Positions 1-64,000 of a DNA stretch of 64,000 bases are shown piece by piece. The notes under the pieces were generated by a model. The model saw only the letters and a list, made by a program, of their open reading frames with translations, did not search any database and had not been told where the DNA came from. The stretch's first letter is position 1; each line of letters starts with the position of its first letter. Source of the stretch: Stieleria magnilauensis (GTDB lineage Bacteria; Planctomycetota; Planctomycetia; Pirellulales; Pirellulaceae); assembly GCA_007753675.1 (NCBI GenBank), contig CP036432.1, forward strand, positions 2,392,394 to 2,456,393, read 5' to 3'. The translations under genes were made by a program, and so were the position numbers.

Positions 1-1
1 C

Positions 2-226
2 AAGGTCGCTCAGGGAAACAAGATCAAGCGATGGATGGAGACGGAGAAGCTGACCGAGGAACAGGTGATCGACCGGATCTATGTTCGCTGCCTGTCGCGC
101 AGCCCTTCAGCGGCTGAGCTGGCCGATTTGAAAGCCACCGTCGATAAGGCGGAAAACAAGACGGCCGCCTTGGAAGACATCTTCTGGGCCGTGCTCAACA
201 GCCGCGAGTTTGTATTCAACCACTAG
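2..226 (+). CDS. C-terminal end of a DUF1553 (PSD1-type) planctomycete protein, partial
   Basis: Only the last 74 codons are in the window; the reading frame is open from base 2 and ends at a TAG. The visible tail begins KVAQGNKIKRWM, continues through a conserved helix (RIYVRCLSRSPSAAEL) and closes with WAVLNSREFVFNH. This is the usual ending of the large secreted DUF1549/DUF1553 proteins that are abundant in planctomycetes; their biochemical role is unknown, but they usually sit beside DUF1501 proteins and planctomycete c-type cytochromes. The downstream cytochrome/WD40 gene, on the same strand about 340 bp away, fits that context. The true start lies left of the window. Confidence 0.8.
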   Translation, partial: KVAQGNKIKRWMETEKLTEEQVIDRIYVRCLSRSPSAAELADLKATVDKAENKTAALEDIFWAVLNSREFVFNH

Positions 227-260
227 TATTCCGCCGCAGCTTGGTTCTCGGATAGACGGT

Positions 261-353
261 AGTGGACGAGGCGACGAGTCCTTGCCAATCTGCCGACTAC
301 AGAGGACTCGTCGCCTCGTCCACTACCCGAAAGTCGCCTCGTCCACTACCCGA
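261..353. repeat. Perfect 21-bp inverted repeat plus 21-bp direct repeat in spacer
   Basis: In the 339-bp spacer 227-565, bases 261-281 are the exact reverse complement of 304-324, a 21-bp stem with a 22-base loop. Bases 310-330 are repeated exactly at 333-353, so the right arm is partly duplicated. Both arms carry the core GGCGACGAGTCC or its complement. The hairpin follows the DUF1553 stop and might end transcription, but no T-run follows it, so it looks more like a dispersed repeat. No gene is seen in the rest of the spacer. Confidence 0.75.
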
Positions 354-565
354 GAATTGAGCTTCGATAGACGACTAGGAACTTGCGAAGGTTTTGACGA
401 CCTTCGTGACGACAAGAACGCTGAGCCGTACCAGGATGAGTCCTGGACGACAGCGATAAATTACGCGTCGCCCCTCGGGCGACGCTGATTAAACTGGATC
501 GAGTACCGAATTCGACGCGGGCCTAAGCCCCAGGCCCCCTCTCCCCCGCCTTACCCTCTCCCGCC

Positions 566-2563
566 ATGTCTGTTCGATCTGCATTAGTTCGTTTCGCTGC
601 GTTCTCGACCCTGTCGGCTGTATCCGTTTGCCAAGCGGCAGACGCGGCTCCGAAGAAAGTCACCTACGAAGACGACGTCAAACCGATCTTTCGACAGTAC
701 TGCCTGAACTGTCACCAGCAGAGCGACAAAAAGGGTGGACTGGCACTGGACACGTTCGGCTCGGTCGTCGAAGGCGGCGGCAGTGGCGAAGTCGTTTTCG
801 ACGATGGTGATGCCGAGAGCAGCCGTCTGTGGCAACTGGTCAACCACGACGACACGCCCGTGATGCCGCCCAAGCAAGACAAGCTGCCGGCAGACAAGTT
901 GGCGATCATTCGAGCCTGGATTGAAGGCGGGATTCTGGAGAACTCCGGATCCAAAGCCAAAAAAATGAAGTCGAACGCGCTGGCCTTTGTCGCTCCCACC
1001 GGCGGCAAGCCCGACGGCCCCGTCGCGATGCCCGAAACGCTGCCGTTGGAAACCCCGGTCGTCACCTCGCGAGCCGCCGCGGTGACCGCGATCGCGGCCA
1101 GTCCCTGGGCTCCGCTGGTCGCCGTCGCCGGCCAAAACCAAATCGTGATGTATCACAGCGACACCGCGGAACTGCTGGGTATTCTGCCGTTCCCCGAAGG
1201 CGTCGCTCAGGAGCTGCGTTTCAGCGGTGATGGTTCGTACCTGATCGCCGGCGGCGGCGAACACTCCGTGCTCGGACTCGTTGCGATCTATGACGTCAAA
1301 ACCGGCGAACGTGTCGCGACCGTCGGCGACGAATTGGATATCGTGTTCGGTGCCGACGCCAACGACACCCTGTCGCGCGTCGCGATGGGCGGACCGCAAA
1401 AGATGCTGCGGATCTTTGACGTCAGCAGCGGCGAAAAACTGTTCGACATCAAGAAACACACCGATTGGATCTACGCCGTCGCCTACAGCCCCGATGGAGT
1501 GCTGCTGGCCTCCGGAGACCGCTCGGGCGGGCTGATCGTTTGGGAAGCCGAAACGGGTCGCCAGTACCTGGATCTTGCCGGTCACAAAGGCGGCATCACC
1601 TCACTCGCCTGGCGCGATGATTCCAACGTCTTGGCCAGTGCCAGTGAGGACGGGACGGTCAAGCTGTGGGACATGGTCTCCGGCAAGGCGATCAAATCGA
1701 TCAACGCCCACGGCGGCGGTGTCACGGCGGTCCGGTTCGACCACCAAGCCCAATTGGCCACCGCCGGCCGGGACAATCGGGCCAAATTGTGGGATGCAGC
1801 CGGCAAGGAACTGAAGTCGTTCAGCCATGCCGGCGAAGACATGCTGGAAGTCGCCATCACCCACGACGGAAAACGTCTGATCTATGGGGATTGGGCCGGA
1901 TCCGTGTTCAACACTCCGGTCGAAACCCCCGATGCCATGGTCCGCTTGGCAGCCAACCCCGAACCGGCCGCCAAACGGGTTGAAGCCGTCAAAACGACCC
2001 TGGTTTCCATCCAACAGAAACTGACTCCGGCGAAAGCGAATCTGGACCAGGCCAATGCTGCGGTGACGGCTGCTAAGAAGTCGCTGGCGGAATTGGATCA
2101 AAAGGTCGCCGCGCTGAAGAAACAGGCCGCCGAAAGTACAGCTGCCGCCAAAACGGCTGAACAAACGTCTGCAACTTTCGACCAACAGCTGCCGACGCTG
2201 ACCACCGCCGTTCGCGATCTTCAAGACGAAGTGACGGCGCTGCGTGTGGCATTGAAAGCCGACCCCTCCAAGATGATCGCGGTCGCGGAATCGGAAGAGA
2301 AACTGGCGGCGAAATTGACCGACATGGCCAAGCAACGCCGAAACCGGATCGCCCTGATCGATGTCATCAAGACGCACCAGCAAACCGCGGCGGCCCGTCA
2401 GGCCGAAGCGGATAAACTGCTGGCCACCCGCGGGGAGCTGCAAAAGAAGCTTGAACAGGCCCAATCGCTCGCTCAAGCGGCGCAGAAAGCCCACGACGAG
2501 ATCGCCGCGGTCGCCTCGAAGATCCAATCGAAGATGGATCGATTGCTGGCCGAGATCAAATAG
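566..2563 (+). CDS. Secreted planctomycete c-type cytochrome with WD40 repeats and coiled-coil tail
   Basis: A 665-aa protein. Residues 1-25 form a signal peptide ending in CQAADA. Residues 33-125 are a planctomycete-type cytochrome c domain: the haem motif CLNCH is at 46-50 and a downstream MPPKQDKL segment could supply the axial Met. Residues about 165-460 hold repeated WD40 blades (for example LASGDRSGGLIVWEAETG, LASASEDGTVKLWDMVSG). Residues about 465-665 are an Ala/Lys/Glu-rich coiled coil. The architecture suggests a periplasmic haem protein with a protein-binding propeller; no enzymatic reaction can be assigned. In planctomycetes such genes commonly follow DUF1553/DUF1501 genes, as here. 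The ATG at 566 precedes a good signal peptide. The long open frame opposite is a codon-bias shadow. Confidence 0.85.
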   Translation: MSVRSALVRFAAFSTLSAVSVCQAADAAPKKVTYEDDVKPIFRQYCLNCHQQSDKKGGLALDTFGSVVEGGGSGEVVFDDGDAESSRLWQLVNHDDTPVMPPKQDKLPADKLAIIRAWIEGGILENSGSKAKKMKSNALAFVAPTGGKPDGPVAMPETLPLETPVVTSRAAAVTAIAASPWAPLVAVAGQNQIVMYHSDTAELLGILPFPEGVAQELRFSGDGSYLIAGGGEHSVLGLVAIYDVKTGERVATVGDELDIVFGADANDTLSRVAMGGPQKMLRIFDVSSGEKLFDIKKHTDWIYAVAYSPDGVLLASGDRSGGLIVWEAETGRQYLDLAGHKGGITSLAWRDDSNVLASASEDGTVKLWDMVSGKAIKSINAHGGGVTAVRFDHQAQLATAGRDNRAKLWDAAGKELKSFSHAGEDMLEVAITHDGKRLIYGDWAGSVFNTPVETPDAMVRLAANPEPAAKRVEAVKTTLVSIQQKLTPAKANLDQANAAVTAAKKSLAELDQKVAALKKQAAESTAAAKTAEQTSATFDQQLPTLTTAVRDLQDEVTALRVALKADPSKMIAVAESEEKLAAKLTDMAKQRRNRIALIDVIKTHQQTAAARQAEADKLLATRGELQKKLEQAQSLAQAAQKAHDEIAAVASKIQSKMDRLLAEIK

Positions 2564-2822
2564 CGAAGGTGGGGCAAGATTCTTGCTTGCCCTGGGGATC
2601 TGTTTGCATCCGGCAGCCGGACGAGGGTATCACATTGTGCTAATTCTCCCGTTTCTGGGGGTTTTTGGGGCACTTTCTTGCTGTCATCGGGTTTCGATTT
2701 CCGAGTCCCCTTGGGGACTGATCGCTGCGTCATCTAGACTGTGCGTTGGCCGATGGTGCCAGTGCGGCGATAGAGATTTCCCAAACCGATCCAAAACATT
2801 GATCCCGTGACCAGCTAGTCTT

Positions 2823-3833
2823 ATGGAATTGATCATCCTTCGATGCGTTTTCTTACTTTGCGCCGGCGGGGTGTCGTGGATCATCAACACGGCGTTGCCG
2901 AGTGACGCAGACATCAATCCCTACGTCGTCTTTGCCGGCGTGATGGGGATCGCCGTCGTCGCGATCATGGGGGATATCTTTATCCCGCGCAAACGCATCG
3001 ATTCCATCTCCGCGGTTTACTTCGGAGTGCTGATCGGAATTTTGCTCAGCTATATCTTGTGGATCGCGATCGCGCCGCTGTTTGCCCAGTCTTTGCTGGT
3101 CGGCAACGCGGTGAAACTGATCATGGGGATGCTGTTGTGTTACGTCTGTGTCAGCATTCTGATCCAAACCAAAGACGATTTTCGCTTCCTGATTCCCTAT
3201 GTCGAATTTGTCCGGGAAGTCAAAGGCTTTAAACCACTGGTGCTGGACACCAGCGTGGTGATCGATGGCCGAATCGCGGATTTGGTCAATACCGGCGTTT
3301 TTGACAACCAATTGATCATGCCGCGTTTCGCCCTCAGCGAGTTACAGGCGATCGCCGATAGCAGCGATAAACTTCGACGCGTCCGTGGACGCCGCGGATT
3401 AGACGTGCTGAACCGGATGCGGGCCGATGACAACGTCGACCTGATGATCTTTGACCGCGACCTGCCGGAATTAGCCGGCCAAACGGTCGACCTGAAACTC
3501 GTCCTGTTGGCCAAACACCTCGAAGGCAAGGTGGTGACCGGAGACTTCAATCTGAACAAGGTCGCCAAACTGCACAACGTCCCGGTCATCAACCTGAACG
3601 AGATCAGCAATTCGCTGCGTCCGGTTTATCTTCCCGACGAGTCGTTCAACGTCAAAATCATCAAGCCGGGTGAAGGCGCCGAGCAGGGCATCGGTTACTT
3701 GGACGACGGGACCATGGTGGTGGTCGAAGGAGCCCGCAACCGAATCGGCCAGGAGCTCGAAGTGCGTGTGACGAGCACGCTGCAGACCAACGCCGGCAAA
3801 ATGATTTTTGCCAAGTTCGACGCTCGCGGCTGA
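2823..3833 (+). CDS. YacL-like membrane protein with PIN and TRAM domains
   Basis: A 336-aa protein. Residues 5-115 contain about four membrane helices. A PIN domain follows at about 137-260 with the acidic active-site start LVLDTSVVIDGRIADL (Asp142, Asp148) and further acidic residues near DRDLPELAG and VVTGDFNLNKVA. The C-terminal 60 residues (KPGEGAEQGIGYLDDGTMVV) form a TRAM RNA-binding domain. This is the complete YacL architecture: a membrane-anchored presumed ribonuclease, present in many bacteria with physiological substrate unproven. Length and domain order match the family. The 259-bp spacer before it (2564-2822) holds nothing I recognise. Transcription is probably monocistronic. 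Confidence 0.9.
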   Translation: MELIILRCVFLLCAGGVSWIINTALPSDADINPYVVFAGVMGIAVVAIMGDIFIPRKRIDSISAVYFGVLIGILLSYILWIAIAPLFAQSLLVGNAVKLIMGMLLCYVCVSILIQTKDDFRFLIPYVEFVREVKGFKPLVLDTSVVIDGRIADLVNTGVFDNQLIMPRFALSELQAIADSSDKLRRVRGRRGLDVLNRMRADDNVDLMIFDRDLPELAGQTVDLKLVLLAKHLEGKVVTGDFNLNKVAKLHNVPVINLNEISNSLRPVYLPDESFNVKIIKPGEGAEQGIGYLDDGTMVVVEGARNRIGQELEVRVTSTLQTNAGKMIFAKFDARG

Positions 3834-3853
3834 TCTCAGACGGAGTGCGATTG

Positions 3854-3980
3854 GTTAGCGGCAGGGCGCGAGCCCTCCGGTCCGTCAACGTGTTGACAAA
3901 CCGAGACCGGACGGCTCGCGCCGTTCCGCTAACACCATCCCTTTCTTCTAGCGGTAGGCCGCGAGCCCTCCGGTCCCTCT
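3854..3980. repeat. Palindromic repeat family A, one full unit and one partial unit
   Basis: Bases 3854-3933 form an 80-bp near-palindrome starting with TTAGCGG and ending with CCGCTAAC, with inner arms GGGCGCGAGCCCTCCGGTCC and ACCGGACGGCTCGCGCC. A second, left-half-only copy lies at 3949-3980. Related units occur at 4525-4786, 24102-24183, around 12435, and, split by an IS, at 49.9/54.3 kb. They behave like REP/MITE-type mobile palindromes; no coding capacity is evident. Confidence 0.8.
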
Positions 3981-4082
3981 GGCTTCGCGCTGCGACCCTG
4001 ACGGGGTCGAGGGGATTGTGGGACGGGCTTCCCGGAGGTGGCGATGCGCTGACCTCCGGCTACTCGCTGGCATCCCTCCGGA

Positions 4083-4466
4083 ATGTCGATTGTATTACTG
4101 AGCGACTTTAGGGCAGGCACCGCTCTGCGGTGCACACCGCAGAGCGGTGCCACAACAAAGCCCGGAGTCGCGAAGCGCACTCCGGGTAGGGGCGCAGAGG
4201 ACAGGGGAACCCCAGCGGGGTTCAACAAACGGCGCGGCACAATCCGGGGTGCGCAAACGGCGGCGTGAATCGGGCGAACCGTGTTGCTCTGTTCAACCCC
4301 GTTGGGGTTGGCGGCCTGTTGGCGACCGTATCTTGGGGTGCGCGGGCGCGACCCCAAGCTTTGATGTGGCACGCCGCTGGCGTGCGGGCCGCAGGAGCGG
4401 TTGCCGCTCGCGAGTCGTTCCCACAATGCGGTACGGCGAGAAACTCGTCAGTAATACAATCGACAT
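4083..4466. repeat. Hairpin-chain element bounded by 19-bp inverted repeats
   Basis: A 19-bp sequence at 4083-4101 (ATGTCGATTGTATTACTGA) recurs as its exact complement at 4448-4466. Between them is a string of separate perfect hairpins: 4116-4132/4135-4151 (17-bp stem, 2-base loop), 4161-4168/4179-4186, 4208-4213/4217-4222, 4294-4300/4304-4310, 4332-4339/4351-4358, 4370-4375/4379-4384 and 4395-4400/4404-4409. No plausible gene lies inside; open frames here are short and unlike proteins. It occupies part of the 1.08-kb spacer 3834-4913. It could be a structured RNA or a compound non-autonomous mobile element. Confidence 0.7.
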
Positions 4467-4524
4467 CCCTCCGGGATGCTGGAACCGCTGTCGCTCTCCT
4501 GCGACAACAATCCGTGCATCGATT

Positions 4525-4786
4525 GTTAGCGGTAGGGCGCGAGCCCTCCGGTCCGTCAACGTGTTTACGAACGGAGACCGGACGGCTCGCGCCGTTCCGC
4601 TAACACCATCCCTTTCTTCTAGCGGTAGGGCGCGAGCCCTCCGGTCCGTCAACGTGTTTACGAACCGAGACCGGACGGCTCGCGCCGTTCCGCTAACACC
4701 ATCTCTTTTTTCTAGCGGTAGGGCGCGAGCCCTCCGGTGTTTCAGGAACGATGAGGGACCGGAGGGCTTGCGCCCTGCCGCTAACA
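4525..4786. repeat. Three tandem copies of palindromic repeat family A
   Basis: Units at 4525-4605, 4620-4698 and 4713-4786, each a palindrome bounded by TAGCGG and CCGCTAACA, with short linkers such as CCATCCCTTTCTTC between them. The first two are almost identical to each other and to the copy at 3854-3933. The third has a different loop (TGTTTCAGGAACGATGAGGG) that recurs at the IS1182 insertion locus near 49.93 kb. The remaining spacer up to 4913 shows no gene. Confidence 0.8.
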
Positions 4787-4913
4787 CCTCGTCAAACGCA
4801 GGGAATAAATGCTTCACTGCGGTGCCCAAAGGGTGTCGCATTGAACGCGAAAGGGGACGCAGCACCGAAATGCTGCGTCCCCTTTGATCGTGATCCGAGC
4901 AGGACGAGGTGTC

Positions 4914-7900
4914 CTACGCTAACTCGCTTTGGTCATCGGCTAGCAAGGCGAGCAGGTCGTCGTCTTCGTCGTCGGCATCGGCGAAGGTCAACGCGACCGA
5001 TTGGCTCGTCGCTTGCGTCTCGTCGGAATCAGCGACGCTCACCAATTTGGCTTGCAGACTGAGGTCGGCGAAGGCTTCGTCACGCGACGCCGGGTCAGTG
5101 GCGGCAACGTTTGAGGCGAGTTGGTCGCTGACCACGGCTTCGCCTTCACCCGTTTGGGCGGCGATCAACGCCAGATGGTTGATCACCCTCAAGGCATCCA
5201 GGGCGGTCGTCTTCATGTCACCATTAACGTCGGTGTACATCCCCAGTCGCTGGGCTTCCCCTTCACCTTCGCGGGCCAGGGCGTTGATGACCGTCAGGGC
5301 GTCCGAGGGAGTCACAAAGCCGTCGTTATTGACGTCTTCAGGCATCGCCTGGTTCTGCAACGCACTGGCAGCTCGCACGGTCACATTCAGCGCGTGGTAG
5401 CGGATTTGCGAGACGTCGACCGGCTCATCGCGGTCACGCAGCAAGGTGTCTTGGAACGGCGATGAATCGGCCGGGCTGCCAATCACTTGCGTGACGGTAT
5501 CTTGGAACACGGTTCCGGCGGTGAAGAAGACCGTTGCCATCAAGTTCGGCTCGGCCACTCCTCCGCCTTCGGCCACGTTTTGCAGCAGCAAGGAGCCGAA
5601 TTCATCGATGATTCCGCGACGAGCCGCGGTGCCGACGCCGGTGCTGGCGTTGAAATCACCGTCAAATGCGACTCGGAAATCGTAACGGCCGCCGCCCGCA
5701 GCCGGCGCCGGATTGATGATTCCGGTGTCGTACAGCATGTCCAGGTAGGCGGCAAAGACGAACGTGTTGCCTTGGAATTCCGTTCTCAGGTCCTCCACGA
5801 AGACCTGCACGCCGAAGGTCTGTCCCGACGCGACCGACGTGATCGAATTGCCGAACTCATCGACCAAGCCGAAGGAGATATCGACGATGTCGTCGTTGGC
5901 CGCATCACCGATCGCCATCGTGACTTCTGCGATGCTTCGCACGCCATCGCTGGAGACGATCACGTAGGTGAAACTGTCAAACCCGTTGGCGTTGACATCG
6001 GCGAAGTAGTCGATCGTATCATCGCTGAAATCGGTCGGCGTGCCGTTTCGGTTGACGACGGCAGTTCCCAGCGACGGGGCGGTCACAATCCCGAATTCCT
6101 GAAGCGTGCCCGTGGGACCGAACAGGTCATTGTCGAGGACGTCGAGTGTATTGGGCAGCACGCTCTGCACGATACGGTTGCCGACCGAGTCGAAACCATC
6201 GACGAAGGCATCATCGATCGCACTGGCAAAGTTGTCACTGGCCGGGAAGATCGTCAGTTCGGTACGACCGAGACGTTGTTGAGCCGGCGTCAACGCCACG
6301 TCTTCGCCGACCAGGATCGTTTCGGCGACCGGGCTGTCAGCGGGATCGGCGGCGAACAGCGCGACCCCCGGGGAAATCCCGGTCATGGTCAGCGTGAACA
6401 ATTCGGCCGGATCGGTGTGCTGAATCAGATTGCCGTCGCCGGGAATCGGCTGGACCGCACCGACATCGTTGATCAAACCGGGCACGATGGCGTCTCCCAG
6501 TTTGAAACCACCGCCTTGGAAATTTTCACCGAAGGTGATGTCAAATCCGAATGAATCGGTGCTGATCGTGTCGTTGGTCGAAACCAGCTCGTCGGTGTAG
6601 AGCAGATCCAAGAACGCCGAGGCCACGCCTTCGGGGCTGAAGTTCGGATTGTTCAGCTCTTCGACGAACACGCGGACGTAGAACGGTTGTCCGACTTGGA
6701 CGCTGGAGATCGGTTTGTTATTGACGACGTCGAAGATTCCGATCGTGAAGTCGACCAAGTCATCGTTGAGCGCGCCGGGTTGCGAATTGACGGTGACCTG
6801 AGCCGTACTGATCGATCCGTTGGCATCTTCAATGCTGTAGGTGAACTGTTCGGTTCCGGCGAATCCGGGTTGCGGTGTGTACCGAATCGTCTGGCCGCCG
6901 CCTTCCAACGTCACTTGGCCACCCTGGTCACCCGCCGTCACGCTGGTGATCGAGATGCCGCCGAAGATACTCGGCACGTCGTTGTCCAACACGTTCAATG
7001 CCCGGTTGGCCGAACCCTGGGGAATGTCGAAGGTGTCATCCACCGCGATCGGCACGTTGGACCGGAAGTTGACATTGACGACCACCGTGGCGGTGTACTG
7101 CGTGCCGGTCTGGTCGACCACCACGTATTGGAACACGTCACGTCCGGTGAAACCGTTGGGCGGCGTGTATGAGATCGCACGCCCGTTTTCGATGATCGAA
7201 ACGACTCCGCGTGTCCCCACCGTACCGGTGGTGTTGGTCGAGATGATTCTCAGTTGGGTGACGCTGGTTTCGAAATCGTTGGCCAGCACATCCAGCCGGT
7301 TCGAAAGCGAGTTTCTCGAGACGGTGAAGTTGTCGTCGTTGGCGACAGCCGCCTGCTGCAGGATGTCGAACTGGTAATCCTCCACTTCACCCGAATCGGC
7401 TTCCCCGCCGACACCCAGACCGGCAGTCGGACTGTAGCGGAATCGAGCAAAGGTCGATCCGACCACCGCGTCGGTGGGCACGTTCACGGTCAGCGTCGAA
7501 GTACCGGCGGCAAGTTGAAGGTCCTTGAACACCTGCTCCGAAGCGTCGAAGACACCGTTGGCGTTGAAGTCGATCCAGCCTTGCAGGAAGGCCGCGCTGC
7601 CGGTGGTATTACGCGTCGTGACGGACAAGCTCGCTGTGCCACCCGGTCCCAACGGCGACAACAGCAGCACGCCGTCTTCATCGTCGATGTTGTTCAGATC
7701 GTCGCCGAGTGCGGACGTGGTCGGGATGCCATCGGTCTCCCGATCGACCAATGCACCAAGCCCCAAGGCCGTGCTGATGCCGTGGCTGGGGCCATTGGCA
7801 GCGACGGTCGTTTGATACGTATCCGGGGCATCACCGTAGTCGCGTGACGGCAGGTTCCCGAAGTTGTAATTGTCTGTCAATCCAATTCCATTGAAATTGA

Positions 7901-10016
7901 CAACATGCTCGCCGCCGGACGGGAAGGTTTGCACGAAACCTGGTCCAACAACTTCCCGAATCGTATAAGTGCCTGGGCCGGGGAAATTGATGGAATAACG
8001 ACCATTGGCATCGGTGATGGCGGACGGTTCACCGATGTCCGGGCTGTCGTCACCGTCCAAGTCCAGGTAGATGTAGACCCCTTCGATCCCAGACTCGGTG
8101 GAGTCAAAGACTCCGTTGCCGTTGGTGTCGGCGAACTTGGTCCCGGTGATATCGGAAATCACCTTGGTGAATCCGAAATCGATGCCGCTGTCACCGCCGG
8201 AAGCGAACCGCGTGGTCGGCAGGCTGGCGGCAAATTGCGGCGGTGTCACCGCCAGCACGTTGTACGTCGTGCCCGCCGCAACATTTAAGGAATACAAGCC
8301 GTTGCCATCGGACACGGCCACGGGCTCGGTCGGATCGATAAAGCCGTTCTGAATGATATCGGCAAACACGGTGACGCCGGGCAGTCCCGGGTCGCCGGTC
8401 CCGCGTCCGTCGCGGTTGAGGTCGTTGAAGACGCGTCCGGTGATGCCGGTCCCTACGGTGCCGGTCGAAAGGCTGTAGGCCAACGCATTGGCCGTGTCTT
8501 GGAACCCAAACAAGCCTTCGTTGAGATCAAAACGATCGATCGAGAAATTTGGGATGGTGTCGTCGTCCGTTCCAAAAATCCCGTCAAAACCGACGCCCAT
8601 TCCAAACTCATCGCGGCGGGGCCCGACCCCGTCGATGATCGAGCCGACGGCGTTGGTTCCATCGGTGTGACGCAGACCGAACGTGTGCCCGGCCTCGTGT
8701 GATACCGTCCACGCCATCGAGCGGGCGACGGCATCCAGCACGCTCTTGCTGTTATCGATTGGGAACTGAGTTGCAGCGGCAAGGAAGAAGTCGATCGGCA
8801 GGATCGAGTTCTCGCTCATGTCAAAGTTGCCGATGTCCAGCGACTGGGCGATGCCCAAAATGCCGTCGATCCCCGCATCCGCGATCGTGCCGCCGATGAA
8901 CAGACGCGTCACCAACGGATCGTCCAGCGCTGGCTCGGGGTACAGCCCCAACGCGGCGTCGCGGCTGTTGAGAATTCGGATTCCGAAGTCACCCGGATTG
9001 CCGGTGCTGTTGTAGTCGCCGTTTTGTCCGTCGGTGATGACGGAATAGAAGTCGCTGTGAACCAGATTGACCGTCTTGTCGATCAACTCGTTGTATACCG
9101 CCTCAGAAGTGTTTTGCAGCCCCAACGCGGCCATGTTCTCGCGGAGTGACGAGAATCGAATGATCCCGAACGGGTTGGTGCTGCCCGGGAACAGCGTGCT
9201 CGGATAGAAGCCGCCTTCGAAATCCAGGTAGATGGTTTGCTGGGCACCGATCGGCAAGCTCTCCGAGATCGGTCGATAGACACGCAGCCCCACGGTGTAG
9301 TTGACCGAGGTGGTCGATGGCGCAACGAGCAAATAATAGGTACCGTCATGGGGCACGACCTGGGCCCCCACCGCGTTGCCGGACGTCATCAGCGGAGACG
9401 GATCGGGGTGGATCAACCCCTGATTGGAATCGGTCCCGAACCAGAACGCACCGTTGGTCGCCCGCGGATTGTACGTCGTGCCGAACTGCGATGGACCGTA
9501 CAGGACCGTCAGGTTCGCCCCCGCACCGACCACGGCGATGTCCAGAATGTCACCCGCTCGCAGGTTGAACGCGTAGGTGTCGAGGTCCGCGTTGACGTTC
9601 CCCTGCCCACTGATCGTCACCGGCAGGCTGCCGTTGATGTCGATCGTGTCCTCCTCACCAGGCCCCGTCCCCAACGGAAGGAACTGGGCGCTGAATCGCG
9701 AATCGTTCACGCCCTGCTGGTTGGCCGTTTCCGCCTCGTTGACCACAAACGCCGGCACGGTTCCGATGTTCCGCGGATTCGACGGTGCAAACAAATCCGT
9801 GTCGATCGGAGCGTTGCTGCTGCCCGCACTGCTGACGGCGGCGAGCAGTTTCCGGCTCTCTAACCCCTCCATCAACAATCGCCGACGCTGTCGGCGCTGA
9901 CCCCCACGGCTTCGTCGCGTCTTTCTTTGTTTCCGCGAAGAATCGACGTTCATGTCGCTCATCTCGTTGTTAGAAGCGTTGGGACTAAGAATTTCCGATT
10001 CAGTTCGTTGGATCAT
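4914..10016 (-). CDS. Giant secreted LEPR-XLL protein with metalloprotease-like, SdrD-B-like and GEVED segments and C-terminal dockerin
   Basis: A 1700-aa extracellular protein. Residues about 30-60 are a basic stretch followed by MEGLESRKLLAAVS, the planctomycete LEPR-XLL motif found near the start of very large exported proteins. A pre-peptidase-like beta domain (about 100-245) is followed by a zinc metalloprotease signature HEAGHTFGLRH near residues 439-449, with the three His and the Glu intact. Then come SdrD-B/CNA-B-like repeats (about 520-720: GRVFNDLNRDGRGTGDPG, GTKFADTNGNGVFDSTES), a GEVED-like domain, Ig/cadherin-like blocks with 'VLDNDV' linkers, and a C-terminal type I dockerin with two Ca-binding loops (DVNNDGFVTPSDAL, DVNGDMKTTALDAL; about 1557-1616). 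A cell-surface or secreted protease or adhesin is likely. No cohesin partner is seen here. The C-terminal tail is acidic. Confidence 0.8.
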   Translation of the reverse strand: MIQRTESEILSPNASNNEMSDMNVDSSRKQRKTRRSRGGQRRQRRRLLMEGLESRKLLAAVSSAGSSNAPIDTDLFAPSNPRNIGTVPAFVVNEAETANQQGVNDSRFSAQFLPLGTGPGEEDTIDINGSLPVTISGQGNVNADLDTYAFNLRAGDILDIAVVGAGANLTVLYGPSQFGTTYNPRATNGAFWFGTDSNQGLIHPDPSPLMTSGNAVGAQVVPHDGTYYLLVAPSTTSVNYTVGLRVYRPISESLPIGAQQTIYLDFEGGFYPSTLFPGSTNPFGIIRFSSLRENMAALGLQNTSEAVYNELIDKTVNLVHSDFYSVITDGQNGDYNSTGNPGDFGIRILNSRDAALGLYPEPALDDPLVTRLFIGGTIADAGIDGILGIAQSLDIGNFDMSENSILPIDFFLAAATQFPIDNSKSVLDAVARSMAWTVSHEAGHTFGLRHTDGTNAVGSIIDGVGPRRDEFGMGVGFDGIFGTDDDTIPNFSIDRFDLNEGLFGFQDTANALAYSLSTGTVGTGITGRVFNDLNRDGRGTGDPGLPGVTVFADIIQNGFIDPTEPVAVSDGNGLYSLNVAAGTTYNVLAVTPPQFAASLPTTRFASGGDSGIDFGFTKVISDITGTKFADTNGNGVFDSTESGIEGVYIYLDLDGDDSPDIGEPSAITDANGRYSINFPGPGTYTIREVVGPGFVQTFPSGGEHVVNFNGIGLTDNYNFGNLPSRDYGDAPDTYQTTVAANGPSHGISTALGLGALVDRETDGIPTTSALGDDLNNIDDEDGVLLLSPLGPGGTASLSVTTRNTTGSAAFLQGWIDFNANGVFDASEQVFKDLQLAAGTSTLTVNVPTDAVVGSTFARFRYSPTAGLGVGGEADSGEVEDYQFDILQQAAVANDDNFTVSRNSLSNRLDVLANDFETSVTQLRIISTNTTGTVGTRGVVSIIENGRAISYTPPNGFTGRDVFQYVVVDQTGTQYTATVVVNVNFRSNVPIAVDDTFDIPQGSANRALNVLDNDVPSIFGGISITSVTAGDQGGQVTLEGGGQTIRYTPQPGFAGTEQFTYSIEDANGSISTAQVTVNSQPGALNDDLVDFTIGIFDVVNNKPISSVQVGQPFYVRVFVEELNNPNFSPEGVASAFLDLLYTDELVSTNDTISTDSFGFDITFGENFQGGGFKLGDAIVPGLINDVGAVQPIPGDGNLIQHTDPAELFTLTMTGISPGVALFAADPADSPVAETILVGEDVALTPAQQRLGRTELTIFPASDNFASAIDDAFVDGFDSVGNRIVQSVLPNTLDVLDNDLFGPTGTLQEFGIVTAPSLGTAVVNRNGTPTDFSDDTIDYFADVNANGFDSFTYVIVSSDGVRSIAEVTMAIGDAANDDIVDISFGLVDEFGNSITSVASGQTFGVQVFVEDLRTEFQGNTFVFAAYLDMLYDTGIINPAPAAGGGRYDFRVAFDGDFNASTGVGTAARRGIIDEFGSLLLQNVAEGGGVAEPNLMATVFFTAGTVFQDTVTQVIGSPADSSPFQDTLLRDRDEPVDVSQIRYHALNVTVRAASALQNQAMPEDVNNDGFVTPSDALTVINALAREGEGEAQRLGMYTDVNGDMKTTALDALRVINHLALIAAQTGEGEAVVSDQLASNVAATDPASRDEAFADLSLQAKLVSVADSDETQATSQSVALTFADADDEDDDLLALLADDQSELA

Positions 10017-10572
10017 CGAGGGTCTCTACCAAACGTGCCGGCCTCTAGGGCCTTGACGAAAAGCGGCGGTGTCGCGGGTCGGTCGTACAAGTTGCGGGTT
10101 CTGCAGAGTGTAATTCTGAGACGCCCGGCTATCCATTTAATTCCATTTTCTCATCGATCGCGGCCGTAACTGTTCGCATGGATTGCCGTAGCGCGGGAAT
10201 TCGCTCGTTCGTATGCATCGGACGAACGCTGCCCCAAGCGTTGCTAATCACCAAGGGCTCGCCCAACCAGGAAGATGGGAAAAATGCGAAGTATGAGGCG
10301 ATTGGATAAGGAATGGCTGCGATTCTAGTTGGGCCGATAACCGTGTCAACGAATCGTGGCTCTCTGACGCCGCTTGTTTGGGAAGAGTTCCGACCAAAAC
10401 CGGTATTATCGGTCAAAAGCGGTCCCGAAATCGACCTTCGGCGGATTCTAAGCCCGCCAAAATCGGGCGTTTCCGCACAGAAATCGGCCCGTCAGGCGGA
10501 CTTCCTTGGGGGAATCGCAGGTTGCCTGGCGAGAAAGCGCACGCGCGAGGCCGTGGCCACCGCTTGGATATC

Positions 10573-10716
10573 GGGCAATACCGCTAAGTGAAGCGTCGTT
10601 TGCTCGGGTCGGGTCGGGCCCCGTAGCCTCGCGCCAAACGACTGAGATTCGTTCGATATCAGCCGGTTCGCGCCAGCGTCCGGGCGCCCATCAATATCGA
10701 TTTAGCGGTATTGCCC
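10573..10716. repeat. Repeat family B element with 15-bp perfect terminal inverted repeats
   Basis: Bases 10573-10587 (GGGCAATACCGCTAA) are the exact complement of 10702-10716. The 144-bp element encloses GGGCCCCGTAGCCTCGCGCC and AGCCGGTTCGCGCCAGCGTC, which recur near 23995-24090 and, inverted, at 49718-49766. It uses the same CCGCTAA/TTAGCGG ends as family A, so the two families may be related. The rest of the 736-bp spacer 10017-10752 contains the upstream region of the giant gene and no gene I would defend. Confidence 0.7.
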
Positions 10717-10752
10717 CAGTGACAAGATCTGATCCTGAGTGACCGCCCAGCG

Positions 10753-11298
10753 CTAAGCCGCTTGGGCTGCCGCGGGGGCGGGGACTGACCGCTTCACACC
10801 GGACAGCTCATAAGCACCGAACATCACACCGGCAAACAGCAGGTCGCCGGCTGCGGTGTAACCATAAAACGGAATCGCGTTGGTAAAACACGCCACCAAC
10901 CCTTCCACGCTGGCGGGATACCAAGGCCCCAGCCAAACCCCTAGGTTGCTGACGACAAAGAACACCGTGGAGGCGGCGAATGCCCCGATCGGAAGTCTCC
11001 GCCAATTCACACCGCTGGCGTCCGCGTGGGCTCGGACAAGTCGCCCCAGTGGAACCGACAACGTGACCCCGACGTAGGTCGCTGCCATCACCATCGGGTT
11101 GTAGAATCCCATGCCGGGAATCCCCATCAAATGGGAAACCGCATCGCTGATCAACAGGGCTGCGGCCGGGACCAGATAGGCCTTGCGTCCGGCGAAATAA
11201 CAACCCGCGAACAACCCAAGTGCCCCCAGACAGGCGAAGTTGGGCGGGTGCGGCAGAAAACGAGTCGCGGCGATGGCGAGGGTCAGCAAGTAGATCAT
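10753..11298 (-). CDS. DUF6580-type small integral membrane protein
   Basis: A 181-aa protein with about five membrane helices. It opens with TRFLPHPPNFACLGALGLF, the hallmark of DUF6580 (in other members RFLPHPPNF.P.GA.ALF.G). The family resembles substrate-binding S components of energy-coupling vitamin transporters, but its substrate is unknown and no T or A component lies nearby. The C-terminus is an Ala/Pro-rich tail. It lies downstream of the secreted gene at 11406-12218 on the same strand, about 107 bp apart, so co-transcription is possible but unproven. Confidence 0.75.
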   Translation of the reverse strand: MIYLLTLAIAATRFLPHPPNFACLGALGLFAGCYFAGRKAYLVPAAALLISDAVSHLMGIPGMGFYNPMVMAATYVGVTLSVPLGRLVRAHADASGVNWRRLPIGAFAASTVFFVVSNLGVWLGPWYPASVEGLVACFTNAIPFYGYTAAGDLLFAGVMFGAYELSGVKRSVPAPAAAQAA

Positions 11299-11405
11299 TT
11301 TTTACCGATCGGTAGGAGAGACTTGACTCCCACCCTTTTTAGCGACTTGCCAACCATTTCGAAAGTCCCAACCGCCGCGGACGCGGCCAACGATTTTTTT
11401 CGCCG

Positions 11406-12218
11406 CTACTGCAAAATGGCGGTCGCCACGCCGACCGCAGTTGCCTGCGAAACGACGGCCTTGCGTTGATACGGCGGCCGCTGCTTGAGCGCGGGAACAC
11501 AGGACCCGGCGCGGTAGTAACCCAGGCTGTACTGGCACTCCGACGGCGGCGCGATCGCGGTCAGGTAGGGCAGCGAGACGGCCTGGGCCAAGAACCGTCC
11601 ACCGCTCACAAACGGCTGAAGGCAGGGGTAACGCTGGTGGCCGTGGCGTTCCAACATCCGGTCCTCAAAGTAGAGCGGATGGGAAAACGTATTGGGGGCG
11701 GCCCAGTGGCGGGCGGTCCATTGCCATGGCAATCCACGATCGATTCCAGACTCGGGCAACGGGATCAGCGGAACGGTTTCTCCTTGACGAAACCCGAGTG
11801 GAACTTCGCCGTTGCCAATTTCCGTCGTGTCGGTCGTCAGGGCCGCGATCGGCGGCAGCACCAGCTTGCCATCGGCCAGTTGCGTTTGGCGATCCGAGAA
11901 CAGGGAACGATTGGCATCCTCAGCGACAGGCACGGTGGCGTCGTTGGTGCGTGGCGCGGCGTCGGCTTGCGCCGTATCCGCCGCAGCGTCAACGGCTTCG
12001 TCGGCCTGGCCATCGCCCTGGACCAATGCCGCAAACGTCAGCGGTGTCTCCGCCAAGTACGACGGCAAGTCGCTCTGCACCGGGTCCGCTGCGAACACCG
12101 AGGTCGCGGGGGCGACCGTGGCAAGCGCAAGGCACGCCGTGATCTTCGCCATTTGCACTAACTTGCTCGTTTGATTCCAAAACATCGTTTTTCTCGCATG
12201 CTCCGTTTGGACGGACAA
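11406..12218 (-). CDS. Secreted planctomycete protein of unknown function
   Basis: A 270-aa frame. The more plausible start is the internal ATG at 12185 (MFWNQTSKLVQMAK), which puts the hydrophobic signal ITACLALATVAPATSVFAA at the usual distance; the longer start gives 11 extra residues. After an acidic/Ala-rich linker, the C-terminal half (about 165-270) is compact and Trp/His/Tyr/Cys-rich: RHWAAPNTFSHPLYFEDRML and PPSECQYSLGYYRAGSCVP. This motif block appears lineage-specific to me, and no function is known. The two Cys in the last block could form a disulfide in the periplasm. Confidence 0.65.
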   Translation of the reverse strand: MSVQTEHARKTMFWNQTSKLVQMAKITACLALATVAPATSVFAADPVQSDLPSYLAETPLTFAALVQGDGQADEAVDAAADTAQADAAPRTNDATVPVAEDANRSLFSDRQTQLADGKLVLPPIAALTTDTTEIGNGEVPLGFRQGETVPLIPLPESGIDRGLPWQWTARHWAAPNTFSHPLYFEDRMLERHGHQRYPCLQPFVSGGRFLAQAVSLPYLTAIAPPSECQYSLGYYRAGSCVPALKQRPPYQRKAVVSQATAVGVATAILQ

Positions 12219-12434
12219 TCAGATTCATTCCCATTATCTGGTTCGACCGATCGGATTCGAAACGAGAACAAACACGCCAGAATGCGGATGACAAGCACAA
12301 CACGCAGCATGCGTTTGATCGCGACATTGGGTGCGACGGGTCGAGATCATCCAATCGTCAAGGTTTCCCAGACGATGCGTGCCAGCGCCTCATAGGCATC
12401 GCGGCCAATCCCTCCTGCTTCGGCACTCAAGCTG

Positions 12435-12841
12435 TTAGCGGAACGGCGCGAGCCGTGTCTCGAATATCCCGGAGGGATGACAGCGAGTAGCCGGAGGTCA
12501 GCGAAGCGACACCTCCGGGACGCAGGTGCCAAAGTCCCCTCGACCCCGGCGGGGTCGCAGCGAATCAAGCTGCTGGCGGCGTCGCAGTCCGCCTTTCTAA
12601 ATGAGATTGATGGGACGCTTGTGCGCGTTGCAGCAGATCGAGCCCGAGGGCTCTGGCGTGATTTGCTTCGACACCCTCCGGGGTCGCGTCAGGCGAGGGA
12701 ACGGATGTCCGGAGGTATCGCTTCGCTCACCTCCGGCTACTGGCTTTGACCCCGTCGGGGTCATGGCAGCGATCGCAAGCAGCCCGAGGGCCCGCACCAT
12801 GCCGCACACAAACCACGGAAGCTGTTAGCCGAACGGCTAAC
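12435..12841. repeat. Second hairpin-rich spacer between msrB and the upstream secreted gene
   Basis: The 625-bp spacer 12219-12843 has no convincing gene but many short perfect palindromes: CCGGAGGT...ACCTCCGG (12491-12518), GACCCCGGCGGGGTC (12542-12556), GAGCCCGAGGGCTC (12639-12652), GACCCCGTCGGGGTC (12748-12762) and GTTAGCCGAACGGCTAAC (12824-12841). It begins with a family A half (TTAGCGGAACGGCGCGAGCC, 12435). The last hairpin lies immediately after the msrB stop on the minus strand. The modules TCCGGCTACT and CCTCCGG are shared with the spacers near 4.05 kb and 54.4/56.1 kb. Confidence 0.65.
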
Positions 12842-12843
12842 CG

Positions 12844-13485
12844 CTAGCGTTTCTTGTCCGGCGCAGACTTCGACTTCTCCGTCGCCTCTTCGAACTGCAG
12901 CGCCGCACTGTTGAGGCAATATCGCTTGCCCGTTTTGTCTTTGGGGCCGTCGTTGAACACATGCCCCAAGTGGGCTTCGCACCGGCTGCAATGCACCTCT
13001 TGGCGAGGATAGATGAGCCGAAAATCGACCTTCATCCCGATGCGTTCCTTGCTGATCGGATCGTAAAAGCTCGGCCAGCCGGTGCCCGACTTGAACTTGG
13101 TCTCACTGGTGAAAAGCGCCTGACCGCACACGATACAGCGGTAGAGCCCTTCTTTCTTGTTGTCCCAATACTTGTTTCGGAACGCCGTTTCAGTCTCTTC
13201 GTTCTGAGTGACTTTGAATTGAATCGGACTGAGTAATTTTTGGAGCTCCGCGACGGTTTTGGGAGTGTAAGGCGGGTCCTCGATTTCGTCCGAGTCGCTC
13301 TTCTCTGACTCGATCGTCGCCGACGCGTCCGCGTTCACCTCCACCGCTGCTGCCGCATCGGCCCCGGATGCTCCGGTGGCGGCATCCTGACTGCCGGCCG
13401 GCCGCAGCCCGATCGAGACCAGGACCGCTGCGAAGATGAAGGCGAATACCCGCTTGGCATCGACCTGATGGATGGAATGATTCAT
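12844..13485 (-). CDS. msrB: Peptide-methionine (R)-S-oxide reductase with N-terminal export segment
   Basis: A 213-aa protein. The MsrB domain spans about 78-200. It has both zinc CxxC pairs (Cys117/Cys120 in CIVCGQALF and Cys166/Cys169 in CSRCEAHLGHVF), the substrate motif SGTGWPSFYDPI, and the catalytic Cys190 in RYCLNSAALQF. It reduces methionine-R-sulfoxide in proteins. Residues 12-30 are hydrophobic (VFAFIFAAVLVSIGL) and are followed by an Ala/Asp/Glu-rich linker, so the enzyme is probably periplasmic or membrane-tethered, unlike the cytosolic form of about 140 aa. It is transcribed divergently from the ABC ATPase gene, with about 165 bp between the starts. Confidence 0.92.
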   Translation of the reverse strand: MNHSIHQVDAKRVFAFIFAAVLVSIGLRPAGSQDAATGASGADAAAAVEVNADASATIESEKSDSDEIEDPPYTPKTVAELQKLLSPIQFKVTQNEETETAFRNKYWDNKKEGLYRCIVCGQALFTSETKFKSGTGWPSFYDPISKERIGMKVDFRLIYPRQEVHCSRCEAHLGHVFNDGPKDKTGKRYCLNSAALQFEEATEKSKSAPDKKR

Positions 13486-13650
13486 GGTGGCTCCAACTAT
13501 TCAGTCAAATCTTTCGCTATCATCAATCGAGCATCCACGCCCTGGCCGAACCGGACGAGGCGTATTCGATGGCGGTTGAAGTGGTCCATCAAAATGGGCC
13601 CAACGGCGCGGGGCCGCTCGGCCTTCGCAGACCCCACTATGGTTGATTGT

Positions 13651-14589
13651 ATGCAGGTCGTCCAGCTAAACAACGTTTCTCTCCGTTATGACAGCAACAA
13701 GGTCCTGGATGAAATCAGCGTTTCGGTCCAGGAAGGTGAATATGTCGTGATTTTGGGGGCCAGTGGATGTGGGAAGACGTCCTTGTTGAGAATGATCGCC
13801 GGGCTGATTTCCCCGACATCGGGATCCATTTTTTTGACGGGCCGCGATGTGACCCGCGTGGCGCCCCGACATCGCGACGTCGCCCTGGTGCCCCAGCAAG
13901 CCGGCGTGTACCCCCATTGGCCGATCGGCCGCTCAATCGGAATGGGGGTCCGCGGCCGCCTCTCTCGCCCCGAACGCGAGCAACGGATTCGGGAAGCGGC
14001 AAAAATGGTGGAACTGGAATCGCTGCTGGATCGTCTGCCGGAGCAACTCAGCGGCGGGCAATTGCGCCGCGCGGCGGTCGCCAAGGCGATCGCCAGCCGG
14101 GCATCGGTGAGATTGCTGGACGAACCCCTGTCGGCGATCGATGCCAATTTGCGGTATCAGATCGAAAAGGACCTTTCGCGGCTGCACCAGCAATCGCCGG
14201 GCGTCACCATTCACGTCACCCACGACGGCGGAGAGGCGATGCGTCTGGCCAGCCGTGTTGCGGTGATCGAAAACGGCAAGATTGCGCAGTTCGATACGCC
14301 CGACCAGCTGCGAACTCGCCCCGCCACCCCCGGTGTCGCTTCGGCCCTCGGTCGATCGGCCCTGATCACCGTGCCTGTCACGCGTATTGACGGAGCCTGG
14401 GCATCGAAAGACGGCCGGAAAGTGGCTGGCCCCGACGCACCGACCGGTTCAACGTCGGTGCTGGGTTATTACGAAGAAGACCTCAAGCCGCTCGAGGCGG
14501 GTCAGGCCCCGGAGTCGTCCGACCACTGGATCGACCATCAACGAAACGCGACCGTCAATCACGATCGCATCGTTTGGTTCCTGGAGTGA
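13651..14589 (+). CDS. Orphan ABC transporter ATP-binding protein, MalK/UgpC-like
   Basis: From the ATG at 13651 the product is 312 aa (an ATG at 13639 adds four residues; a longer frame back to 13468 would run into the msrB start). The motifs are complete: Walker A GASGCGKT (36-43), Q-loop VPQQAGVYPHW (about 80), signature LSGGQLRRA (133-141), Walker B VRLLDEP (153-159), D-loop SAID and switch His in IHVTHDGGEA. The roughly 90-residue C-terminal extension resembles the regulatory domain of sugar importers but is short. No permease or binding protein is adjacent, so its partners are elsewhere. Confidence 0.85.
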   Translation: MQVVQLNNVSLRYDSNKVLDEISVSVQEGEYVVILGASGCGKTSLLRMIAGLISPTSGSIFLTGRDVTRVAPRHRDVALVPQQAGVYPHWPIGRSIGMGVRGRLSRPEREQRIREAAKMVELESLLDRLPEQLSGGQLRRAAVAKAIASRASVRLLDEPLSAIDANLRYQIEKDLSRLHQQSPGVTIHVTHDGGEAMRLASRVAVIENGKIAQFDTPDQLRTRPATPGVASALGRSALITVPVTRIDGAWASKDGRKVAGPDAPTGSTSVLGYYEEDLKPLEAGQAPESSDHWIDHQRNATVNHDRIVWFLE

Positions 14590-14633
14590 TTTACACCCAG
14601 CACGTGGCGTCAGCCAGTGGCGCGTGATCGTGA

Positions 14634-16073
14634 CTACGCCGTCGCGGCGACGGGCAGATCAGCGACTTGATAAGCTCGCGAACGGAACAGGAAATCGATG
14701 ATGTTTCCTTCGTGCGGTTGCAGCCAGTTGAGCCGATTGGTCGGGATCGGCCCGAAGTTCACGCGATCAATCTCGACGCAAGCTCCGGCTGCGGCGACCA
14801 ATTCAGGATCTCGGGTCAGCACGGTTCCGACGAGTGTCGGGCCGATGCGACGAAGCATTTCCGCTTGCGGGCATTCCACGACGCTGACGAACGGGAACAT
14901 GTATTCCTTCATCGCGACGCCGCGGTCGGGTGAATCGGCATGAACGACCATCGGCCGCAGGTAGGCACAGTGCTCGCGCTCGATCAGCTTGTCACCGTAA
15001 TCGGCCGTCATGTCGGTGACACCGCTTTCGGCCAGATCCTGCTGCACCATCGCGTACGTTCCGGTCGCCATCGCGGGAACGGTAAACGCGGCCAGTTGGG
15101 CCTGGTCATCGGTCGGCGGCAACACATCGACCGGGCCGATCCGTTCGGCGATCGCTTGGGCGATCTCGCGGGTGTGCCGACTGGCCCAGATGCCGCTGCA
15201 GTTGATACAGGAGCGGCCGGAGTTACTGAGCACGCTTTCGACCATCACGTCCAAATACAATTCCCAGTCATCGACCACGTCGTCGCCGATCAAGATCTTC
15301 GACCATCCCGGTCCGTGGGCTTGCACGCGGGGATTGCCGGCGTGCTGTGCGACGGTTTCGGCGCTTCCAAAAATCATGCTGCGAGGCGTTTTGGTCATGA
15401 TCGCACCGCCGGCGTCGTGCCCGCCGGGATACAAACCGAATGCCTCAGCGGGAACACCGGCTTGGATGAACGCCGACACCATGCGGTACGGTGTCCAAGG
15501 TTCCTGGGAGCCCGGTTTCAACGCCAAGCCGATTTGCAGCGGGATCGCCGGCAGCCACAGGGTGTGAACGCCCGGTGAATTGTTCGGCAGGATGGCACCC
15601 AAGACCGGCGTTTGTGCCTGGTAGCTGACGATCACGCCGCGGCCTTCTTCGCCATAGCCCCGGCTCAGGATATCGAGATCCAATCCGCGGGTCAGACAGT
15701 CCAAGATCTCGTCCATGTGACTGAGAACGAAGCTGTTCTTCTTCAAGTTCGATCGACACATGTGCTCGGGCAATCCGGTACTGGCCGATTGCTGATGCAC
15801 AAATTGGTCGACCGATTGCATCGAGTCGCCGACGGGCAGCTCCGCGTTTTCGAACAGGTCGGCCGCCTTCTTCGACATCGCGATCAGATCGGCCGTCGAG
15901 TGTTTCAGCAGTGCGGCACGAGCCTTGTGAGCCTGCTTCATATCACGGGCGACGATGCCGCCTCCGACGCTGCCAAACTTCGCAATCGGTTCCCCGGTGT
16001 CAAAGTGAACGACGTCCTTGATTTCCATCGATTCGTAGGGCTTGCCCCAGCGAAGCGGTTGCAATGTGATCAT
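14634..16073 (-). CDS. Aldehyde dehydrogenase-fold enzyme, possibly an acyl-CoA or acyl-enzyme reductase
   Basis: A 479-aa protein started at the ATG at 16073 (MITLQPLRWGKPYES); the frame continues upstream only through the spacer and into the neighbouring gene. The fold is seen from ILPNNSPGVHTLWLPAIPLQIGLALKPG (about 161-188) and the catalytic segment SNSGRSCINCSG, where Cys289 is the expected nucleophile. It follows the adenylate-forming gene by 49 bp on the same strand, so the pair probably forms an operon. An activating ligase of about 377 aa plus a reductase of about 480 aa recalls LuxE/LuxC in size and order. The pairing suggests activation of a carboxylic acid and NAD(P)H reduction to the aldehyde, or the reverse. 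The substrate is unknown. Confidence 0.75.
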   Translation of the reverse strand: MITLQPLRWGKPYESMEIKDVVHFDTGEPIAKFGSVGGGIVARDMKQAHKARAALLKHSTADLIAMSKKAADLFENAELPVGDSMQSVDQFVHQQSASTGLPEHMCRSNLKKNSFVLSHMDEILDCLTRGLDLDILSRGYGEEGRGVIVSYQAQTPVLGAILPNNSPGVHTLWLPAIPLQIGLALKPGSQEPWTPYRMVSAFIQAGVPAEAFGLYPGGHDAGGAIMTKTPRSMIFGSAETVAQHAGNPRVQAHGPGWSKILIGDDVVDDWELYLDVMVESVLSNSGRSCINCSGIWASRHTREIAQAIAERIGPVDVLPPTDDQAQLAAFTVPAMATGTYAMVQQDLAESGVTDMTADYGDKLIEREHCAYLRPMVVHADSPDRGVAMKEYMFPFVSVVECPQAEMLRRIGPTLVGTVLTRDPELVAAAGACVEIDRVNFGPIPTNRLNWLQPHEGNIIDFLFRSRAYQVADLPVAATA

Positions 16074-16122
16074 GTCTATACGTTGATGTTGCGAGTGAGA
16101 GATTGGTGGGTTCGGGCGGGCA

Positions 16123-17256
16123 CTAATAAACGCCGACGGTGGTCGCGCTTGCCAACTCGTGGAACGGCCGCACGCCGCTGACACCGTCCCAAGGGTACAT
16201 GTCGAACGGCGCTTCTCGCTCGCCTTCGTCGCGTTCCATAAACCCGGGGACAAAGAATTCGTCGGTCAACGTGTACAGCTTCACACGTCCGGTTTCGCCG
16301 AACCCGACGACCTGGTTGTAGTCATCGAAACTGACGACCTCAGTCACCGCGCGCGGCTGGGGGGCGTAGTAACTGATCTTGTATCCGTCCGCGGCCGAGA
16401 TCGGTTTGCTGCAGGCCAAGCCCATCAGGGTGTTGCCGTAGGTCGGGGTCATGTACACGCCGCCTTCTTCCACCGGTCCACCGAGCAATTCTTCGACACA
16501 GAAACGCGTCCACTGTGGCGTGAACTCGGTGCCGCCGGAAAAGATCCCCTTGATGCCGACTTCTTGCAGGCTGGTGCCGCGGTCTTCGAGGGCTTCACCG
16601 AGCGATTCGAGCAACTTTGGCGTCGCGAACATGCACTTGATGTCGTGTCCCGCAGTCAGCACGGTGACGGCTTGGTCGATGCAGTGCTTCTTGTACTCTT
16701 CCAGATGCTCCATCCAGCCTTTCTTGATCAGCTTGACGACCCAGCGGGGGTCCAAGTCGATGCAGAAGCAGATGCCGCCGCGATGTTGAGCCAAGTGCTC
16801 GACGGCCAACCGCAGTCGCCGCGGACCGCTGGGCCCGAGCATCAGCCAATTTGAACCGGGCGGGAAATGTTCGTCCGGCAGGGTATCGCTGAACAACTCG
16901 TAGTCTTTCCAGTGATCTTCGATCACCATCCGGCTTTTCGGAACCCCCGTCGTGCCGCCGGTTTCGAACACGTAGACCGGCTTTCCGGCATGCCCCTTGG
17001 GGACCCAGCGCTGGATCGGGCCGCCACGGAGCCATTCGTCTTCAAAGTGCGGAAACTTCTTCAGATCGTCAAAGGACTTGATGTCGGTGAGGGGATCGAA
17101 TCCCAATTCCGCCTTCTTTTCCAACCAAAACGGGCTTCCTGTCTCCTCACTAAAGTGCCAATGCACAATCTTGAGAGTGTGTTCATTCAATCGATCTCTG
17201 GCTTCCGAAGCACTCTTGGCGACGTCTTCGGGAATCGAAGTCTGGGCGGCACTCAT
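16123..17256 (-). CDS. PaaK/LuxE-like adenylate-forming enzyme (CoA ligase family)
   Basis: A 377-aa protein with the AMP-binding phosphate loop FETGGTTGVPKSRM (about 93-106) and the later motifs GTEFTPQW and MTPTYGNTLMG, as in phenylacetate-CoA-ligase-like proteins. It is shorter than typical PaaK (about 430 aa). The C-terminal subdomain FGETGRVKLYTLTDEFFVPGF is present but abbreviated. It probably activates a carboxylate as acyl-AMP and transfers it to CoA or a protein thiol. It is the first gene of the pair with the aldehyde dehydrogenase. The start at 17256 gives an N-terminus without a signal peptide, so the enzyme is cytosolic. Confidence 0.75.
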   Translation of the reverse strand: MSAAQTSIPEDVAKSASEARDRLNEHTLKIVHWHFSEETGSPFWLEKKAELGFDPLTDIKSFDDLKKFPHFEDEWLRGGPIQRWVPKGHAGKPVYVFETGGTTGVPKSRMVIEDHWKDYELFSDTLPDEHFPPGSNWLMLGPSGPRRLRLAVEHLAQHRGGICFCIDLDPRWVVKLIKKGWMEHLEEYKKHCIDQAVTVLTAGHDIKCMFATPKLLESLGEALEDRGTSLQEVGIKGIFSGGTEFTPQWTRFCVEELLGGPVEEGGVYMTPTYGNTLMGLACSKPISAADGYKISYYAPQPRAVTEVVSFDDYNQVVGFGETGRVKLYTLTDEFFVPGFMERDEGEREAPFDMYPWDGVSGVRPFHELASATTVGVY

Positions 17257-17431
17257 TCGTTTAGTCGTCTCGCGGGCGGTGAAGGGACAGGCGGGGGAGT
17301 TTACATCTGGCGGTGACGTGACCGGCTCCAGAGAACTCTGCTGCGTGAATCTTGAAGGACCCTATTGTTGCCTTCAGGAAAGTGCGACGAAAGATCCCCG
17401 GGCAGTCTGAATCGGTATTTATCGAGAACGA

Positions 17432-17464
17432 AAAAAGCCGCACGTGATTCACGCGCGGCTTTTT
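17432..17464 (-). terminator. Intrinsic terminator after the secreted gene at 17529
   Basis: AAAAAGCCGC (17432-17441) pairs with GCGGCTTTTT (17455-17464). Read on the minus strand this is a GC stem followed by six T. It lies 65 bp past the stop of the minus-strand gene 17529-18665 and upstream of the ligase gene at 17256, separating the two transcription units. Confidence 0.85.
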
Positions 17465-17528
17465 GATCATTCGGTAAACTTTCCTGGCAGCTGGCTGCTG
17501 AATCAGGCAAGTTCGCGAGGTGCCAACC

Positions 17529-18665
17529 CTACGGATTGACAACAACCGGTGGTTGAATCTGATTCGGCAATGAGGGGCTGATGACCGGCGGGGTATCGAT
17601 CGAATCGTCGTCGCTGGCGCCAATCGCAATCGCGGCTCCGATTCCGCCCAGCACTGCGATGCCTCGAAGACTGCCACCGCCACCGATGCCGCCTCCACCA
17701 CCGCCACCGCCTCCGCCGAAGGATCCACTCATCGCAGTGGGATCGTATCCGCCATTGGGCAGCAGCAGACCACCCTCATCGACTTCTTCCTCTGAAATCA
17801 ATCGATCTTCGATGACCGTGATCGGCCCCGGAGCGACTTGCATGATGAAGGTGTCTGAATTGGATTCGGTTTGAGCGACCAAGGTGGTGTCGCCGTCGGT
17901 CGTCCCTTGCGCGCTCTGCACCATCAACGGATTAACAAGCTCGATGCCCATCAACCCAAAACCGTCTTTTCCAGACCCCAAGACCGAGTAACTTCCCGGA
18001 GCCAGATCGGCGACTTGAAAGTAACCTGTGGCATCGGTCAATGTTCGGGCGACTTCTATGCCGTCGCGGTAGATCACCACGTTGGCGCCTTGGGCGCCGG
18101 GGTTATCGGTGAATCCGGCGCGCGTCAAACGGCCTCGCAATCCGCCTTCATATTGACTCAGACGGACGGATTCTCCGGTGAAGGCACGATCGGTGGCCAT
18201 CGGGTTGTTGCTCGGATCGAACTCGACCTTGCTCGCTTGGCCGGTCGGCATGTAACGCAGGATCGCGTTTCGCACGACGCTGAACTCAACCGCACCCGCG
18301 GCGATTTCAAATTGCTCGCTGATCGGGACTTCCTTGCTGACGATGTGCATCGCACAGCAGGCGAAGGTGCCGTCACCGCGAATCATCAACGTGTAAACGC
18401 CCGGTTTGACGTCGGTCAGCGTGAACCGACCCGTCTTGTCCGATTCGGTTGCAGCAGCGGCCGGCTTGCCGAATTGGTCGATCAACACGACCTTCGCACC
18501 CCGTGCCGCAGCAATCCCTTCGCTGCGCGGGACGATGACGCGTCCCTGGACCGATCCGCTCTCCGAAACGCGGACCCATTGCTGTTGGGCGACATCCGCC
18601 GCGGAGACAAAGCCAGAAGCACACACCAGCGCTAACGTGGCGATGGAACAGATCAAACGTTGCAT
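17529..18665 (-). CDS. Secreted protein with carboxypeptidase-regulatory-like domains and Gly-rich anchored tail (paralogue 1)
   Basis: A 378-aa protein. The signal peptide is 1-22 (LALVCASGFVSA). Residues about 33-105 are a first carboxypeptidase-regulatory/CNA-B-like beta domain (GRFTLTDVKPGVYTLMIRG). A conserved VVRNAILRYMPTG block lies near 150, and a second such domain at about 185-250 (TDATGYFQVADLAPGSYSVL). The tail has three parts: a run of Gly (about 316-330), a hydrophobic stretch IAVLGGIGAAIAIG, then acidic DDDSID and PPVISP near the end. The gene at 19260-20435 is a clear tandem paralogue with the same order. It is likely a cell-surface or membrane-associated structural protein; function unknown. 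Confidence 0.8.
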   Translation of the reverse strand: MQRLICSIATLALVCASGFVSAADVAQQQWVRVSESGSVQGRVIVPRSEGIAAARGAKVVLIDQFGKPAAAATESDKTGRFTLTDVKPGVYTLMIRGDGTFACCAMHIVSKEVPISEQFEIAAGAVEFSVVRNAILRYMPTGQASKVEFDPSNNPMATDRAFTGESVRLSQYEGGLRGRLTRAGFTDNPGAQGANVVIYRDGIEVARTLTDATGYFQVADLAPGSYSVLGSGKDGFGLMGIELVNPLMVQSAQGTTDGDTTLVAQTESNSDTFIMQVAPGPITVIEDRLISEEEVDEGGLLLPNGGYDPTAMSGSFGGGGGGGGGGIGGGGSLRGIAVLGGIGAAIAIGASDDDSIDTPPVISPSLPNQIQPPVVVNP

Positions 18666-19259
18666 TTCCAGATTCCAATCAAGATTGAGCGATGTTGCAG
18701 AGGGAAAACATACCTCTGCATCAGACTATAGGAGCAGCAATTGAGGAATTCAACGCTCTTGACGGCGAATTGGCAATTTAGGAGAGCTAGGACACCCCGA
18801 TTCACAGCCCTTATAGAGAAGCCACAAACGCTCTCAAGAGGGGCTTCCGTCGGGGATCCAATTCAGCGAGCGGTCATTCCACAATGAAAACCCACAAGAT
18901 CCGCGGTGCCGGCCCGCACCCGCGGCCTTTTTCGAGGCGTTCCCCTACCCCAAAACTTCACGAAGAAGCTCCACGAGTGCCCTGGTCACGGGAAAGCGCG
19001 ACAGGCTGTCTGACGGAGCGATGAGGTTACCAGTGAACCCACGGATGGCAGCGCGAACCCACGGATTGTTTGCACCCTTACATCCGTGGGTTCGCGCTGC
19101 TATCCGCGGGTCTTCTTTTCGAAGGTTCGCTCGGTACAACCACCGAAACGCTTGGCGAGTTCCGCTCACCCAAAATTTAATGCGCCGCGCACCACGAGCT
19201 GGGCGACAACGGATCCGCGAATCCACCGTCGACCGCGTGTCACAGCGTTTGATCGTCTG
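18666..19259. repeat. 594-bp spacer with a 29-bp near-perfect inverted repeat
   Basis: Between the two paralogous secreted genes. Bases 19038-19066 and 19082-19110 pair over 29 bp with two mismatches and a 15-base loop; each arm itself contains a duplicated CCCACGGAT/ATCCGTGGG motif. It could be a terminator for the upstream gene 19260-20435 on the minus strand, although no T-run adjoins it, or a mobile palindrome. No gene is evident in this spacer. Confidence 0.7.
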
Positions 19260-20435
19260 CTACGGAGTGATCGGGCTGGTGACCGGGGGAGCTGCAAAGG
19301 CGTCATCGTCGTCGGACGACGAAGCCGCCACAGCGGCTCCGGCAGCCGCAAATCCCAGCACGGGCAGTAAGCTGCCGCGGCCTCCGAGACTTCCTCCTCC
19401 GCCACCGCCGCCACCACCACCTCCGGCGACACTGCCACCGGGAGGGCCTTGCATGGCGCCCGGCTCAACGGGCAGCCCGGCTTCGCCCTGCGGAAGTGTT
19501 TCGGGCTGCGGGACTTCGTCTTGGATCAGCTCATCAATCGCAGGCGATTCCAATCCGCTCGGGGCGAGCTGCAATTCCAATTGGGGCTGAAACGCAGGCT
19601 CTTGAAGGGTGACCAAGCGACTTCCGTCACCGCCGGATGAATTGCGGCGTGCCAGCACTTCTTCGACCAGTTGGAAACCGACCACGCCGATCCCATCGGG
19701 GCCGATCGCGATCAAGGAATAGGACCCTGGGGGCAGCGAATCGATCGAAAACGTCCCGTCTTCGCCGGTGATCGCCTGAGAGATCAGCTCGCGGTTTTGG
19801 TACAGCAGCACATTGGTCTCGGCAGCACCGGTCAGTTGGGTTTGGGTGGATCCGGCACGATAAATTCGGCCACGCAGCCCGCCGGCGGCTTGTGCGACGC
19901 GTAAGGTCCCCGAGGCGTGCAGCGCGGACATGGCTTTCGGCCCGTCCGCACCGCCGAAATCTGCGACAAAGGGGATCGTCGAAGGCATGTAGCGGATGAC
20001 CGCGTTTCGGACTTTGTTGATCCGCAGCGGGGCGGCGCCGATTTCCAGTCGATGGTGATGCGGATCCAACGCTTCGTCACGGCTTTCGACGACGTGAATG
20101 GCATAGCACGCGGCCAGACTCGGGCCACGGGTCACCAGGGTGTAAACACCGGCGGGAACACCGACGAAGGAATACTGGACATTTGATTCGGCGGAGCGTT
20201 GGGCCCGATAGATCGCACCGTCTTGGGAGACCAGGGCAACTTTCACGCTGCCCGCTTGGAGGGTGTCCGCTGGGACGTCCGGCGCTACAATCACCGCGTC
20301 GATTCGGCCTTCGGGGCTCGCCGCGACCCATTGCTGGACCACCAAGTGCTGTCCGTCTCCGTCAGCACGCACGAAAGAGCTTGTCAGGAACAGACTTGTC
20401 AGCGCAAGCGCGAGGGTCAGTGGGGAATAACGCAT
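19260..20435 (-). CDS. Secreted protein with carboxypeptidase-regulatory-like domains and Gly-rich anchored tail (paralogue 2)
   Basis: A 391-aa protein. The signal peptide is 1-24 (LALTSLFLTSSFVRA). The domain order matches its neighbour at 17529-18665: a beta domain with YSFVGVPAGVYTLVTRG, the conserved KVRNAVIRYMPS block, a second beta domain with GEDGTFSIDSLPPGSYSLI, a Gly run (about 338-352), the hydrophobic stretch LLPVLGFAAAGAAVAA, then SSSDDDDAF and APPVTSPITP at the end. The shared order suggests a local duplication. The conserved C-terminal Gly/helix/acid tail suggests a common anchoring or sorting mode. Function unknown; probably exported to the cell envelope. Confidence 0.8.
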   Translation of the reverse strand: MRYSPLTLALALTSLFLTSSFVRADGDGQHLVVQQWVAASPEGRIDAVIVAPDVPADTLQAGSVKVALVSQDGAIYRAQRSAESNVQYSFVGVPAGVYTLVTRGPSLAACYAIHVVESRDEALDPHHHRLEIGAAPLRINKVRNAVIRYMPSTIPFVADFGGADGPKAMSALHASGTLRVAQAAGGLRGRIYRAGSTQTQLTGAAETNVLLYQNRELISQAITGEDGTFSIDSLPPGSYSLIAIGPDGIGVVGFQLVEEVLARRNSSGGDGSRLVTLQEPAFQPQLELQLAPSGLESPAIDELIQDEVPQPETLPQGEAGLPVEPGAMQGPPGGSVAGGGGGGGGGGGSLGGRGSLLPVLGFAAAGAAVAASSSDDDDAFAAPPVTSPITP

Positions 20436-20479
20436 CGGAGAACTCTGACAGGCGGTAAACTGGGTAAAAGACGAGCCGG

Positions 20480-20887
20480 GTGAGTCATACTAGCTTGAGG
20501 GATTTCCTCGGGCAAGCGAACAGATTGATCATTAATCCATATTCCGTCACAGCCGCCGCGCCTTTGGAGAAAGGGTACTTTGGGGACCATTCCCGTCGAA
20601 AGGATGGCGCATTCCTCTATCGGGTGGTCGAAATCCGGCACCCGATCGCGACCGAGTTCGTTTATTCAGGCTGGTGGTTCCGGCAGACGATCGACATCGC
20701 TGGCGAGCGGGTGTGGGGCCAAATTAGCTGGCTGGACCTGAAGAAGGAGGCCGAATTCAGGTTGCCCGAGTCGGTCGACCCGGCACGCCGGCCGGGCCGC
20801 ATGGAGATCGACTTCACCCGCGGCCTACGCATTCGCCGGTTTCGCATCTGGATCGCCGACGAACTGATCTACGACGAAGTGGCCTAA
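20480..20887 (+). CDS. Conserved small protein of unknown function
   Basis: A 135-aa protein read from a GTG at 20480; no ATG lies near the start of this frame, so the exact N-terminus is uncertain. The sequence is compact and reads as a real globular protein: GYFGDHSRRKDGAFLYRVV, FVYSGWWFRQTIDIAGERVWGQISWLDLKKEAEF, and the C-terminal IRRFRIWIADELIYDEVA. There is no signal peptide or membrane segment, so it is probably cytosolic. I do not recognise the family. It is transcribed divergently from the secreted paralogue at 19260-20435. Confidence 0.65.
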   Translation: MSHTSLRDFLGQANRLIINPYSVTAAAPLEKGYFGDHSRRKDGAFLYRVVEIRHPIATEFVYSGWWFRQTIDIAGERVWGQISWLDLKKEAEFRLPESVDPARRPGRMEIDFTRGLRIRRFRIWIADELIYDEVA

Positions 20888-20909
20888 GCGCAAAGTGGCC
20901 TAAGCGAAA

Positions 20910-21058
20910 AGTGGCGTAAGCTTCCAGCTTGCGACCCCCACAAGCTTTAGCTTGCCCCCAGTAACCCCAACAGAAAGCGTCAGCGACTGGCTCTTCGCGG
21001 CAACCTTCCCCGGTCCTCAGCAAGCTGAGGAGAACGCAAGCTAGAAGCTTACGCCACT
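20910..21058. repeat. Repeat family C inverted pair
   Basis: Bases 20910-20933 (core GTGGCGTAAGCTTCCAGC) pair with 21035-21058 over 24 bp with one mismatch. Just inside is a smaller palindrome, CAAGCTTTAGCTTG (20941-20954). The words GTGGCCTAAGCG and GTGGCGTA also precede it as direct repeats. Further copies lie at 32731-32780 and as a four-unit tandem at 35475-35606. It fills most of the 338-bp spacer 20888-21225; no gene is seen there. Confidence 0.7.
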
Positions 21059-21225
21059 GAAAGCGTACGCAACGACGAAAAGCCCGAGGCACCTTGTGAG
21101 TGCGACTCGAGCTAGTCGTTGGCATGGCCGCCCATTACTCCCGAAGCGTCTCGGGAACGGCCACACGGTTCCTCCGCCCTACGGATGGATTGATGTGAAC
21201 TGGTGCAGGGGGGAAGGGTTCGGCG

Positions 21226-23703
21226 TCAACGCGCCGGTTGAGTCGCGACCGGAGGAGGAGTTTTGGAGATCGCTTTGCGACGCACCGGGATCGGAGCCCC
21301 CGAGGCGGCGTCGGTCGATTCGGCCGCCGGTCGTTGGATCACCCGTTCGGTCTGGTAACTGATCGGGGCAATCGGACCGGACGGCTGTCCGGGGACCAAG
21401 ATGCTTTGGCTGGCCGGCCCAGGCGTCGGGGCCGCTGGCTTCGGGGCATTCGGTGCCGGTGCATTCGGCATCGGGGCAGCCGACTCGGGATCGGTCACCG
21501 ACGGATCTGGGACCGGCATGACCGGCGGATTGATCGGCTCGGGGGAGAGCATTTCGCTCGGCGATCCGAACTGATCCAGCGGCATGTCCTCGACCGGAGC
21601 CACTTCGTTGTACGACCGTTCGAACAGTCCCATCGATCCGGCTTGGCCGGGCGAGAGGATTTCTCCGGCGGTTGAATCGCTGAAGCCCATGACTTCGACG
21701 GCGTCGGCGTTTTGCACCGGGCCTCGCCGGACCACGCCGGGACGCGTCACACCGTATTGCAATTGGTAGCCGGCTGATCGCTCACGGGCACGTTCCAGGG
21801 CGTCACAGTAGGCCTTGCTATTCCAGGGGCCTTCCTGCAGTGCGATGTTGCTGTTGGCCAGCAAGGTGCCACGCAGGTAGTCGACGTAGTTGATCGATTT
21901 GTTGTATTCGACCAGGGCACGGTAGTAACTGATCTGGGCTTCGGCACGACGTTGTTGACTTTGCAGCACCACGTTCACCGGGCTGAGTCCTTTTTGGTAC
22001 TCCAGCAACCGCGCGTCGACTTCTTGCTCGGCGGCTTGCCATTCGTTGGCCGCGTCTTGCAGCTGTGCGAAGTGGCTGGCCGATTTGCCGATCGCGTCGC
22101 TGAGCTGGCTGACGGCCAGTCGCTCGGATTCTTGCAGGTACGCTTGTCGCTGGCGGAGCGTCAGTTGGGTTTGACGGATCCGGGCCAGTTCACGTCGCAG
22201 TCCGACGGGCATCGAGAACTCCAATCGTACCACGCCTTCCTGGTAGTCGCCGCTGGTCAGTCCGGCCAACGCACTGCTGCCGACTGCGGGGAACGAGTTG
22301 TCGCCACCGGGCGGGCCCAGCGTGTCACCGAGTCCGACGAAGCGGTACAGCAGCGACAAGTTGACATCGGGCAGGATCTGGTTTTTCGCCAACGCCAGTT
22401 CCAGTTCGGCTTGTTTGATCGAGTACTTTTGGCTCCGCAGCTCGGGGCTCAGGTACAGCATTTGCGCGACCGAATCGGTCCATTCGAATTCGACACGTGC
22501 TTGGGTCGGTTCGTCGATCGGTCGGATCAATCGTCCGTCGGTGGCGGTCAGCCCCAGCAACTCACGCAGGGCACGTTCGCGACCGTAGACGCCGAAGCGA
22601 TCGTCACCGGGCAGGTTGGATCCGTTCAGTGCAGCGGTCAAACGTCGTTGCAAGTTCCAATATTGGCCGACCGACTGCGACAATTCTTGAATCGTCCCCG
22701 TTCCGGCGTCCATGTTCAGTTTGGTGAATTCGGCCGTCGCTTGAGCACTGTCGCGGGCGATCGTGGCGGTGGCCACGGCGCGATAGCTGAGGTACAGATC
22801 CCAGTAGGCGACTTCGACGTCACGGACCAGGTTGCGAATCTGTTGTTCAAACGTCGCGATCGAAATGTCTTCGTTCATGCTGGCCAGCATGACGGGGATG
22901 CGGTTGATGTAGGTGCCTCGGTTTCGCAGCAGCGGGTGTTGGACCTGAGCTTCGACGATCGCGGTGTAGTCACTGGCGAACAGACGCGAAATGTTGCTCA
23001 GTTCGGTGTTGTTGCGCGAGTAGACGACTTGTTGACGGGCCGTCACGACACCACCGGTGGCCAGTCGCTTGCTGAGCGCGGCTTGCTGGGTCGAGTTCTG
23101 CCCGACCGAGAACTGGCGGTTGATCGTGTTGCCGTCGCCGACGTTTTGCGGACGGTCGGTGGTCGACGAATCGATGAACCCGCTGACGATCGCATCGAAT
23201 TCAGCCAAGGCGTCCTCGACACCGCCGATCTGGTTGGCCCGGACGGCCCCACGCGGCAGCAACCGGTTGCCGCTGCCGTCGGTGGTGATCGGAATCGACT
23301 GAGTCGTGGTTTGCTGGAGTGCGACGTCGTAGACGCTGCCGAATTGCCCCGGCGAGCCGCTGACGAACTGCGCCGCGATGTTCTGACGCGTCTCGGCGTT
23401 GCCGCCGGTCGTCATCAGGAACCGCGCATTTTGCAGCGCCATCGTGACGCATTCTTCCAGCGTCATGTTCCAGAATTCGTAGTTATGATTCCCCACCGTC
23501 AGCGGCGGCAACGACTGAGTCGTCTCCGGCATGCTGGCAACCTCCACGTCCGGATACTCGATCGACGTGGCGGTATTGAGGTAATGTTGCAGGTCCGGCG
23601 ACTCGTTCAAAAAGAACGGTTGCGTCGGCGTACATCCAGTCGCCAATACAATCGCCAAAACGAGTTGCAGGTGCGTAGCGATACGAAACAACGAGCGATT
23701 CAT
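21226..23703 (-). CDS. TolC-family outer-membrane efflux lipoprotein
   Basis: An 825-aa protein. An N-terminal signal peptide with lipobox LATGC (Cys24) predicts lipid attachment. The body carries the two outer-membrane efflux (OEP) repeats, starting near NMTLEECVTMALQNARFLM (about residue 80) and including long helices such as IRQTQLTLRQRQAYLQESER and VDARLLEYQKGLSPVNVVLQ. A Pro/Ala-rich tail of roughly 130 residues (APMPNAPAPNAPKPAAPTPG) follows, longer than in classical TolC (about 470 aa). It should form the outer-membrane channel of a tripartite exporter; no inner-membrane pump or adaptor gene is adjacent. The 628-residue open frame opposite is a shadow. Confidence 0.85.
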   Translation of the reverse strand: MNRSLFRIATHLQLVLAIVLATGCTPTQPFFLNESPDLQHYLNTATSIEYPDVEVASMPETTQSLPPLTVGNHNYEFWNMTLEECVTMALQNARFLMTTGGNAETRQNIAAQFVSGSPGQFGSVYDVALQQTTTQSIPITTDGSGNRLLPRGAVRANQIGGVEDALAEFDAIVSGFIDSSTTDRPQNVGDGNTINRQFSVGQNSTQQAALSKRLATGGVVTARQQVVYSRNNTELSNISRLFASDYTAIVEAQVQHPLLRNRGTYINRIPVMLASMNEDISIATFEQQIRNLVRDVEVAYWDLYLSYRAVATATIARDSAQATAEFTKLNMDAGTGTIQELSQSVGQYWNLQRRLTAALNGSNLPGDDRFGVYGRERALRELLGLTATDGRLIRPIDEPTQARVEFEWTDSVAQMLYLSPELRSQKYSIKQAELELALAKNQILPDVNLSLLYRFVGLGDTLGPPGGDNSFPAVGSSALAGLTSGDYQEGVVRLEFSMPVGLRRELARIRQTQLTLRQRQAYLQESERLAVSQLSDAIGKSASHFAQLQDAANEWQAAEQEVDARLLEYQKGLSPVNVVLQSQQRRAEAQISYYRALVEYNKSINYVDYLRGTLLANSNIALQEGPWNSKAYCDALERARERSAGYQLQYGVTRPGVVRRGPVQNADAVEVMGFSDSTAGEILSPGQAGSMGLFERSYNEVAPVEDMPLDQFGSPSEMLSPEPINPPVMPVPDPSVTDPESAAPMPNAPAPNAPKPAAPTPGPASQSILVPGQPSGPIAPISYQTERVIQRPAAESTDAASGAPIPVRRKAISKTPPPVATQPAR

Positions 23704-23994
23704 GCCCTGAGCTTCCCTAGGCCGCGATTTCGGTCACCTTTCGATCGTGAAGGAGGATCACATCGAGGGATGAAGTCAATCGCGAGCAGTCCAAACGGAA
23801 GCCCCCCACCAAGATCGCTCCGGCTCACTACGTCATAAACCGTGAGAGATCTTGTCCAAGAGTGGGTATCGGTGGCTGAGTGGGTAAACTTTGACGGTTC
23901 TAGTGAAAATTCTGGACTTCCGACCAGTTCGTCCGTGAACCGGCTCCGCAAGCGTCTTTCGACGCCCCCCGAGCCCGAGACCGCTAGAAAGTTG

Positions 23995-24183
23995 AGCGTC
24001 GTTTTCCTCGGGTTGGGGCCCGTAGGCTCGCGCCAAACGGCTGAGATTCAACTGACATCAGCCGGTTCGCGCCAGCGTCCGGGCACGTCCGCTTGTCGTG
24101 ATTTAGCGGAAGGGCGCCAGCCCTCCGGTCCGTCGACGCGTTTTCGACGCTGCCACCGGACGGCTCGCGCCGTACCGCTAACA
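23995..24183. repeat. Family B element joined to a family A element
   Basis: Bases 23995-24090 match the family B element at 10.6 kb (GGGCCCGTAGGCTCGCGCC, then AGCCGGTTCGCGCCAGCGTC). Bases 24102-24183 are a family A palindrome (TTAGCGGAAGGGCGCCAGCC ... GCTCGCGCCGTACCGCTAAC). They lie in the 528-bp spacer 23704-24231 between two minus-strand genes; the rest of the spacer is the upstream region of the TolC-like gene and shows nothing else. Confidence 0.7.
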
Positions 24184-24231
24184 CGTTCGGCGTTGAAGGT
24201 ACGCGATCCCTTCGTGTTTCACGTCACCGTT

Positions 24232-24888
24232 CTACTTCCCCGATTCGCTGACCAGTTCAGCGAAGGTCACGCCGGAAGGAGTTGGCTGGACGTTGGAAAC
24301 ATGAACATCCCAAAAGAAAAAGTCGCCGCCGTCGGACGCCGATCCCACTTCCTCGTTGGCCTCAATCTCAGGCAGCTCCAATTGCGGATCCGCGGCGGGC
24401 TCGGGCAGCGGGTCGACGCTCGGGGGCAGCGGCTCGGTCTCCAGCATCTCCGGGATCGACTCGGGGGTCCTCATCGCCGACGGATCGGTGGATCGTCGCG
24501 GGCCGACGGTCAACGCGTGGTACGGCTTGGGATAGAAATAATGCTGTTCCAGCCGCATGTGCTTCTTGGGCGCTTCGTAGGCGCCGGCATGTTCGGCGCG
24601 GTGCCACGCCATCGCTTCTTGGCTGGTCGGGGCGATCAGATACGCGATCTTTCCCCCCCAGTACGTCGGGCGGTTGTACACACGGCGATAGCTTGGATCG
24701 AGCCGATTGCCCATCGGGCCGATCAGATCGACGCGTTGCCGAACCGGTTGGCATTCGCGATCGGGGTGATGCGCGGTGGCGACGCTGGTCATCGCGACCG
24801 TCAACAAGGCCAGCGCTGCAACGCCACGTGATCGGATGCCACGTGATCGGAGCGAGGTCGAAACACAGTTCCAATTGAGTTGAGTCAT
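24232..24888 (-). CDS. Secreted planctomycete protein of unknown function
   Basis: A 218-aa protein started at the ATG at 24888, preceded by an AAGGAC ribosome-binding site; the frame extends upstream to 25086 without support. The signal peptide is about 1-38 (GVAALALLTVAMTSVATA). The middle is rich in Tyr/His/Pro: NRPTYWGGKIAYLIAPTSQEA, WHRAEHAGAY and QHYFYPKPYHALTVGPRR. The C-terminal half is acidic and Pro/Glu-rich (PPSVDPLPEPAADPQLELPE). No catalytic motif is seen. It is divergent from the SpoIIE-type phosphatase gene; the 399-bp intergenic region 24889-25287 shows no repeat or gene. Confidence 0.65.
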   Translation of the reverse strand: MTQLNWNCVSTSLRSRGIRSRGVAALALLTVAMTSVATAHHPDRECQPVRQRVDLIGPMGNRLDPSYRRVYNRPTYWGGKIAYLIAPTSQEAMAWHRAEHAGAYEAPKKHMRLEQHYFYPKPYHALTVGPRRSTDPSAMRTPESIPEMLETEPLPPSVDPLPEPAADPQLELPEIEANEEVGSASDGGDFFFWDVHVSNVQPTPSGVTFAELVSESGK

Positions 24889-25287
24889 GGGGACGTCCTT
24901 TTCCCGTTGAGTCGATTGTCGGCGTGCTTTCCCGGCCCGCGACGGTGGCCACACGTTGGGCCGGTCGGTCGAAGTGCAGTGGTCGCGTCGAAGTGGCCGT
25001 CCTGGCCGCGCGCCGAGCGATCGCACTCGCCCTGACCCTAAATTCGGCCAGGTGAATCGTTCTGTGCTGGATTTCGCTTTGAGCACCCTTTGCGACGTTC
25101 CTATCGATCATTCCGGCCAGGCGTGGCACCTCGGCAGACTCCGGAAACTTTGCTGGCAAATCCGTTCAGCGCGATTGCTACCGATGACGATCCGACCCTT
25201 ACGGCAAGGATCGCCAGGCAGCATTCGACTCGGAATTCCGAGCGATTTCATTCGTCTTACGCATTCCTTTTGCCAGAGTAGTTTCTC

Positions 25288-26793
25288 GTGACCACACCTG
25301 TTCCGTCTTATCTTCGACTTCACCTGGGCGACGACGCAAACGCTGCGACTCGTCATGGGCACTCTTCAAGCGACCAGTTTTGGAGCGCGTTTTCTGCCGC
25401 GACCGGATGGCGGATCGATCACCGACACAAGAACGACGACGTCGAAGTGTTGCCGGCGGTGCAGATGGACGTGATGGCCGATGACCCGGCCCAGTCCCAG
25501 CCGCCCGTTGTCAAGGAGAACGCGACGGAACTGGCCAGCGTTGCCCGGGCGATGTCCAAGGAAATCGAGGAGCTGCAATCACAGGTCCGCCGCCAAGAGA
25601 TCGAACTGGCGAGTCAGGCGACGGTCCAGTTTTCACCCAAACGCAGCGAAGCCGCATCCGAAGCCGTTCATTTGACGCTTCAGCGGGCGATCCAAGCCAT
25701 GGGGTTTGACGCCGCAGCGATCTACATGCTCGATGACGAGACCCAATACTTGAAGACCCGCGCGGTGGTCGGTTTGCCATCGGAACGATTGAGCAGCGAG
25801 CCGCGGATGTTGCGTGGCAGCCGCGCCGATTTGGAAGCGATGGTCCAAGACGCGGTCTTGATGGAAGACCTACATGGCATCGCCGCAGAAACGTGGACGC
25901 CGCCAGAACCCTTCGGCGCGGCGGTGTGCACGGCGATCTACAAAGGCGACTTGCCGATCGGTACGCTCTGGTTGTTCGCCAACGAACCGCGCCAGCTGGA
26001 CGCGTCCTTTTCGGCGATCGCGCAGATGGCATCCTCGCAAATCACGCTCGAGCTTTCTTCGGCGGCAACGGTCCGCCGTGAAGAGCGCAGCCGTCACGCG
26101 GTCGAAGCGATTGCCGACATCGCCGCCTGGCAATATTCGTCCTTGCCGATCGGCAACGTGTTGGCACCGGGCTGGTTGGTCGACGGGATGATCGAATCGC
26201 CACACGACTGGTCGACCGGTTGGCACGTGTGGGATGTCCTGCCGGATGGGTCGTTGATCTTGGCGATGGCCGAAGCGCTCGACCGCCGCGCCGGCGGTGC
26301 GATGATCGCCGCGACCGCGCGAGCGGCGCTGACGGCACACAGCGGCTATCAACACACGCCCCAACAAATGTTGCAACGCATCGGCGACACGCTGTGGGAA
26401 ACCAATACCGCTGATCAGTTGGTTTCACTGTTGTACGCGCGGATCAATCCCGAGACCGGCGAAGGCGAAGTCGCGTCGGCCGGAGAGATTTCGGGACTGA
26501 TCGCGGGCAAGTACGGGTATCGACCGCTGACGCAAACCGGTGGACGCCCGCTGGCGGCCGCGATCGACGTCGAGTGTTACGAGTCGACGTTTCATTTGGC
26601 CGAAGGCGAAACGCTGGTCACGTTCGGGCAAGGGTTGCAGTTGGACGGCATCAGCCAAGAACTGGTGGGCTGTTGCATGCGATCGGCGATGCAGACCGAC
26701 GAAAACCCGCTGGCGGTCCTGCGTCGTGAGATGGCAGGTTTTCCCAATCGTCACGAGCGCGGACTTTTGTCGCTTTCGCGGCGACGAGGCTGA
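25288..26793 (+). CDS. GAF domain / SpoIIE-type PP2C serine phosphatase
   Basis: A 501-aa cytosolic protein from a GTG at 25288. Residues about 80-115 form a short coiled coil (ASVARAMSKEIEELQSQVRR). A GAF sensor domain follows at about 125-265 (LQRAIQAMGFDAAAIYMLDD ... TAIYKGDLPIGTLWLFANEP). The rest (about 285-495) resembles SpoIIE/RsbU PP2C phosphatases: GWHVWDVLPDGSLILAMAEA, LVSLLYARINPETGEGEVAS and GETLVTFGQGLQLDG. Some metal-binding Asp positions are altered compared with RsbU, so activity should be treated as probable, not certain. Such enzymes usually dephosphorylate anti-anti-sigma factors; no STAS partner is nearby. It opens a run of signalling genes on the plus strand. Confidence 0.75.
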   Translation: MTTPVPSYLRLHLGDDANAATRHGHSSSDQFWSAFSAATGWRIDHRHKNDDVEVLPAVQMDVMADDPAQSQPPVVKENATELASVARAMSKEIEELQSQVRRQEIELASQATVQFSPKRSEAASEAVHLTLQRAIQAMGFDAAAIYMLDDETQYLKTRAVVGLPSERLSSEPRMLRGSRADLEAMVQDAVLMEDLHGIAAETWTPPEPFGAAVCTAIYKGDLPIGTLWLFANEPRQLDASFSAIAQMASSQITLELSSAATVRREERSRHAVEAIADIAAWQYSSLPIGNVLAPGWLVDGMIESPHDWSTGWHVWDVLPDGSLILAMAEALDRRAGGAMIAATARAALTAHSGYQHTPQQMLQRIGDTLWETNTADQLVSLLYARINPETGEGEVASAGEISGLIAGKYGYRPLTQTGGRPLAAAIDVECYESTFHLAEGETLVTFGQGLQLDGISQELVGCCMRSAMQTDENPLAVLRREMAGFPNRHERGLLSLSRRRG

Positions 26794-26973
26794 TTTTTGC
26801 GGCGGCGGACGACCCTGGCCCGGATAAAATCGGTATGCTGTGAAAGCCGCGCCCGCTGGCGAGGGTATCCTCTGGCAGATTCACGTTGCGATTGCCAGAC
26901 ATCACCTCGCCGGTGAATCCATCGGGGGTATCCAGGCCTCGTTCTCCGTTCCCGCACTCATGCTCCGTTTCCT

Positions 26974-27579
26974 ATGACGCCCAATCCCACGCTGCGGGAG
27001 CTCGTTTCCCCGATCGATCAGCGCTGGAGCCCTTACCGGTTCGAACCCCGCCCCGTCGAGCAAGACAAACTGGCACAGTGTTTTGAAGCCGCCGGCTGGG
27101 CCGCGAGCAGTTTTAACGAGCAACCCTGGCGCTGGATTGTCGCCACACGCGAGGACAGCGACGGGTTTGAAAAGATGCTCGGCTGCCTGATGGAGGCGAA
27201 TCAATCGTGGGCGTCGGCCGCCGGCGCGTTGGTGCTGACGGCCTATCGGAAAACGTTCGCGCGCAACGAAAACCCCAACCGCGTCGCCTTGCACGACCTC
27301 GGACAGGCCGCCGCACACCTGGCCCTTCAAGCCGCCGCGATCGGATTGCAAGTCCATCAGATGGCGGGCGTCAATCTCAGCCAAATCCGTACCGAGTATC
27401 AGATTCCGGAAGAATTCGAACCGGCCACTGCGATCGCGATCGGCTATCCCAAAACATCCGAACCGAGCGATGAAACCGAACAGGCGCTGGCCAAACGAGA
27501 AGCTTCGGCACGCAAACGCAATCCACTTTCTCAACATGTGTTCAGCGGATCATGGGGGAATTCGGTCGACTGGAAATGA
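26974..27579 (+). CDS. Nitroreductase-family flavoprotein
   Basis: A 201-aa protein with the nitroreductase layout: an N-terminal RWSPYRFEPRPVEQDKLAQC helix, the FMN-binding segment AAGWAASSFNEQPWRWIVAT (about 40-59), a middle helix HDLGQAAAHLALQAAAIGLQ and the C-terminal ATAIAIGYP before a basic tail. It should be an FMN-dependent NAD(P)H oxidoreductase acting on nitro, quinone or similar substrates; the specific substrate cannot be told. It is a single-domain enzyme of normal length, 180 bp after the phosphatase gene and 176 bp before the PP2C gene. Confidence 0.85.
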   Translation: MTPNPTLRELVSPIDQRWSPYRFEPRPVEQDKLAQCFEAAGWAASSFNEQPWRWIVATREDSDGFEKMLGCLMEANQSWASAAGALVLTAYRKTFARNENPNRVALHDLGQAAAHLALQAAAIGLQVHQMAGVNLSQIRTEYQIPEEFEPATAIAIGYPKTSEPSDETEQALAKREASARKRNPLSQHVFSGSWGNSVDWK

Positions 27580-27755
27580 TCGCGCACGCCCGCAACACGC
27601 CCGCGTTGCCGCTCGCCACAACGAAACCAGGCGGCACGGCGGTCGGGGGGCGACTAGGTACAGCGGTCAAATCGAAATACAATAAGGTGTTGCGGCCGGC
27701 ACGGGTCGCAGCGAAGCCCATCCGCATTTAAACGCCACAGCTGGAAAATCGATCG

Positions 27756-29084
27756 GTGTCGGAATCTTGGAACCCTGGAGTCGTCTGTGCCTCTCGCACC
27801 GACGTCGGCATGCGCCGAACCAATAACCAAGACTCGCACTCGGTCATCCCCGCACAGTCGCGAGAGCGATTTGAAAGCCGTGGGCATCTGTTTATCGTGG
27901 CCGACGGGATGGGAGCCCACGCGGCCGGCGAGTTGGCCAGCAGCATGGCGGCCGAATTGATCGCGATGAATTACTTTCGCACCGCGGTGGCTGACGCAAA
28001 AGATTCGTTGCATGTCGCAGTCAGCGAAGCCAACGCGGAAATCTATCAGCGCGGACAACAGAACCCCGAGTTTCACAACATGGGGACGACCGCCAGCACC
28101 TTGGCACTGCTGCCGGTCGGCGGCGTCATCGCGCATGTCGGTGATTCCCGCGTGTACCGATTGCGACGCGGCGTGTTTGAACAAATGACCTTCGATCACT
28201 CGTTGGTCTGGGAAGTCCAGGCGAGCGGTCAGGTGCATCCCGACAGCGCCCTCGGACAAGCGTTGCCCAAGAACGTGATCACGCGTTCGCTGGGACCAAA
28301 CTCAGATGTGCAGATCGATGTCGAAGGCCCTTTTGAACTGGAACTGGGCGACAAGTTCTTGCTCTGTAGCGATGGGTTGTCCGGACAGGTCGATGACGTC
28401 GAGATCGCGACGTTGCTGGACTGTTTGCCAGAAGAGCTGGCGGTCGAAGTGTTGGTCGATCTGGCCAACCTGCGAGGCGGTCCAGACAACACAACCATCG
28501 TCGTCGCAACGGTCACCGAAGGTCCTTTGATCGACGACAAGCAACCGCTACCCAAAATGCCGTCCGAAGACGCTTCGATGAGGCGGGGCATGGTGGTTTC
28601 GCTGGTCATCGCGATCTTGCTGGCGATCCTTTCAGTCGTTTTCCTGTTCCTGCGTTTGAACGACGGGGCGATGATCGCCACGCTGTTCGGTGCGCTGGTT
28701 TCCGGAGTGATTGCCGCCACCTTCTATTCCAATCTGAAAAAACAGACACGGCGACGCAATGCCGCCGGAAACGGCAAGCGAGGCGGCATCCCGAAGGCTT
28801 ACGGCGGGAACGCACCCTATCGACGTTATGTCTCCAAGCCTGACCAGACGTTGTTCGATCGACTCGGTAAAACCGTCGACGAACTGCGCGAAGCGGCCAA
28901 GCTGAAGAACTGGATGATGGACTGGACACAGATCGATCAGTTTCAACACGACGGCTTGGCGGCGATGAACCGCGGTGACGGAAAAACGGCGATCCATCTG
29001 CAGGCCAAAGCGATCGTCGAAACAATGCATCAACTCCGCGAACAACACAATCGCTCGGCCGACGAAACCGCCATCGACCACTGA
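27756..29084 (+). CDS. PP2C-type Ser/Thr protein phosphatase with membrane segment
   Basis: A 442-aa protein from a GTG at 27756. The PP2C domain (about 10-250) has all key motifs: TDVGMRRTNNQDSHS, IVADGMGAHAAGELAS (metal-binding Asp), GDSRVYRLRRG, LLCSDGLSGQVDD and GGPDNTTIVV. Two hydrophobic helices follow (about 270-325: VVSLVIAILLAILSVVFLFL and TLFGALVSGVIAATF), then a cytosolic C-terminal domain (about 340-442) that I do not recognise. It is probably a membrane-bound phosphatase opposing Ser/Thr kinases, which planctomycetes have in number. The downstream histidine kinase begins 18 bp after its stop, so the two are likely co-transcribed. Confidence 0.88.
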   Translation: MSESWNPGVVCASRTDVGMRRTNNQDSHSVIPAQSRERFESRGHLFIVADGMGAHAAGELASSMAAELIAMNYFRTAVADAKDSLHVAVSEANAEIYQRGQQNPEFHNMGTTASTLALLPVGGVIAHVGDSRVYRLRRGVFEQMTFDHSLVWEVQASGQVHPDSALGQALPKNVITRSLGPNSDVQIDVEGPFELELGDKFLLCSDGLSGQVDDVEIATLLDCLPEELAVEVLVDLANLRGGPDNTTIVVATVTEGPLIDDKQPLPKMPSEDASMRRGMVVSLVIAILLAILSVVFLFLRLNDGAMIATLFGALVSGVIAATFYSNLKKQTRRRNAAGNGKRGGIPKAYGGNAPYRRYVSKPDQTLFDRLGKTVDELREAAKLKNWMMDWTQIDQFQHDGLAAMNRGDGKTAIHLQAKAIVETMHQLREQHNRSADETAIDH

Positions 29085-29102
29085 CGTGCCGATCCACCTC
29101 CC

Positions 29103-30557
29103 GTGAATCAGTCCCCTTCCCGACTCGCCATCCCGCTGATTCCCGCCGCGCGCCTAGGCTCCTCGGCGTGGCTGCTGCACCTGCGATCCTTTGCCGTCGC
29201 AGGCCAATTGGTCACGATCCTGTTTGCCGGTTGGGGCATCGGCGTCCAACTGCCCTATGTTCCGCTGTTGGCGCTGGTCGGTTTGACGGCGGTCACCAAC
29301 GTGATCTACGGCATTTGGCTGCGCCGCTACGACGGCCCCCACAACCATGCTCGGGATTTGGCCAACGAAGCGGTGACAGCCCCGCGACGGCGCGATGAAT
29401 CGTCGGATGCTGCGTCCTGCCCCACCCCGCGCTGGGGCTCCGATCTCGAGCTTGCGGCGTTGGAACAGGACGGGTCTCCGCGGGTACAGAAGGTCGCGTT
29501 GGGATTGATGTTGCTGGACCTCGCGACGCTGACCGCAATGTTGTACTTCAGCGGTGGCGCCGCCAACCCCTTCAGTTTTTTCTACTTCGTCAACTTGGCG
29601 GTCGGGGGCGTGATGATCTGGCCCAAGGCGGCTTGGTCGTTGACCCTGGTCGCAACGATCGGCTACGCATTGATTCTGCGATACAGCATTCCGGTCAAGG
29701 AACTGGGGATGGAAACCGTCTCGGACGGATTTGATCTTCGAACGCTCGGGTTGATGTTGGCGTTCACGACCTGTGCCTCGGTCGTCACGTACTTTGTGAC
29801 GCGGACGAGTAAATTGTTGCGGGCGAGAGAAAAGCAGCTGCGGGAAAACCAATTGGCTCAGGCCGCCGACCGCAAGCTGGAATCGTTGACGACGCTCGCC
29901 GCCGGCGCGGCCCACGAGTTGGCGACGCCGCTTTCGACGATCGATGTCGTGGCGCGTGAGCTGTCGCGGCACCTCGAAGGAGTCGAGAAACCGGCGACCG
30001 TCGACGAAGACCTGAAACTGATCGACCACCAATTGGATCTGTGTCGCCATATTTTGCAACGGATGCGGGGTGCCGCCGGCGACTCGATGGCCCAGGAATG
30101 GTTTCGGACCACGGTCGGTGAGCTGATCGATGCAACGCTGGAAGGCGTCCGCGATCCCCACCGCGTCGACGTGGTCGATGGCACCGAAGACGTCGAAAAC
30201 AAAACGCTCTGGATGCCCGAAGAAGCGGTCGCGCAGGCGATTCGCAATCTGATCCACAACGGACTCGATGCCAGCGGAATCGATGGACGGGTGCGAGTCG
30301 AATCGAGGCTTGATCAACGCAACGTGGAATTCATCGTGACCGACCAAGGGCAAGGGATGAGCGACGAAATCCTGGGGCGTGTCGGCGACCCGTTTTTCAC
30401 CACCAAAGAACCGGGTCGAGGCATCGGGTTAGGACTGTACCTGACCCGCAACGTCGTCTCCCAGTTAGGCGGCTCGCTCAATTTCCGTTCCGCCCCCGGC
30501 CAAGGCACCTCCGCCGTCGTCACCCTGCCGATCGCCAAACCCGAAAACGTGCCATAG
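29103..30557 (+). CDS. RegB/PrrB/ActS-like redox sensor histidine kinase
   Basis: A 484-aa membrane kinase. Several helices (about 25-65, 130-250) enclose GGAANPF at 151-157, which matches the GGxxNPF quinone-binding heptapeptide of RegB. The H-box is LAAGAAHELATPLSTI with phospho-accepting His271, again RegB-like. The ATPase domain has IRNLIHNGLDAS (N-box), VTDQGQGMSD (G1) and GRGIGLGLYL (G2). A hydrophilic loop (about 77-130) between helices is longer than I expect. RegB senses the quinone pool and controls redox-responsive genes through RegA; no response regulator gene is adjacent. It likely sits in one operon with the PP2C gene. HemL is convergent, 31 bp away. Confidence 0.88.
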   Translation: MNQSPSRLAIPLIPAARLGSSAWLLHLRSFAVAGQLVTILFAGWGIGVQLPYVPLLALVGLTAVTNVIYGIWLRRYDGPHNHARDLANEAVTAPRRRDESSDAASCPTPRWGSDLELAALEQDGSPRVQKVALGLMLLDLATLTAMLYFSGGAANPFSFFYFVNLAVGGVMIWPKAAWSLTLVATIGYALILRYSIPVKELGMETVSDGFDLRTLGLMLAFTTCASVVTYFVTRTSKLLRAREKQLRENQLAQAADRKLESLTTLAAGAAHELATPLSTIDVVARELSRHLEGVEKPATVDEDLKLIDHQLDLCRHILQRMRGAAGDSMAQEWFRTTVGELIDATLEGVRDPHRVDVVDGTEDVENKTLWMPEEAVAQAIRNLIHNGLDASGIDGRVRVESRLDQRNVEFIVTDQGQGMSDEILGRVGDPFFTTKEPGRGIGLGLYLTRNVVSQLGGSLNFRSAPGQGTSAVVTLPIAKPENVP

Positions 30558-30588
30558 CCGCGATCAATGATGGTCACCCGCCCCTCCC

Positions 30589-31890
30589 CTACAACTTCGC
30601 CATCACCTGATCGGCCGCGTCGATTGTCTCGTCGATCAGGGCTTCGGTGTGTCGGTTGCTGAAGAACAACGCTTCGAATTGGCTGCATGGCATGTAGACG
30701 CCTTTTTCGATCAGCCCCCAAAAGTATCGACCGAAAGTGTCTCGGTCACTGCGATCGGCTTCGGGCCAATTCGTCACCGGACGCGCGTTAAAGAACAGCG
30801 TCAACATGCTGCCGACATGTTGGACTTGGTGGGGGATGCCGTGCTTGGTTGCCGCGGCATGCAAGCCACTGGCCAAGCGATCGCCCATCGCATCGAGTTG
30901 TTCGTAGGGCGGATCTTCGGCCAGTTGCTGCAGCGTGGCGCTGCCCGCGGCGACGGCCACTGGGTTTCCGCTCAGCGTCCCCGCCTGAAAGACTTTGCCC
31001 GCCGGCAGCACGTTGTCCATGATGTCCGCCCGACCGCCGTAAGCCCCCAACGGCATGCCGCCGCCGACCACCTTGCCCAGCGTGGTCATGTCCGGCACGA
31101 CGCCGAACCGTTCTTGGGCGCCCCCATAGGCCAAGCGAAAACCGGTCATCACTTCATCGAAGATCAGAATCGATTGATCCGAGAGCGTCTCGGCACGCAG
31201 CGTTTCCAGAAACTCCATCGTCGGCGGGACACAGCCCATGTTGCCGACGACCGGTTCCAGAATCACCGCCGCGATCTCACCGGGGTGCGCTGCGAACGCG
31301 TTCTTGACCGCACTGCAATCGTTGTACTCCAGGACCAAAGTATCTTGGCCGGCCCCCGGCGTGACGCCCGGGGAATCGGGCACGCCCAGCGTTGCCGCGG
31401 CGCTGCCCGCGGCGACCAGCAGACTGTCGACGTGACCGTGGTAGTTGCCGGAAAACTTGATGACCTTGTGCCGGCCCGTGGCACCGCGCGCGACCCGAAT
31501 CGCACTCATCGTCGCTTCGGTTCCGCTGTTGACCAAGCGGACTTTGTCGATGCTCGGCACCGCGTTGATGATTTGTTGGGCCAGACGCGACTCGGCTTCC
31601 GTCGGTGCGCCGTAACTGGTGCCCTTGGCGATCGCTTTTTCGATCGCCTCGATGACCGGAGGCGAACGGTGTCCCAAGATCATCGGGCCCCACGACCCGA
31701 TGTAATCGATGTAGCGATTCCCGTCGATGTCGAACAAGTACGGCCCGTCCGCGTGATCGATGAACAGCGGAGTGCCACCGACGGCGCCGAACGCACGCGC
31801 GGGGCTGTTCACACCACCGGGCATGAGTTTGCAAGCTTGTTCGAACGCGGCGACGCTTTTCGGCCCTGCGGAGTGACGGGTCTGAGTCAT
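30589..31890 (-). CDS. hemL: Glutamate-1-semialdehyde 2,1-aminomutase
   Basis: A 433-aa cytosolic PLP enzyme of normal family length. It converts glutamate-1-semialdehyde to 5-aminolevulinate, the last step of the C5 route to tetrapyrroles. Motifs seen: PGGVNSPARAFGAVGGTPLF, the cofactor region NSGTEATMSAIRVARGATGR, KFSGNYHGHVDSLLVAAGS, IFDEVMTGFRLA (Asp for the PLP ring), and the Schiff-base Lys273 in TTLGKVVGGGMPLGAYGG. The ATG at 31890 fits the standard N-terminus. It is a single-gene unit on the minus strand. The 175-bp spacer 31891-32065 contains a copy of the word CAGCACGTGGCGTCAGCCAG that also lies at 14600. Confidence 0.95.
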   Translation of the reverse strand: MTQTRHSAGPKSVAAFEQACKLMPGGVNSPARAFGAVGGTPLFIDHADGPYLFDIDGNRYIDYIGSWGPMILGHRSPPVIEAIEKAIAKGTSYGAPTEAESRLAQQIINAVPSIDKVRLVNSGTEATMSAIRVARGATGRHKVIKFSGNYHGHVDSLLVAAGSAAATLGVPDSPGVTPGAGQDTLVLEYNDCSAVKNAFAAHPGEIAAVILEPVVGNMGCVPPTMEFLETLRAETLSDQSILIFDEVMTGFRLAYGGAQERFGVVPDMTTLGKVVGGGMPLGAYGGRADIMDNVLPAGKVFQAGTLSGNPVAVAAGSATLQQLAEDPPYEQLDAMGDRLASGLHAAATKHGIPHQVQHVGSMLTLFFNARPVTNWPEADRSDRDTFGRYFWGLIEKGVYMPCSQFEALFFSNRHTEALIDETIDAADQVMAKL

Positions 31891-32065
31891 GGCTGGAAAT
31901 GGTCCTGTTTGGGGAAAGTGACCACGCCATTGTCAGCCAATCCGGGATCGAACGAAACCCGGCCAAACGCCACACCCCAGCACGCCACACCAGCACGTGG
32001 CGTCAGCCAGTGGCGCGTGACACCTGCGATTCCACCTCGCGCCGGTCGCTGACGCGTCCCGCTAG

Positions 32066-32656
32066 TTACCCCGCGAGCCGCTCGCGTTTCTCTGGAATCC
32101 GCACCCGCTCGCCACCCAAGTACTCTCGATCGCTGCGGACCAGCACGAACGGAATCACGCGACGAAGCTTATGCAATCGTCTCGCCCGCGGGCCGAAGGT
32201 TCCGATTCCCAACAGAACGTTTGCACTGACTTGGCGCAGCTCCCCTCGCAGCCAACGGATGGGGCCGCGGTTCTTGCTGCGGTAGTCCAGAATGTACGAA
32301 TTGCCGGGCACGATGTTCGAATGGTCGATGTACGTGTCCATGGGCAACAGAGCCTTTCGATCTTCCACGGTCCCGAATGCGTTGTAGCCCTCGCCATCGG
32401 CATGCGAGAGCGGGCGGAAGGCCTTGCCGACCCAGGGGCCTTTGGAACCAAACGCGACGCGCGTCAGGAAGGCACCGAAACGGTCCCCCTGGTCGAGCAA
32501 CTGGGCGTCGTATTCTCCCGAAACATCCGCCACCGCCGGCGTCGGCAAATCCCAATAGGTCATCTTGAGTTGAAACCGATCCAGCTTCAGTAGTTCGGCC
32601 AGCTGATCCTGTTCACCGGCAGACAGATTTTGCCCGAGCATGTTGAGGTGCCTCAT
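32066..32656 (-). CDS. Conserved protein of unknown function
   Basis: Read from the ATG at 32656 (MRHLNMLGQNLSAGEQ) the product is 196 aa; an ATG at 32641 is an alternative, and the frame to 32683 has no support. It begins with a helical segment (GEQDQLAELLKLDRFQLKMT), then WDLPTPAVADVSGEYDAQLL, WVGKAFRPLSHADGEGYNAF and IVPGNSYILDYRSKNRGPIR, and ends with a basic region. There is no signal peptide and no recognised catalytic motif. It reads like a real globular protein by composition. Function is not assigned. Its downstream neighbour on the minus strand is hemL, but the spacer and repeat between them argue against an operon. Confidence 0.6.
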   Translation of the reverse strand: MRHLNMLGQNLSAGEQDQLAELLKLDRFQLKMTYWDLPTPAVADVSGEYDAQLLDQGDRFGAFLTRVAFGSKGPWVGKAFRPLSHADGEGYNAFGTVEDRKALLPMDTYIDHSNIVPGNSYILDYRSKNRGPIRWLRGELRQVSANVLLGIGTFGPRARRLHKLRRVIPFVLVRSDREYLGGERVRIPEKRERLAG

Positions 32657-32730
32657 CCAGCAGATTGAAAAAGAACCCGACAAGAGGCGGATCTACCAAA
32701 ACACCCCCGCCCCCCGCAAGCGTCGTCACC

Positions 32731-32780
32731 AGTGGCGTACGCTTCCAGCTTGCGACCCCCGCAAGCTTTAGCTTGCCCCC
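32731..32780. repeat. Repeat family C single copy
   Basis: Matches the element at 20910: AGTGGCGTACGCTTCCAGCT, then a spacer, then the palindrome GCAAGCTTTAGCTTGC. It lies in the spacer between the unknown gene at 32066-32656 and the FeeM-like gene; the remaining bases up to 33055 show no gene. Confidence 0.65.
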
Positions 32781-33055
32781 CAAAACGCCAACGAAACACC
32801 AGGGTCAAATGAGATGTTGGTCAATAGCTAGCGGCCCCATCATCATTCCGATTGCGCCATCGCAACGATCCCGCCAGGTTGTCAGGGCGGACGGTTCCAC
32901 CACCGCACATGCTCACCTGTCAACCAACTTTCCCGGTCGTAAGTCTTTATCCAAATTCGGCTTACGACCCGCCTTGACGCATCCCCCCTAAACATCTAAA
33001 CCACGACTAACCGTCAAGGTCGGTTGCATTGCATGCTGAAAACGAAGAGAGCGGA

Positions 33056-33835
33056 ATGAGTCGGGCATCAGAAACCAGAGCGATTATTTCCGGCACGATT
33101 CGGCGTCCAGCGATGGGCGCCCACACCGTCCACCTTCACGACTCGATTCGTTGTGTCCAAGCGACGTCGGCGAGAGAGCTTGCCCGGGCGCAGCGGTTCT
33201 GGATTCATCGCTATCGTGAAGCGGGTTTGCAGGGTGTCAACCAACAGACGCCAAGCTTCGACAGCCTCAGCTTGCCGCAAGTTCCCGCTGGTCCACTCGA
33301 TCCGCCCAGTCGGATCACCAACTGGCGACCGATGGTTTTTCTGGCGTACTATTCCGCTGATCCGAAACAGACACGTCGCGCCAAGTTGCGATCGATTCCC
33401 AACCGCTCGATGGATCGGCTGCTGGCACCTGAACAAATCTGTGGCACGGTGACCTTGTTGGTGCCCAACACGCACGGTGCGATGACCAAGCGTACCGGCA
33501 GCCACGCGATCGGCCGGATCACGCGTCTGGCCGTCGATCATTCGTGGTTTTGGACCGGTGACACGCCGACGGGCTACCGCACGGTGTTTCTGGAGATGAC
33601 CAGTTGCATGCACCGAACGGCGTTGCAGGCGGGGCTGACGCACCTGGACGCGATCGTTCATCCGCGGCACGCCAAGTTGTACCGCCGCGTGTTCGGAGCC
33701 GAACCGATCGGCAAGCCCTTTGCGTGCGAGCAAGTCGGAGGTTCACCGGGGCAATACATGCGAGCCGACATCACCCAGCCGAGCGCCTTTCACGCCCGCC
33801 TCCGAGACCGCTACCAAGCCAAAGCCGCCTCCTAA
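33056..33835 (+). CDS. FeeM-like N-acyltransferase domain protein (GNAT fold)
   Basis: A 259-aa protein from the ATG at 33056, preceded by GAAGAGAGCGG; a TTG at 33029 is an alternative. The N-terminal VQATSARELARAQRFWIHRY and later MVFLAYYSADP, TVTLLVPN, AIGRITRLAVDHSWFW and LDAIVHPRHAKLYRRVFGAE match the pattern of the N-acyl amino acid synthase FeeM/PEP-CTERM acyltransferase group, relatives of acyl-homoserine lactone synthases. Members transfer an acyl group, often from acyl-ACP, to an amino acid or similar acceptor. The role here is uncertain; an exosortase-linked or signalling function is possible because a PEP-CTERM protein lies elsewhere in the window. It appears to be a single-gene unit. 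Confidence 0.7.
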   Translation: MSRASETRAIISGTIRRPAMGAHTVHLHDSIRCVQATSARELARAQRFWIHRYREAGLQGVNQQTPSFDSLSLPQVPAGPLDPPSRITNWRPMVFLAYYSADPKQTRRAKLRSIPNRSMDRLLAPEQICGTVTLLVPNTHGAMTKRTGSHAIGRITRLAVDHSWFWTGDTPTGYRTVFLEMTSCMHRTALQAGLTHLDAIVHPRHAKLYRRVFGAEPIGKPFACEQVGGSPGQYMRADITQPSAFHARLRDRYQAKAAS

Positions 33836-34242
33836 ACCATCAGTCAATTCCAGCCCGCACGCGTCAGCAAGGGCCCACGCGGCGCCCCTCGATCAGGCGT
33901 TGCGTCTAGGATCGTAGCGTTGATTTCGGAGCATCGATTAAATCGACGGTCCGTAAAGAAGCTGGCATGAGAGGGAAGAAAAATCAGGGGCAGAAAAGCG
34001 GGAGTGGTGGATAAGCTGTCGACAGCAAAATGAGTGACAAGAAAATAGTCTGCACCCATCATTCAGTCCCGAATCATTCTACCTTCCTGCCTTCATCGTT
34101 TTGCCCCCACTCGATCTGCCATCCTACGCTTTTGTTCATCCAATTCGACGCATCGCCAGTCACCAATAAGCCGGCATCGAGACAGGTCACCGACAAGCCG
34201 ACCGATCCACCTCCTTCTACGTTGCATTCCTGAGCCACCTGG
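33836..34242. other. Spacer of 407 bp with dispersed family E words, no gene seen
   Basis: Contains the words CAGGGGCAGAAAAGCG (33987-34002), GAATCATTCTACC and ATCGTTTTGCCCCC (around 34070-34110), which resemble the family E words at 36.9-37.0 and 59.74-59.80 kb. Short open frames here look like translations of repeats. No promoter or terminator could be assigned with confidence. Confidence 0.5.
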
Positions 34243-35370
34243 TCACGACTGCAATGCGGTATGGGGATCAATACGTCGGACACGCCAGTACGGTAGTCCG
34301 GCGGCAAACAAGCAGATCGCGAAGATCAATGCACCACATCCGACGTACAGCATCAATGGAATCTCGATCGTCGCCCGCGGAGTACTCAACATCGTCTTCA
34401 GCGCGATCGTGATGACCATCCCAATCGCAATCCCGATCGACGCAACCAGAACAGACTGAAACGCCAGGATCGACAGTAGTTCACGCTCACTCAGTCCGAT
34501 CGCCCGTAGCGTCGCGTACTCGCTGATTCTGTCGAGCACCATCGCATACAGCGTCTGGCCGACCATCACCAGTCCGACCAGCAATCCCAGCATCGTAGCC
34601 GCACCAAAGCTTAGCCCCAATCCTGTACGCGTCATCCAGAACTTGATGCTCACGGAGGCATATTCGTCCGCCGTCATCGCTTCGACGTCTGGCAGCAGTC
34701 GCTTGATTTCCCGGCAAATCGCAGCGTGATCCGCACCAGGAGCGACATTTGCGAGCAAGTACGACGTTTCCGACGGATCCGAACCCGCAAGCTCGATCGC
34801 GTTTTCATAGTCCGTGAAGACGTAGGGAGTCACCAGAAAGCTGAGGATCCCGTTGCTTTTTCCCGCAACGCGCACCCTGCGCCCGTTCACTTCCCTCAAC
34901 TCGCCGATCTCGGGCCCAACGAGCTTCTCGCTATCGCACCGGTCAACGATAATGGCATCGTGCAAATCGAGCGCATGCTGGGGACCATCGACGATGCTGT
35001 ACGCTCGGCCCAAGTCAGTCCCCTCGGGAATCCCGACCAAGACCACATTTTCGAATCCTCCGCCTGGCAGCGACATTTCGCCAAATTCAACTCGCAGCGG
35101 TTGAACTTCCTCGACGCCCTCAATGCCGGCGACCACATAGCGCCATCGCTCGGGAATCGAGTGGGCAAAGTCAACGTTGTGCATGCCGCGATGCCCGATC
35201 CAGAGGTCCGCATTGCTACGGTCAACCAGCATGCTGGCCTTGTGGATCAATCCAAAGAACAAACCGCCCTGGATATTCACCAGCACGACCGAAAAGATCA
35301 CCCCGACCAATCCGGCAATCAGCTTGCCACGGTCGTGGAAAAGAGTGCGATAGGCAAGGTTCCAACGCAT
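34243..35370 (-). CDS. MacB/FtsX-family ABC permease, DevC-like
   Basis: A 375-aa membrane protein started at ATG 35370 (MRWNLAYRTLFHDRG), the normal N-terminus for DevC-type permeases; ATGs at 35424/35430 are alternatives. The open frame runs further upstream only because it reads through a 4 x 33-bp tandem repeat. It has one N-terminal helix (LIAGLVGVIFSVVLVNIQGG), a large periplasmic domain (about 45-245), then three C-terminal helices: ATMLGLLVGLVMVGQTLYAM, VLVASIGIAIGMVITIAL and GALIFAICLFAAGLP. The DRISEYATLRAIGLSE segment is the FtsX/MacB coupling loop. Its ATPase and membrane-fusion partners, normally adjacent, are not in this window. Confidence 0.8.
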   Translation of the reverse strand: MRWNLAYRTLFHDRGKLIAGLVGVIFSVVLVNIQGGLFFGLIHKASMLVDRSNADLWIGHRGMHNVDFAHSIPERWRYVVAGIEGVEEVQPLRVEFGEMSLPGGGFENVVLVGIPEGTDLGRAYSIVDGPQHALDLHDAIIVDRCDSEKLVGPEIGELREVNGRRVRVAGKSNGILSFLVTPYVFTDYENAIELAGSDPSETSYLLANVAPGADHAAICREIKRLLPDVEAMTADEYASVSIKFWMTRTGLGLSFGAATMLGLLVGLVMVGQTLYAMVLDRISEYATLRAIGLSERELLSILAFQSVLVASIGIAIGMVITIALKTMLSTPRATIEIPLMLYVGCGALIFAICLFAAGLPYWRVRRIDPHTALQS

Positions 35371-35474
35371 CGCACAGGAGATCGGGGAGAGGAGCTGATG
35401 GTCAAACGGTTTCCCTGTCGTCATCGACATCGTAACCGTCAAACTTGAACAATTCCAGTCCAAGCCGAAAGCCA

Positions 35475-35606
35475 CCAGTGGCGTACGCTTCCAGCTTGCG
35501 ACCCCCGCCAGTGGCGTACGCTTCCAGCTTGCGCCCCCCACCAGTGGCATACGCTTCCAGCTTGCGCCCCCCACCAGTGGCGTACGCTTCCAGCTTGCGA
35601 CGCCCG
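35475..35606. repeat. Tandem repeat of 33 bp, four copies (family C)
   Basis: Copies start at 35475, 35508, 35541 and 35574, an exact 33-bp period, each opening with CCAGTGGCGTACGCTTCCAG (one has CAT for CGT) and ending GCTTGCG plus C/A-rich bases. The period is a multiple of three, so both strands stay open and encode 11-residue repeats such as GGRKLEAYATG. It lies just upstream of the permease start. There are no unique spacers, so it is not a CRISPR array. Confidence 0.85.
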
Positions 35607-35872
35607 CCACGCCCCGTGGCCACCCCACTCCCCACCCTACTCACCACCCATTTTCTTGTCACCCATTTTCCTGTCTCCAGCTCTCCCCTGCCCCGCTCCC
35701 CTCCCCCAACTTTCCGCCATCCCAACCGTTTACCCAGCCGATTCGACGCACCGCCCACCGTCAATAAACCGACAGTGAAACAAACCACCGGGTAGCTGAC
35801 CGAGCCCCCCACCCTCTACATTGCGTTCCTGTGCCCCCCTGGCCACCTTGCCCCTTTTTGCAGGAATCGCAA

Positions 35873-36751
35873 ATGTTCCGAACGACTCGCATTGTCCTTC
35901 TCGCCGCCGCCGTTTTCGTTGTCACGGCCGCCGGCCAACTTCACGCCCAGTACTCGCGGGTCGTCGTTTTCGGCGACAGTCTGTGCGACACGGGAAACAG
36001 TTTTGCGGCGACGGGGATCCCTCCGGCTCCGTACTATTCCGAGGGCCGTTTTTCCAATGGCCCGATCTGGATCGATTTTCTTCAGCAACAGATGGGGCTC
36101 TCCGACGCCCAACTCCTCAACTTCGCCGTCGGCGGGTCCAGCACCGGGTTTGGATTCAAGGAGCCGCCGGAAGGCATCTTTGAAACACCACCGGGCACCC
36201 TGATCCCCACGGTCGGCGAGCAGATCGGCATCTACCAATTGGTCAGCGGCGGCGTCTCGGATCCCGACCAGCTGACGATCTTGTGGGCCGGTTCGAACGA
36301 TTTGTTCACCTACAATCTGCCTGCATCGGTCGTCAACAACATCGAGCAGCATGTTCGGGATCTGGCCGCAACCGGCGCCGACGAATTCCTGATCCCGGGG
36401 ATTTCGCCGATCGGTTCGACGCCCTCGCTACGTTGGACGTTCGAAGGTTTCATCCTCAACTACTTTGCCCGTCAAACGAATCGAAAGCTGAACCGTCGTC
36501 TCAATGCACTCGAAGACGAGCTTGGCATCACGATTCACCGATTGGACACCTACACGCTGACCGTCCTGGCCACACTGTTCCCCAGCCACTTCGGCCTCAC
36601 CAATACGACCAACTCAGCGTTGGACGACATTGCCGACGGCCTGATCACGCCTGCCGAAGGAGCGACGTATCTGTACTGGGACATCATCCACCCCACCAGC
36701 ATCGTGCACCAAACCCTGGCAGCCGCCGCGATCGACGTCCTGACGGACTGA
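35873..36751 (+). CDS. Secreted GDSL/SGNH-family esterase or lipase
   Basis: A 292-aa protein started at ATG 35873, with AGGAA just upstream; the longer frame to 35831 adds residues with no signal character. The signal peptide is 1-25 (LLAAAVFVVTAAGQLHA). Block I is VVFGDSLCDTGNSF with nucleophile Ser36. The oxyanion Gly sits in NFAVGGSSTG, the Asn in LWAGSNDL, and the catalytic Asp270/His273 in YWDIIHPT. This is the phospholipase/thermolabile-hemolysin-like branch, exported and probably hydrolysing esters or glycan acetyl groups. It is a single-gene unit; the spacer before it (35629-35872) carries the tail of the tandem-repeat region and C-rich words. Confidence 0.88.
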   Translation: MFRTTRIVLLAAAVFVVTAAGQLHAQYSRVVVFGDSLCDTGNSFAATGIPPAPYYSEGRFSNGPIWIDFLQQQMGLSDAQLLNFAVGGSSTGFGFKEPPEGIFETPPGTLIPTVGEQIGIYQLVSGGVSDPDQLTILWAGSNDLFTYNLPASVVNNIEQHVRDLAATGADEFLIPGISPIGSTPSLRWTFEGFILNYFARQTNRKLNRRLNALEDELGITIHRLDTYTLTVLATLFPSHFGLTNTTNSALDDIADGLITPAEGATYLYWDIIHPTSIVHQTLAAAAIDVLTD

Positions 36752-36880
36752 TCCGGAAAACGACGGCAAAAAAATCAGGGGCAAAAAAAATGTTGCAACG
36801 TCCCGCCCGCACCTACGGGATCCCGGGACGAGACGCCGAGTGACTTAGCAAAGGACCGCCCGCCATCATCTCCCCTGAAA

Positions 36881-37019
36881 TCTTCCTACCCCAAAATCTT
36901 CCTACCCCAAAATCTTCCTACCCCAAAATCTTCCTACCATATTCCTGCCCCCATCATTCTGCCCCGAATCATTCTGCCCTCCCTCCCCTCATCGTTTTGC
37001 CCCCATCGTCTTGCCACCC
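36881..37019. repeat. 16-bp tandem repeat followed by family E words
   Basis: A 16-bp unit, TCTTCCTACCCCAAAA, is repeated at 36881, 36897 and 36913 with a partial fourth to 36938. After it come close variants of ATCATTCTGCCCC and ATCGTTTTGCCCCC to 37019. The spacer 36752-37026 separates the esterase and the convergent GT4 gene; no gene is seen in it. Confidence 0.75.
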
Positions 37020-37026
37020 ATTCCCT

Positions 37027-38334
37027 TCAGCCGTGCGTGGGATCAAGCAAATCACGATAGACCGCAGCGACCTTCTCCATCCGGCTAGCGAAACTGAAGC
37101 GTTCCTCCACCGTCTGTCGCCCCGCGGCGGCAAGCCGATCGCGCAAAGCCGGATCGCCGAGCAACCGTTCCAACGACATCCGGATCGCGTCTCCATCGCC
37201 GGTATCAACCAACAACCCGTTCTCTTGATCGACGACCAGGTCCGGCATGCCCGCGACCTTGGTGGAAAGCACCGGCAACCGCATCGCCATCGCCTCCAAG
37301 ACAACGTTCGGCAGCCCCTCGCGATGGCTGCTGAGCGTGTAGACGTCGCCGGCACGGTAGACCAATCGGGGATCAGCGACGAAACCCAGCAATCGGATCC
37401 GATCCGCGAAGCCCGTGGCGTTGATTTGTGTCTGGAGCGCATCCTTCGCCGCACCATCACCCGCGATCGCGAGTCCAACGTCGTGTCCGCCATCGATCAA
37501 TCGGGCGACGGCATCGATCAGCAAGTCAAAACCTTTCTCAGCCGACAGGCGTCCGACGCCGACGACGAGTTTCGTTTCGGCTGCGAATCCTAACTTTTGC
37601 TTGGCAGCCGACTGTTCCAGATCAAAGTCGTAGTCGTCCAACGCGATCGCGTTATCGATCAACGAGAGCCGGTTGTCGGGCACACCCAGCCGCTGGCAAT
37701 CCTCAAACAGGTCGCGTGAAACGCAGATCACGTGTTCGTAGCGTTTCAGGCACCATTTATCGATCGCGTAGTACAGCGGCGTCTTCCAAGTCTTCTGCAC
37801 CCAGCCGTGGACCGTCGTCACCAACCGCATTTGGGGAAAGTGCTTCTTCAGCAGCAAGCCCAGTAAGTTCGACTTGTAATCGTGGCCATGCCAGAGGAAG
37901 GGTCGAGTCGCAAAGTCACCCTCCCCCTGAGAGGCGCAAGCCTTAAAGCCACCCTCCCCCTGGGAGGGTCGAGCGTCAGCGAGGGGAGGGCTGGCTTGCC
38001 TTCTACAATCCGCGGCCCACTCCCCCACTACCTGCTCCACCGCCTGCCGCATCCGCCCGACGACGCGCCAATCCCGAATGCCCAAGTCATCGACTTCGAT
38101 CAGCGGCGCACGCTTCTGCTCCGCCCTCGCCCGCACGACCGCAAACCCAGCGTCCCCGGGATCTCGCAAATACACACAAACCCCTCGATACCCCAACGGC
38201 CCCAGAAACCGGGGAGAATTCAAGATCGTCTTCTCCGGCCCTCCACCCTGGCCACTGATCACCCGGGTGTGCAGGACCAGCGGGTGGAGTTGTCCGCATT
38301 GGACGCCCTGGTTGGAAGAATCATGCTGAATCAT
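37027..38334 (-). CDS. Glycosyltransferase family 4
   Basis: A 435-aa protein of GT-B fold. The N-terminal LHTRVISGQGGGPEKTILNS has the glycine-rich acceptor loop. WHGHDYKSNLLGLLLKKHFP and VTTVHGWVQKTWKT complete the first domain. The second has VGVGRLSAEKGFDLLIDAVA, GDGAAKDALQ and the donor-binding SSHREGLPNVVLEAMAMRLP (conserved E-x7-E). It transfers a sugar from an NDP-sugar, probably in exopolysaccharide or surface-glycan synthesis. Residues about 110-144, between EWAADC and FLWHGHDYKSN, are repeat-derived and not part of the normal fold. No other glycan genes adjoin it. It is convergent with the esterase gene. Confidence 0.85.
   Translation of the reverse strand: MIQHDSSNQGVQCGQLHPLVLHTRVISGQGGGPEKTILNSPRFLGPLGYRGVCVYLRDPGDAGFAVVRARAEQKRAPLIEVDDLGIRDWRVVGRMRQAVEQVVGEWAADCRRQASPPLADARPSQGEGGFKACASQGEGDFATRPFLWHGHDYKSNLLGLLLKKHFPQMRLVTTVHGWVQKTWKTPLYYAIDKWCLKRYEHVICVSRDLFEDCQRLGVPDNRLSLIDNAIALDDYDFDLEQSAAKQKLGFAAETKLVVGVGRLSAEKGFDLLIDAVARLIDGGHDVGLAIAGDGAAKDALQTQINATGFADRIRLLGFVADPRLVYRAGDVYTLSSHREGLPNVVLEAMAMRLPVLSTKVAGMPDLVVDQENGLLVDTGDGDAIRMSLERLLGDPALRDRLAAAGRQTVEERFSFASRMEKVAAVYRDLLDPTHG
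37900..38003. repeat. Palindromic repeat inserted in frame inside the GT4 gene
   Basis: Contains twice the word CACCCTCCCCCTG (37918-37930 and 37951-37963) and GGGAGGGTCGAGCGTCAGCG with complementary arms. It is translated on the minus strand as a Gly/Ser/Ala/Gln-rich stretch including PPLADARPSQGEGGF, of about 35 residues. It preserves the reading frame. Confidence 0.7.
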
Positions 38335-38476
38335 TAAGCTGCTATCCGAAGGAATTCTTTTCGCCTATTTTACCCAAGCCGCATTCGCCGCGAGCCGATG
38401 TTCATCTTGAGTCATTGGGGCTCGATGTCATATCGTCCGAGATGAAAGGAATCATCGTCATCTCACGGCGTCGCGA

Positions 38477-40174
38477 ATGGATCACAACCATCCAAACCAG
38501 GCACCCGCGTTGTCTGCCCCTATTCCAATTCCTGCAGGCGTTACAGGCAGGTCCGCGACACCGGTGGAAAGTACTCATCGCGCTGCGATCCAACAGTGGA
38601 CTGACCTACTAGGTCACGATCGTGTCACAACAGCTCCCGAACGACTGAAGCTGTTTGCGGCGAATGCGATCGGAAGCGAAGTGATGCCGATTGCGGTCGT
38701 TCGCCCGCAGGCGGGGGATCAAGTCGCCAAAATCGTCGAGATTGCAGCACGTTTCAAAACTCCGCTTTATCCGATCAGCACGGGGCGAAACTGGGGTTAT
38801 GGCGCCGCGACGCCGGTTCAGCGTGGTTGCACCGTGGTCGATCTGTCGGACCTGCGAGCGATTCGCTTCGTCGACGAGCAACTGGGACTGATCGAACTGG
38901 AGCCGGGCGTCACCCAAGGCATGCTCCACGAATTTCTGGATACCCGGGGATTGGACTGGATGGTGCCGGTACACGGCGGCGGCCCCGATTGTTCGCTGCT
39001 GGGCAACGCACTTGAACGCGGATACGGGTTGACGCCCACAACCGATCATTTTGCGGCATTGACGTCGCTAGAAGCCGTGCTAGCCGACGGCAGCACCTAC
39101 CAATCGCCGTTCCGCAAACTGGGCCTGGACCTGATCGCCGCGGCGCACCGTTGGCAGATCGGACCGTACGTCGAAGGACTTTTTAGCCAAGGCAATTTCG
39201 GTATCGTCACACGGGCGACATTCGAGCTTCAACGACGCCCGGAACATGTGGAAGCGTTCTTCCTTCGATTGCGGGATGACTCACAACTGTGTGCGATCGT
39301 CGAGTCACTACGAACCGTTCTGGCGGACTTGGGTGGCAGCATCGCTGGCGTGAACCTGATGAATGACCGCCGCGTGCTGTCGATGTCGCGTCCCTATCCG
39401 GTCGATCAGGTGGAGCCTGGAGACATCATCTCAGAATCACTTTGCCACCAAATGACGGCATCAGCCGGGATCAGTCGCTGGACGGTTGCAGGTGTGATCC
39501 ATTGCCCAACGGACATGCGACGGACCGTACGAAAACTGCTGTGGCGGCGTCTTCCCGACAGTGTGTCTCGACCGATTCACATGAACCGCCGCCGCGTCCG
39601 CGTGGCGCGGGCGATTACCAAACGACTGCCGATTGGATCCCGCAGCGTCCTGCAGCAGATCGATTCGATCGAATCGCTGTTGGACTTGGCCGACGGCATT
39701 CCCCGCCGCGTCGCACTGCCGCTGGCGTATTGGCTGCGCGGCGAGCAGCCCGAAAGCTCCGCAGAACTCAACCCTGCACGAGACGGATGCGGGCTGCTTT
39801 GGTACAGCCCACTGGTTCCGATGAAGCAAGAATTTGTCGAACCCTATGTCCAAATGGTGGAATCCACCTGTGCGTCATTCGGGATCGAACCACTGTTCAC
39901 GTTGACGACACTATCGGATCGGCTGTTCGATTCGACGGTCCCGATTCTGTATCGCCCCGAAGAGCCCGGCGCGATCGAGCGAGCCCATGCCTGCTACGCG
40001 GCCCTGGTGGCCGAAGGCATCAAGCTGGGCTGCGTGCCCTACCGGATGAGCACACGGACCTTCGCGGAAGGCGAAACCCCTGGCACCATGAGCGAAGCAA
40101 CGAACCTTACAAAACAGCTGAAAGACGCCACCGACCCCAACGGATTGATTGCTCCCGGCCGATACTTCCTCTAA
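38477..40174 (+). CDS. FAD-linked oxidase of the VAO/PCMH family
   Basis: A 565-aa protein. The FAD-binding PCMH domain covers about 70-265: VVRPQAGDQVAKIVEIAARF, LYPISTGRNWGYGAATPVQR (about 96-115), GLIELEPGVTQGMLHEFLDT, VPVHGGGPDCSLLGNALERG and FSQGNFGIVTRATFELQRRP. The C-terminal substrate domain ends DPNGLIAPGRYFL, as in vanillyl-alcohol oxidase and p-cresol methylhydroxylase. It likely oxidises a phenolic or other alcohol; the substrate is unknown and covalent flavin attachment cannot be judged. No signal peptide was noted. The methyltransferase gene begins 14 bp after the stop, so the two form an operon. Confidence 0.85.
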   Translation: MDHNHPNQAPALSAPIPIPAGVTGRSATPVESTHRAAIQQWTDLLGHDRVTTAPERLKLFAANAIGSEVMPIAVVRPQAGDQVAKIVEIAARFKTPLYPISTGRNWGYGAATPVQRGCTVVDLSDLRAIRFVDEQLGLIELEPGVTQGMLHEFLDTRGLDWMVPVHGGGPDCSLLGNALERGYGLTPTTDHFAALTSLEAVLADGSTYQSPFRKLGLDLIAAAHRWQIGPYVEGLFSQGNFGIVTRATFELQRRPEHVEAFFLRLRDDSQLCAIVESLRTVLADLGGSIAGVNLMNDRRVLSMSRPYPVDQVEPGDIISESLCHQMTASAGISRWTVAGVIHCPTDMRRTVRKLLWRRLPDSVSRPIHMNRRRVRVARAITKRLPIGSRSVLQQIDSIESLLDLADGIPRRVALPLAYWLRGEQPESSAELNPARDGCGLLWYSPLVPMKQEFVEPYVQMVESTCASFGIEPLFTLTTLSDRLFDSTVPILYRPEEPGAIERAHACYAALVAEGIKLGCVPYRMSTRTFAEGETPGTMSEATNLTKQLKDATDPNGLIAPGRYFL

Positions 40175-40188
40175 CCAACCACCTACCC

Positions 40189-41067
40189 ATGCTCAATCCA
40201 CTCCAGGTTTTCCCCATCGTCCTCGGCCAGGCGTTTGTCCCTCAGACACTGAAGCGGACACCCGAGGTATTTGACGAGACGGCTGTGATGTCGGCTGAGG
40301 AGAGCGTTCAGCAGTACAACGAAGCGATGGAAAGCAAGTTGGTGATCATCTACGCCGCCGTGCTGGAGCATATCCATCGAGTGCGACGAAAGACGGAGGG
40401 CGGCCGAGCGATCGACCTGTGCTGTGGCCCGGGCCACTTTACCTTGTTGATGGCCAAGCACTTTGACTTCGAGGAAGTTGTCGGGGTTGACCTTTCGGAG
40501 CCGATGGTAGCAGCGGCCAACCGAAATGCCGATTCATGGGGGTTATCTGATCGTGTCCGCTTTGAAGTTGGTGATGCGACCGCTGTTCAGGCACCAGACG
40601 GCGCATTCGATGTGGTCACCTGCAACGACGCGGCGCACCACATGCCCAACCTGCAGCTAGTCGGCGAACTCCTTGGCGAAATGGATCGCCTCTCTCCGCA
40701 CGATGGGATCGCTGTGCTCAGCGACTTGGTACGCCTCAAGACCGATTCACTCACCCAGCGCTACACCAAACTGATCGGCCAGGACTATCTCGACCGAGGC
40801 CTCGATTCCTTCCAACAAGACTTCTGCAACTCCATGCAAGCCGCCTGGACCGGCGACGAACTGCGTTTGGCAGTGCCCTCGCGATCGAACAAAGCGTGGC
40901 ACCACACCATCCAAAAACTCCTCCCCACGGTGCAACTGATCACGGCATACCCCAATGATGGCAATCCGATTCAAATCCGCAAAAGCCTCCCCTGGTCCGA
41001 TCACGACCACCCTGTCCCATCTCACATGAAGACAGACTGGAATCTTTTTCGAGTGCTCTTGGCTTGA
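40189..41067 (+). CDS. Class I SAM-dependent methyltransferase
   Basis: A 292-aa protein from ATG 40189; the frame is open far upstream, but that part is the antisense-free shadow of the flavoprotein gene. Motif I is AIDLCCGPGHFTLLMA (about 73-88), followed by VVGVDLSEPMVAAA (motif post I) and FDVVTCNDAAHHMPN (motif II). The N-terminal extension (1-60) and C-terminal region (180-292) are not recognised and may bind the substrate. Operon position directly after the VAO-type flavoprotein suggests that the same small molecule is oxidised and methylated. The spacer after it, to the IS3 remnant, is about 100 bp and featureless. Confidence 0.82.
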   Translation: MLNPLQVFPIVLGQAFVPQTLKRTPEVFDETAVMSAEESVQQYNEAMESKLVIIYAAVLEHIHRVRRKTEGGRAIDLCCGPGHFTLLMAKHFDFEEVVGVDLSEPMVAAANRNADSWGLSDRVRFEVGDATAVQAPDGAFDVVTCNDAAHHMPNLQLVGELLGEMDRLSPHDGIAVLSDLVRLKTDSLTQRYTKLIGQDYLDRGLDSFQQDFCNSMQAAWTGDELRLAVPSRSNKAWHHTIQKLLPTVQLITAYPNDGNPIQIRKSLPWSDHDHPVPSHMKTDWNLFRVLLA

Positions 41068-41165
41068 CGGCGCGAACCAGCAATCAGCCAGACCATAAAA
41101 ACGCAAGTGAAACAAGACAGAGCCTGGCATTGCCAAACTGTCGATCAGCGGCGGCACTCACAACA

Positions 41166-41807
41166 TGGAGTTGCCCACGAAAAGTTGACAGTGGACCGAT
41201 CTTAACGGGAAGGTAAATAGCGAGCCCTGATGGATCAGGTTTCACCAACGAGTGACGTTCTGGCAATCGCATGCTCAAAGTCGATTGGGCTTCGGTAGTC
41301 CAGTGACGAGTGCATGCGGCGAGGGTTGTAAAATTGTTCGATGTAATCTGACACGCCGCGTGTGGCGTGTTCATGGGTGCCGTAGACTTCTTGGACTTCC
41401 TCGGTCTTGCAGCTCTTGAAGAAAAATTCCATCGGTGCGTTGTCGTAGCAGTTCCCGCGGCGACTCATGCTCTGAACAAGTTCACGTTCGACCAACCGGC
41501 GTCGAAATGCCGCGCTCGCATACCGAGAACCGCGATCGCTGTGGACGATCAACCCCGCACTTGGGGAACGAAACACGATCGCTTGATCGAGCGATTCAAT
41601 CACCAGCTCGGAATCGATCTTACGACTGGTTTTCCATCCGATGATCTTTCGTGAATGCAGGTCGACAAACGCGCACAGGTAGGTGAATCCTTCTTTTGTA
41701 GGGATGTAGGTGATGTCGGTAAGCCAGACTTGATTGATGTCTTCTGTCGAGAAGTCTTGGTTGAGTCGATTGGGGGCGATCGGCTGATCGTGATTGGAAT
41801 CGGGTGT
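41166..41807 (-). mobile_element. IS3-family element remnant
   Basis: Carries the 3' half of an IS3-type OrfB. The outer end on the left is placed near 41166, where TGGAGTTGCCCACGAAAAGT resembles an IS3-type terminus starting with TG; this boundary is a guess. The right side stops abruptly at the IS256 terminal repeat at 41808. The 5' half of the IS3 element (OrfA and the start of OrfB) is not found on the far side of IS256, so it has been deleted. Confidence 0.65.
41235..41807 (-). pseudogene. Truncated IS3-family transposase (OrfB, integrase core)
   Basis: About 191 codons of an rve integrase core survive: QVWLTDITYIPTKEGFTYL (first Asp), LIVHSDRGSRYASAAF (second Asp), SRRGNCYDNAPMEFFFKSCK (Glu), and the usual finish YNPRRMHSSLDYRSPIDFE. 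All three acidic residues remain, but the N-terminus is missing: after TPDSNHDQPIAP the frame runs into IS256 DNA. The open frame continues to 42014, but those residues are IS256 antisense and not transposase. It cannot make a full enzyme. Confidence 0.85.
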
Positions 41808-43174
41808 GGGCCTGTCAGGAATTTTGTGTTTGCCAGCAATAACTGTAAGCTGACCCAAACACCTTCTCCTGCAGGAGCCCCTTCCCATGGATTCCAAGAC
41901 GAAAGAGCAAGTCGAACAACTTGCTGCTGAATTTGCTCGCAATGCTTCGAGCATCGGTGAATTGAACGCATTGGTCAAGACAATGATGAAGTCGGGCATC
42001 GAAACGATGCTCAACTCCGAACTCGATCACCATCTCGATCAAGAACAATCCGAACCGGCCTCCGGCAGCACGCCTTCCAAAGAAAAACGAAACAACTGTC
42101 GCAACGGACATTCTTCAAAGAAGCTCAAGGGTGACTTTGGGGAACTGGAGATCGAAACACCTCGGGATCGAGACTCGACGTTTGAGCCGAAGATCATTGA
42201 AAAGCACCGGCGTCGCATTGATGGATTCGATGACAAAATCCTGGCCCTCTACGCAAAAGGATTGACCACCCGCGACATCCAGCAGATCGTCAAAGACCTC
42301 TACGGCGTGGATGTTTCACCAACGCTGATCGCTAGCGTCACCGAGGACCTGGAAGCCGAGCTAAAGACTTGGCAGTCGAGGCGTCTCGATCCGGTGTGTC
42401 CGATCGTCTATTTCGATGGGATCGTCGTCAACGTTCGGGGTGCATCGGCCAAGGTCAGCCCCCACACGATTTACGTTGCTTTGGGAATCAATCTGGATGG
42501 TAAGAAAGAGCTCTTGGGCCTCTGGATCGCTGAAACCGAGGGGGCGAAATTCTGGTTGAACTGCTTAACCGACCTGAAAAACCGCGGACTTTCCGACATC
42601 TTCGTATGCTGTGTCGACGGCCTTGCCGGGTTCCCCGAAGCCATTCGAGCCGCCTTTCCACAAGCTCGAATTCAGCTTTGCTTGGTGCACCTGGTTCGCG
42701 CCGCCCTTCGCTACGTCTCGCATGAAGACAGCAAGGCAGTCGCAGGTGATCTAAAATCAATCTACCGCGCATCGACAACCGAAGAGGCTGAAAGCGAACT
42801 GGAGCGGTTCTCGGAGAAATGGGACAAGAAGTATCCGACGATCTCGCGGCAGTGGCGAAATAAGTGGACGGACATCATCACACTGTTTGACTTCCCGCCC
42901 GAGATTCGTAAGGTGATCTACACGACCAACGCAATCGAGTCGGTCAACAGCACGATTCGCAAGTTTACTAAGAACCGCAAGATCTACCCGAGCCAGGACT
43001 CAGCAACCAAGTTGATCTATATGGCGATCATGGAGGCATCCAAACGCTGGACCCGCCCGATCAAGTATTGGAAGCAAGCACTCAACCACTTTGCAATCCT
43101 CTTTGAGGGCCGACTACCGCCGAGCCACCGATACTAAACAACTGAACCGGTGACACAAAGTTTTGGACAGGCCC
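41808..43174 (+). mobile_element. IS256-family insertion sequence
   Basis: The ends are imperfect 23-bp inverted repeats: left GGGCCTGTCAGGAATTTTGT from 41808, right the complement of GGGCCTGTCCAAAACTTTGT ending at 43174. The element is 1367 bp with one transposase gene. The flanks (TCGGGTGT left, GCAACATA right) do not form the 8-9 bp target duplication typical of the family, consistent with a later deletion on one side. Confidence 0.75.
41887..43137 (+). CDS. IS256-family transposase
   Basis: A 416-aa DDE transposase that appears intact. The N-terminal region includes LVKTMMKSGIETMLNSELDH and the motif EIETPRDRDSTFEPKIIEKH typical of the family. Catalytic residues are seen in PIVYFDGIVVNVRG (Asp), VCCVDGLAGFPEAI (Asp) and TTNAIESVNSTIRKFTKNRK (Glu). 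Length is normal for the family (about 400 aa). The start ATG at 41887 is preceded by GCAGGAGCCC. It should bind its own terminal repeats and catalyse cut-and-paste or copy-out transposition. Confidence 0.92.
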   Translation: MDSKTKEQVEQLAAEFARNASSIGELNALVKTMMKSGIETMLNSELDHHLDQEQSEPASGSTPSKEKRNNCRNGHSSKKLKGDFGELEIETPRDRDSTFEPKIIEKHRRRIDGFDDKILALYAKGLTTRDIQQIVKDLYGVDVSPTLIASVTEDLEAELKTWQSRRLDPVCPIVYFDGIVVNVRGASAKVSPHTIYVALGINLDGKKELLGLWIAETEGAKFWLNCLTDLKNRGLSDIFVCCVDGLAGFPEAIRAAFPQARIQLCLVHLVRAALRYVSHEDSKAVAGDLKSIYRASTTEEAESELERFSEKWDKKYPTISRQWRNKWTDIITLFDFPPEIRKVIYTTNAIESVNSTIRKFTKNRKIYPSQDSATKLIYMAIMEASKRWTRPIKYWKQALNHFAILFEGRLPPSHRY

Positions 43175-43224
43175 GCAACATACTATGGCCTCTGTTTAAA
43201 GTCTGCAGTTCTGCTATTACCAAC

Positions 43225-43257
43225 AAAAAAAAGCCTCCCTGCATAAAGCAAAGAGGC
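43225..43257 (-). terminator. Intrinsic terminator for the PEP-CTERM gene
   Basis: On the minus strand the stem GCCTC (43253-43257) and its partner GAGGC (43233-43237) are followed by eight T (43232-43225). It lies 33 bp past the stop of the gene at 43291-44214 and before the IS256 end. Confidence 0.8.
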
Positions 43258-43290
43258 CCATCGATTATGTACAAAACGTCTGAAACGGGC

Positions 43291-44214
43291 TTACGCCTGC
43301 GCCACTTGGCCACGTCGCCTTCGAACTCCGCAAACAGTCGCCAGTGCAATCGCGGCGAAACACATTGCGGATGATGGCTCCGGCACTACGTTGATGGTGA
43401 CGGAACTTACCGATCCGGTCAACACCCAACCTCGCTCTTTGGCCTTATTGGGTTGCCCGTCTAGAGACGGGGAAACGAACAACGGACCCAAACCAACGTC
43501 AACAAGAACCTGAGAACCACTGGGCAGTTTTGTAGCTGGGACTGGTACAAAGATCGTACTCGGGTCAAGCGCATGCTTGGTTACGCTGAACCCACCAGAC
43601 TGAATTCCACTCGTAATGGGAGGTGCAGCAAAAGTAAACAAGTCAAAGAACCCACCATCACTGATATCTAGCAGCGCTTCGAAATCATAGTTAGTCGGAC
43701 TGAATTCGGCAGCGCTAAGCCAATCGCTCGTCGTCGGACCGCTTGCGCCGGTCAACGCGCCGGTTCCTTGAGGGAAATTCGACGAAATCACCATTGCAAT
43801 CGTGTCAGACTTTAGCGATGCGGTGTCAAACTGCGCAGCGAAGCCATTCGATGCTGCCGACAAGAGTCCGAACAGCGTTTGCCCAGGTGCTGTTGGAGCA
43901 ACCAAACTGAACAGACCCGGCGTTGCAGACGACGCAACTTCAGCAGCGAACATGGTAACAATAGTTCGACTGACAGTACCCGGCGTACCTGTACCGTCGT
44001 TCGAGACTGTGTTAGATGTCACAAACCCAAACCCCACATCACCAACGTGGAGCCCTGGACCGCCGCCGTTATCGATGATACCCACCAACCCTGGTGCGGT
44101 ATTGTCAATACTGTCCGCGATACCGTTAAACGTAAGGATCGAATTGAGATAGCCAGCATTACATGAGACAGATAGCCCCACAACTAGCACAAGCGACGAA
44201 AAGTAACGAAACAT
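43291..44214 (-). CDS. PEP-CTERM sorting-domain protein
   Basis: A 307-aa exported protein from ATG 44214, preceded by GAGGG; the 21 extra upstream codons lack signal character. The signal peptide is about 1-22 (FSSLVLVVGLSVSCNAG). The body is rich in Ser/Thr/Gly/Ala and low in charged residues (GLVGIIDNGGGPGLHVGDVG), as in many such proteins. The C-terminus has the full sorting signal: VPEPSS (about 281), a hydrophobic helix MCFAAIALATVCGV, and RRRRGQ. Such proteins are processed by an exosortase, usually in bacteria with exopolysaccharide systems. The exosortase is not in this window. Specific function unknown. Confidence 0.85.
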   Translation of the reverse strand: MFRYFSSLVLVVGLSVSCNAGYLNSILTFNGIADSIDNTAPGLVGIIDNGGGPGLHVGDVGFGFVTSNTVSNDGTGTPGTVSRTIVTMFAAEVASSATPGLFSLVAPTAPGQTLFGLLSAASNGFAAQFDTASLKSDTIAMVISSNFPQGTGALTGASGPTTSDWLSAAEFSPTNYDFEALLDISDGGFFDLFTFAAPPITSGIQSGGFSVTKHALDPSTIFVPVPATKLPSGSQVLVDVGLGPLFVSPSLDGQPNKAKERGWVLTGSVSSVTINVVPEPSSAMCFAAIALATVCGVRRRRGQVAQA

Positions 44215-44277
44215 ACCGAAACCCTCAAAGGTAAATTTAGAAAAAGTTGCACTATTGAAAAACCCTAGCAACTTCAT

Positions 44278-44613
44278 CTAGGCCGGCTTCAGTAGTCCAT
44301 CTCCATAGGGCTGGCAAGGAAGTACCGAGTTCGCGATGATGACTGAAGACACCGAAAGCGGAGGCTCACTTGGAATAAAACCTGCAACCGAGCAGTGGAA
44401 TTCCACCTGCGTAACAATGGTCGAACTTGCGCAGGTCATTCCCGGATCATCCTTGTCAACACGAACAACCTGGTGGTCATGGACTGGGGCCACGTCCAAA
44501 GAGCCAACGCGATTCTGCTCGACAGATGGCCCATCGCTGAATACCAGCACCCCCGCGTGAGCGGTTCCGCTCGCGAGAGCTGCGACGACGATGAGCAGGA
44601 ATCGAGTAAACAT
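44278..44613 (-). CDS. Small secreted protein of unknown function
   Basis: A 111-aa product from ATG 44613. The signal peptide is 1-20 (FLLIVVAALASGTAHA). The mature part (GVLVFSDGPSVEQNRVG ... PGMTCASSTIVTQVEFHCSV ... LPCQPYGDG) has three Cys and short beta-like stretches. No family is recognised. The stop is 63 bp upstream of the PEP-CTERM start on the same strand, so the two may be co-expressed. The longer frame to 44667 adds residues without export character. Confidence is limited because it is short. Confidence 0.5.
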   Translation of the reverse strand: MFTRFLLIVVAALASGTAHAGVLVFSDGPSVEQNRVGSLDVAPVHDHQVVRVDKDDPGMTCASSTIVTQVEFHCSVAGFIPSEPPLSVSSVIIANSVLPCQPYGDGLLKPA

Positions 44614-45121
44614 GCAATGTAGTGTAATCAACACTCGTTGGGGAAGCAATGTCCGTCCGCTTACCACTCTTCCGATTTACGTAGAAAATTTGGATCACGC
44701 CGCCATTCCGCATGTGGGGCTATGTTTTGGCGTCCAAAACCCGTATTTAGATTAGTGTCAGCCCTCCCATCTCCGCCGTTCGACCACTTGGGACATATGC
44801 CGCGAGCGAATCTCACAAAAAGTTTTCGATTCCTCTCCTGCTCCGTCGCCTAGTTTAATCACCGCCTGCCACTCTTTGCACGGGGGAGTGGCATGCAATC
44901 AAGAGGGAGGGGGGGCAGCGGACTTAGATGCCCTATATTCCGTAACCGCCCCCCCCCAACCGACCTGAAGCTCACTGAAGGTGAAATTGGTAAGCCTCTT
45001 TGTCAAGTTTGACATCCAATCGGAGCGATTGAAGTCGGTAGACACTTCTTGTTGCAGACATTCCTGGACCACCTTGCGTAGATTTCTTCGGGCCTGAACG
45101 GGGGCCAGAGGGCCATGGTAG
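44614..45121. other. AT-richer spacer of 508 bp with a 9-base poly-C tract
   Basis: No gene is convincing. A minus-strand frame of 88 codons (44899-45165) overlaps the end of the next gene and contains the C9 tract at 44949-44957. Its composition (LRKVVQECLQQEVSTDFNRS) could be protein-like, but there is no ribosome-binding site or family match. Base composition is visibly lower in GC than the flanking core genes. Confidence 0.5.
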
Positions 45122-46516
45122 TCACTGCACAAGTCGGTAGTGCCAAAAGATCGGCGGCGGCTCAAATCGGTTGATGCTTAGATTGGCTTTCTGCTGGACC
45201 ACAACTAATTCCTGGACATCGGGCAGGTAGCAAATTCCTACCTGCTCTCGTTTGTTCAAAAAAATTTCCGAATTGGCGTCTCGCTTGCCTCCCCAACTCC
45301 ACATGTTGCTATCGAGATACGGCAGCTTTACCAAAATCTCTTGCGTGTGTCGTACTTGGAACGGGGATCGTCCATCCAGCGTCTTCACGTACTCGGAAAG
45401 AGGAAATACGAGCAATCGCAATTCGTACCCGTTCGCGGCATAGCCGCTGATCTGGTTACCTTTTTTATCCTTTGGCTTGTAGTCAACCCACCCCAGTCCG
45501 ACGCCGACGATGGCGATCAGTTTGTCGCCCACGATTGTCGCGTCGACGATGTCGTCTGTGTGCTTGATGTGCTGGTAAGGAGCTTTGTAGCTGGCCCAAA
45601 TCGATCGGTTATGAAATCGAATGGGTTTAGAATAATTGATTCCGTCATTTGTTGGATTTTGCAGCAAGAGCGGATTGCTGTTCGTCCAAAATGCCAAAGG
45701 AATTGTGTCCATCGTCTCGAAATCCAAGGCAAATGCAGGGGGGCCAAACGAAGTTGACCCACTGCCCGTCATGGCAATGCCTCCTACGATCGCCTCGCAA
45801 TTTGCAAGTTTCGGGTGGGCGGCCTGCCAAGATTCGGGAAGCTCGATAATGTACTTGGAAATTCGGTTGTGCATTGCGAATTGGTTGCGTCTGGTTTTCG
45901 TCAAGACTCCGCCCCGGTCGGTCACGCGAAATAACTCCCGGTTCGAAAAATCTAAATTACATCTCCCCAAGTCAAATTGTGTGTCGTCCGCCGCCGTGTT
46001 GTAAAACTCGAACATCGTGAAGTAGAGTTTCTCATCGATTACTGCGAAGCCTTCTGCTTGGCCCTGGTCGGGGTTGTTCTCATCGATTGCGCTGACCGAC
46101 GCGATAGACGCCAATGGAGTTTTCGAAGCGCGAGGAATGGAAATAGTCGAAGTAACGATCTTTGGAGCTGGAAATTGCAGCAGCGCAACAGCGTCCGACA
46201 ATCCACCATACTTTCCGGGGCTAGCTAAAACCCGTTTTCCTCGTACGTAGAATCTTCTGCCTCCCGCATAGGCAACCCTGGCACCTGCCGCGCCAATTAG
46301 GCATTCGCCGGCCTCCTCGTCGCATGTCGTGCAACCTAAGTATTTCAGGGTTAACTTGGCGTCAGCCCCCGATTTCCCAGACCCAGACGTCGAGGGGATC
46401 TCGTAGCCTGGGAGTTGGGCGGCGACGTTGCTACCAAGTATCAGGATCGTCGCAATCGTGATTGCCCAGGCGTGGAATGGAGTTTGGTCCGTCACGATTT
46501 TGCGCGCTGAATTCAT
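45122..46516 (-). CDS. Exported protein of unknown function downstream of the HprK/PqqD cassette
   Basis: A 464-aa protein from ATG 46516, preceded by GGGAAGC. The frame is open upstream to 46948, but that part overlaps the kinase gene. Residues 15-35 are a signal peptide (AWAITIATILILGSNVAAQL). Near the mature N-terminus is a Cys cluster, LKYLGCTTCDEEAGECLIGA. The rest alternates beta-like segments, such as RVAYAGGRRFYVRGKRVLAS and FALDFETMDTIPLAFWTNSN, and could form a propeller. No enzyme motif is recognised. It lies 209 bp after the HprK-nucleotidyltransferase stop on the same strand, so it may belong to the same unit. Base composition is lower in GC than the core genes. Confidence 0.65.
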   Translation of the reverse strand: MNSARKIVTDQTPFHAWAITIATILILGSNVAAQLPGYEIPSTSGSGKSGADAKLTLKYLGCTTCDEEAGECLIGAAGARVAYAGGRRFYVRGKRVLASPGKYGGLSDAVALLQFPAPKIVTSTISIPRASKTPLASIASVSAIDENNPDQGQAEGFAVIDEKLYFTMFEFYNTAADDTQFDLGRCNLDFSNRELFRVTDRGGVLTKTRRNQFAMHNRISKYIIELPESWQAAHPKLANCEAIVGGIAMTGSGSTSFGPPAFALDFETMDTIPLAFWTNSNPLLLQNPTNDGINYSKPIRFHNRSIWASYKAPYQHIKHTDDIVDATIVGDKLIAIVGVGLGWVDYKPKDKKGNQISGYAANGYELRLLVFPLSEYVKTLDGRSPFQVRHTQEILVKLPYLDSNMWSWGGKRDANSEIFLNKREQVGICYLPDVQELVVVQQKANLSINRFEPPPIFWHYRLVQ

Positions 46517-46725
46517 CTTGCTTCCCATCCGTATTGATAAGTGTGATCTCATTGTATCTGTATTTTCCAAAACGATGCCAATTAGTTGCGACAACGGTGC
46601 GATCCCTCGCGTGCCCCATGACGAAAAGAATTTGACGTCACCCTGCGTTCGCCCCAATGCCAATTTGGCAATTGACAATAGTGTCTGGCATCGACTCCGG
46701 AGCACTGCGAAGAGAGAGGGCAATG

Positions 46726-48933
46726 CTATTGGCCACCTCGGACGAATCTGATCCGTTTGGTCCAGGTGAGCGGATCTAACCATGTCTGAATCTTGGGGAC
46801 CGGATAGTGCTCCATGAACCAATTTGCCACTCGCCTGCGTCGTGATCGATAGGCACGACCGGAGGGTAGGGCCGCACTCCGCATCAGTCGATAAACCATA
46901 CTTTGGCGAACGTCGCTTTCTGACTTTCCAGAAATCTCGCGGACCCAACCCTCTGGAATCGACAGTCCGATCAATTCGCTGGCCAACACGAGCACGCCGG
47001 TAACCGTTTTGATCAAGCCTAGGCTGACCGTTCGTGTTGCAAGCTCACTCCAGTCAAAATCAGTCACGTCATCCGCTTGCTCGATCAAATGACGTAAATC
47101 CCAAAGATCGCGAAACGCACGCCGATACTCACCGGTATGCCCCAAATTGATCGTGGAATGAATCACGCCGTCAACCGGATCAAGCCAGCGATACGGCCCA
47201 CCCTCGATCGGTCGGGAACGCTCGATGAATTCGTTCGTTTCGAATGAAAATGGATCGCAAACCGGAAGCAAGCGGAAGTGCAAATCAATTTCAATGCCAC
47301 GGTACACGTGACGGCGAGGCGCCAACTCGTGCAACCAGCGGCGATAGTATTGTTCGTCTCGCTCGCTGTTGGAGTCATTAGGTGCGAATTCATTTTCACG
47401 CATCAAACGATCGACACGATCCAGGTCCTGCTGGCGAACCAAAAGGTCGATGTCGCCTGTCGTGCGTCCGGCCGCCCAGTCGCATCCCGCGGTCAGATAC
47501 GCGCTTCCTTTTAACAGCACCAAAGGGACATTCAGCGGCGCGAGAATTCGCCCCACGGCATCGGTCTCGTAGCGAATGATCCGATGGTTGAACGCCGTCA
47601 GCCAGTTCTCACGCGCGAGTCGTGATCGAACACCGGCTGGCAATTGTTCGACATGTCCGCCACGCTGAAGGTCGTGGGCAATTTGTGCCAGCGATGAAGT
47701 GTGGTTGGCAAATCGAATGGCTCGGTCCCAGGTTCGCAGATCCCAGTGAAGGCATACGGCTGGGTCTTCACGAAGACGATTGACAAGCCGCAACACCTCC
47801 GCGGGATCGCGTTCGGTTTCCAGGTCCCCGCCGTCATCAGCACAAACATCCACTTGACTCGTCCGCGCGCTTCGGTTTGACGTCGTGTCGCGTTTAAAGG
47901 CCAACCGTTGCTCGGCAGCGCCGACAGGTTCGTCGACGACGGCCGGTGATGCAGTCGCAAACAAATCTTGCTCGCGCAAGTAACGCTCCGCATCGCCCGC
48001 ATCATGGTATCGCAATCGATAGGCAGGCACCGTCCGGGCCAAACGAATGGTGTCGTCGAAGCCTCGCCGCCCCATCATCCGATAGTTGATCCCTAGCTGC
48101 GTGAGCTGAACAAAGATCTCGTCAATCGAAAGCCGCTCAAACTGGCACGGCGTCGAAGGATCAGGGGATCGGTACGGCAACACGAACGCCCCGATCGGGA
48201 ACGTCGCTCCTGAATTTGCCACCGATTCCGGAGTCGGTCGCAGGTGCGCGATCGCACTCGGTGGATCTAGGATTTTGGCCTGCGGGCCGAACGCCGCTTG
48301 ATCGCCGAATCGTTCCCTGATCAGGTCTAACGAATGGCCTTTCAAGATGGTCGGGCGTCCAAGTCCATACACCCTCTGAGCGTCCAGATTGAACAACGCC
48401 GTTTCGTCGCTCAACAGTTTCCATCCGGAGAGCATCAGCGTCGAAGCAAGCGTGCTTTTGCCGGCGCCTGAATCGCCGGGAAAGACAATCGCTTGGTCGG
48501 TTCCAGGGAGCACTGCCGCTGCAGCATGGAACGCCAAATGGTTGTACGACTGGCGAAAGAAACACCAGCTCGTGATCCATTCCATCGCCGCAACCGACAA
48601 CCGCTTGGGCCACGTATGCCAGATCACGCCGTCGACGCTACAAATCGTCACATGGCGAAACCGCTCACGTCCCGCTTGAAAATCCAACGTGAAATCGGGA
48701 AGCGATTCAGCCTGTCGAAATTCCCGGTGGGCCTGCAGCACATGGATCGCCTCGGCGATGACCCGAAGATCGCTGCGAATGCGAAACTCGTAGGGACCAA
48801 AGGAAAACCCGAGTCCCTCGCTGCGCAGAGATGCGAAAACCTCCGTTAATGCGACATCCTTGATCAACACTCCGTTCGCTCCGGCAGTTGACGTTTTGAC
48901 TGGCCCCGCAGTGCTCAACAACGATTGCGACAC
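46726..48933 (-). CDS. HprK-related kinase A fused to a nucleotidyltransferase (HPr-rel-A-like system)
   Basis: A 735-aa protein with two parts. Residues about 25-340 resemble HPr kinase/phosphorylase: P-loop GDSGAGKST (153-161), then GWKLLSDETALFNLD with the acidic residues expected after it. Residues about 385-735 resemble the NTP_transf_5 group: LLKGSAYLTAGCDWAAGRTT followed by GDIDLLVR (about 492-499, metal-binding Asp pair) and VYRGIEIDLHFRLLPV. As I recall, in the described HPr-rel-A systems these are separate genes beside a PqqD-like protein; here they appear as one polypeptide. It may phosphorylate or nucleotidylate a small peptide held by PqqD. The start at 48933 is 9 bp after the PqqD stop. 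The substrate is unproven. Confidence 0.78.
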   Translation of the reverse strand: MSQSLLSTAGPVKTSTAGANGVLIKDVALTEVFASLRSEGLGFSFGPYEFRIRSDLRVIAEAIHVLQAHREFRQAESLPDFTLDFQAGRERFRHVTICSVDGVIWHTWPKRLSVAAMEWITSWCFFRQSYNHLAFHAAAAVLPGTDQAIVFPGDSGAGKSTLASTLMLSGWKLLSDETALFNLDAQRVYGLGRPTILKGHSLDLIRERFGDQAAFGPQAKILDPPSAIAHLRPTPESVANSGATFPIGAFVLPYRSPDPSTPCQFERLSIDEIFVQLTQLGINYRMMGRRGFDDTIRLARTVPAYRLRYHDAGDAERYLREQDLFATASPAVVDEPVGAAEQRLAFKRDTTSNRSARTSQVDVCADDGGDLETERDPAEVLRLVNRLREDPAVCLHWDLRTWDRAIRFANHTSSLAQIAHDLQRGGHVEQLPAGVRSRLARENWLTAFNHRIIRYETDAVGRILAPLNVPLVLLKGSAYLTAGCDWAAGRTTGDIDLLVRQQDLDRVDRLMRENEFAPNDSNSERDEQYYRRWLHELAPRRHVYRGIEIDLHFRLLPVCDPFSFETNEFIERSRPIEGGPYRWLDPVDGVIHSTINLGHTGEYRRAFRDLWDLRHLIEQADDVTDFDWSELATRTVSLGLIKTVTGVLVLASELIGLSIPEGWVREISGKSESDVRQSMVYRLMRSAALPSGRAYRSRRRRVANWFMEHYPVPKIQTWLDPLTWTKRIRFVRGGQ

Positions 48934-48942
48934 CGAATCGAA

Positions 48943-49239
48943 TCAGCGTTGCCCGGGCTCGACTGCATGAACGTATCCCAGCGTTTCCATCTGCCGCAGG
49001 CATTCGACGCAATACTTGGAAAGGGCCTCCCGCTCATATGAATCGGTGTCTGCCGCGAGAGCTTCGACGAGCGAAGTGGTTGAGACGGGGCCACCAGATT
49101 GACGCAGATGATCGTAGACCGCCATATCAATTGGGCCGAAGACGGCAGAATCCCAATAGTGGGCATTGAAGACAGCCCACGCGGAATCAGAGAGCTGCTC
49201 GATGACAGCCTCATCGCCAATGATGATCCAGCGTTCCAT
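48943..49239 (-). CDS. PqqD-family peptide chaperone of an HPr-rel-A-like cassette
   Basis: A 98-aa protein from ATG 49239 (MERWIIIGDEAVIEQLSDSA); a longer frame to 49311 would overlap the peptide gene. The pattern is PqqD-like: a beta-hairpin start, SAWAVFNAHYWDSAVFGPID, then a winged-helix end with YEREALSKYCVECLRQMETL. PqqD proteins bind leader segments of precursor peptides and present them to modifying enzymes. Here it sits 13 bp after a 65-codon gene and 9 bp before the kinase-nucleotidyltransferase gene, the order expected of a peptide-modification operon. That this is the HPr-rel-A variant is my reading of the neighbourhood. Confidence 0.7.
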   Translation of the reverse strand: MERWIIIGDEAVIEQLSDSAWAVFNAHYWDSAVFGPIDMAVYDHLRQSGGPVSTTSLVEALAADTDSYEREALSKYCVECLRQMETLGYVHAVEPGQR

Positions 49240-49252
49240 CAACCGGGATGCA

Positions 49253-49450
49253 CTAAGAACCGGTCGACGAGGCCGATGGAGACGTACCGTTCGCTCGTGC
49301 CGTCTGAGCACTGGTGGCGATGATCGCTGGCGTTGCGATCGCGGCGGTGATTAGCAACCGTCGACTTTGGTTACCCGTTCGGGCAATCGGCTTCGTCGTT
49401 TCGGCGTCGGGCTTTGATTCGTTCACAGGTTGTTTTGACTCAAATTCCAT
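49253..49450 (-). CDS. Short peptide gene, candidate substrate of the PqqD/HprK cassette
   Basis: A 65-aa protein with GGAG 12 bases before ATG 49450. Residues 1-29 are hydrophilic (FESKQPVNESKPDAETTKPI), residues 30-50 hydrophobic (RRLLITAAIATPAIIATSAQ), and the last 13 are Ser/Thr/Gly-rich (NGTSPSASSTGS). The Arg pair before the hydrophobic part looks like a weak export signal. It opens the operon and is immediately followed by the PqqD-like gene. In PqqD-linked systems the short first gene is usually the precursor, so this is the natural substrate candidate; Ser/Thr at the end could accept phosphate. A membrane anchor or random small gene is also possible. Confidence 0.6.
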   Translation of the reverse strand: MEFESKQPVNESKPDAETTKPIARTGNQSRRLLITAAIATPAIIATSAQTARANGTSPSASSTGS

Positions 49451-49717
49451 AGTTGATTGCTCCGCGTGATGAAGCTCTTTGAACTACACCTTTGTTCAGA
49501 TTGTCGCGGTCGGTTCATCCTCGCCACGCTCCTAGATTAACTGCGTTTTCTACCGAGAATACCCGCAATAAACTGATTTTGACCAAATATCGGCAGAATC
49601 AAATTGACGCGCCCAAACTTTGAATACGATTCGCCCCCCGCCTACGACCAGTACTCCAGAGGGGTGGTGACAATGCATGTTTTTGGCGGGCTTTGGGGCG
49701 CGAAGAAACGCCTAGAT

Positions 49718-49766
49718 CAGCCGTTTGGCGCGAGCCTGCGGGCCTCAACCCGAGGAAACTACGCTT
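49718..49766. repeat. Family B fragment in the spacer 49451-49952
   Basis: Inverted copy of the family B core: CAGCCGTTTGGCGCGAGCCT then CCTCAACCCGAGGAAACTAC, matching 23995-24050 reversed. The rest of the roughly 500-bp spacer includes CAACGCTGTGAAGCATTTTT (49879-49898), the left arm of an outer inverted repeat completed at 54.33 kb, and the left half of a family A-like palindrome. No gene is seen. Confidence 0.6.
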
Positions 49767-50135
49767 GGCTGAGCGGTACGCCCCGGTCGGCGGCCCGGCG
49801 CACAAGCATCCCGATCAATTCGTTTTGCGACGCGGACTGCGGCACCGCCGGCGAATCCATTCGCGGCGTTCCCGGTGTGCAACGCTGTGAAGCATTTTTA
49901 GTGGTATTGGGCGCAAGCCTCTCCGGTGTTTCGGGATCGATGAGGGACCGGAGAGGCTGTGAATATTTGGCTTACCGCAGCACTCACCTTCGTTTTTGAC
50001 GCTATTTCAAAAACGGACAGAGAATCTTCGGTCGTAGTTGCTCCTGCCGATCCCCATTTGAAGGCGGCTGAGCAGGAAGGCCTCCTAAGTTGGTTTGCGA
50101 ATCGAGCTCTTTTGGCTCGATTCACCGCTATTAAC

Positions 50136-50337
50136 TCAATTTGCAGTAGTCTGCGCGCTATGCTCCCCCATCAATTTCGGTAAGAAACCCATGTGTTGGA
50201 ATCGATTGAAGTTATTCACCAGCACGTGCCATAGTGTTTGACCAAGGGCTTTGCGTTGACCGCGAACACGAAATTGATTCAGCCCACGGTTGCGGCACTC
50301 CGCATTGGGGAACTCCGCAATGGAGGGCCGTTGCTGG
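50136..50337 (-). pseudogene. IS1182-type transposase, C-terminal part separated by IS66
   Basis: Read on the minus strand this codes for RPSIAEFPNAECRNRGLNQF then RVRGQRKALGQTLWHVLVNN and stops at TGA (50136-50138). The frame joins that of the N-terminal part once one copy of the 8-bp duplication is removed. The NRGL and RVRG motifs match the end of IS1182/IS5-type transposases and include the likely catalytic Glu region. Without the insertion the enzyme would be 445 aa. The remaining 49953-50135 is the element's terminal non-coding part. Confidence 0.82.
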
Positions 50338-50417
50338 GTAACCGTACACCAGAACCGTTGTAGGCGCGGAGTTTACCGTGGTGGGTTTTGTTTCGTTTCA
50401 CCAAACGGAGAAAACTC

Positions 50418-50774
50418 ATGCCCCGATCCAAAACTGCCAAGGTTTGGCAGGAACGGTTGCGTCGATTTGATCGCTCGCGAATGACCGTCGCCCAGTTCTG
50501 TCGAAATGAAGGCGTCTCGCAGCCGTCCTTCTATCAATGGAAGAAAAAGCTGCGCCAGTCGCCAGCACTCCTCGAGCCAGAGCCAGGCGAGCCGAACGTC
50601 CAGTTCGTGCCGCTTCGCCTACCTGGCCTGCCCGGCGATCAGGCTGGCGAGCCTGATCGGGTCGTCGGCCCGGCGACTGCCTGCACCACCATCGAACTTC
50701 CCGGCGGCATTCGAATCCGCGTGGAGGTCCCGACGGATCGGCAACCAAGCCAACAGCCGGAGGCCCGGCCATGA
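50418..50774 (+). CDS. tnpA: IS66 accessory protein TnpA
   Basis: A 118-aa protein from ATG 50418 with GGAG upstream; the TTG ten codons earlier is unlikely. It has the typical N-terminal helix-turn-helix: KTAKVWQERLRRFDRSRMTV and QFCRNEGVSQPSFYQWKKKL, which should bind the element's ends. A Pro/Glu-rich middle and a beta segment (IELPGGIRIRVEVP) end the protein. It overlaps tnpB by 4 bp (ATGA), indicating translational coupling. Confidence 0.88.
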   Translation: MPRSKTAKVWQERLRRFDRSRMTVAQFCRNEGVSQPSFYQWKKKLRQSPALLEPEPGEPNVQFVPLRLPGLPGDQAGEPDRVVGPATACTTIELPGGIRIRVEVPTDRQPSQQPEARP

Positions 50775-51121
50775 TCGGGTTGCCCTCCGGTGTGCCGATT
50801 TATCTTTGCACCGAACCGGTCGATTTTCGCAAAGGCTTCGACGGACTGACCGGCATCGTCACCACTGCGATGAATCACAGCGTGACCGATGGTTCGTTGT
50901 TCCTGTTCGTCAATCGCAGACGCGATCGCATCAAAGCCCTGTGGTGGGAAACCGGCGGACTGACGCTCTGGTATCGAAGGCTCGAACAAGGCACCGTCGA
51001 AATACCAAAGGCAGAGGACGGCAGCTCGCACATCGTGATCGATAACGTCGAACTGGCCATGTGGATCGCAGGAGTGTCACTGAAAGCGGCCAAGACCCGA
51101 CGCAAACGAATGGCAGCTTAG
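50771..51121 (+). CDS. tnpB: IS66 accessory protein TnpB
   Basis: A 116-aa protein of the IS66 Orf2 family, complete: GVPIYLCTEPVDFRKGFDGL, SLFLFVNRRRDRIKALWWET and GGLTLWYRRLEQGTVEIP. It is needed for IS66 transposition in studied members, but its exact biochemical role is not settled. This TnpB is unrelated to the IS200/IS605 RNA-guided nuclease of the same name. It starts inside the tnpA stop. Confidence 0.9.
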   Translation: MIGLPSGVPIYLCTEPVDFRKGFDGLTGIVTTAMNHSVTDGSLFLFVNRRRDRIKALWWETGGLTLWYRRLEQGTVEIPKAEDGSSHIVIDNVELAMWIAGVSLKAAKTRRKRMAA

Positions 51122-51145
51122 CCCATCGCCAATCGACTCGAAACG

Positions 51146-51185
51146 AACCGGCTCCACGAAATTTGTTTCGCGGAGCCGGTTTTTT
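51146..51185 (+). terminator. Strong hairpin terminator between tnpB and tnpC
   Basis: AACCGGCTCCACGAAA (51146-51161) pairs with TTTCGCGGAGCCGGTT (51166-51181) around a short loop, and T residues continue to 51185. It lies 25 bp after the tnpB stop and 49 bp before the tnpC start, so it probably attenuates transposase expression within the element. Confidence 0.85.
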
Positions 51186-51233
51186 CGCGCCTTGCTTTGC
51201 GCGATTTGGAGTGAAATTTATAATGTCGCCATC

Positions 51234-53057
51234 ATGAATTCGAAGCCTCTTCCAAACGACATCGACGCTTGCCATCAACTGATTGCAGAGCTGCAATCGC
51301 AGGTCGGCGAACATCAACAGATCATTGGCAAGCAGGCCACCGAGCTATCGCTCAAAGACAAGCTGATCGAGGAGCAAGCTCATAGCGTCCTGGAACTCAA
51401 AGCCGATCACGACAAGCTCGACGAGAAGGTCATCGAGCTAAACCTGAAGATCGAAAAACTGCTCAAACAACTCTACGGGCGCAAGAGTGAACGACGCGTC
51501 GATGGCGAAGGCCAGTTGTTTTTGGATCTCGGAGAAGAGCCCACGCCCGAGGTGGTCAGCGCGCTGGAAGAAGCCATTCGCGAGGCCGAACAGATTGTCG
51601 ATGACGCCGAAGAGGCAAACAAGAAACGCAGAAAGAAACGTCCGGAACCAAGCGACCGCAAGTTCCCCGAACACTTGCCGCGATACGAAAAGATCGTCGA
51701 CCTGCCCGAAGCCCAACGCAAAGGCCTCATCCTGATCGGCTATGACGAAGTCGAGACGCTCGAAAGCACCGCCGGTGAACTGAAAGTCCGGGTGACCAAG
51801 TATGCCAAGTACGCTCACCCGACCGACAAATCACAAGGAATCGTCACTCCCGAGCGTCCCACCGGTCTGGTCGAAGGCGATCGCTTTGACGCCTCGATTG
51901 GAGTCGAAGTTGTGGCCTGGAAATACTTCTATCACCTGCCGTTTTATCGTCAGCAAGATCTGTTCGCCGGCAGTGGCTGGACGCCCAGTCGCAGCACATT
52001 GGGGAACATCGAAACGGCCGTCGAGTTCGCGCTGCGTCCGCTTGCTGATTACTTGCGAAGCGTTTTGAAGCACGATCGAACGGTCGGCTGCGACGACACC
52101 GGTGTGTTGTTGATCACACCGAAGGCCATGCCTGACCTATCGGAACATCCCCGCGGCAAGCGGATCGGCGAAGTGCTTGGAAATGCGATCGAGTCCGGCA
52201 AGCCAAGCATCAACGCAAACATGTGGGGCTACTACGCTTCACGTCTTCCGGTGGTGGTGTTCGATTTTACGGTGAGTCGTCACCGCGATGGACCGGATGA
52301 TGTACTGAGTGATTTTAAAGGCAACGTCCTAGGAGACTGCTGGTCGGGTTTTCAAAAGATCGATCTACGAAGTGACTCGCGAATCACGTTCGCGGCATGC
52401 TGGGCGCATGCGCGTCGCAAGATCGATGAGTGTCGCGGTGCGTTCCCTCTGCAAGTGGCGAAGTTGGAGTCGCTGATTCGGATGCTTTACGACGTAGAAG
52501 ACCAGATCAAGGAGCTTGACGATGCAGCGCGTCTTGCGCGACGTCAAAGCTTATCGCGTCATGTTCTCGACCAGATCGCGGAGTACCTCGACAGCGAAGC
52601 GATGCAGTCACCGTCGGTTCTTCCCAAGAGCAATCTCGGTGTGGCGTCTGGCTATGTGCGACGTCACTGGGAAGCACTGTGCCGCTTCACCGAGGACGCG
52701 ACGATTCCGCTGGACAATAACGATTGCGAGCAGTTGATGAAACGCGTCGCCACGGGAAGGAAGAACTGGCTCTTTAAGGGCTCGGTGGCTTCAGGAGAGC
52801 GAGCCGCGAACCTGCTAACGATCATCGGCAGCGCGATCCGCAACGACTTGGACGTGCGAGCGTACTTGGACGATGTCTTACGGAGGGCGCTCGCCGGCGA
52901 GACAGACTGGTCCGTACTGACTCCCCACGCATGGAAAGCGGAGCACCCTGAATCGATTCGCGAGTACAGGCAGGACGAACGCCGCCAAGCCGCCGACCGC
53001 AAACGCACCCGCCGAGCCCGCCGCCGCCTCCTCAACAAGTCAACCAGACGTCGCTAA
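51234..53057 (+). CDS. tnpC: IS66-family transposase TnpC
   Basis: A 607-aa DDE transposase from ATG 51234. N-terminal coiled coil (about 10-75, ATELSLKDKLIEEQAHSVLE), the LYGRKSERR motif, then a zinc-binding/helix region. The catalytic core has VGCDDTGVLLITPKAMPDLS (Asp), GDCWSGFQKID (Asp) and IPLDNNDCEQLMKRVATGRK (Glu) followed by NWLFKGSVASGERAANLLTI. All are as in functional members. The C-terminus ends in an Arg-rich tail that abuts the right inverted repeat. Intact, length somewhat above the usual 520 aa. Confidence 0.93.
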   Translation: MNSKPLPNDIDACHQLIAELQSQVGEHQQIIGKQATELSLKDKLIEEQAHSVLELKADHDKLDEKVIELNLKIEKLLKQLYGRKSERRVDGEGQLFLDLGEEPTPEVVSALEEAIREAEQIVDDAEEANKKRRKKRPEPSDRKFPEHLPRYEKIVDLPEAQRKGLILIGYDEVETLESTAGELKVRVTKYAKYAHPTDKSQGIVTPERPTGLVEGDRFDASIGVEVVAWKYFYHLPFYRQQDLFAGSGWTPSRSTLGNIETAVEFALRPLADYLRSVLKHDRTVGCDDTGVLLITPKAMPDLSEHPRGKRIGEVLGNAIESGKPSINANMWGYYASRLPVVVFDFTVSRHRDGPDDVLSDFKGNVLGDCWSGFQKIDLRSDSRITFAACWAHARRKIDECRGAFPLQVAKLESLIRMLYDVEDQIKELDDAARLARRQSLSRHVLDQIAEYLDSEAMQSPSVLPKSNLGVASGYVRRHWEALCRFTEDATIPLDNNDCEQLMKRVATGRKNWLFKGSVASGERAANLLTIIGSAIRNDLDVRAYLDDVLRRALAGETDWSVLTPHAWKAEHPESIREYRQDERRQAADRKRTRRARRRLLNKSTRRR

Positions 53058-53078
53058 CTGGTTCTGGTGTACGGTTAC

Positions 53079-54222
53079 GTTGCTGGTAAATCGCTTGAGC
53101 TTCCTCTGCCCCCATCCGCTCGCGAAAACGCCCCATCGCTTCGCTGTCAGTGGACTTCGCTTGATAAGGGGCTTTGCCATCGGCGACGTCTTTCTCGGCA
53201 CCTTTGACAGCACCGTAGACCGTCGTCCCAGCGGCATCCAACGCGTCGATATCCGATGCTTTGATAAAACCACCATCAACTAGGTACTGCCCCGGCACGA
53301 CACCGTACGTCGAACACACCGACTCAAATACCGGAAGCATCTGCCCCATGTCACTGCCTTGATTGTTCACGTCCACGCCGACAACGATTCGCGTCTCGCC
53401 GTCGGTTGCAAACTGCACATTAAACGCCGGACGAAAGCCGCCATCGCCCATCTTCATCCGAACCGCTTCGGGGTCCGTCGTCGACGCTCGTGGAGTTGAT
53501 TTACTTTTGCGAGACTTCTTTTCCCGGCGGCGGCGCTCGAGTTCCTCAAGGTTCTCTTGAGCGGCTTTGATACGTTCGAGCCGTTCTTCGGCGGCACGCT
53601 CTCGAGCGGCTTGCTGCGCGACTGAGACATCGGCTTGGTTCTCTTGCTCGGATTGTTCTTTGAGTTCTTCAAGATACTTCTCCGCTTCCTCCTGCATCCT
53701 TTGCAACGTCGGCTCCGATCGAAACGAACTGCTGCCCGCCGAAGCACGCACGCGCATGCCATCCTGACCAATCGTTTCCAGCGTGATCAGTTTTTCATTG
53801 AGAAGGACGGTAATTGAATCGCTCAGCAGCTGTTCCAACTCTTCAGTGTGCTTGGTGCGAAAATCACTCAGCGTGTGATAGTTGACCGTTACTCCGCCGC
53901 AGATCCACAGGTAGCAAAAATCGCGTGTCGTAAGCTCTGCGATTCGTCGCGCGCTGGTGATTCCTTCGAGGGTGGCATAGAACCACAACGCGAAGAGAAT
54001 CCTGGGATCGATGGGGTTTCGTCCACGTGTTCCTTGGCGTGCTTTGATCGGCTGGTAGAAGGGAGACAGATCCAGCGACTGGCAGTAGGCCCAAACCAGT
54101 CGCACGCGATGATCGCTGGCGACGAGTTGGTCCAGCGAGAGCATCCGCATCTCGATCTGAGTTCGCTCGGGCCGATTGGTACGAGCTTGTCCACGCTGAG
54201 TAGCATTGCTTGGATTATTCAT
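53079..54222 (-). pseudogene. IS1182-type transposase, N-terminal part cut by IS66
   Basis: The first 381 codons and part of the next, from ATG 54222. N-terminal DUF772-like block: QIEMRMLSLDQLVASDHRVR and RGRNPIDPRILFALWFYATL. A Lys/Glu-rich coiled coil (about 170-235) follows, then a DDE core with ETIGQDGMRVRAS (Asp) and IVVGVDVNNQGSDMGQMLPV (Asp). At 53078 the IS66 right end begins; the open frame continues 47 bp into IS66 and stops at 53032. Joined to 50136-50329, the frame is restored: 446 codons including stop, no mutation seen. Disabled in its present state. Confidence 0.88.
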
Positions 54223-54282
54223 GCGATAAATTTAGCGCCAAAATTAAATCAAACAACCGTCAGCCCAATTATTCACAGCCTC

Positions 54283-54400
54283 GGAGGGCTTGCGCCCTGC
54301 CGCTAACACGTCGTCAAACGCAGGGAATAAATGCTTCACAGCGTTGCCCGCCGGGGTCGAGGGGATTTCCGCGACGGGTTTCCCGGAGGTGGCGCTCCGC
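54283..54400. repeat. Right half of a split palindrome and shared repeat module
   Basis: Starts with GGAGGGCTTGCGCCCTGCCG (54283-54302), the right arm of a family A-type palindrome whose left arm is at about 49905-49952. It continues with CGCAGGGAATAAATGCTTCA (also at 4798-4817) and then GGGGTCGAGGGGATT and TTCCCGGAGGTGGCG (also at 4012-4042). The last 8 bases, CGCTCCGC, are the left target duplication of the IS4 element; the module resumes at 56108. Confidence 0.75.
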
Positions 54401-56099
54401 CTTAGGTTTGACCACATCTTTTTGTTTGCCGGCGGATGTGTCGAGTTGGCGCGGCTGTGAAACCAATTGTTGATCTTTGTAAATGAGTCAAGCTTGGTAA
54501 GGTTGATCTGGTAATTTGGCGATGCCTGGAGTTTTTTCCCTGTGGGAACCGTGGCGTGGAACACACGCTGCGATTGATTCGCGACGGCGGGTTGAGATGG
54601 TTGCTGGTGACGGAATGGCTACCAGCACTCGTATCACGGAAGGCCCCCCATGGTTTTGCCCCTGCAGACATTTGGACAAGTCAACTTTGCCAACGCTCAA
54701 CTCGGCGACAAACGTAGAACAAATCGTCTCGTACAACTCGCTGACTCGATGGCTCGACGACCAAGTGGAACATTGCCACAGAAATTCAATAGCCCCAAAG
54801 ACCTCAGGGCTTTCTACCGGTTGATGGACCGTGACCAGGTGACGCATGAGGCAATTCTCGCATCTCATCGTGAGGCAACCTGTCTCAAGATCAAGCAAAT
54901 CAGAGGCCCAGTCCTGATTCTTCATGATGCCACCGAGCTGGATTTTACCAATCACAAGTCACTTTCCGATGACATGGGCCAAATTGGCAACGGCAATCGC
55001 CGTGGGTACATCGCGCAAAACAGCTTGGCCGTGAACCCGAAAACACGGCAAGTAATTGGATTGTACAATCAGGTTTTGCACCATCGGGAGGATGCTCCCA
55101 AAGACGAACTGACCGCTCAGAAACGCAAGCGTGAATCACGAGAGAGTCGATTGTGGTTGCGCGGTGCCGATCCACTGGCTAACAGCGAGAAACTCGTTGA
55201 TGTTTGTGATCGAGGAGCTGACACGTTCGAGTTCCTCGAACATGAATTGGCCAGCGGCCGTAGGTTCGTCATTCGTGCCTCTCATAATCGGGCGATCATT
55301 CCTGGACATGGCGATCAAGGCAGTAGCGATCAAGCCTGTTACCTTCGCAACTATGCTGCCAGCCTTCCGCCAGCAGGACACTGGACGTTATCGGTAACGA
55401 GCAAAGTCGACAAGAAAGTACGGGTTCGCAAAGGCAAAAAGAAATCAGCCAATCGACGGGCTCGTGAGGCGAAGATGGCTGTCTCATTTGCCCCGGTTCA
55501 AATCAAACCACCCGCGAAGAAACTAGGAGAACACGGCAACGATCCGCTTGCCGTCTGGGTTGTTCGAGTCTGGGAAGAAGATCCGCCCGCCGGAGAAGAG
55601 CGTCTGGAATGGTTTTTGATTACAAACCAACCCGTACTTGATTTTGAAGATGCCTATCAGGTTGTCGGTTGGTACGAATGTCGCTGGATCATTGAAGAGT
55701 ATCACAAAGGGATGAAAACAGGATGTAGCATTGAGAGCCCGCAATTCACTAGCGAAGAACGTCTGCAGCCAGCGATCGCTTTGATTTCAGTGGTGGCGTT
55801 GACTCTGCTGCAAATGCGTGATGCCAGTCGTCGTTGGGACGCAAAGAAACGCAAAGCGACCGAAGTTATCTGCAGCGACTACGTGAGTGTGCTGAGCGCT
55901 TGGCGACATGGCCAAATCAAACCCGACTGGTCAATTCACGATTTCTTCTATGCACTGGCGAGACTCGGCGGTCATCAGAACCGCAAATCCGATCACCCAC
56001 CGGGATGGCAAACGATTTGGCGAGGCTGGAACGACCTCCAAGCGATGCTCTGCGGCGTTGACGCAATGAAGATTGTAAAAAGATGTGGTCAAACCTAAG
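54401..56099 (+). mobile_element. IS4-family insertion sequence
   Basis: A 1699-bp element with perfect 23-bp terminal inverted repeats; the left begins CTTAGGTTTGACCACATCTT at 54401 and the right ends at 56099. An 8-bp target duplication, CGCTCCGC, flanks it (54393-54400 and 56100-56107). It contains a single transposase gene, whose stop codon lies inside the right repeat. It inserted in the same repeat locus that carries the IS1182/IS66 nest. Confidence 0.93.
54650..56098 (+). CDS. IS4-family (Tn5-like) transposase
   Basis: A 482-aa protein from ATG 54650 with GGAAGG upstream. The N-terminal domain QTFGQVNFANAQLGDKRRTN matches the Tn5-type DNA-binding start. The DDE core has VLILHDATELDF (Asp), VDVCDRGADTFEFLE (Asp) and the Y-R-E-K signature YECRWIIEEYHKGMK (Glu). 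The C-terminal part (about 380-482) corresponds to the dimerisation domain. It looks intact. The TAA stop at 56096-56098 is formed by the terminal repeat itself, so gene end and element end coincide. Confidence 0.93.
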   Translation: MVLPLQTFGQVNFANAQLGDKRRTNRLVQLADSMARRPSGTLPQKFNSPKDLRAFYRLMDRDQVTHEAILASHREATCLKIKQIRGPVLILHDATELDFTNHKSLSDDMGQIGNGNRRGYIAQNSLAVNPKTRQVIGLYNQVLHHREDAPKDELTAQKRKRESRESRLWLRGADPLANSEKLVDVCDRGADTFEFLEHELASGRRFVIRASHNRAIIPGHGDQGSSDQACYLRNYAASLPPAGHWTLSVTSKVDKKVRVRKGKKKSANRRAREAKMAVSFAPVQIKPPAKKLGEHGNDPLAVWVVRVWEEDPPAGEERLEWFLITNQPVLDFEDAYQVVGWYECRWIIEEYHKGMKTGCSIESPQFTSEERLQPAIALISVVALTLLQMRDASRRWDAKKRKATEVICSDYVSVLSAWRHGQIKPDWSIHDFFYALARLGGHQNRKSDHPPGWQTIWRGWNDLQAMLCGVDAMKIVKRCGQT

Positions 56100-56258
56100 C
56101 GCTCCGCTGACCTCCGGCTACTCGCTTTAATCCCTCCGGGATACCGGAGAGTTTGTGTTTGATAGCGACAGCCCGCTCGCGCCTTTCCGCTACCTCGGTG
56201 CCCCGCCGCGCGACCCGTGATTCCCCGACCGCGATCCCTTATCCGAACGGACAGCCCC

Positions 56259-57713
56259 TTAAGATCCCACGCCAACCGGTTTCTCGATCCACTCGAGCAA
56301 CCGCTGCGATTTCGCTCGCCAGGACTCCGCTTCCAGGCGTTTGCGCAGCTCCCGTCCCCGTTCTTCCTCTGTGTCGTCGCCAGCACCGTCGGTCAGGCTT
56401 GCATGCACCTTTTCAACGAATTCCCCCGCATCACGTGCCACCTGCAAAAACGCTTTCCAACCTTCCGTCGCCGGCAGCGGAGAAACCACGACCGGTTTTC
56501 CGGTGGCCAGGTACTCCTTCAGCTTCAGCGGCTGCATCGCCCGGGTGACCGGCAAGTCGGCATAAGGCATGATCAACACATCGGCCACCCGAGCCAGTTT
56601 GGGCAGTTCTTCAAACGGCAGCGAACCTGGTAATTCGATTCGGTCATGATTCAACAGCCGAGGGTCCGGATCCTGCTGGGGACCGGCGAGCAAGATCTTG
56701 CCGGCGTCCAACGAATCCGCCAACGCCAACACCCAATCCGCATTCATCCGCCTGTCCACGACACCCCAGAAGAGGATCAGAGGGGTATTTATAGTTGAAA
56801 GTTTCAAGTTCCAAGTTCCAAGTTGCGACTCACTGGGAGATTCGCGAGCTGCGAGCCCCGTCTTGCTGCGCCAAAACTCGACGTCGACTCCGTGGGTCAG
56901 GAGCTCAGCGCGGCAGTTTCGATTGACGAGGCTTTCAATCAGATGGTCGCTGACGGCGATGGTGCGATCGACTTTGGCGATCAATTCGTCTTCCAGACGA
57001 CCGAGCGTTTTGCCGTCCAGGCCCGGCCAAACCGAAAAGTCATCCACGCAGTAATAGATCCAGGACTTGACCGGCAACCGGCCGATCAAATCTGCAACGA
57101 TCGGGATCGTCGTGATGGCCACTGCGCCGTCGGCTGCATCGCCCAATTGCTTCGCCAACAGATTCTGGTTCAACCAGCGATCCCAACGCCGCGACATCCA
57201 AGGCCACATTTTCGCGTCGATCACCGTCGGGGCTGCCGACGGTGATCGATCCGATGCGTTGCGCGATGCGAGTTGCGAGCTTCCATTCACCAAATCCTGC
57301 TCCGCACCACTCCCAACTTGCACCTCGGAATCCGGAACCTGAAACTTGGAACCTGAAACTTGAAACTCAACCTCCCGTCGCTCGCGACGCACCCACCCCG
57401 CAAGCTTTTCCGCACCGCGCCGGGCGGTAAGCAAATCCAATCGCGGAGGACGCATGCCGATGGTGTTGACCCACGTCACCTGGTGCTCGGGCAACAGTTG
57501 TCGAATCAAATGCTGGCAGCTGGACGGATGCCGCCCCCAGTCGTCAGAGAAAACGAGAAATTTCAAAGGATGTAGGGCATGCTGTGCATGCCTGTGGTGC
57601 TGGGGAGAGGAGGGAGTGGCTAGTGGTTTGGCTATCGCTGTTTGACTTACAGGTTGAAGATCTTGCCCCGACAGACTTGCAGGCGAGATACCAGGTTCGC
57701 CAACGGCGATCAA
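56259..57713 (-). CDS. GT-B glycosyltransferase with repeat-derived insertions
   Basis: Up to 484 aa. The conserved part begins at LKFLVFSDDWGRHPSSCQHL; the roughly 50 residues before it are low-complexity and overlap repeats, so the true start may be nearer 57565. Core segments: VAITTIPIVADLIGRLPVKS, WIYYCVDDFSVWPGLDG, VDRTIAVSDHLIESL, LILFWGVVDRRMNADWVLAL and VLIMPYADLPVTRAMQPLKL with KEYLATGKPVVVSPLP for donor binding. Two stretches, near residues 115-160 and 290-310, are coded partly by 7-bp tandem repeats. It likely adds a sugar in surface-glycan or exopolysaccharide synthesis. It is the last gene of the minus-strand acyl-glycan cluster. Confidence 0.8.
   Translation of the reverse strand: MIAVGEPGISPASLSGQDLQPVSQTAIAKPLATPSSPQHHRHAQHALHPLKFLVFSDDWGRHPSSCQHLIRQLLPEHQVTWVNTIGMRPPRLDLLTARRGAEKLAGWVRRERREVEFQVSGSKFQVPDSEVQVGSGAEQDLVNGSSQLASRNASDRSPSAAPTVIDAKMWPWMSRRWDRWLNQNLLAKQLGDAADGAVAITTIPIVADLIGRLPVKSWIYYCVDDFSVWPGLDGKTLGRLEDELIAKVDRTIAVSDHLIESLVNRNCRAELLTHGVDVEFWRSKTGLAARESPSESQLGTWNLKLSTINTPLILFWGVVDRRMNADWVLALADSLDAGKILLAGPQQDPDPRLLNHDRIELPGSLPFEELPKLARVADVLIMPYADLPVTRAMQPLKLKEYLATGKPVVVSPLPATEGWKAFLQVARDAGEFVEKVHASLTDGAGDDTEEERGRELRKRLEAESWRAKSQRLLEWIEKPVGVGS
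56794..56828. repeat. Heptad tandem repeat inside the glycosyltransferase gene (copy 1)
   Basis: Five 7-mers: GTTGAAA, GTTTCAA, GTTCCAA, GTTCCAA, GTTGCGA. In frame on the minus strand it codes for part of QLGTWNLKLSTIN. At 35 bp plus neighbouring bases, the insertion keeps the frame open. Confidence 0.8.
57327..57368. repeat. Heptad tandem repeat inside the glycosyltransferase gene (copy 2)
   Basis: Six 7-mers: GGAATCC, GGAACCT, GAAACTT, GGAACCT, GAAACTT, GAAACTC. Since 3 x 7 = 21 bases, the encoded peptide repeats every seven residues (FQVSGSK / FQVPDSE). It is related to the array at 56794-56828 read on the other strand. Confidence 0.85.
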
Positions 57714-57770
57714 GACGCCAGCCTGAGGCGAGGCTGGATGAGCCCCAGCGAATCTGGTAAGACCCCCAAG

Positions 57771-58913
57771 CTACTCTGCCGATGCTTTGACGTGGTGCTG
57801 ACCAAACAACCAGTTACCGACGTGTCTGCGAAGCTTCGCCAGACTAAGGATGTGGCGGATGACGTGCGAGATGCAGGCGAGCAAGACAAACAGGACAAAA
57901 AAATTGGCCAGTTGACGGGTCCAACCACCGGCGGAGAGCGAGTAGTAATATGGTGTCACCACGTCCCGAAACGGCATGTGGGCCAAAAAAACGAACAGCG
58001 TGTTTTGCGACAAAAATCGGACGAAACGATTTGCCGGAATACCGACGAAGAAACCATAGAGCAAAAGGGTGTAAACAAGGTATTCCACCGACACCGCCAG
58101 CGAGGTCACCAGCGAAGTTGTCACGTCGTCGCCAACCGCGATCCTGCCAAACGGATTACTCTTGGTGATCCCCAGTCCCTGGACCATCGCCAGCCAACCA
58201 AACATCATGGCTGCAAACGCCAACGCAATGCCGATGCGGCGAGTCGCCGGCGACACCGGAGACCGCGGCTTGGCGTTTTCCGCTGCTGTGCCTTGGGCCG
58301 ACGCCTTGAGTGAATCCGCCGTGCGCGTCTCTCCGGCAAGACGACCAAAATACGTCCCCACGAAAAACACACTCAGCCAACTGGTGAACACCATGTAGGC
58401 ATTGAAGTCGTTGGCCTGGTGGATGAACGCGCTGCGAACGGTGACCTCGATCAGCAACAGGCCCGCCAAAATGAACCAGCGAGCGGGCAAGAAACGCAAG
58501 GCGACCGCCCAAGCGACCAACAGGTGCAGGTACGTCCCGACGTACCAGGTCGTCGGATTGGCCGGAAATGCGTTCTCCCAAAAGACGTTCAGCCCAAAGA
58601 CGAACGGCAGGTAGTTCGATGCGTTGATGTCGCCGATGCGGAACCACTGAACCACGCTAACAAACATCGCCAGCAACACGCCGAGGACAAAGACCTCAAA
58701 AAAGCGGTTGTAGACAACCTGTAGCGGTCGCCGCGTTTCGTTCGCGAGCGTGAATGCCGTGGCGAACACGAACAGACAAACGCCCAATTGCTTGGGATTG
58801 ATCGGGTTGAAGATCATCGGGATCAAATCATCGCCGCCGGAGTGACCAAAAATGATCACGGCCATCCCGAGGACTTTCAGCCAATCGATCCAAGGTTGAT
58901 AGGGGATTTGCAT
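57771..58913 (-). CDS. Acyltransferase-3 family integral membrane protein
   Basis: A 380-aa protein with about ten membrane helices. The N-terminus WIDWLKVLGMAVIIFGHSGG carries the family's conserved His (about 24) after the first helix. A cytosolic loop (about 195-225) interrupts the helices; the end is VFLAHMPFRDVVTPYYYS and a basic tail. The family moves acyl groups (often acetyl or succinyl) onto exported sugars across the membrane, as in O-antigen or exopolysaccharide modification. It lies between the hexapeptide acyltransferase and the glycosyltransferase genes on the same strand, 57 bp from the latter, which supports a glycan-decoration role. Confidence 0.85.
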   Translation of the reverse strand: MQIPYQPWIDWLKVLGMAVIIFGHSGGDDLIPMIFNPINPKQLGVCLFVFATAFTLANETRRPLQVVYNRFFEVFVLGVLLAMFVSVVQWFRIGDINASNYLPFVFGLNVFWENAFPANPTTWYVGTYLHLLVAWAVALRFLPARWFILAGLLLIEVTVRSAFIHQANDFNAYMVFTSWLSVFFVGTYFGRLAGETRTADSLKASAQGTAAENAKPRSPVSPATRRIGIALAFAAMMFGWLAMVQGLGITKSNPFGRIAVGDDVTTSLVTSLAVSVEYLVYTLLLYGFFVGIPANRFVRFLSQNTLFVFLAHMPFRDVVTPYYYSLSAGGWTRQLANFFVLFVLLACISHVIRHILSLAKLRRHVGNWLFGQHHVKASAE

Positions 58914-58923
58914 GTGGGGAAGC

Positions 58924-59078
58924 GGCTAGTGGCTAGTGGGTGTGTTGATCCGGCTTCGAGTCGGAGAGAAGGCAAGATATTGGAGGCAATTCGTAAGGCA
59001 TGCTGTGCATGCCGGCGAGACTGCTAACCGCCAACTGCCAACTGCTAACCGCCAACCGCCAACCGCTAACCGCTAACC
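58924..59078. repeat. Heptad arrays between two acyltransferase genes
   Basis: GGCTAGT x 2 at 58924-58937, then eight 7-mers at 59023-59078 in the order GCTAACC, GCCAACT, GCCAACT, GCTAACC, GCCAACC, GCCAACC, GCTAACC, GCTAACC. The last units contain the stop codon (59066-59068) of the hexapeptide acyltransferase gene and its final codons. A 17-bp palindrome, GGCATGCTGTGCATGCC, at 58997-59013 is identical to 57576-57592. Confidence 0.88.
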
Positions 59079-59725
59079 GCACCCATCGTTTTGCCACCTT
59101 CTTCCGGCTCGCTCGGATCTTCCTCGACCAAGCGTTTGACAAACCGGGCCGGGTTGCCGGCAACCATCACGTATGCGGGAACCTTTGCCGCCGTGACCGC
59201 TCCGGCGCTGATCATCGCGCCGTCGCCCACCCCCGCCATCACGATCGCAGCCTCGCCGATCCAACAATACTCGCCGATCTCGGTGATTTGAAACAACAGG
59301 TTATCCGGCGTCGTCCAACGGCCCTGACCGTCCATCACATGGTGCTCTCCGGTACTCAAAATACTGGATCGGCTGCCGATCAAGCTGCCGCGCCCCAGCT
59401 TGACCCGGCCCATCAATGCGTAGGGGCCGATATAAACTTCCGGACCGACGATGGCTTCGCGATGATTGAACAGGACACCAAATCCAATCTGGCAATCGAT
59501 GCTGCAACCGGTCAACGTCCCCCGATAAAACGCCCGTCTCAGACACATCCCAAACAGTCCCGGCATCACGGCATAGAACTGTCCCCACCCGTGAAAGAAA
59601 CGCTCATAGCCCGGTCCTCGCTTTGTCTCCAAGTAACACACCAGCACCGACGGAGCGACCAGAACGGCCGCCGAGGTATTGAGGGTGATCTTGATCAAGC
59701 GGCGGAGAACGGGTTCAGACTGCAC
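59066..59725 (-). CDS. Hexapeptide-repeat (left-handed beta-helix) acyltransferase
   Basis: A 219-aa protein. Imperfect hexapeptide turns run from about 73 to 195: IDCQIGFGVLFNHREAIVGP, VYIGPYALMGRVKLGRGSLI and IGEYCWIGEAAIVMAGVGDG, ending with the typical KVPAYVMVAGNPARFVKRL. Residues 10-60 form an N-terminal helical region. The family (WcaF/maltose-acetyltransferase-like) transfers acetyl or other acyl groups from CoA or ACP to sugars. The last residues, KTMGAVSG, are encoded by repeat DNA (family E word and heptads), so the native C-terminus may have been altered. It is part of the minus-strand cluster. Confidence 0.85.
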   Translation of the reverse strand: MQSEPVLRRLIKITLNTSAAVLVAPSVLVCYLETKRGPGYERFFHGWGQFYAVMPGLFGMCLRRAFYRGTLTGCSIDCQIGFGVLFNHREAIVGPEVYIGPYALMGRVKLGRGSLIGSRSSILSTGEHHVMDGQGRWTTPDNLLFQITEIGEYCWIGEAAIVMAGVGDGAMISAGAVTAAKVPAYVMVAGNPARFVKRLVEEDPSEPEEGGKTMGAVSG

Positions 59726-59737
59726 GACGGGGGGCTA

Positions 59738-59956
59738 GGCAAAACGATGGGGGCAAAACGATGGGAAACCCAAGGCAGAATGATACGGGGCAGAATGATG
59801 TTGCTGGCACCGGAGGACGGCTACAAAAACACGAAAAGGCACAATGAAAGTGTTAGTTTGCAAGCCGATTGTCTGTGTGTCTCATTGTGCATTCTGTCGC
59901 TCCTCTGTCGCTCCGCTAACTGCTAACTGCTAACCGCCAACCGCTAACTAGCAACC
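59738..59956. repeat. Family E words and a heptad array before the hexapeptide gene
   Basis: At 59738-59800, tandem-like words GGCAAAACGATGG (twice) and GGCAGAATGAT (twice). At 59915-59956, six 7-mers (GCTAACT, GCTAACT, GCTAACC, GCCAACC, GCTAACT, AGCAACC) that overlap the stop codon of the adenylate-forming gene. This 222-bp spacer (59726-59947) has no gene. Confidence 0.85.
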
Positions 59957-61387
59957 CTCTCCCCTCGCTCGTTTGAATCGATCGGTGACCATTGAGGTTT
60001 CCGACAAACTGACCTTCACCGGGATCGCTTCCTGCGGCAATCGATCCTTGCAATGGCTTCGCATGGCGGATTTGAATTCGGCGATACTTGATGCATCGGC
60101 CAGTCGGACGCTGGCGCGGACGACTTGCCCCATCAACGGGTGCTCCATGCCACTGACGGCTGCTTCACAGACACTCGGCATTTCCAGCAGCACGCTTTCG
60201 ACTTCGATCGGTGAGACCTTCGTCCCCCCGACGTTGATGAATTCCGACTTGCGGCCCATCACACGCATCCATTCGCCGCGGATTTCCACTTCGTCACCGG
60301 TATCCATGAAGCCGTCCTGGTCGAACGGTGACGGAGCGTTCAAGTAGCCCAGCATCGCCGTTTGGGCGCGAATCCACAGCCTGCCGTCGACGATCTTGGT
60401 TTCGTAGCCATCACCGCCGACCTTCATCCACAGCGATTCGTTGTTCTCGGATTTTGATTTCAAGATCCCCATTTCCGTCGTGCCGTAGGTCTGCAACAGG
60501 TCAACACCGGGCAGAGCTTGGCCGAGGCGTTTCAGGACGCTCTCGGGCATCGGTTCCGATCCATAGGTCACCCGGCGAAGCGATGAAAGATCGTACTGAT
60601 CGATCACACCGGTGATCAGCATCAGGTTGAGGAACGTCGGCGAAACCGGAAGCACTTCGATTCGGTGTTCTTCGATGCACGCCGCAACGTCCTGTGGCGA
60701 TCGACTTCGCGGGACAACCAGTGTGCCGCCATGAGTCAACACGTACAGCATCGTGTTGATCCCGCCGATGTGGTCCATCTGCATGAACGCCAGCATCTTT
60801 CCCACGTCACGGTGCTGGGTATACCGTAGCCGCAACCGATCGAGATCCTGAACGGCCGCCTTGGGATCACCGGTCGTCCCGGACGTGAACAGCACCAATC
60901 CCGCGTGCCCAGATGCCTGGAGTGATTGATACAAGGGATGTGCTTCGTTCCGACTCGCGTTTTGGGGCGTGACATCCGTTCGCAAACTGTCGCTTCCCGC
61001 CCCGCGCATGGGCGGAGCAGTCGACGGCTGTGGTTGGACCGTGATTCTTTCGGGCGGCGAGTCGGGGCGGCACGCCGGCAGTCCCATGCGATGGGTTGCC
61101 AGGGCAATGTCCAAGAGCCGGTCGATGCGTTCATCGGCTGCCTCGGGCAGCGGCACCGCGGTGGCGTGCCGATCCGCGACGGCGAAGAACATCGCCAGAC
61201 TATTCGGCGAATAGTTTCCCGGAAATCCGATCACCGACGTCCCATCGATGTCGGCATCGGTCATTTCGCGGCACAGTTGCTTGACGGATTCGGCGAGTTC
61301 GCGATACGTGACCCGAGAGTCGTCGCTGCCGCCGATGAACGCCGGCTGGTCTCCATGACCGGCAAACGTTTGTTGCCAAGAACTCAT
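59948..61387 (-). CDS. Acyl-AMP-forming ligase (ANL superfamily)
   Basis: A 479-aa enzyme. P-loop LFTSGTTGDPKAAV (about 167-180), A5 motif LLQTYGTTEMG, A7 motif DGFMDTGDEVEIRGEWMRVM, A8 GRKSEFINVGGTKVSPIEVE. The C-terminal catalytic Lys may be in TDRFKRARG, although the usual NGK context is missing. A Pro/Ser-rich linker of about 50 residues precedes the P-loop. It activates a carboxylic acid, plausibly loading the acyl carrier protein encoded upstream in the cluster. It overlaps the SDR gene by 4 bp (ATGA), so the two are translationally coupled. The stop codon touches a heptad array. Confidence 0.87.
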   Translation of the reverse strand: MSSWQQTFAGHGDQPAFIGGSDDSRVTYRELAESVKQLCREMTDADIDGTSVIGFPGNYSPNSLAMFFAVADRHATAVPLPEAADERIDRLLDIALATHRMGLPACRPDSPPERITVQPQPSTAPPMRGAGSDSLRTDVTPQNASRNEAHPLYQSLQASGHAGLVLFTSGTTGDPKAAVQDLDRLRLRYTQHRDVGKMLAFMQMDHIGGINTMLYVLTHGGTLVVPRSRSPQDVAACIEEHRIEVLPVSPTFLNLMLITGVIDQYDLSSLRRVTYGSEPMPESVLKRLGQALPGVDLLQTYGTTEMGILKSKSENNESLWMKVGGDGYETKIVDGRLWIRAQTAMLGYLNAPSPFDQDGFMDTGDEVEIRGEWMRVMGRKSEFINVGGTKVSPIEVESVLLEMPSVCEAAVSGMEHPLMGQVVRASVRLADASSIAEFKSAMRSHCKDRLPQEAIPVKVSLSETSMVTDRFKRARGEGC

Positions 61388-62085
61388 CCTGCGCCTCCCA
61401 GGTAGACGACTTGACCGGTGACAAAATCGCTTGCGGGATTGACAAAGAAGTCGACCACGTTGATCACATCATCGACGGTCCCCCAACGTGGAATCGCTTG
61501 ACGCCCGATCAAGGCGTCGAGTTTTTCTTCCGAAATGCCTCGAATCAGATCCGTGCGAATCGGTGTCGGGGCGACGGCGTTAACGGTGATCTTCAACGCC
61601 CCCAGTTCCTGCGCCAAAACTCGGGTCCATTGTTCGATCGCCGCCTTGGTCGCAGAATAAATCGCTTCGCCTTCCAGGCGAAACGGAACCGCGACGGTCG
61701 AGAAGTTGACGATCCGAGGATGATCACCGCGGCGAAGCAATCGAATAGCGGCATGGGTGACATCGACGACCGCGTTCAGATTCAGATCGACCACCTTGCG
61801 AGACGCCGCCGGCGGTTGCAGCGCGACCGGCGCCATCGACGCCATGCCGGCGTTGTTGATCAAGACATCCAGTCGCCCGAACCGCGAGCGAATGTCTCGC
61901 ATCATCCCGCCGACCTCATCGGGATCCGTCAAATCAACTCGAAAGTGAACGAAGCGATCAGAATCCAAATCCATCTCTGACCGCGAGCACCCCACCACCA
62001 TCGCGCCCGCATCGAGAAAGTGATCCGCCAGCGCCCGCCCAATCCCCCGACTACACCCCGTCACCAAAACAATCCGATCAGACAT
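61384..62085 (-). CDS. SDR-family NAD(P)-dependent oxidoreductase, FabG-like
   Basis: A 233-aa classical short-chain dehydrogenase. Cofactor motif TGCSRGIG (9-16), NNAG (77-80), and catalytic Ser129, Tyr143 and Lys147 in FSTVAVPFRLEGEAIYSATK. The C-terminal APTPIRTDLIRG and FVTGQVVYLGGAG complete the fold. The neighbouring ACP and acyl-ligase genes make reduction of a carrier-bound 3-ketoacyl group the most attractive role, but a sugar or other substrate cannot be excluded. The start ATG at 62085 is 272 bp from the IS630 left end, so expression from the operon's original promoter could be affected by that insertion. Confidence 0.9.
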   Translation of the reverse strand: MSDRIVLVTGCSRGIGRALADHFLDAGAMVVGCSRSEMDLDSDRFVHFRVDLTDPDEVGGMMRDIRSRFGRLDVLINNAGMASMAPVALQPPAASRKVVDLNLNAVVDVTHAAIRLLRRGDHPRIVNFSTVAVPFRLEGEAIYSATKAAIEQWTRVLAQELGALKITVNAVAPTPIRTDLIRGISEEKLDALIGRQAIPRWGTVDDVINVVDFFVNPASDFVTGQVVYLGGAG

Positions 62086-62092
62086 AGAGTGA

Positions 62093-62356
62093 AGTGGCTA
62101 GTTGCTAGTGGGCAGGACGGATAAACCACGAAATGTGCAAAGAACATGAACGAAGCATGGAAAATCAGTGGTCAGTCTGTCATGGCATCGATCAGCGGGA
62201 GCGATGCGGTCAGGAAGCCAACCGGGATTCCCGATCCCGTCCAACCCTTCGTGTCTTTCGTATCTTTCGTGATGAACCTTCAGCCAAGCCCACGAATCCA
62301 TCAGCCATCCCACCGGTAACCAGCTATCCCGCCCCCCATCGCGCCACTAGCCACTA
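62093..62356. repeat. Spacer with heptad words at both ends
   Basis: AGTGGCT, AGTTGCT, AGTGGGC at 62093-62113, just upstream of the SDR start, and GCCACTA x 2 at 62343-62356, the latter cut by IS630 at its TA. The array resumes with GCCACTA x 2 at 63583-63596. The middle shows no gene. Confidence 0.85.
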
Positions 62357-62364
62357 GTGGTGCG

Positions 62365-63060
62365 TCAAAGTCTAATTTTAGGGTAGACGGATTTGAGTTT
62401 AACCCGGGCGTCGTCAATTTTCATCTGCCAGTCAACGCCTCGTTGTCTTGCATTGATGTCCGATGACCATGCTGCAATCTCTCTGGCCAACTCCTCAATA
62501 CTTCCAATGCGTCGCCCGCCAACACATTGACGGGTGATGCTGCTTAACTCGTTCTCTGCGATATTGAGCCAGCTACCGTGCTTGGGCGTATAGCACCAGT
62601 TGATTCGCTTCACCAACGCCCGTGCTCGAGACGGCTCAAACACTTCGTAGAAAGCCCCGCGAGTGTGCGTGTTGAGATTGTCGCAAACCAACGTCACCGT
62701 CTCGCAATCGGCGTAACGTCCCTCAAGCAGCTCAGCCATTAGCAAGGCCCAGTCCGCTTTGGTCTTGGTCTCTCTGGCGTAGGCTTCTCGCCATCCTGCC
62801 AGCGGCTCGGTGTACATGAAAATGTTCGCTACTCCGGCACGTTCGTATTCATAGTCCACCCGGCGGGGATGTTCGGTGGTCGCTTCGATCGGAACGTTGA
62901 CGTCCTTGATCAGTTGGACCGGTTGTTCATCCATGCAGATCACCGGATGACTCGAATCGTACGGTTTTTCGTAAGTTTCTAGCACATCTTCCATGCTCGC
63001 GGCGAACTCCGCATCGCACTGTGGCGGGATCACCCAGTACTCGATGTTGCGATTATTCAT
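62365..63060 (-). CDS. IS630 transposase, second frame (DDE catalytic part)
   Basis: A 231-aa frame from ATG 63060, more likely expressed as a -1 frameshift fusion with the first frame. All catalytic motifs are present: HPVICMDEQPVQLIKD (Asp), VTLVCDNLNTHTRG (Asp) and KHGSWLNIAENELSSITRQC (Glu). The C-terminus INARQRGVDWQMKIDDARVK is as in related elements. The TGA stop lies inside the left terminal repeat. The element appears capable of expression. Confidence 0.88.
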   Translation of the reverse strand: MNNRNIEYWVIPPQCDAEFAASMEDVLETYEKPYDSSHPVICMDEQPVQLIKDVNVPIEATTEHPRRVDYEYERAGVANIFMYTEPLAGWREAYARETKTKADWALLMAELLEGRYADCETVTLVCDNLNTHTRGAFYEVFEPSRARALVKRINWCYTPKHGSWLNIAENELSSITRQCVGGRRIGSIEELAREIAAWSSDINARQRGVDWQMKIDDARVKLKSVYPKIRL

Positions 63061-63500
63061 GCGATTTTTTTTAGCGTCTGGCGAACGGTTTCATGCGAGA
63101 CCGAATCGCAGATCCCCAGTTCGACGACTTTCTCGGCGAGCAATCTCAGCGACCAGTTGGCATAGCCTGCTGGCGGTTTGCCTAGACGAGTGGCGATGAT
63201 TTTCGCCTCTTCTTGACCGCTGAGGCATTTAGGTCTGGCAGGCTCCGCACGTTTCTTTCCCTGCAGTGTTTGCTCAAAGCCAAACTCGACAAACCGCTGT
63301 CGTATATTTTCGACCGTCTTGGTGCGGCAACGATAAGCTTCAGCAATCGCCGCATCGGTCCATGCCAAATCGTCTGCATCCGCAGCAAGCAAGATTTGGG
63401 CACGACGCACCTTCTGGCTAGAACCGCTAAACTTCTTGACGATTGCATCGAGCGTCCGACGCTCCTGATCGTTCAACCGAACGATGTACTTTTTCTGCAT
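63057..63500 (-). CDS. IS630 transposase, first frame (DNA-binding part)
   Basis: A 147-aa product from ATG 63500, preceded by GGAGGG. It carries the helix-turn-helix region QKVRRAQILLAADADDLAWT and IAEAYRCRTKTVENIRQRFV. The frame ends at TGA, overlapping the second frame by 4 bp. Just before the end is a run of eight A (minus strand, 63072-63065). A -1 slip there would fuse RQTLKK to NRMNNRNIEYWVIPP, the normal continuation for this family, giving one full transposase. Confidence 0.85.
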   Translation of the reverse strand: MQKKYIVRLNDQERRTLDAIVKKFSGSSQKVRRAQILLAADADDLAWTDAAIAEAYRCRTKTVENIRQRFVEFGFEQTLQGKKRAEPARPKCLSGQEEAKIIATRLGKPPAGYANWSLRLLAEKVVELGICDSVSHETVRQTLKKIA

Positions 63501-63579
63501 TGGAAAACCCTCCGTGTTCCCCAAAGCATGAAGCTTTTACGCGATTAGACCAACCCTAATTCTTGAAGCTGACGCACCA

Positions 63580-63885
63580 CTAGCCACTAGCCACTAACTT
63601 CTCCTCAATAAACGCCACCAGCGTGGGAACATCGCGATACGGGCTGCGTCGCTGTGACATAGCTTGGGCGTCGCTGAGGCTGATTTCGGCCCCCCGTTCC
63701 GCCAAAAGGTCTTCGATGTCCATCATTAAGGTCACCAGTCCGAGCGAATCGAGTGGACTATCGCCTCCGAAGATCTGAGCGTCGGGCGCGACCGCCAGTT
63801 GGTCGTTCGATTGCCGCAGTTGATTCAACCGCCTGATGCAATCCAAAATGGATTGTTCGATCTCAGCCCGAGATAACAGTGACAT
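63580..63885 (-). CDS. Acyl carrier protein-like protein
   Basis: A 101-aa protein from ATG 63885. The phosphopantetheine attachment motif is PLDSLGLVTLMMDIEDLLAE, with Ser47 the modified residue. Helices before (LSRAEIEQSILDCIRRLNQL) and after (SPYRDVPTLVAFIEEKL) fit a standalone carrier of 80-100 aa. It should carry an acyl chain for the SDR, ligase and acyltransferases downstream. The last codons (LVASG, stop) are encoded by GCCACTA heptads, and the TAG stop spans the IS630 junction; the stop would exist without the insertion too. Its start lies within the end of the upstream gene (23-bp overlap), so they are coupled. Confidence 0.85.
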   Translation of the reverse strand: MSLLSRAEIEQSILDCIRRLNQLRQSNDQLAVAPDAQIFGGDSPLDSLGLVTLMMDIEDLLAERGAEISLSDAQAMSQRRSPYRDVPTLVAFIEEKLVASG

Positions 63886-64000
63886 CAAACTTCCCGCCTT
63901 CGATCTCGGCTTTTAAAGGTTGATCCAGCCCAACGAATTGTCCTGTCAACGCACGAGGGGTCGATGAAGGACAATGTACATCACCCAAGCCATAAAACTT
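63863..64000 (-). CDS. C-terminal end of an unidentified gene, partial
   Basis: An open minus-strand frame enters from beyond the window and ends at TGA 63863-63865, giving 45 residues: KFYGLGDVHCPSSTPRALTG, QFVGLDQPLKAEIEGGKFDV, then TVISG. It overlaps the acyl carrier gene start by 23 bp, a pattern typical of operons, which supports it as the next upstream gene of the cluster. The fragment is too short to name. The start lies outside the window. Confidence 0.55.
   Translation of the reverse strand, partial: KFYGLGDVHCPSSTPRALTGQFVGLDQPLKAEIEGGKFDVTVISG

Follow-up and report, generated by a model that had tools for sequence, protein, structure and literature searches.

The window analysed here is a stretch of 64,000 nucleotides from Stieleria magnilauensis, whose minus strand carries three tightly spaced genes at 46726-49450, separated by gaps of 13 and 9 bp. 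These encode a 65-aa peptide, a PqqD/RRE-fold protein, and an enzyme in which an HprK-like kinase is fused to a nucleotidyltransferase (Table 1). This arrangement, already described in the initial annotation, agrees with the ORF list. The PqqD-type ORF can be read as 122 aa from GTG 49311, while homologues share only the 98 aa beginning at ATG 49239. The start of the fused enzyme is uncertain: GTG 48933 is one option, and the other lies about 21 codons further downstream, at the point where the G006 protein starts. Residues 1-19 have a pLDDT below 50 in the predicted structure. The conserved DNA upstream of the peptide gene is present in one copy in the genome, and an origin as a repeat element was therefore rejected.

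Table 1. Features of the three-gene locus, with positions in the window.
Feature	Position	Strand	Basis
Upstream region, putative promoter/regulatory	49460..49660	-	Conserved: 89% mean column identity, 3 genus members aligned
65-aa precursor-like peptide gene (twin-arginine signal-like leader and 12-residue tail)	49253..49450	-	ORF list (ATG), homologues, codon comparison
Twin arginine R30-R31	49358..49363	-	Only two columns fully conserved in an alignment of 19 family members
Putative Tat signal core RRLLITAAIATPAIIATSAQTARA: RR, hydrophobic stretch with Pro, A-x-A	49292..49363	-	Sequence; putative cleavage after A53
Putative modified core, 12-residue variable Ser/Thr/Gly tail NGTSPSASSTGS	49256..49291	-	Tail comparison; putative role
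PqqD/RRE-fold peptide-binding protein (predicted), 98 aa	48943..49239	-	Profiles, predicted structure, fold match
735-aa HprK-like kinase fused to NTP_transf_5 nucleotidyltransferase	46726..48933	-	ORF (GTG), profiles, predicted structure
HprK-related kinase domain, residues 42-320; H136, K159 in P-loop, D176-E177	47974..48810	-	Profile, alignment
P-loop GDSGAGKST	48451..48477	-	Sequence
Interdomain linker, residues 331-373	47815..47943	-	pLDDT < 50
Nucleotidyltransferase domain, residues 401-655	46969..47733	-	PF14907
GDID within nucleotidyltransferase motif KG..R..GDIDLLV	47446..47457	-	Sequence

Both halves proposed for the fused enzyme were recovered by profile search. The kinase domain matches the full length of HprK_rel_A (TIGR04352) with an E-value of 3.6e-47 and 160.8 bits, below the curated cut-off of 200, and the second domain exceeds the cut-off of NTP_transf_5 (PF14907; E 5.1e-39, 134.8 bits, cut-off 31.2). 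The kinase His, the P-loop Lys and the Asp-Glu pair are kept in 94 of 94 readable loci; lasso kinases have a His-Lys-Asp-Asp motif, whereas the window kinase has Glu for the second Asp. The same fusion was found in genomes of five genera from one family. The eight fused proteins form one clade and share a common ancestry, in trees that carry a long-branch warning for one Proteobacterial row (L104) and in which the bootstrap of the transferase tree had not settled. In L079, L106, L116 and L121, ORFs that seemed to be long kinases lie outside the kinase frame and were rejected.

The PqqD-type protein scores 13.6 bits against TIGR04353 (E 0.098), under the cut-off of 35. Its assignment is nevertheless borne out by homologues, which reach 18.6 (G001), 27.6 (G019) and 42.0 bits (G047, above the cut-off), and by the predicted structure (pLDDT 91.5), which shows the small sheet and winged-helix fold of peptide-binding RREs. 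The best PDB match is TbiB1, a lasso RRE protein, with its leader bound (5v1v, 5v1u; E 7e-4; TM 0.68-0.70, relative to query length). The predicted folds are alike, but identity is 14% and leader recognition by the window RRE is putative.

NCBI has named an HPr-rel-A system from gene context, consisting of HprK_rel_A (TIGR04352), PqqD_rel_X (TIGR04353) and a nucleotidyltransferase family protein. The initial annotation had pointed to this neighbourhood, and the presence of all three enzyme types together with the homologue scores confirms the link. Gene order is also shared, and G019 and G047 connect the window to the system. The window locus differs in that its kinase and PqqD protein stay under the curated cut-offs, kinase and transferase are fused, and the precursor is very short. 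Within the HPr-rel-A system, the locus stands as a divergent branch. Relatives of the gene set occur in many bacteria, and in both annotated records of relatives looked at the small signal-bearing gene is labelled 'hypothetical protein'. The terms 'HPr-rel-A' and 'HprK-related kinase' appeared in none of the open-access papers searched.

For the 65-aa peptide, the initial annotation correctly noted a hydrophobic segment and a Ser/Thr tail, yet overlooked that the segment resembles a twin-arginine signal. The leader shows SRR, then a hydrophobic stretch containing Pro, then A-x-A; hence these sequence features of Tat substrates are all present in the peptide, and a TatC gene was found in the genome. 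The normal cargo of the Tat pathway is pre-folded proteins, and A-x-A would be a site for ordinary signal peptidase. No Pfam or NCBIfam model recognised the window peptide. In a scan of 19 family members the strongest match came from a beta-lactamase model, hit by a single member (E 0.0005), besides one weak Tat-type touch each in Pfam (E 0.079) and NCBIfam (E 0.12). Between the window and G001, 10 of the 26 codons of the signal part differ, all synonymously, and the comparison with G006 yields 10 synonymous codons and one replacement over the same length; for the whole gene, window and G001 differ by 19 synonymous and 14 replacement codons. The signal part is thus under strong purifying selection, and because its codon changes are nearly all synonymous the 65-aa peptide gene is considered real. 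Tails vary between loci while the signal part is nearly free of replacements, a pattern as in leader/core precursors. The C-terminal residue is Ser in the window, G001 and G006, and another residue in G019, G571, G594, G602 and G618. A C-terminal Ser as fixed phosphorylation target was rejected, being kept in three of these eight fused loci and in 12 of 81 tails. The SGN.S motif, found in many relatives' tails, is missing from that of the window; motif shuffles on the family ignored the relatedness of loci.

To quantify the linkage between small gene and kinase, 96 loci were counted, comprising the window, 15 loci from other genomes and 80 loci from genome_contigs, the latter being the best 80 out of 128 that were confirmed from at least 593 candidate stretches. 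Outside the counts are L013 and seven loci from a set of 18; among these seven, an RR-type small gene was seen by eye in L059 and L060 and none in L048, L051, L054, L055 and L056. A small gene of the same kind adjoins the kinase in 86 of the 96 loci, across phyla, and all eight fused loci carry it, with tails of 9-17 residues. RR is present in 85 of these 86 small proteins, and an A-x-A/G-type site precedes the tail in 81 of the 85 RR-bearing peptides. The mature parts are anywhere between 9 and more than 200 residues long and have little in common beyond the signal and, in part, SGN.S; many relatives possess long, secreted-looking parts behind the signal.

When 18,622 ORFs were searched with the peptide profile, 86 of 87 matches adjoined the kinase on the same strand. 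Since the profile had been iterated on near-kinase matches alone, the less biased figures are those of the first round before iteration (63 of 63 matches adjoining the kinase, 13 of them seed loci) and of a profile-free pattern, which occurred in 56 of 443 ORFs lying upstream of the kinase, in 129 of 15,824 ORFs elsewhere and, within the same zone but on the opposite strand, in 3 of 484. Among the ten loci lacking a profile match, upstream sequence is short in L075 and L088, L052 shows a candidate on visual inspection, and L057 and L058 have a KR-type small protein downstream, without A-x-A. In L053, L078, L133, L136 and L139 the enzyme genes are present and the small signal-bearing gene was not found; loci of this kind, which would count against the initial reading, are thus a minority. 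Using a six-seed profile, a nucleotidyltransferase gene was found in range in 91 of 96 loci, the others being L046 (transferase on the upstream side), L049, L050, L052 and L058; in all 80 genome_contigs loci it is separate and adjacent. The strict nucleotidyltransferase motif search detected 80 and the PqqD profile 75 of the 96 loci. L044, L091 and 3 of 392 genomes in a phylum draw pass the TIGR04352 cut-off, which the window kinase does not reach.

With the small gene so regularly beside the kinase, the role in peptide modification suggested by the initial annotation is the best reading of the locus. We lean, with modest confidence, towards a small RiPP-like pathway in which a divergent, fused HPr-rel-A branch modifies the peptide tail before Tat export. 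In the cytoplasm the PqqD-like RRE would hold the 65-aa precursor by its leader, the HprK-like domain would phosphorylate a Ser or Thr of the short tail, and the fused nucleotidyltransferase domain would add a sugar-phosphate, hexose or nucleotidyl group to the phosphate without release of the peptide in between. The finished precursor would then leave by Tat via its twin-arginine signal, and ordinary signal peptidase would cut after A-x-A, so that a modified peptide some 12 residues long would remain in the envelope. As the initial annotation proposed, phosphoryl and nucleotidyl transfer may be coupled on one enzyme. PsmN, the nearest tested nucleotidyltransferase, was reported to add hexoses to the phosphate, with alternatives left open (PMC8498205, PMC9266682), and LppN had no activity in its test (PMC13381572); the second step may therefore be glycosyl rather than nucleotidyl transfer.

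The genomic surroundings suggest another fate for the same protein, namely that it is modified and never released, its signal-like segment staying in the membrane and its tail serving outside as glycan attachment point or primer for neighbouring exopolysaccharide genes. Among the neighbours are genes for glycosyltransferases, for an acyltransferase and for an AMP-ligase, as in a glycan/exopolysaccharide region; an Asn-synthase-type amidotransferase nearest the XrtA/PEP-CTERM model lies just outside the window; exosortases at C1:2375859 and 2500300 flank the window on either side; and, at 9-17 residues, the tails would be very short free products. The frequent A-x-A/G-type site before the tail and the long secreted-looking parts of many relatives speak against an anchor, however. 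As general partners, exosortase, amidotransferase and O-ligase were rejected, occurring in 1, 3 and 0 of the 80 loci from genome_contigs (flanks up to 8 kb, one phmmer query each, best 80 of 128 confirmed loci), so these counts do not establish the glycan link as a general one. Retention in the membrane is judged unlikely. We give slightly less credence to the small protein being an independent Tat-exported effector or structural protein that shares only the operon with an RRE, kinase and nucleotidyltransferase acting on another molecule. The great differences among mature parts and the loci without a small gene would fit this, but the linkage extends across phyla, an RRE needs a peptide, no second recurring small gene was seen in the loci read by eye, and RiPP precedents exist.

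Two further readings are very improbable. The kinase domain is related to HPr kinase/phosphorylase by sequence and fold, which could indicate a regulatory kinase acting on a metabolic phosphocarrier; yet the sharing is confined to the core kinase region, and the kinase is regularly accompanied by an RRE, a nucleotidyltransferase and a signal-bearing small protein. A strictly defined paeninodin-like lasso or LPP pathway would be in keeping with the three enzyme types and with the C-terminal Ser of the window peptide. Lasso cyclisation was rejected, however, as the nearest Asn-synthase gene, about 15 kb away and just outside the window, fits other models better (TIGR03108, 615 bits, cut-off 817; the general Asn synthase model TIGR01536, 475 bits, cut-off 267, passed), with 231 bits against a cut-off of 525 for the model of lasso cyclases. 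The LPP leader motif YxxPxVLxHQxIxFETxxS is absent from the window peptide, which has no Tyr, and a Pfam scan of 17 window proteins turned up neither a SipW-like peptidase nor an MsbA-like exporter, nor any other dedicated peptidase or exporter.

Returning to the favoured pathway of tail modification followed by Tat export, it suggests an economical route in which the Tat signal stands in for both a dedicated leader peptidase and an exporter. More tentatively, and with somewhat less than even confidence, the HPr-rel-A sets of Proteobacteria and of the window lineage could make up a widespread class of phospho-(glyco- or nucleotidyl-)peptides. In this class a Tat signal would double as the leader, and the peptide, already complete while in the cytoplasm, would leave by a pathway normal for pre-folded cargo. 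The window family would then be the minimal member of the class, having one kinase-transferase enzyme and a core about a dozen residues long. Such a phosphopeptide class with a Tat-signal leader was not described in the open-access literature searched. The 65-aa peptide gives the system named from context a concrete candidate substrate, and the locus extends the kinase, nucleotidyltransferase and RRE toolkit beyond lasso peptides and Bacillota LPPs. The fused enzyme could also help to settle how the nucleotidyltransferase family acts on phosphopeptides, which the cited papers leave open.

Precedents for the individual steps come from three systems. HprK-superfamily kinases phosphorylate a Ser of RiPP precursors in paeninodin and pseudomycoidin (PMC8498205, PMC9266682) and in LPP (PMC13381572), and their clusters contain an RRE and in some cases also a nucleotidyltransferase. 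The window locus resembles paeninodin and pseudomycoidin (PadeK, PsmK, PsmN) in combining an HprK-type kinase, a nucleotidyltransferase (pseudomycoidin) and an RRE for a peptide Ser. In paeninodin the target is the C-terminal Ser, and in several lasso clusters the nucleotidyltransferase is fused to B2 (PMC8498205, PMC9266682), whereas no lasso cyclase was found among the scanned neighbours of the window locus, the putative target Ser is not C-terminally fixed across homologues, and the transferase is fused to the kinase. LPP, described as restricted to Bacillota, uses a SipW-like peptidase, an MsbA-like exporter and its own leader motif (Popov et al. 2026; PMC13381572). The two systems share an RRE, an HprK-like kinase and an NTP transferase, a linear product (putative in the window), polysaccharide loci and a patchy distribution; in contrast to LPP, the window peptide has a twin-arginine leader, and neither the peptidase nor the exporter is among its scanned neighbours.

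The three closely packed minus-strand genes of the initial annotation were borne out by ORF reading and are separated by 13 bp (peptide and PqqD-like gene) and 9 bp (PqqD-like and fusion gene). Both domains proposed for the 735-aa fusion protein were recovered in profile searches: the kinase domain matched TIGR04352 (E 3.6e-47, 160.8 bits), although below the curated cut-off of 200 bits, and the second domain matched NTP_transf_5 (PF14907; 134.8 bits, cut-off 31.2). AlphaFold predicted two confident domains (mean pLDDT 85.9) with a disordered linker between them (residues 331–373). With Foldseek, the kinase domain matched PEP carboxykinases (E from 4e-4) and HPr kinases (E from 0.01), and the transferase domain gave weak nucleotidyltransferase matches only (TglT, E 0.025; 5uvd, 0.054; TM1012, 0.12; LnuA, 0.57). 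The PqqD-type assignment of the second gene product stood by predicted structure and only barely by sequence (TIGR04353, 13.6 bits, cut-off 35). Its model (pLDDT 91.5) best matched the lasso-peptide RRE TbiB1 with bound leader (E 7e-4), and several further RRE-bearing RiPP enzymes were within the first 17 structural matches.

Features of the gene set and its surroundings (window coordinates)
Feature	Position	Strand	Remark
65-aa peptide gene	49253-49450	minus	first of three in gene order
PqqD-like gene	48943-49239	minus	second in gene order
735-aa fusion gene	46726-48933	minus	third in gene order
DNA upstream of peptide gene	49460-49660	minus	
Possible PEP-CTERM protein	43291-44277	minus	
Transposase genes (Mutator/IS256-like, rve integrase, IS66, DUF772, Tnp_DNA_bind, DDE_3) around the system	41235-43137, 50388-56098, 62365-63524		

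For comparison, 96 kinase loci were used, comprising the window, 15 loci of related genomes and the best 80 of 128 confirmed loci found in an 84,980-species collection; by record title, these 80 are from Proteobacteria except L078. In all 94 readable loci, the kinase has retained a His ahead of the P-loop, the Lys of the P-loop itself and an Asp-Glu pair. Since solved HPr kinases align as His...GKS...Asp-Asp and lasso kinases are reported to require His-Lys-Asp-Asp (PMC9266682), the Glu in place of the second Asp is a family difference, which may or may not matter. The transferase motif KG...R..[NSG]D[ILV]D was kept in all eight fused domains, its strict form being present in 80 of the 96 loci.

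In the 65-aa peptide (MEFESKQPVNESKPDAETTKPIARTGNQSRRLLITAAIATPAIIATSAQTARANGTSPSASSTGS), S-R-R is followed by an uncharged stretch with proline, A-x-A and 12 Ser/Thr/Gly-rich residues; by sequence, the peptide is laid out like a twin-arginine (Tat) signal carrying only a very short mature portion. Searches of profile libraries did not confirm a Tat-type signal, so the leader, which looks like one, is read as such from the motif and from how well that motif is conserved. TatC is encoded in the window genome. Within the 26 codons of the signal part, the window differs from its relative G001 at 10 codons, synonymous throughout, and from G006 at 10 synonymous and one replacement codon; the full-length genes of window and G001 are set apart by 19 synonymous and 14 replacement codons. 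Because the signal codons changed almost only synonymously and the tails behind A-x-A differ between the window and the relatives compared, the peptide gene is, judged by its codons, real and under constraint, its leader being conserved and its end variable. The upstream DNA showed 89% mean column identity among three genus members and contains long invariant blocks, one of them single-copy in the genome, and an imperfect palindrome (GAATCGTATTC); a sigma-70-like site was sought in this DNA and not found.

That the short gene belongs to the system held for most loci. A profile built from 13 seed peptides was searched against 18,622 stop-to-stop ORFs (E 0.01) and gave 63 matches in the first round, each adjoining a kinase on its strand, with the 13 seed loci counted in; after two further rounds, 86 of 87 matches adjoined a kinase, covering 86 of the 96 loci. 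At L053, L078, L133, L136 and L139, the enzyme genes were present and no small signal-bearing gene was found. RR occurred in 85 of the 86 small proteins, an A-x-A/G-type site in 81 of these 85, and 57 of the 81 have Lys or Arg among the nine residues that end the signal, a feature typical of Tat, not Sec, signals. Of the 443 ORFs immediately upstream of the kinase, 56 showed a Tat-like pattern scored without any profile, compared to 129 of 15,824 elsewhere and 3 of 484 on the opposite strand of the same zone. All eight fused loci carry the peptide (tails of 9, 12, 12, 12, 13, 13, 17 and 17 residues). Many relatives are longer than the window peptide and bear an SGN.S-type sequence behind the signal. 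Outside the IPVPD group this holds for 26 of 66 tails, against a mean of 1.8 and a maximum of 9 in shuffles that ignore kinship; a mostly sphingomonad group of 21 has a C.IPVPD-type sequence in its place. Two annotated plasmid records list the small gene as 'hypothetical protein' near 'HprK-related kinase A' and 'nucleotidyltransferase family protein', the Sphingomonas record additionally naming 'HPr-rel-A system PqqD family peptide chaperone'; both small proteins carry the signal. The small twin-arginine protein is the regular fourth partner of the enzymes and probably their substrate.

Some loci showed other arrangements. At the more distant L047, L049 and L050, with PqqD and an HprK-like kinase, a small gene with an RRK/RRR signal lies downstream, not upstream, of the kinase. 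In a distant group, a KR-type small protein (SASKR[DE]FLKK..A..GVY.GP.IR) without A-x-A is encoded beside kinase and PqqD (L057, 3999-4220; L058, downstream of the kinase). Many small partners at L076, L106, L115 and other Proteobacterial loci have an SPGYWK-type motif at some distance after the signal, which suggests a common secreted domain.

The survey for the same fusion revealed it in eight genomes of the family from five genera (G000, the window genome, and G001, G006, G019, G571, G594, G602, G618). The whole gene set was present in 3 of 14 genomes of the genus, with matches in 11 of 241 genomes of the family, three of which (G460, G621, G622) have separate adjacent genes; the patchy occurrence within the genus fits gain and loss. 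Kinase and transferase are also separate in G047, from another family of the order, and the transferase gene adjoins the kinase in all 80 loci of the 84,980-species collection, fused in none. Among 392 genomes drawn from the phylum, a single ORF spanned both domains in the window genome only; in G122 and G429, both domains align across a stop, i.e., as neighboring genes. There (L151 and L150), they align as one protein over a single stop codon, a possible pre-fusion state. In trees of each domain (20 sequences each), a fully supported branch (100/100) set the eight fused proteins apart, which fits one fusion event.

Flanking genes encode glycosyltransferases, an acyltransferase, an AMP-ligase and an SDR, and several insertion sequences interrupt the region. 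An Asn-synthase-type amidotransferase (nearest model XrtA/PEP-CTERM, 615 bits, cut-off 817) is located about 15 kb from the peptide, just outside the window, and exosortases over cut-off at C1:2375859, 2500300 and 2582775 (genome coordinates). The G019 locus has an exosortase-A-type O-ligase homologue nearby (97.7 bits vs. 188.1); within the flanks of the 80 fetched loci, exosortase-, amidotransferase- and O-ligase-type genes were rarely found. A glycan-related role at the window locus is plausible. A possible PEP-CTERM protein, noticed by eye, had a weak NCBIfam match (19.5 bits, cut-off 65).

The initial observation holds, and its interpretation as a peptide-modification system in which phosphoryl and nucleotidyl transfer may be coupled was right in part. 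HprK-like RiPP kinases are reported to phosphorylate the C-terminal Ser in paeninodin and pseudomycoidin (PMC8498205, PMC9266682), and the kinase of linear polyphosphorylated peptides (LPP) of Bacillota to target Ser3 of the core (PMC13381572). PsmN is credited with adding one or two hexoses onto the phosphate, a nucleotidylation step that precedes a host glycosyltransferase being left open as an alternative (PMC8498205, PMC9266682), and deletion of lppN is described as causing no detectable change (PMC13381572). By analogy, the window system most probably works like lasso peptides and LPP: the RRE would present the leader, the HprK-like kinase would phosphorylate Ser/Thr of the tail, the fused transferase would complete the modification, and the peptide, finished in the cytoplasm, would then be exported and cut. 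LPP clusters are described as encoding a dedicated signal-peptidase-like enzyme for leader removal and a dedicated exporter (PMC13381572). Neither was found among the 17 window proteins scanned; a leader resembling a Tat signal would make both unnecessary. The three-gene set also differs from lasso peptides and LPP in failing the cyclase, leader-motif and C-terminal-Ser tests, and from HPr-rel-A in that kinase and PqqD-like protein both fail the curated cut-offs of its two models; the gene set is a divergent, fused branch of HPr-rel-A.
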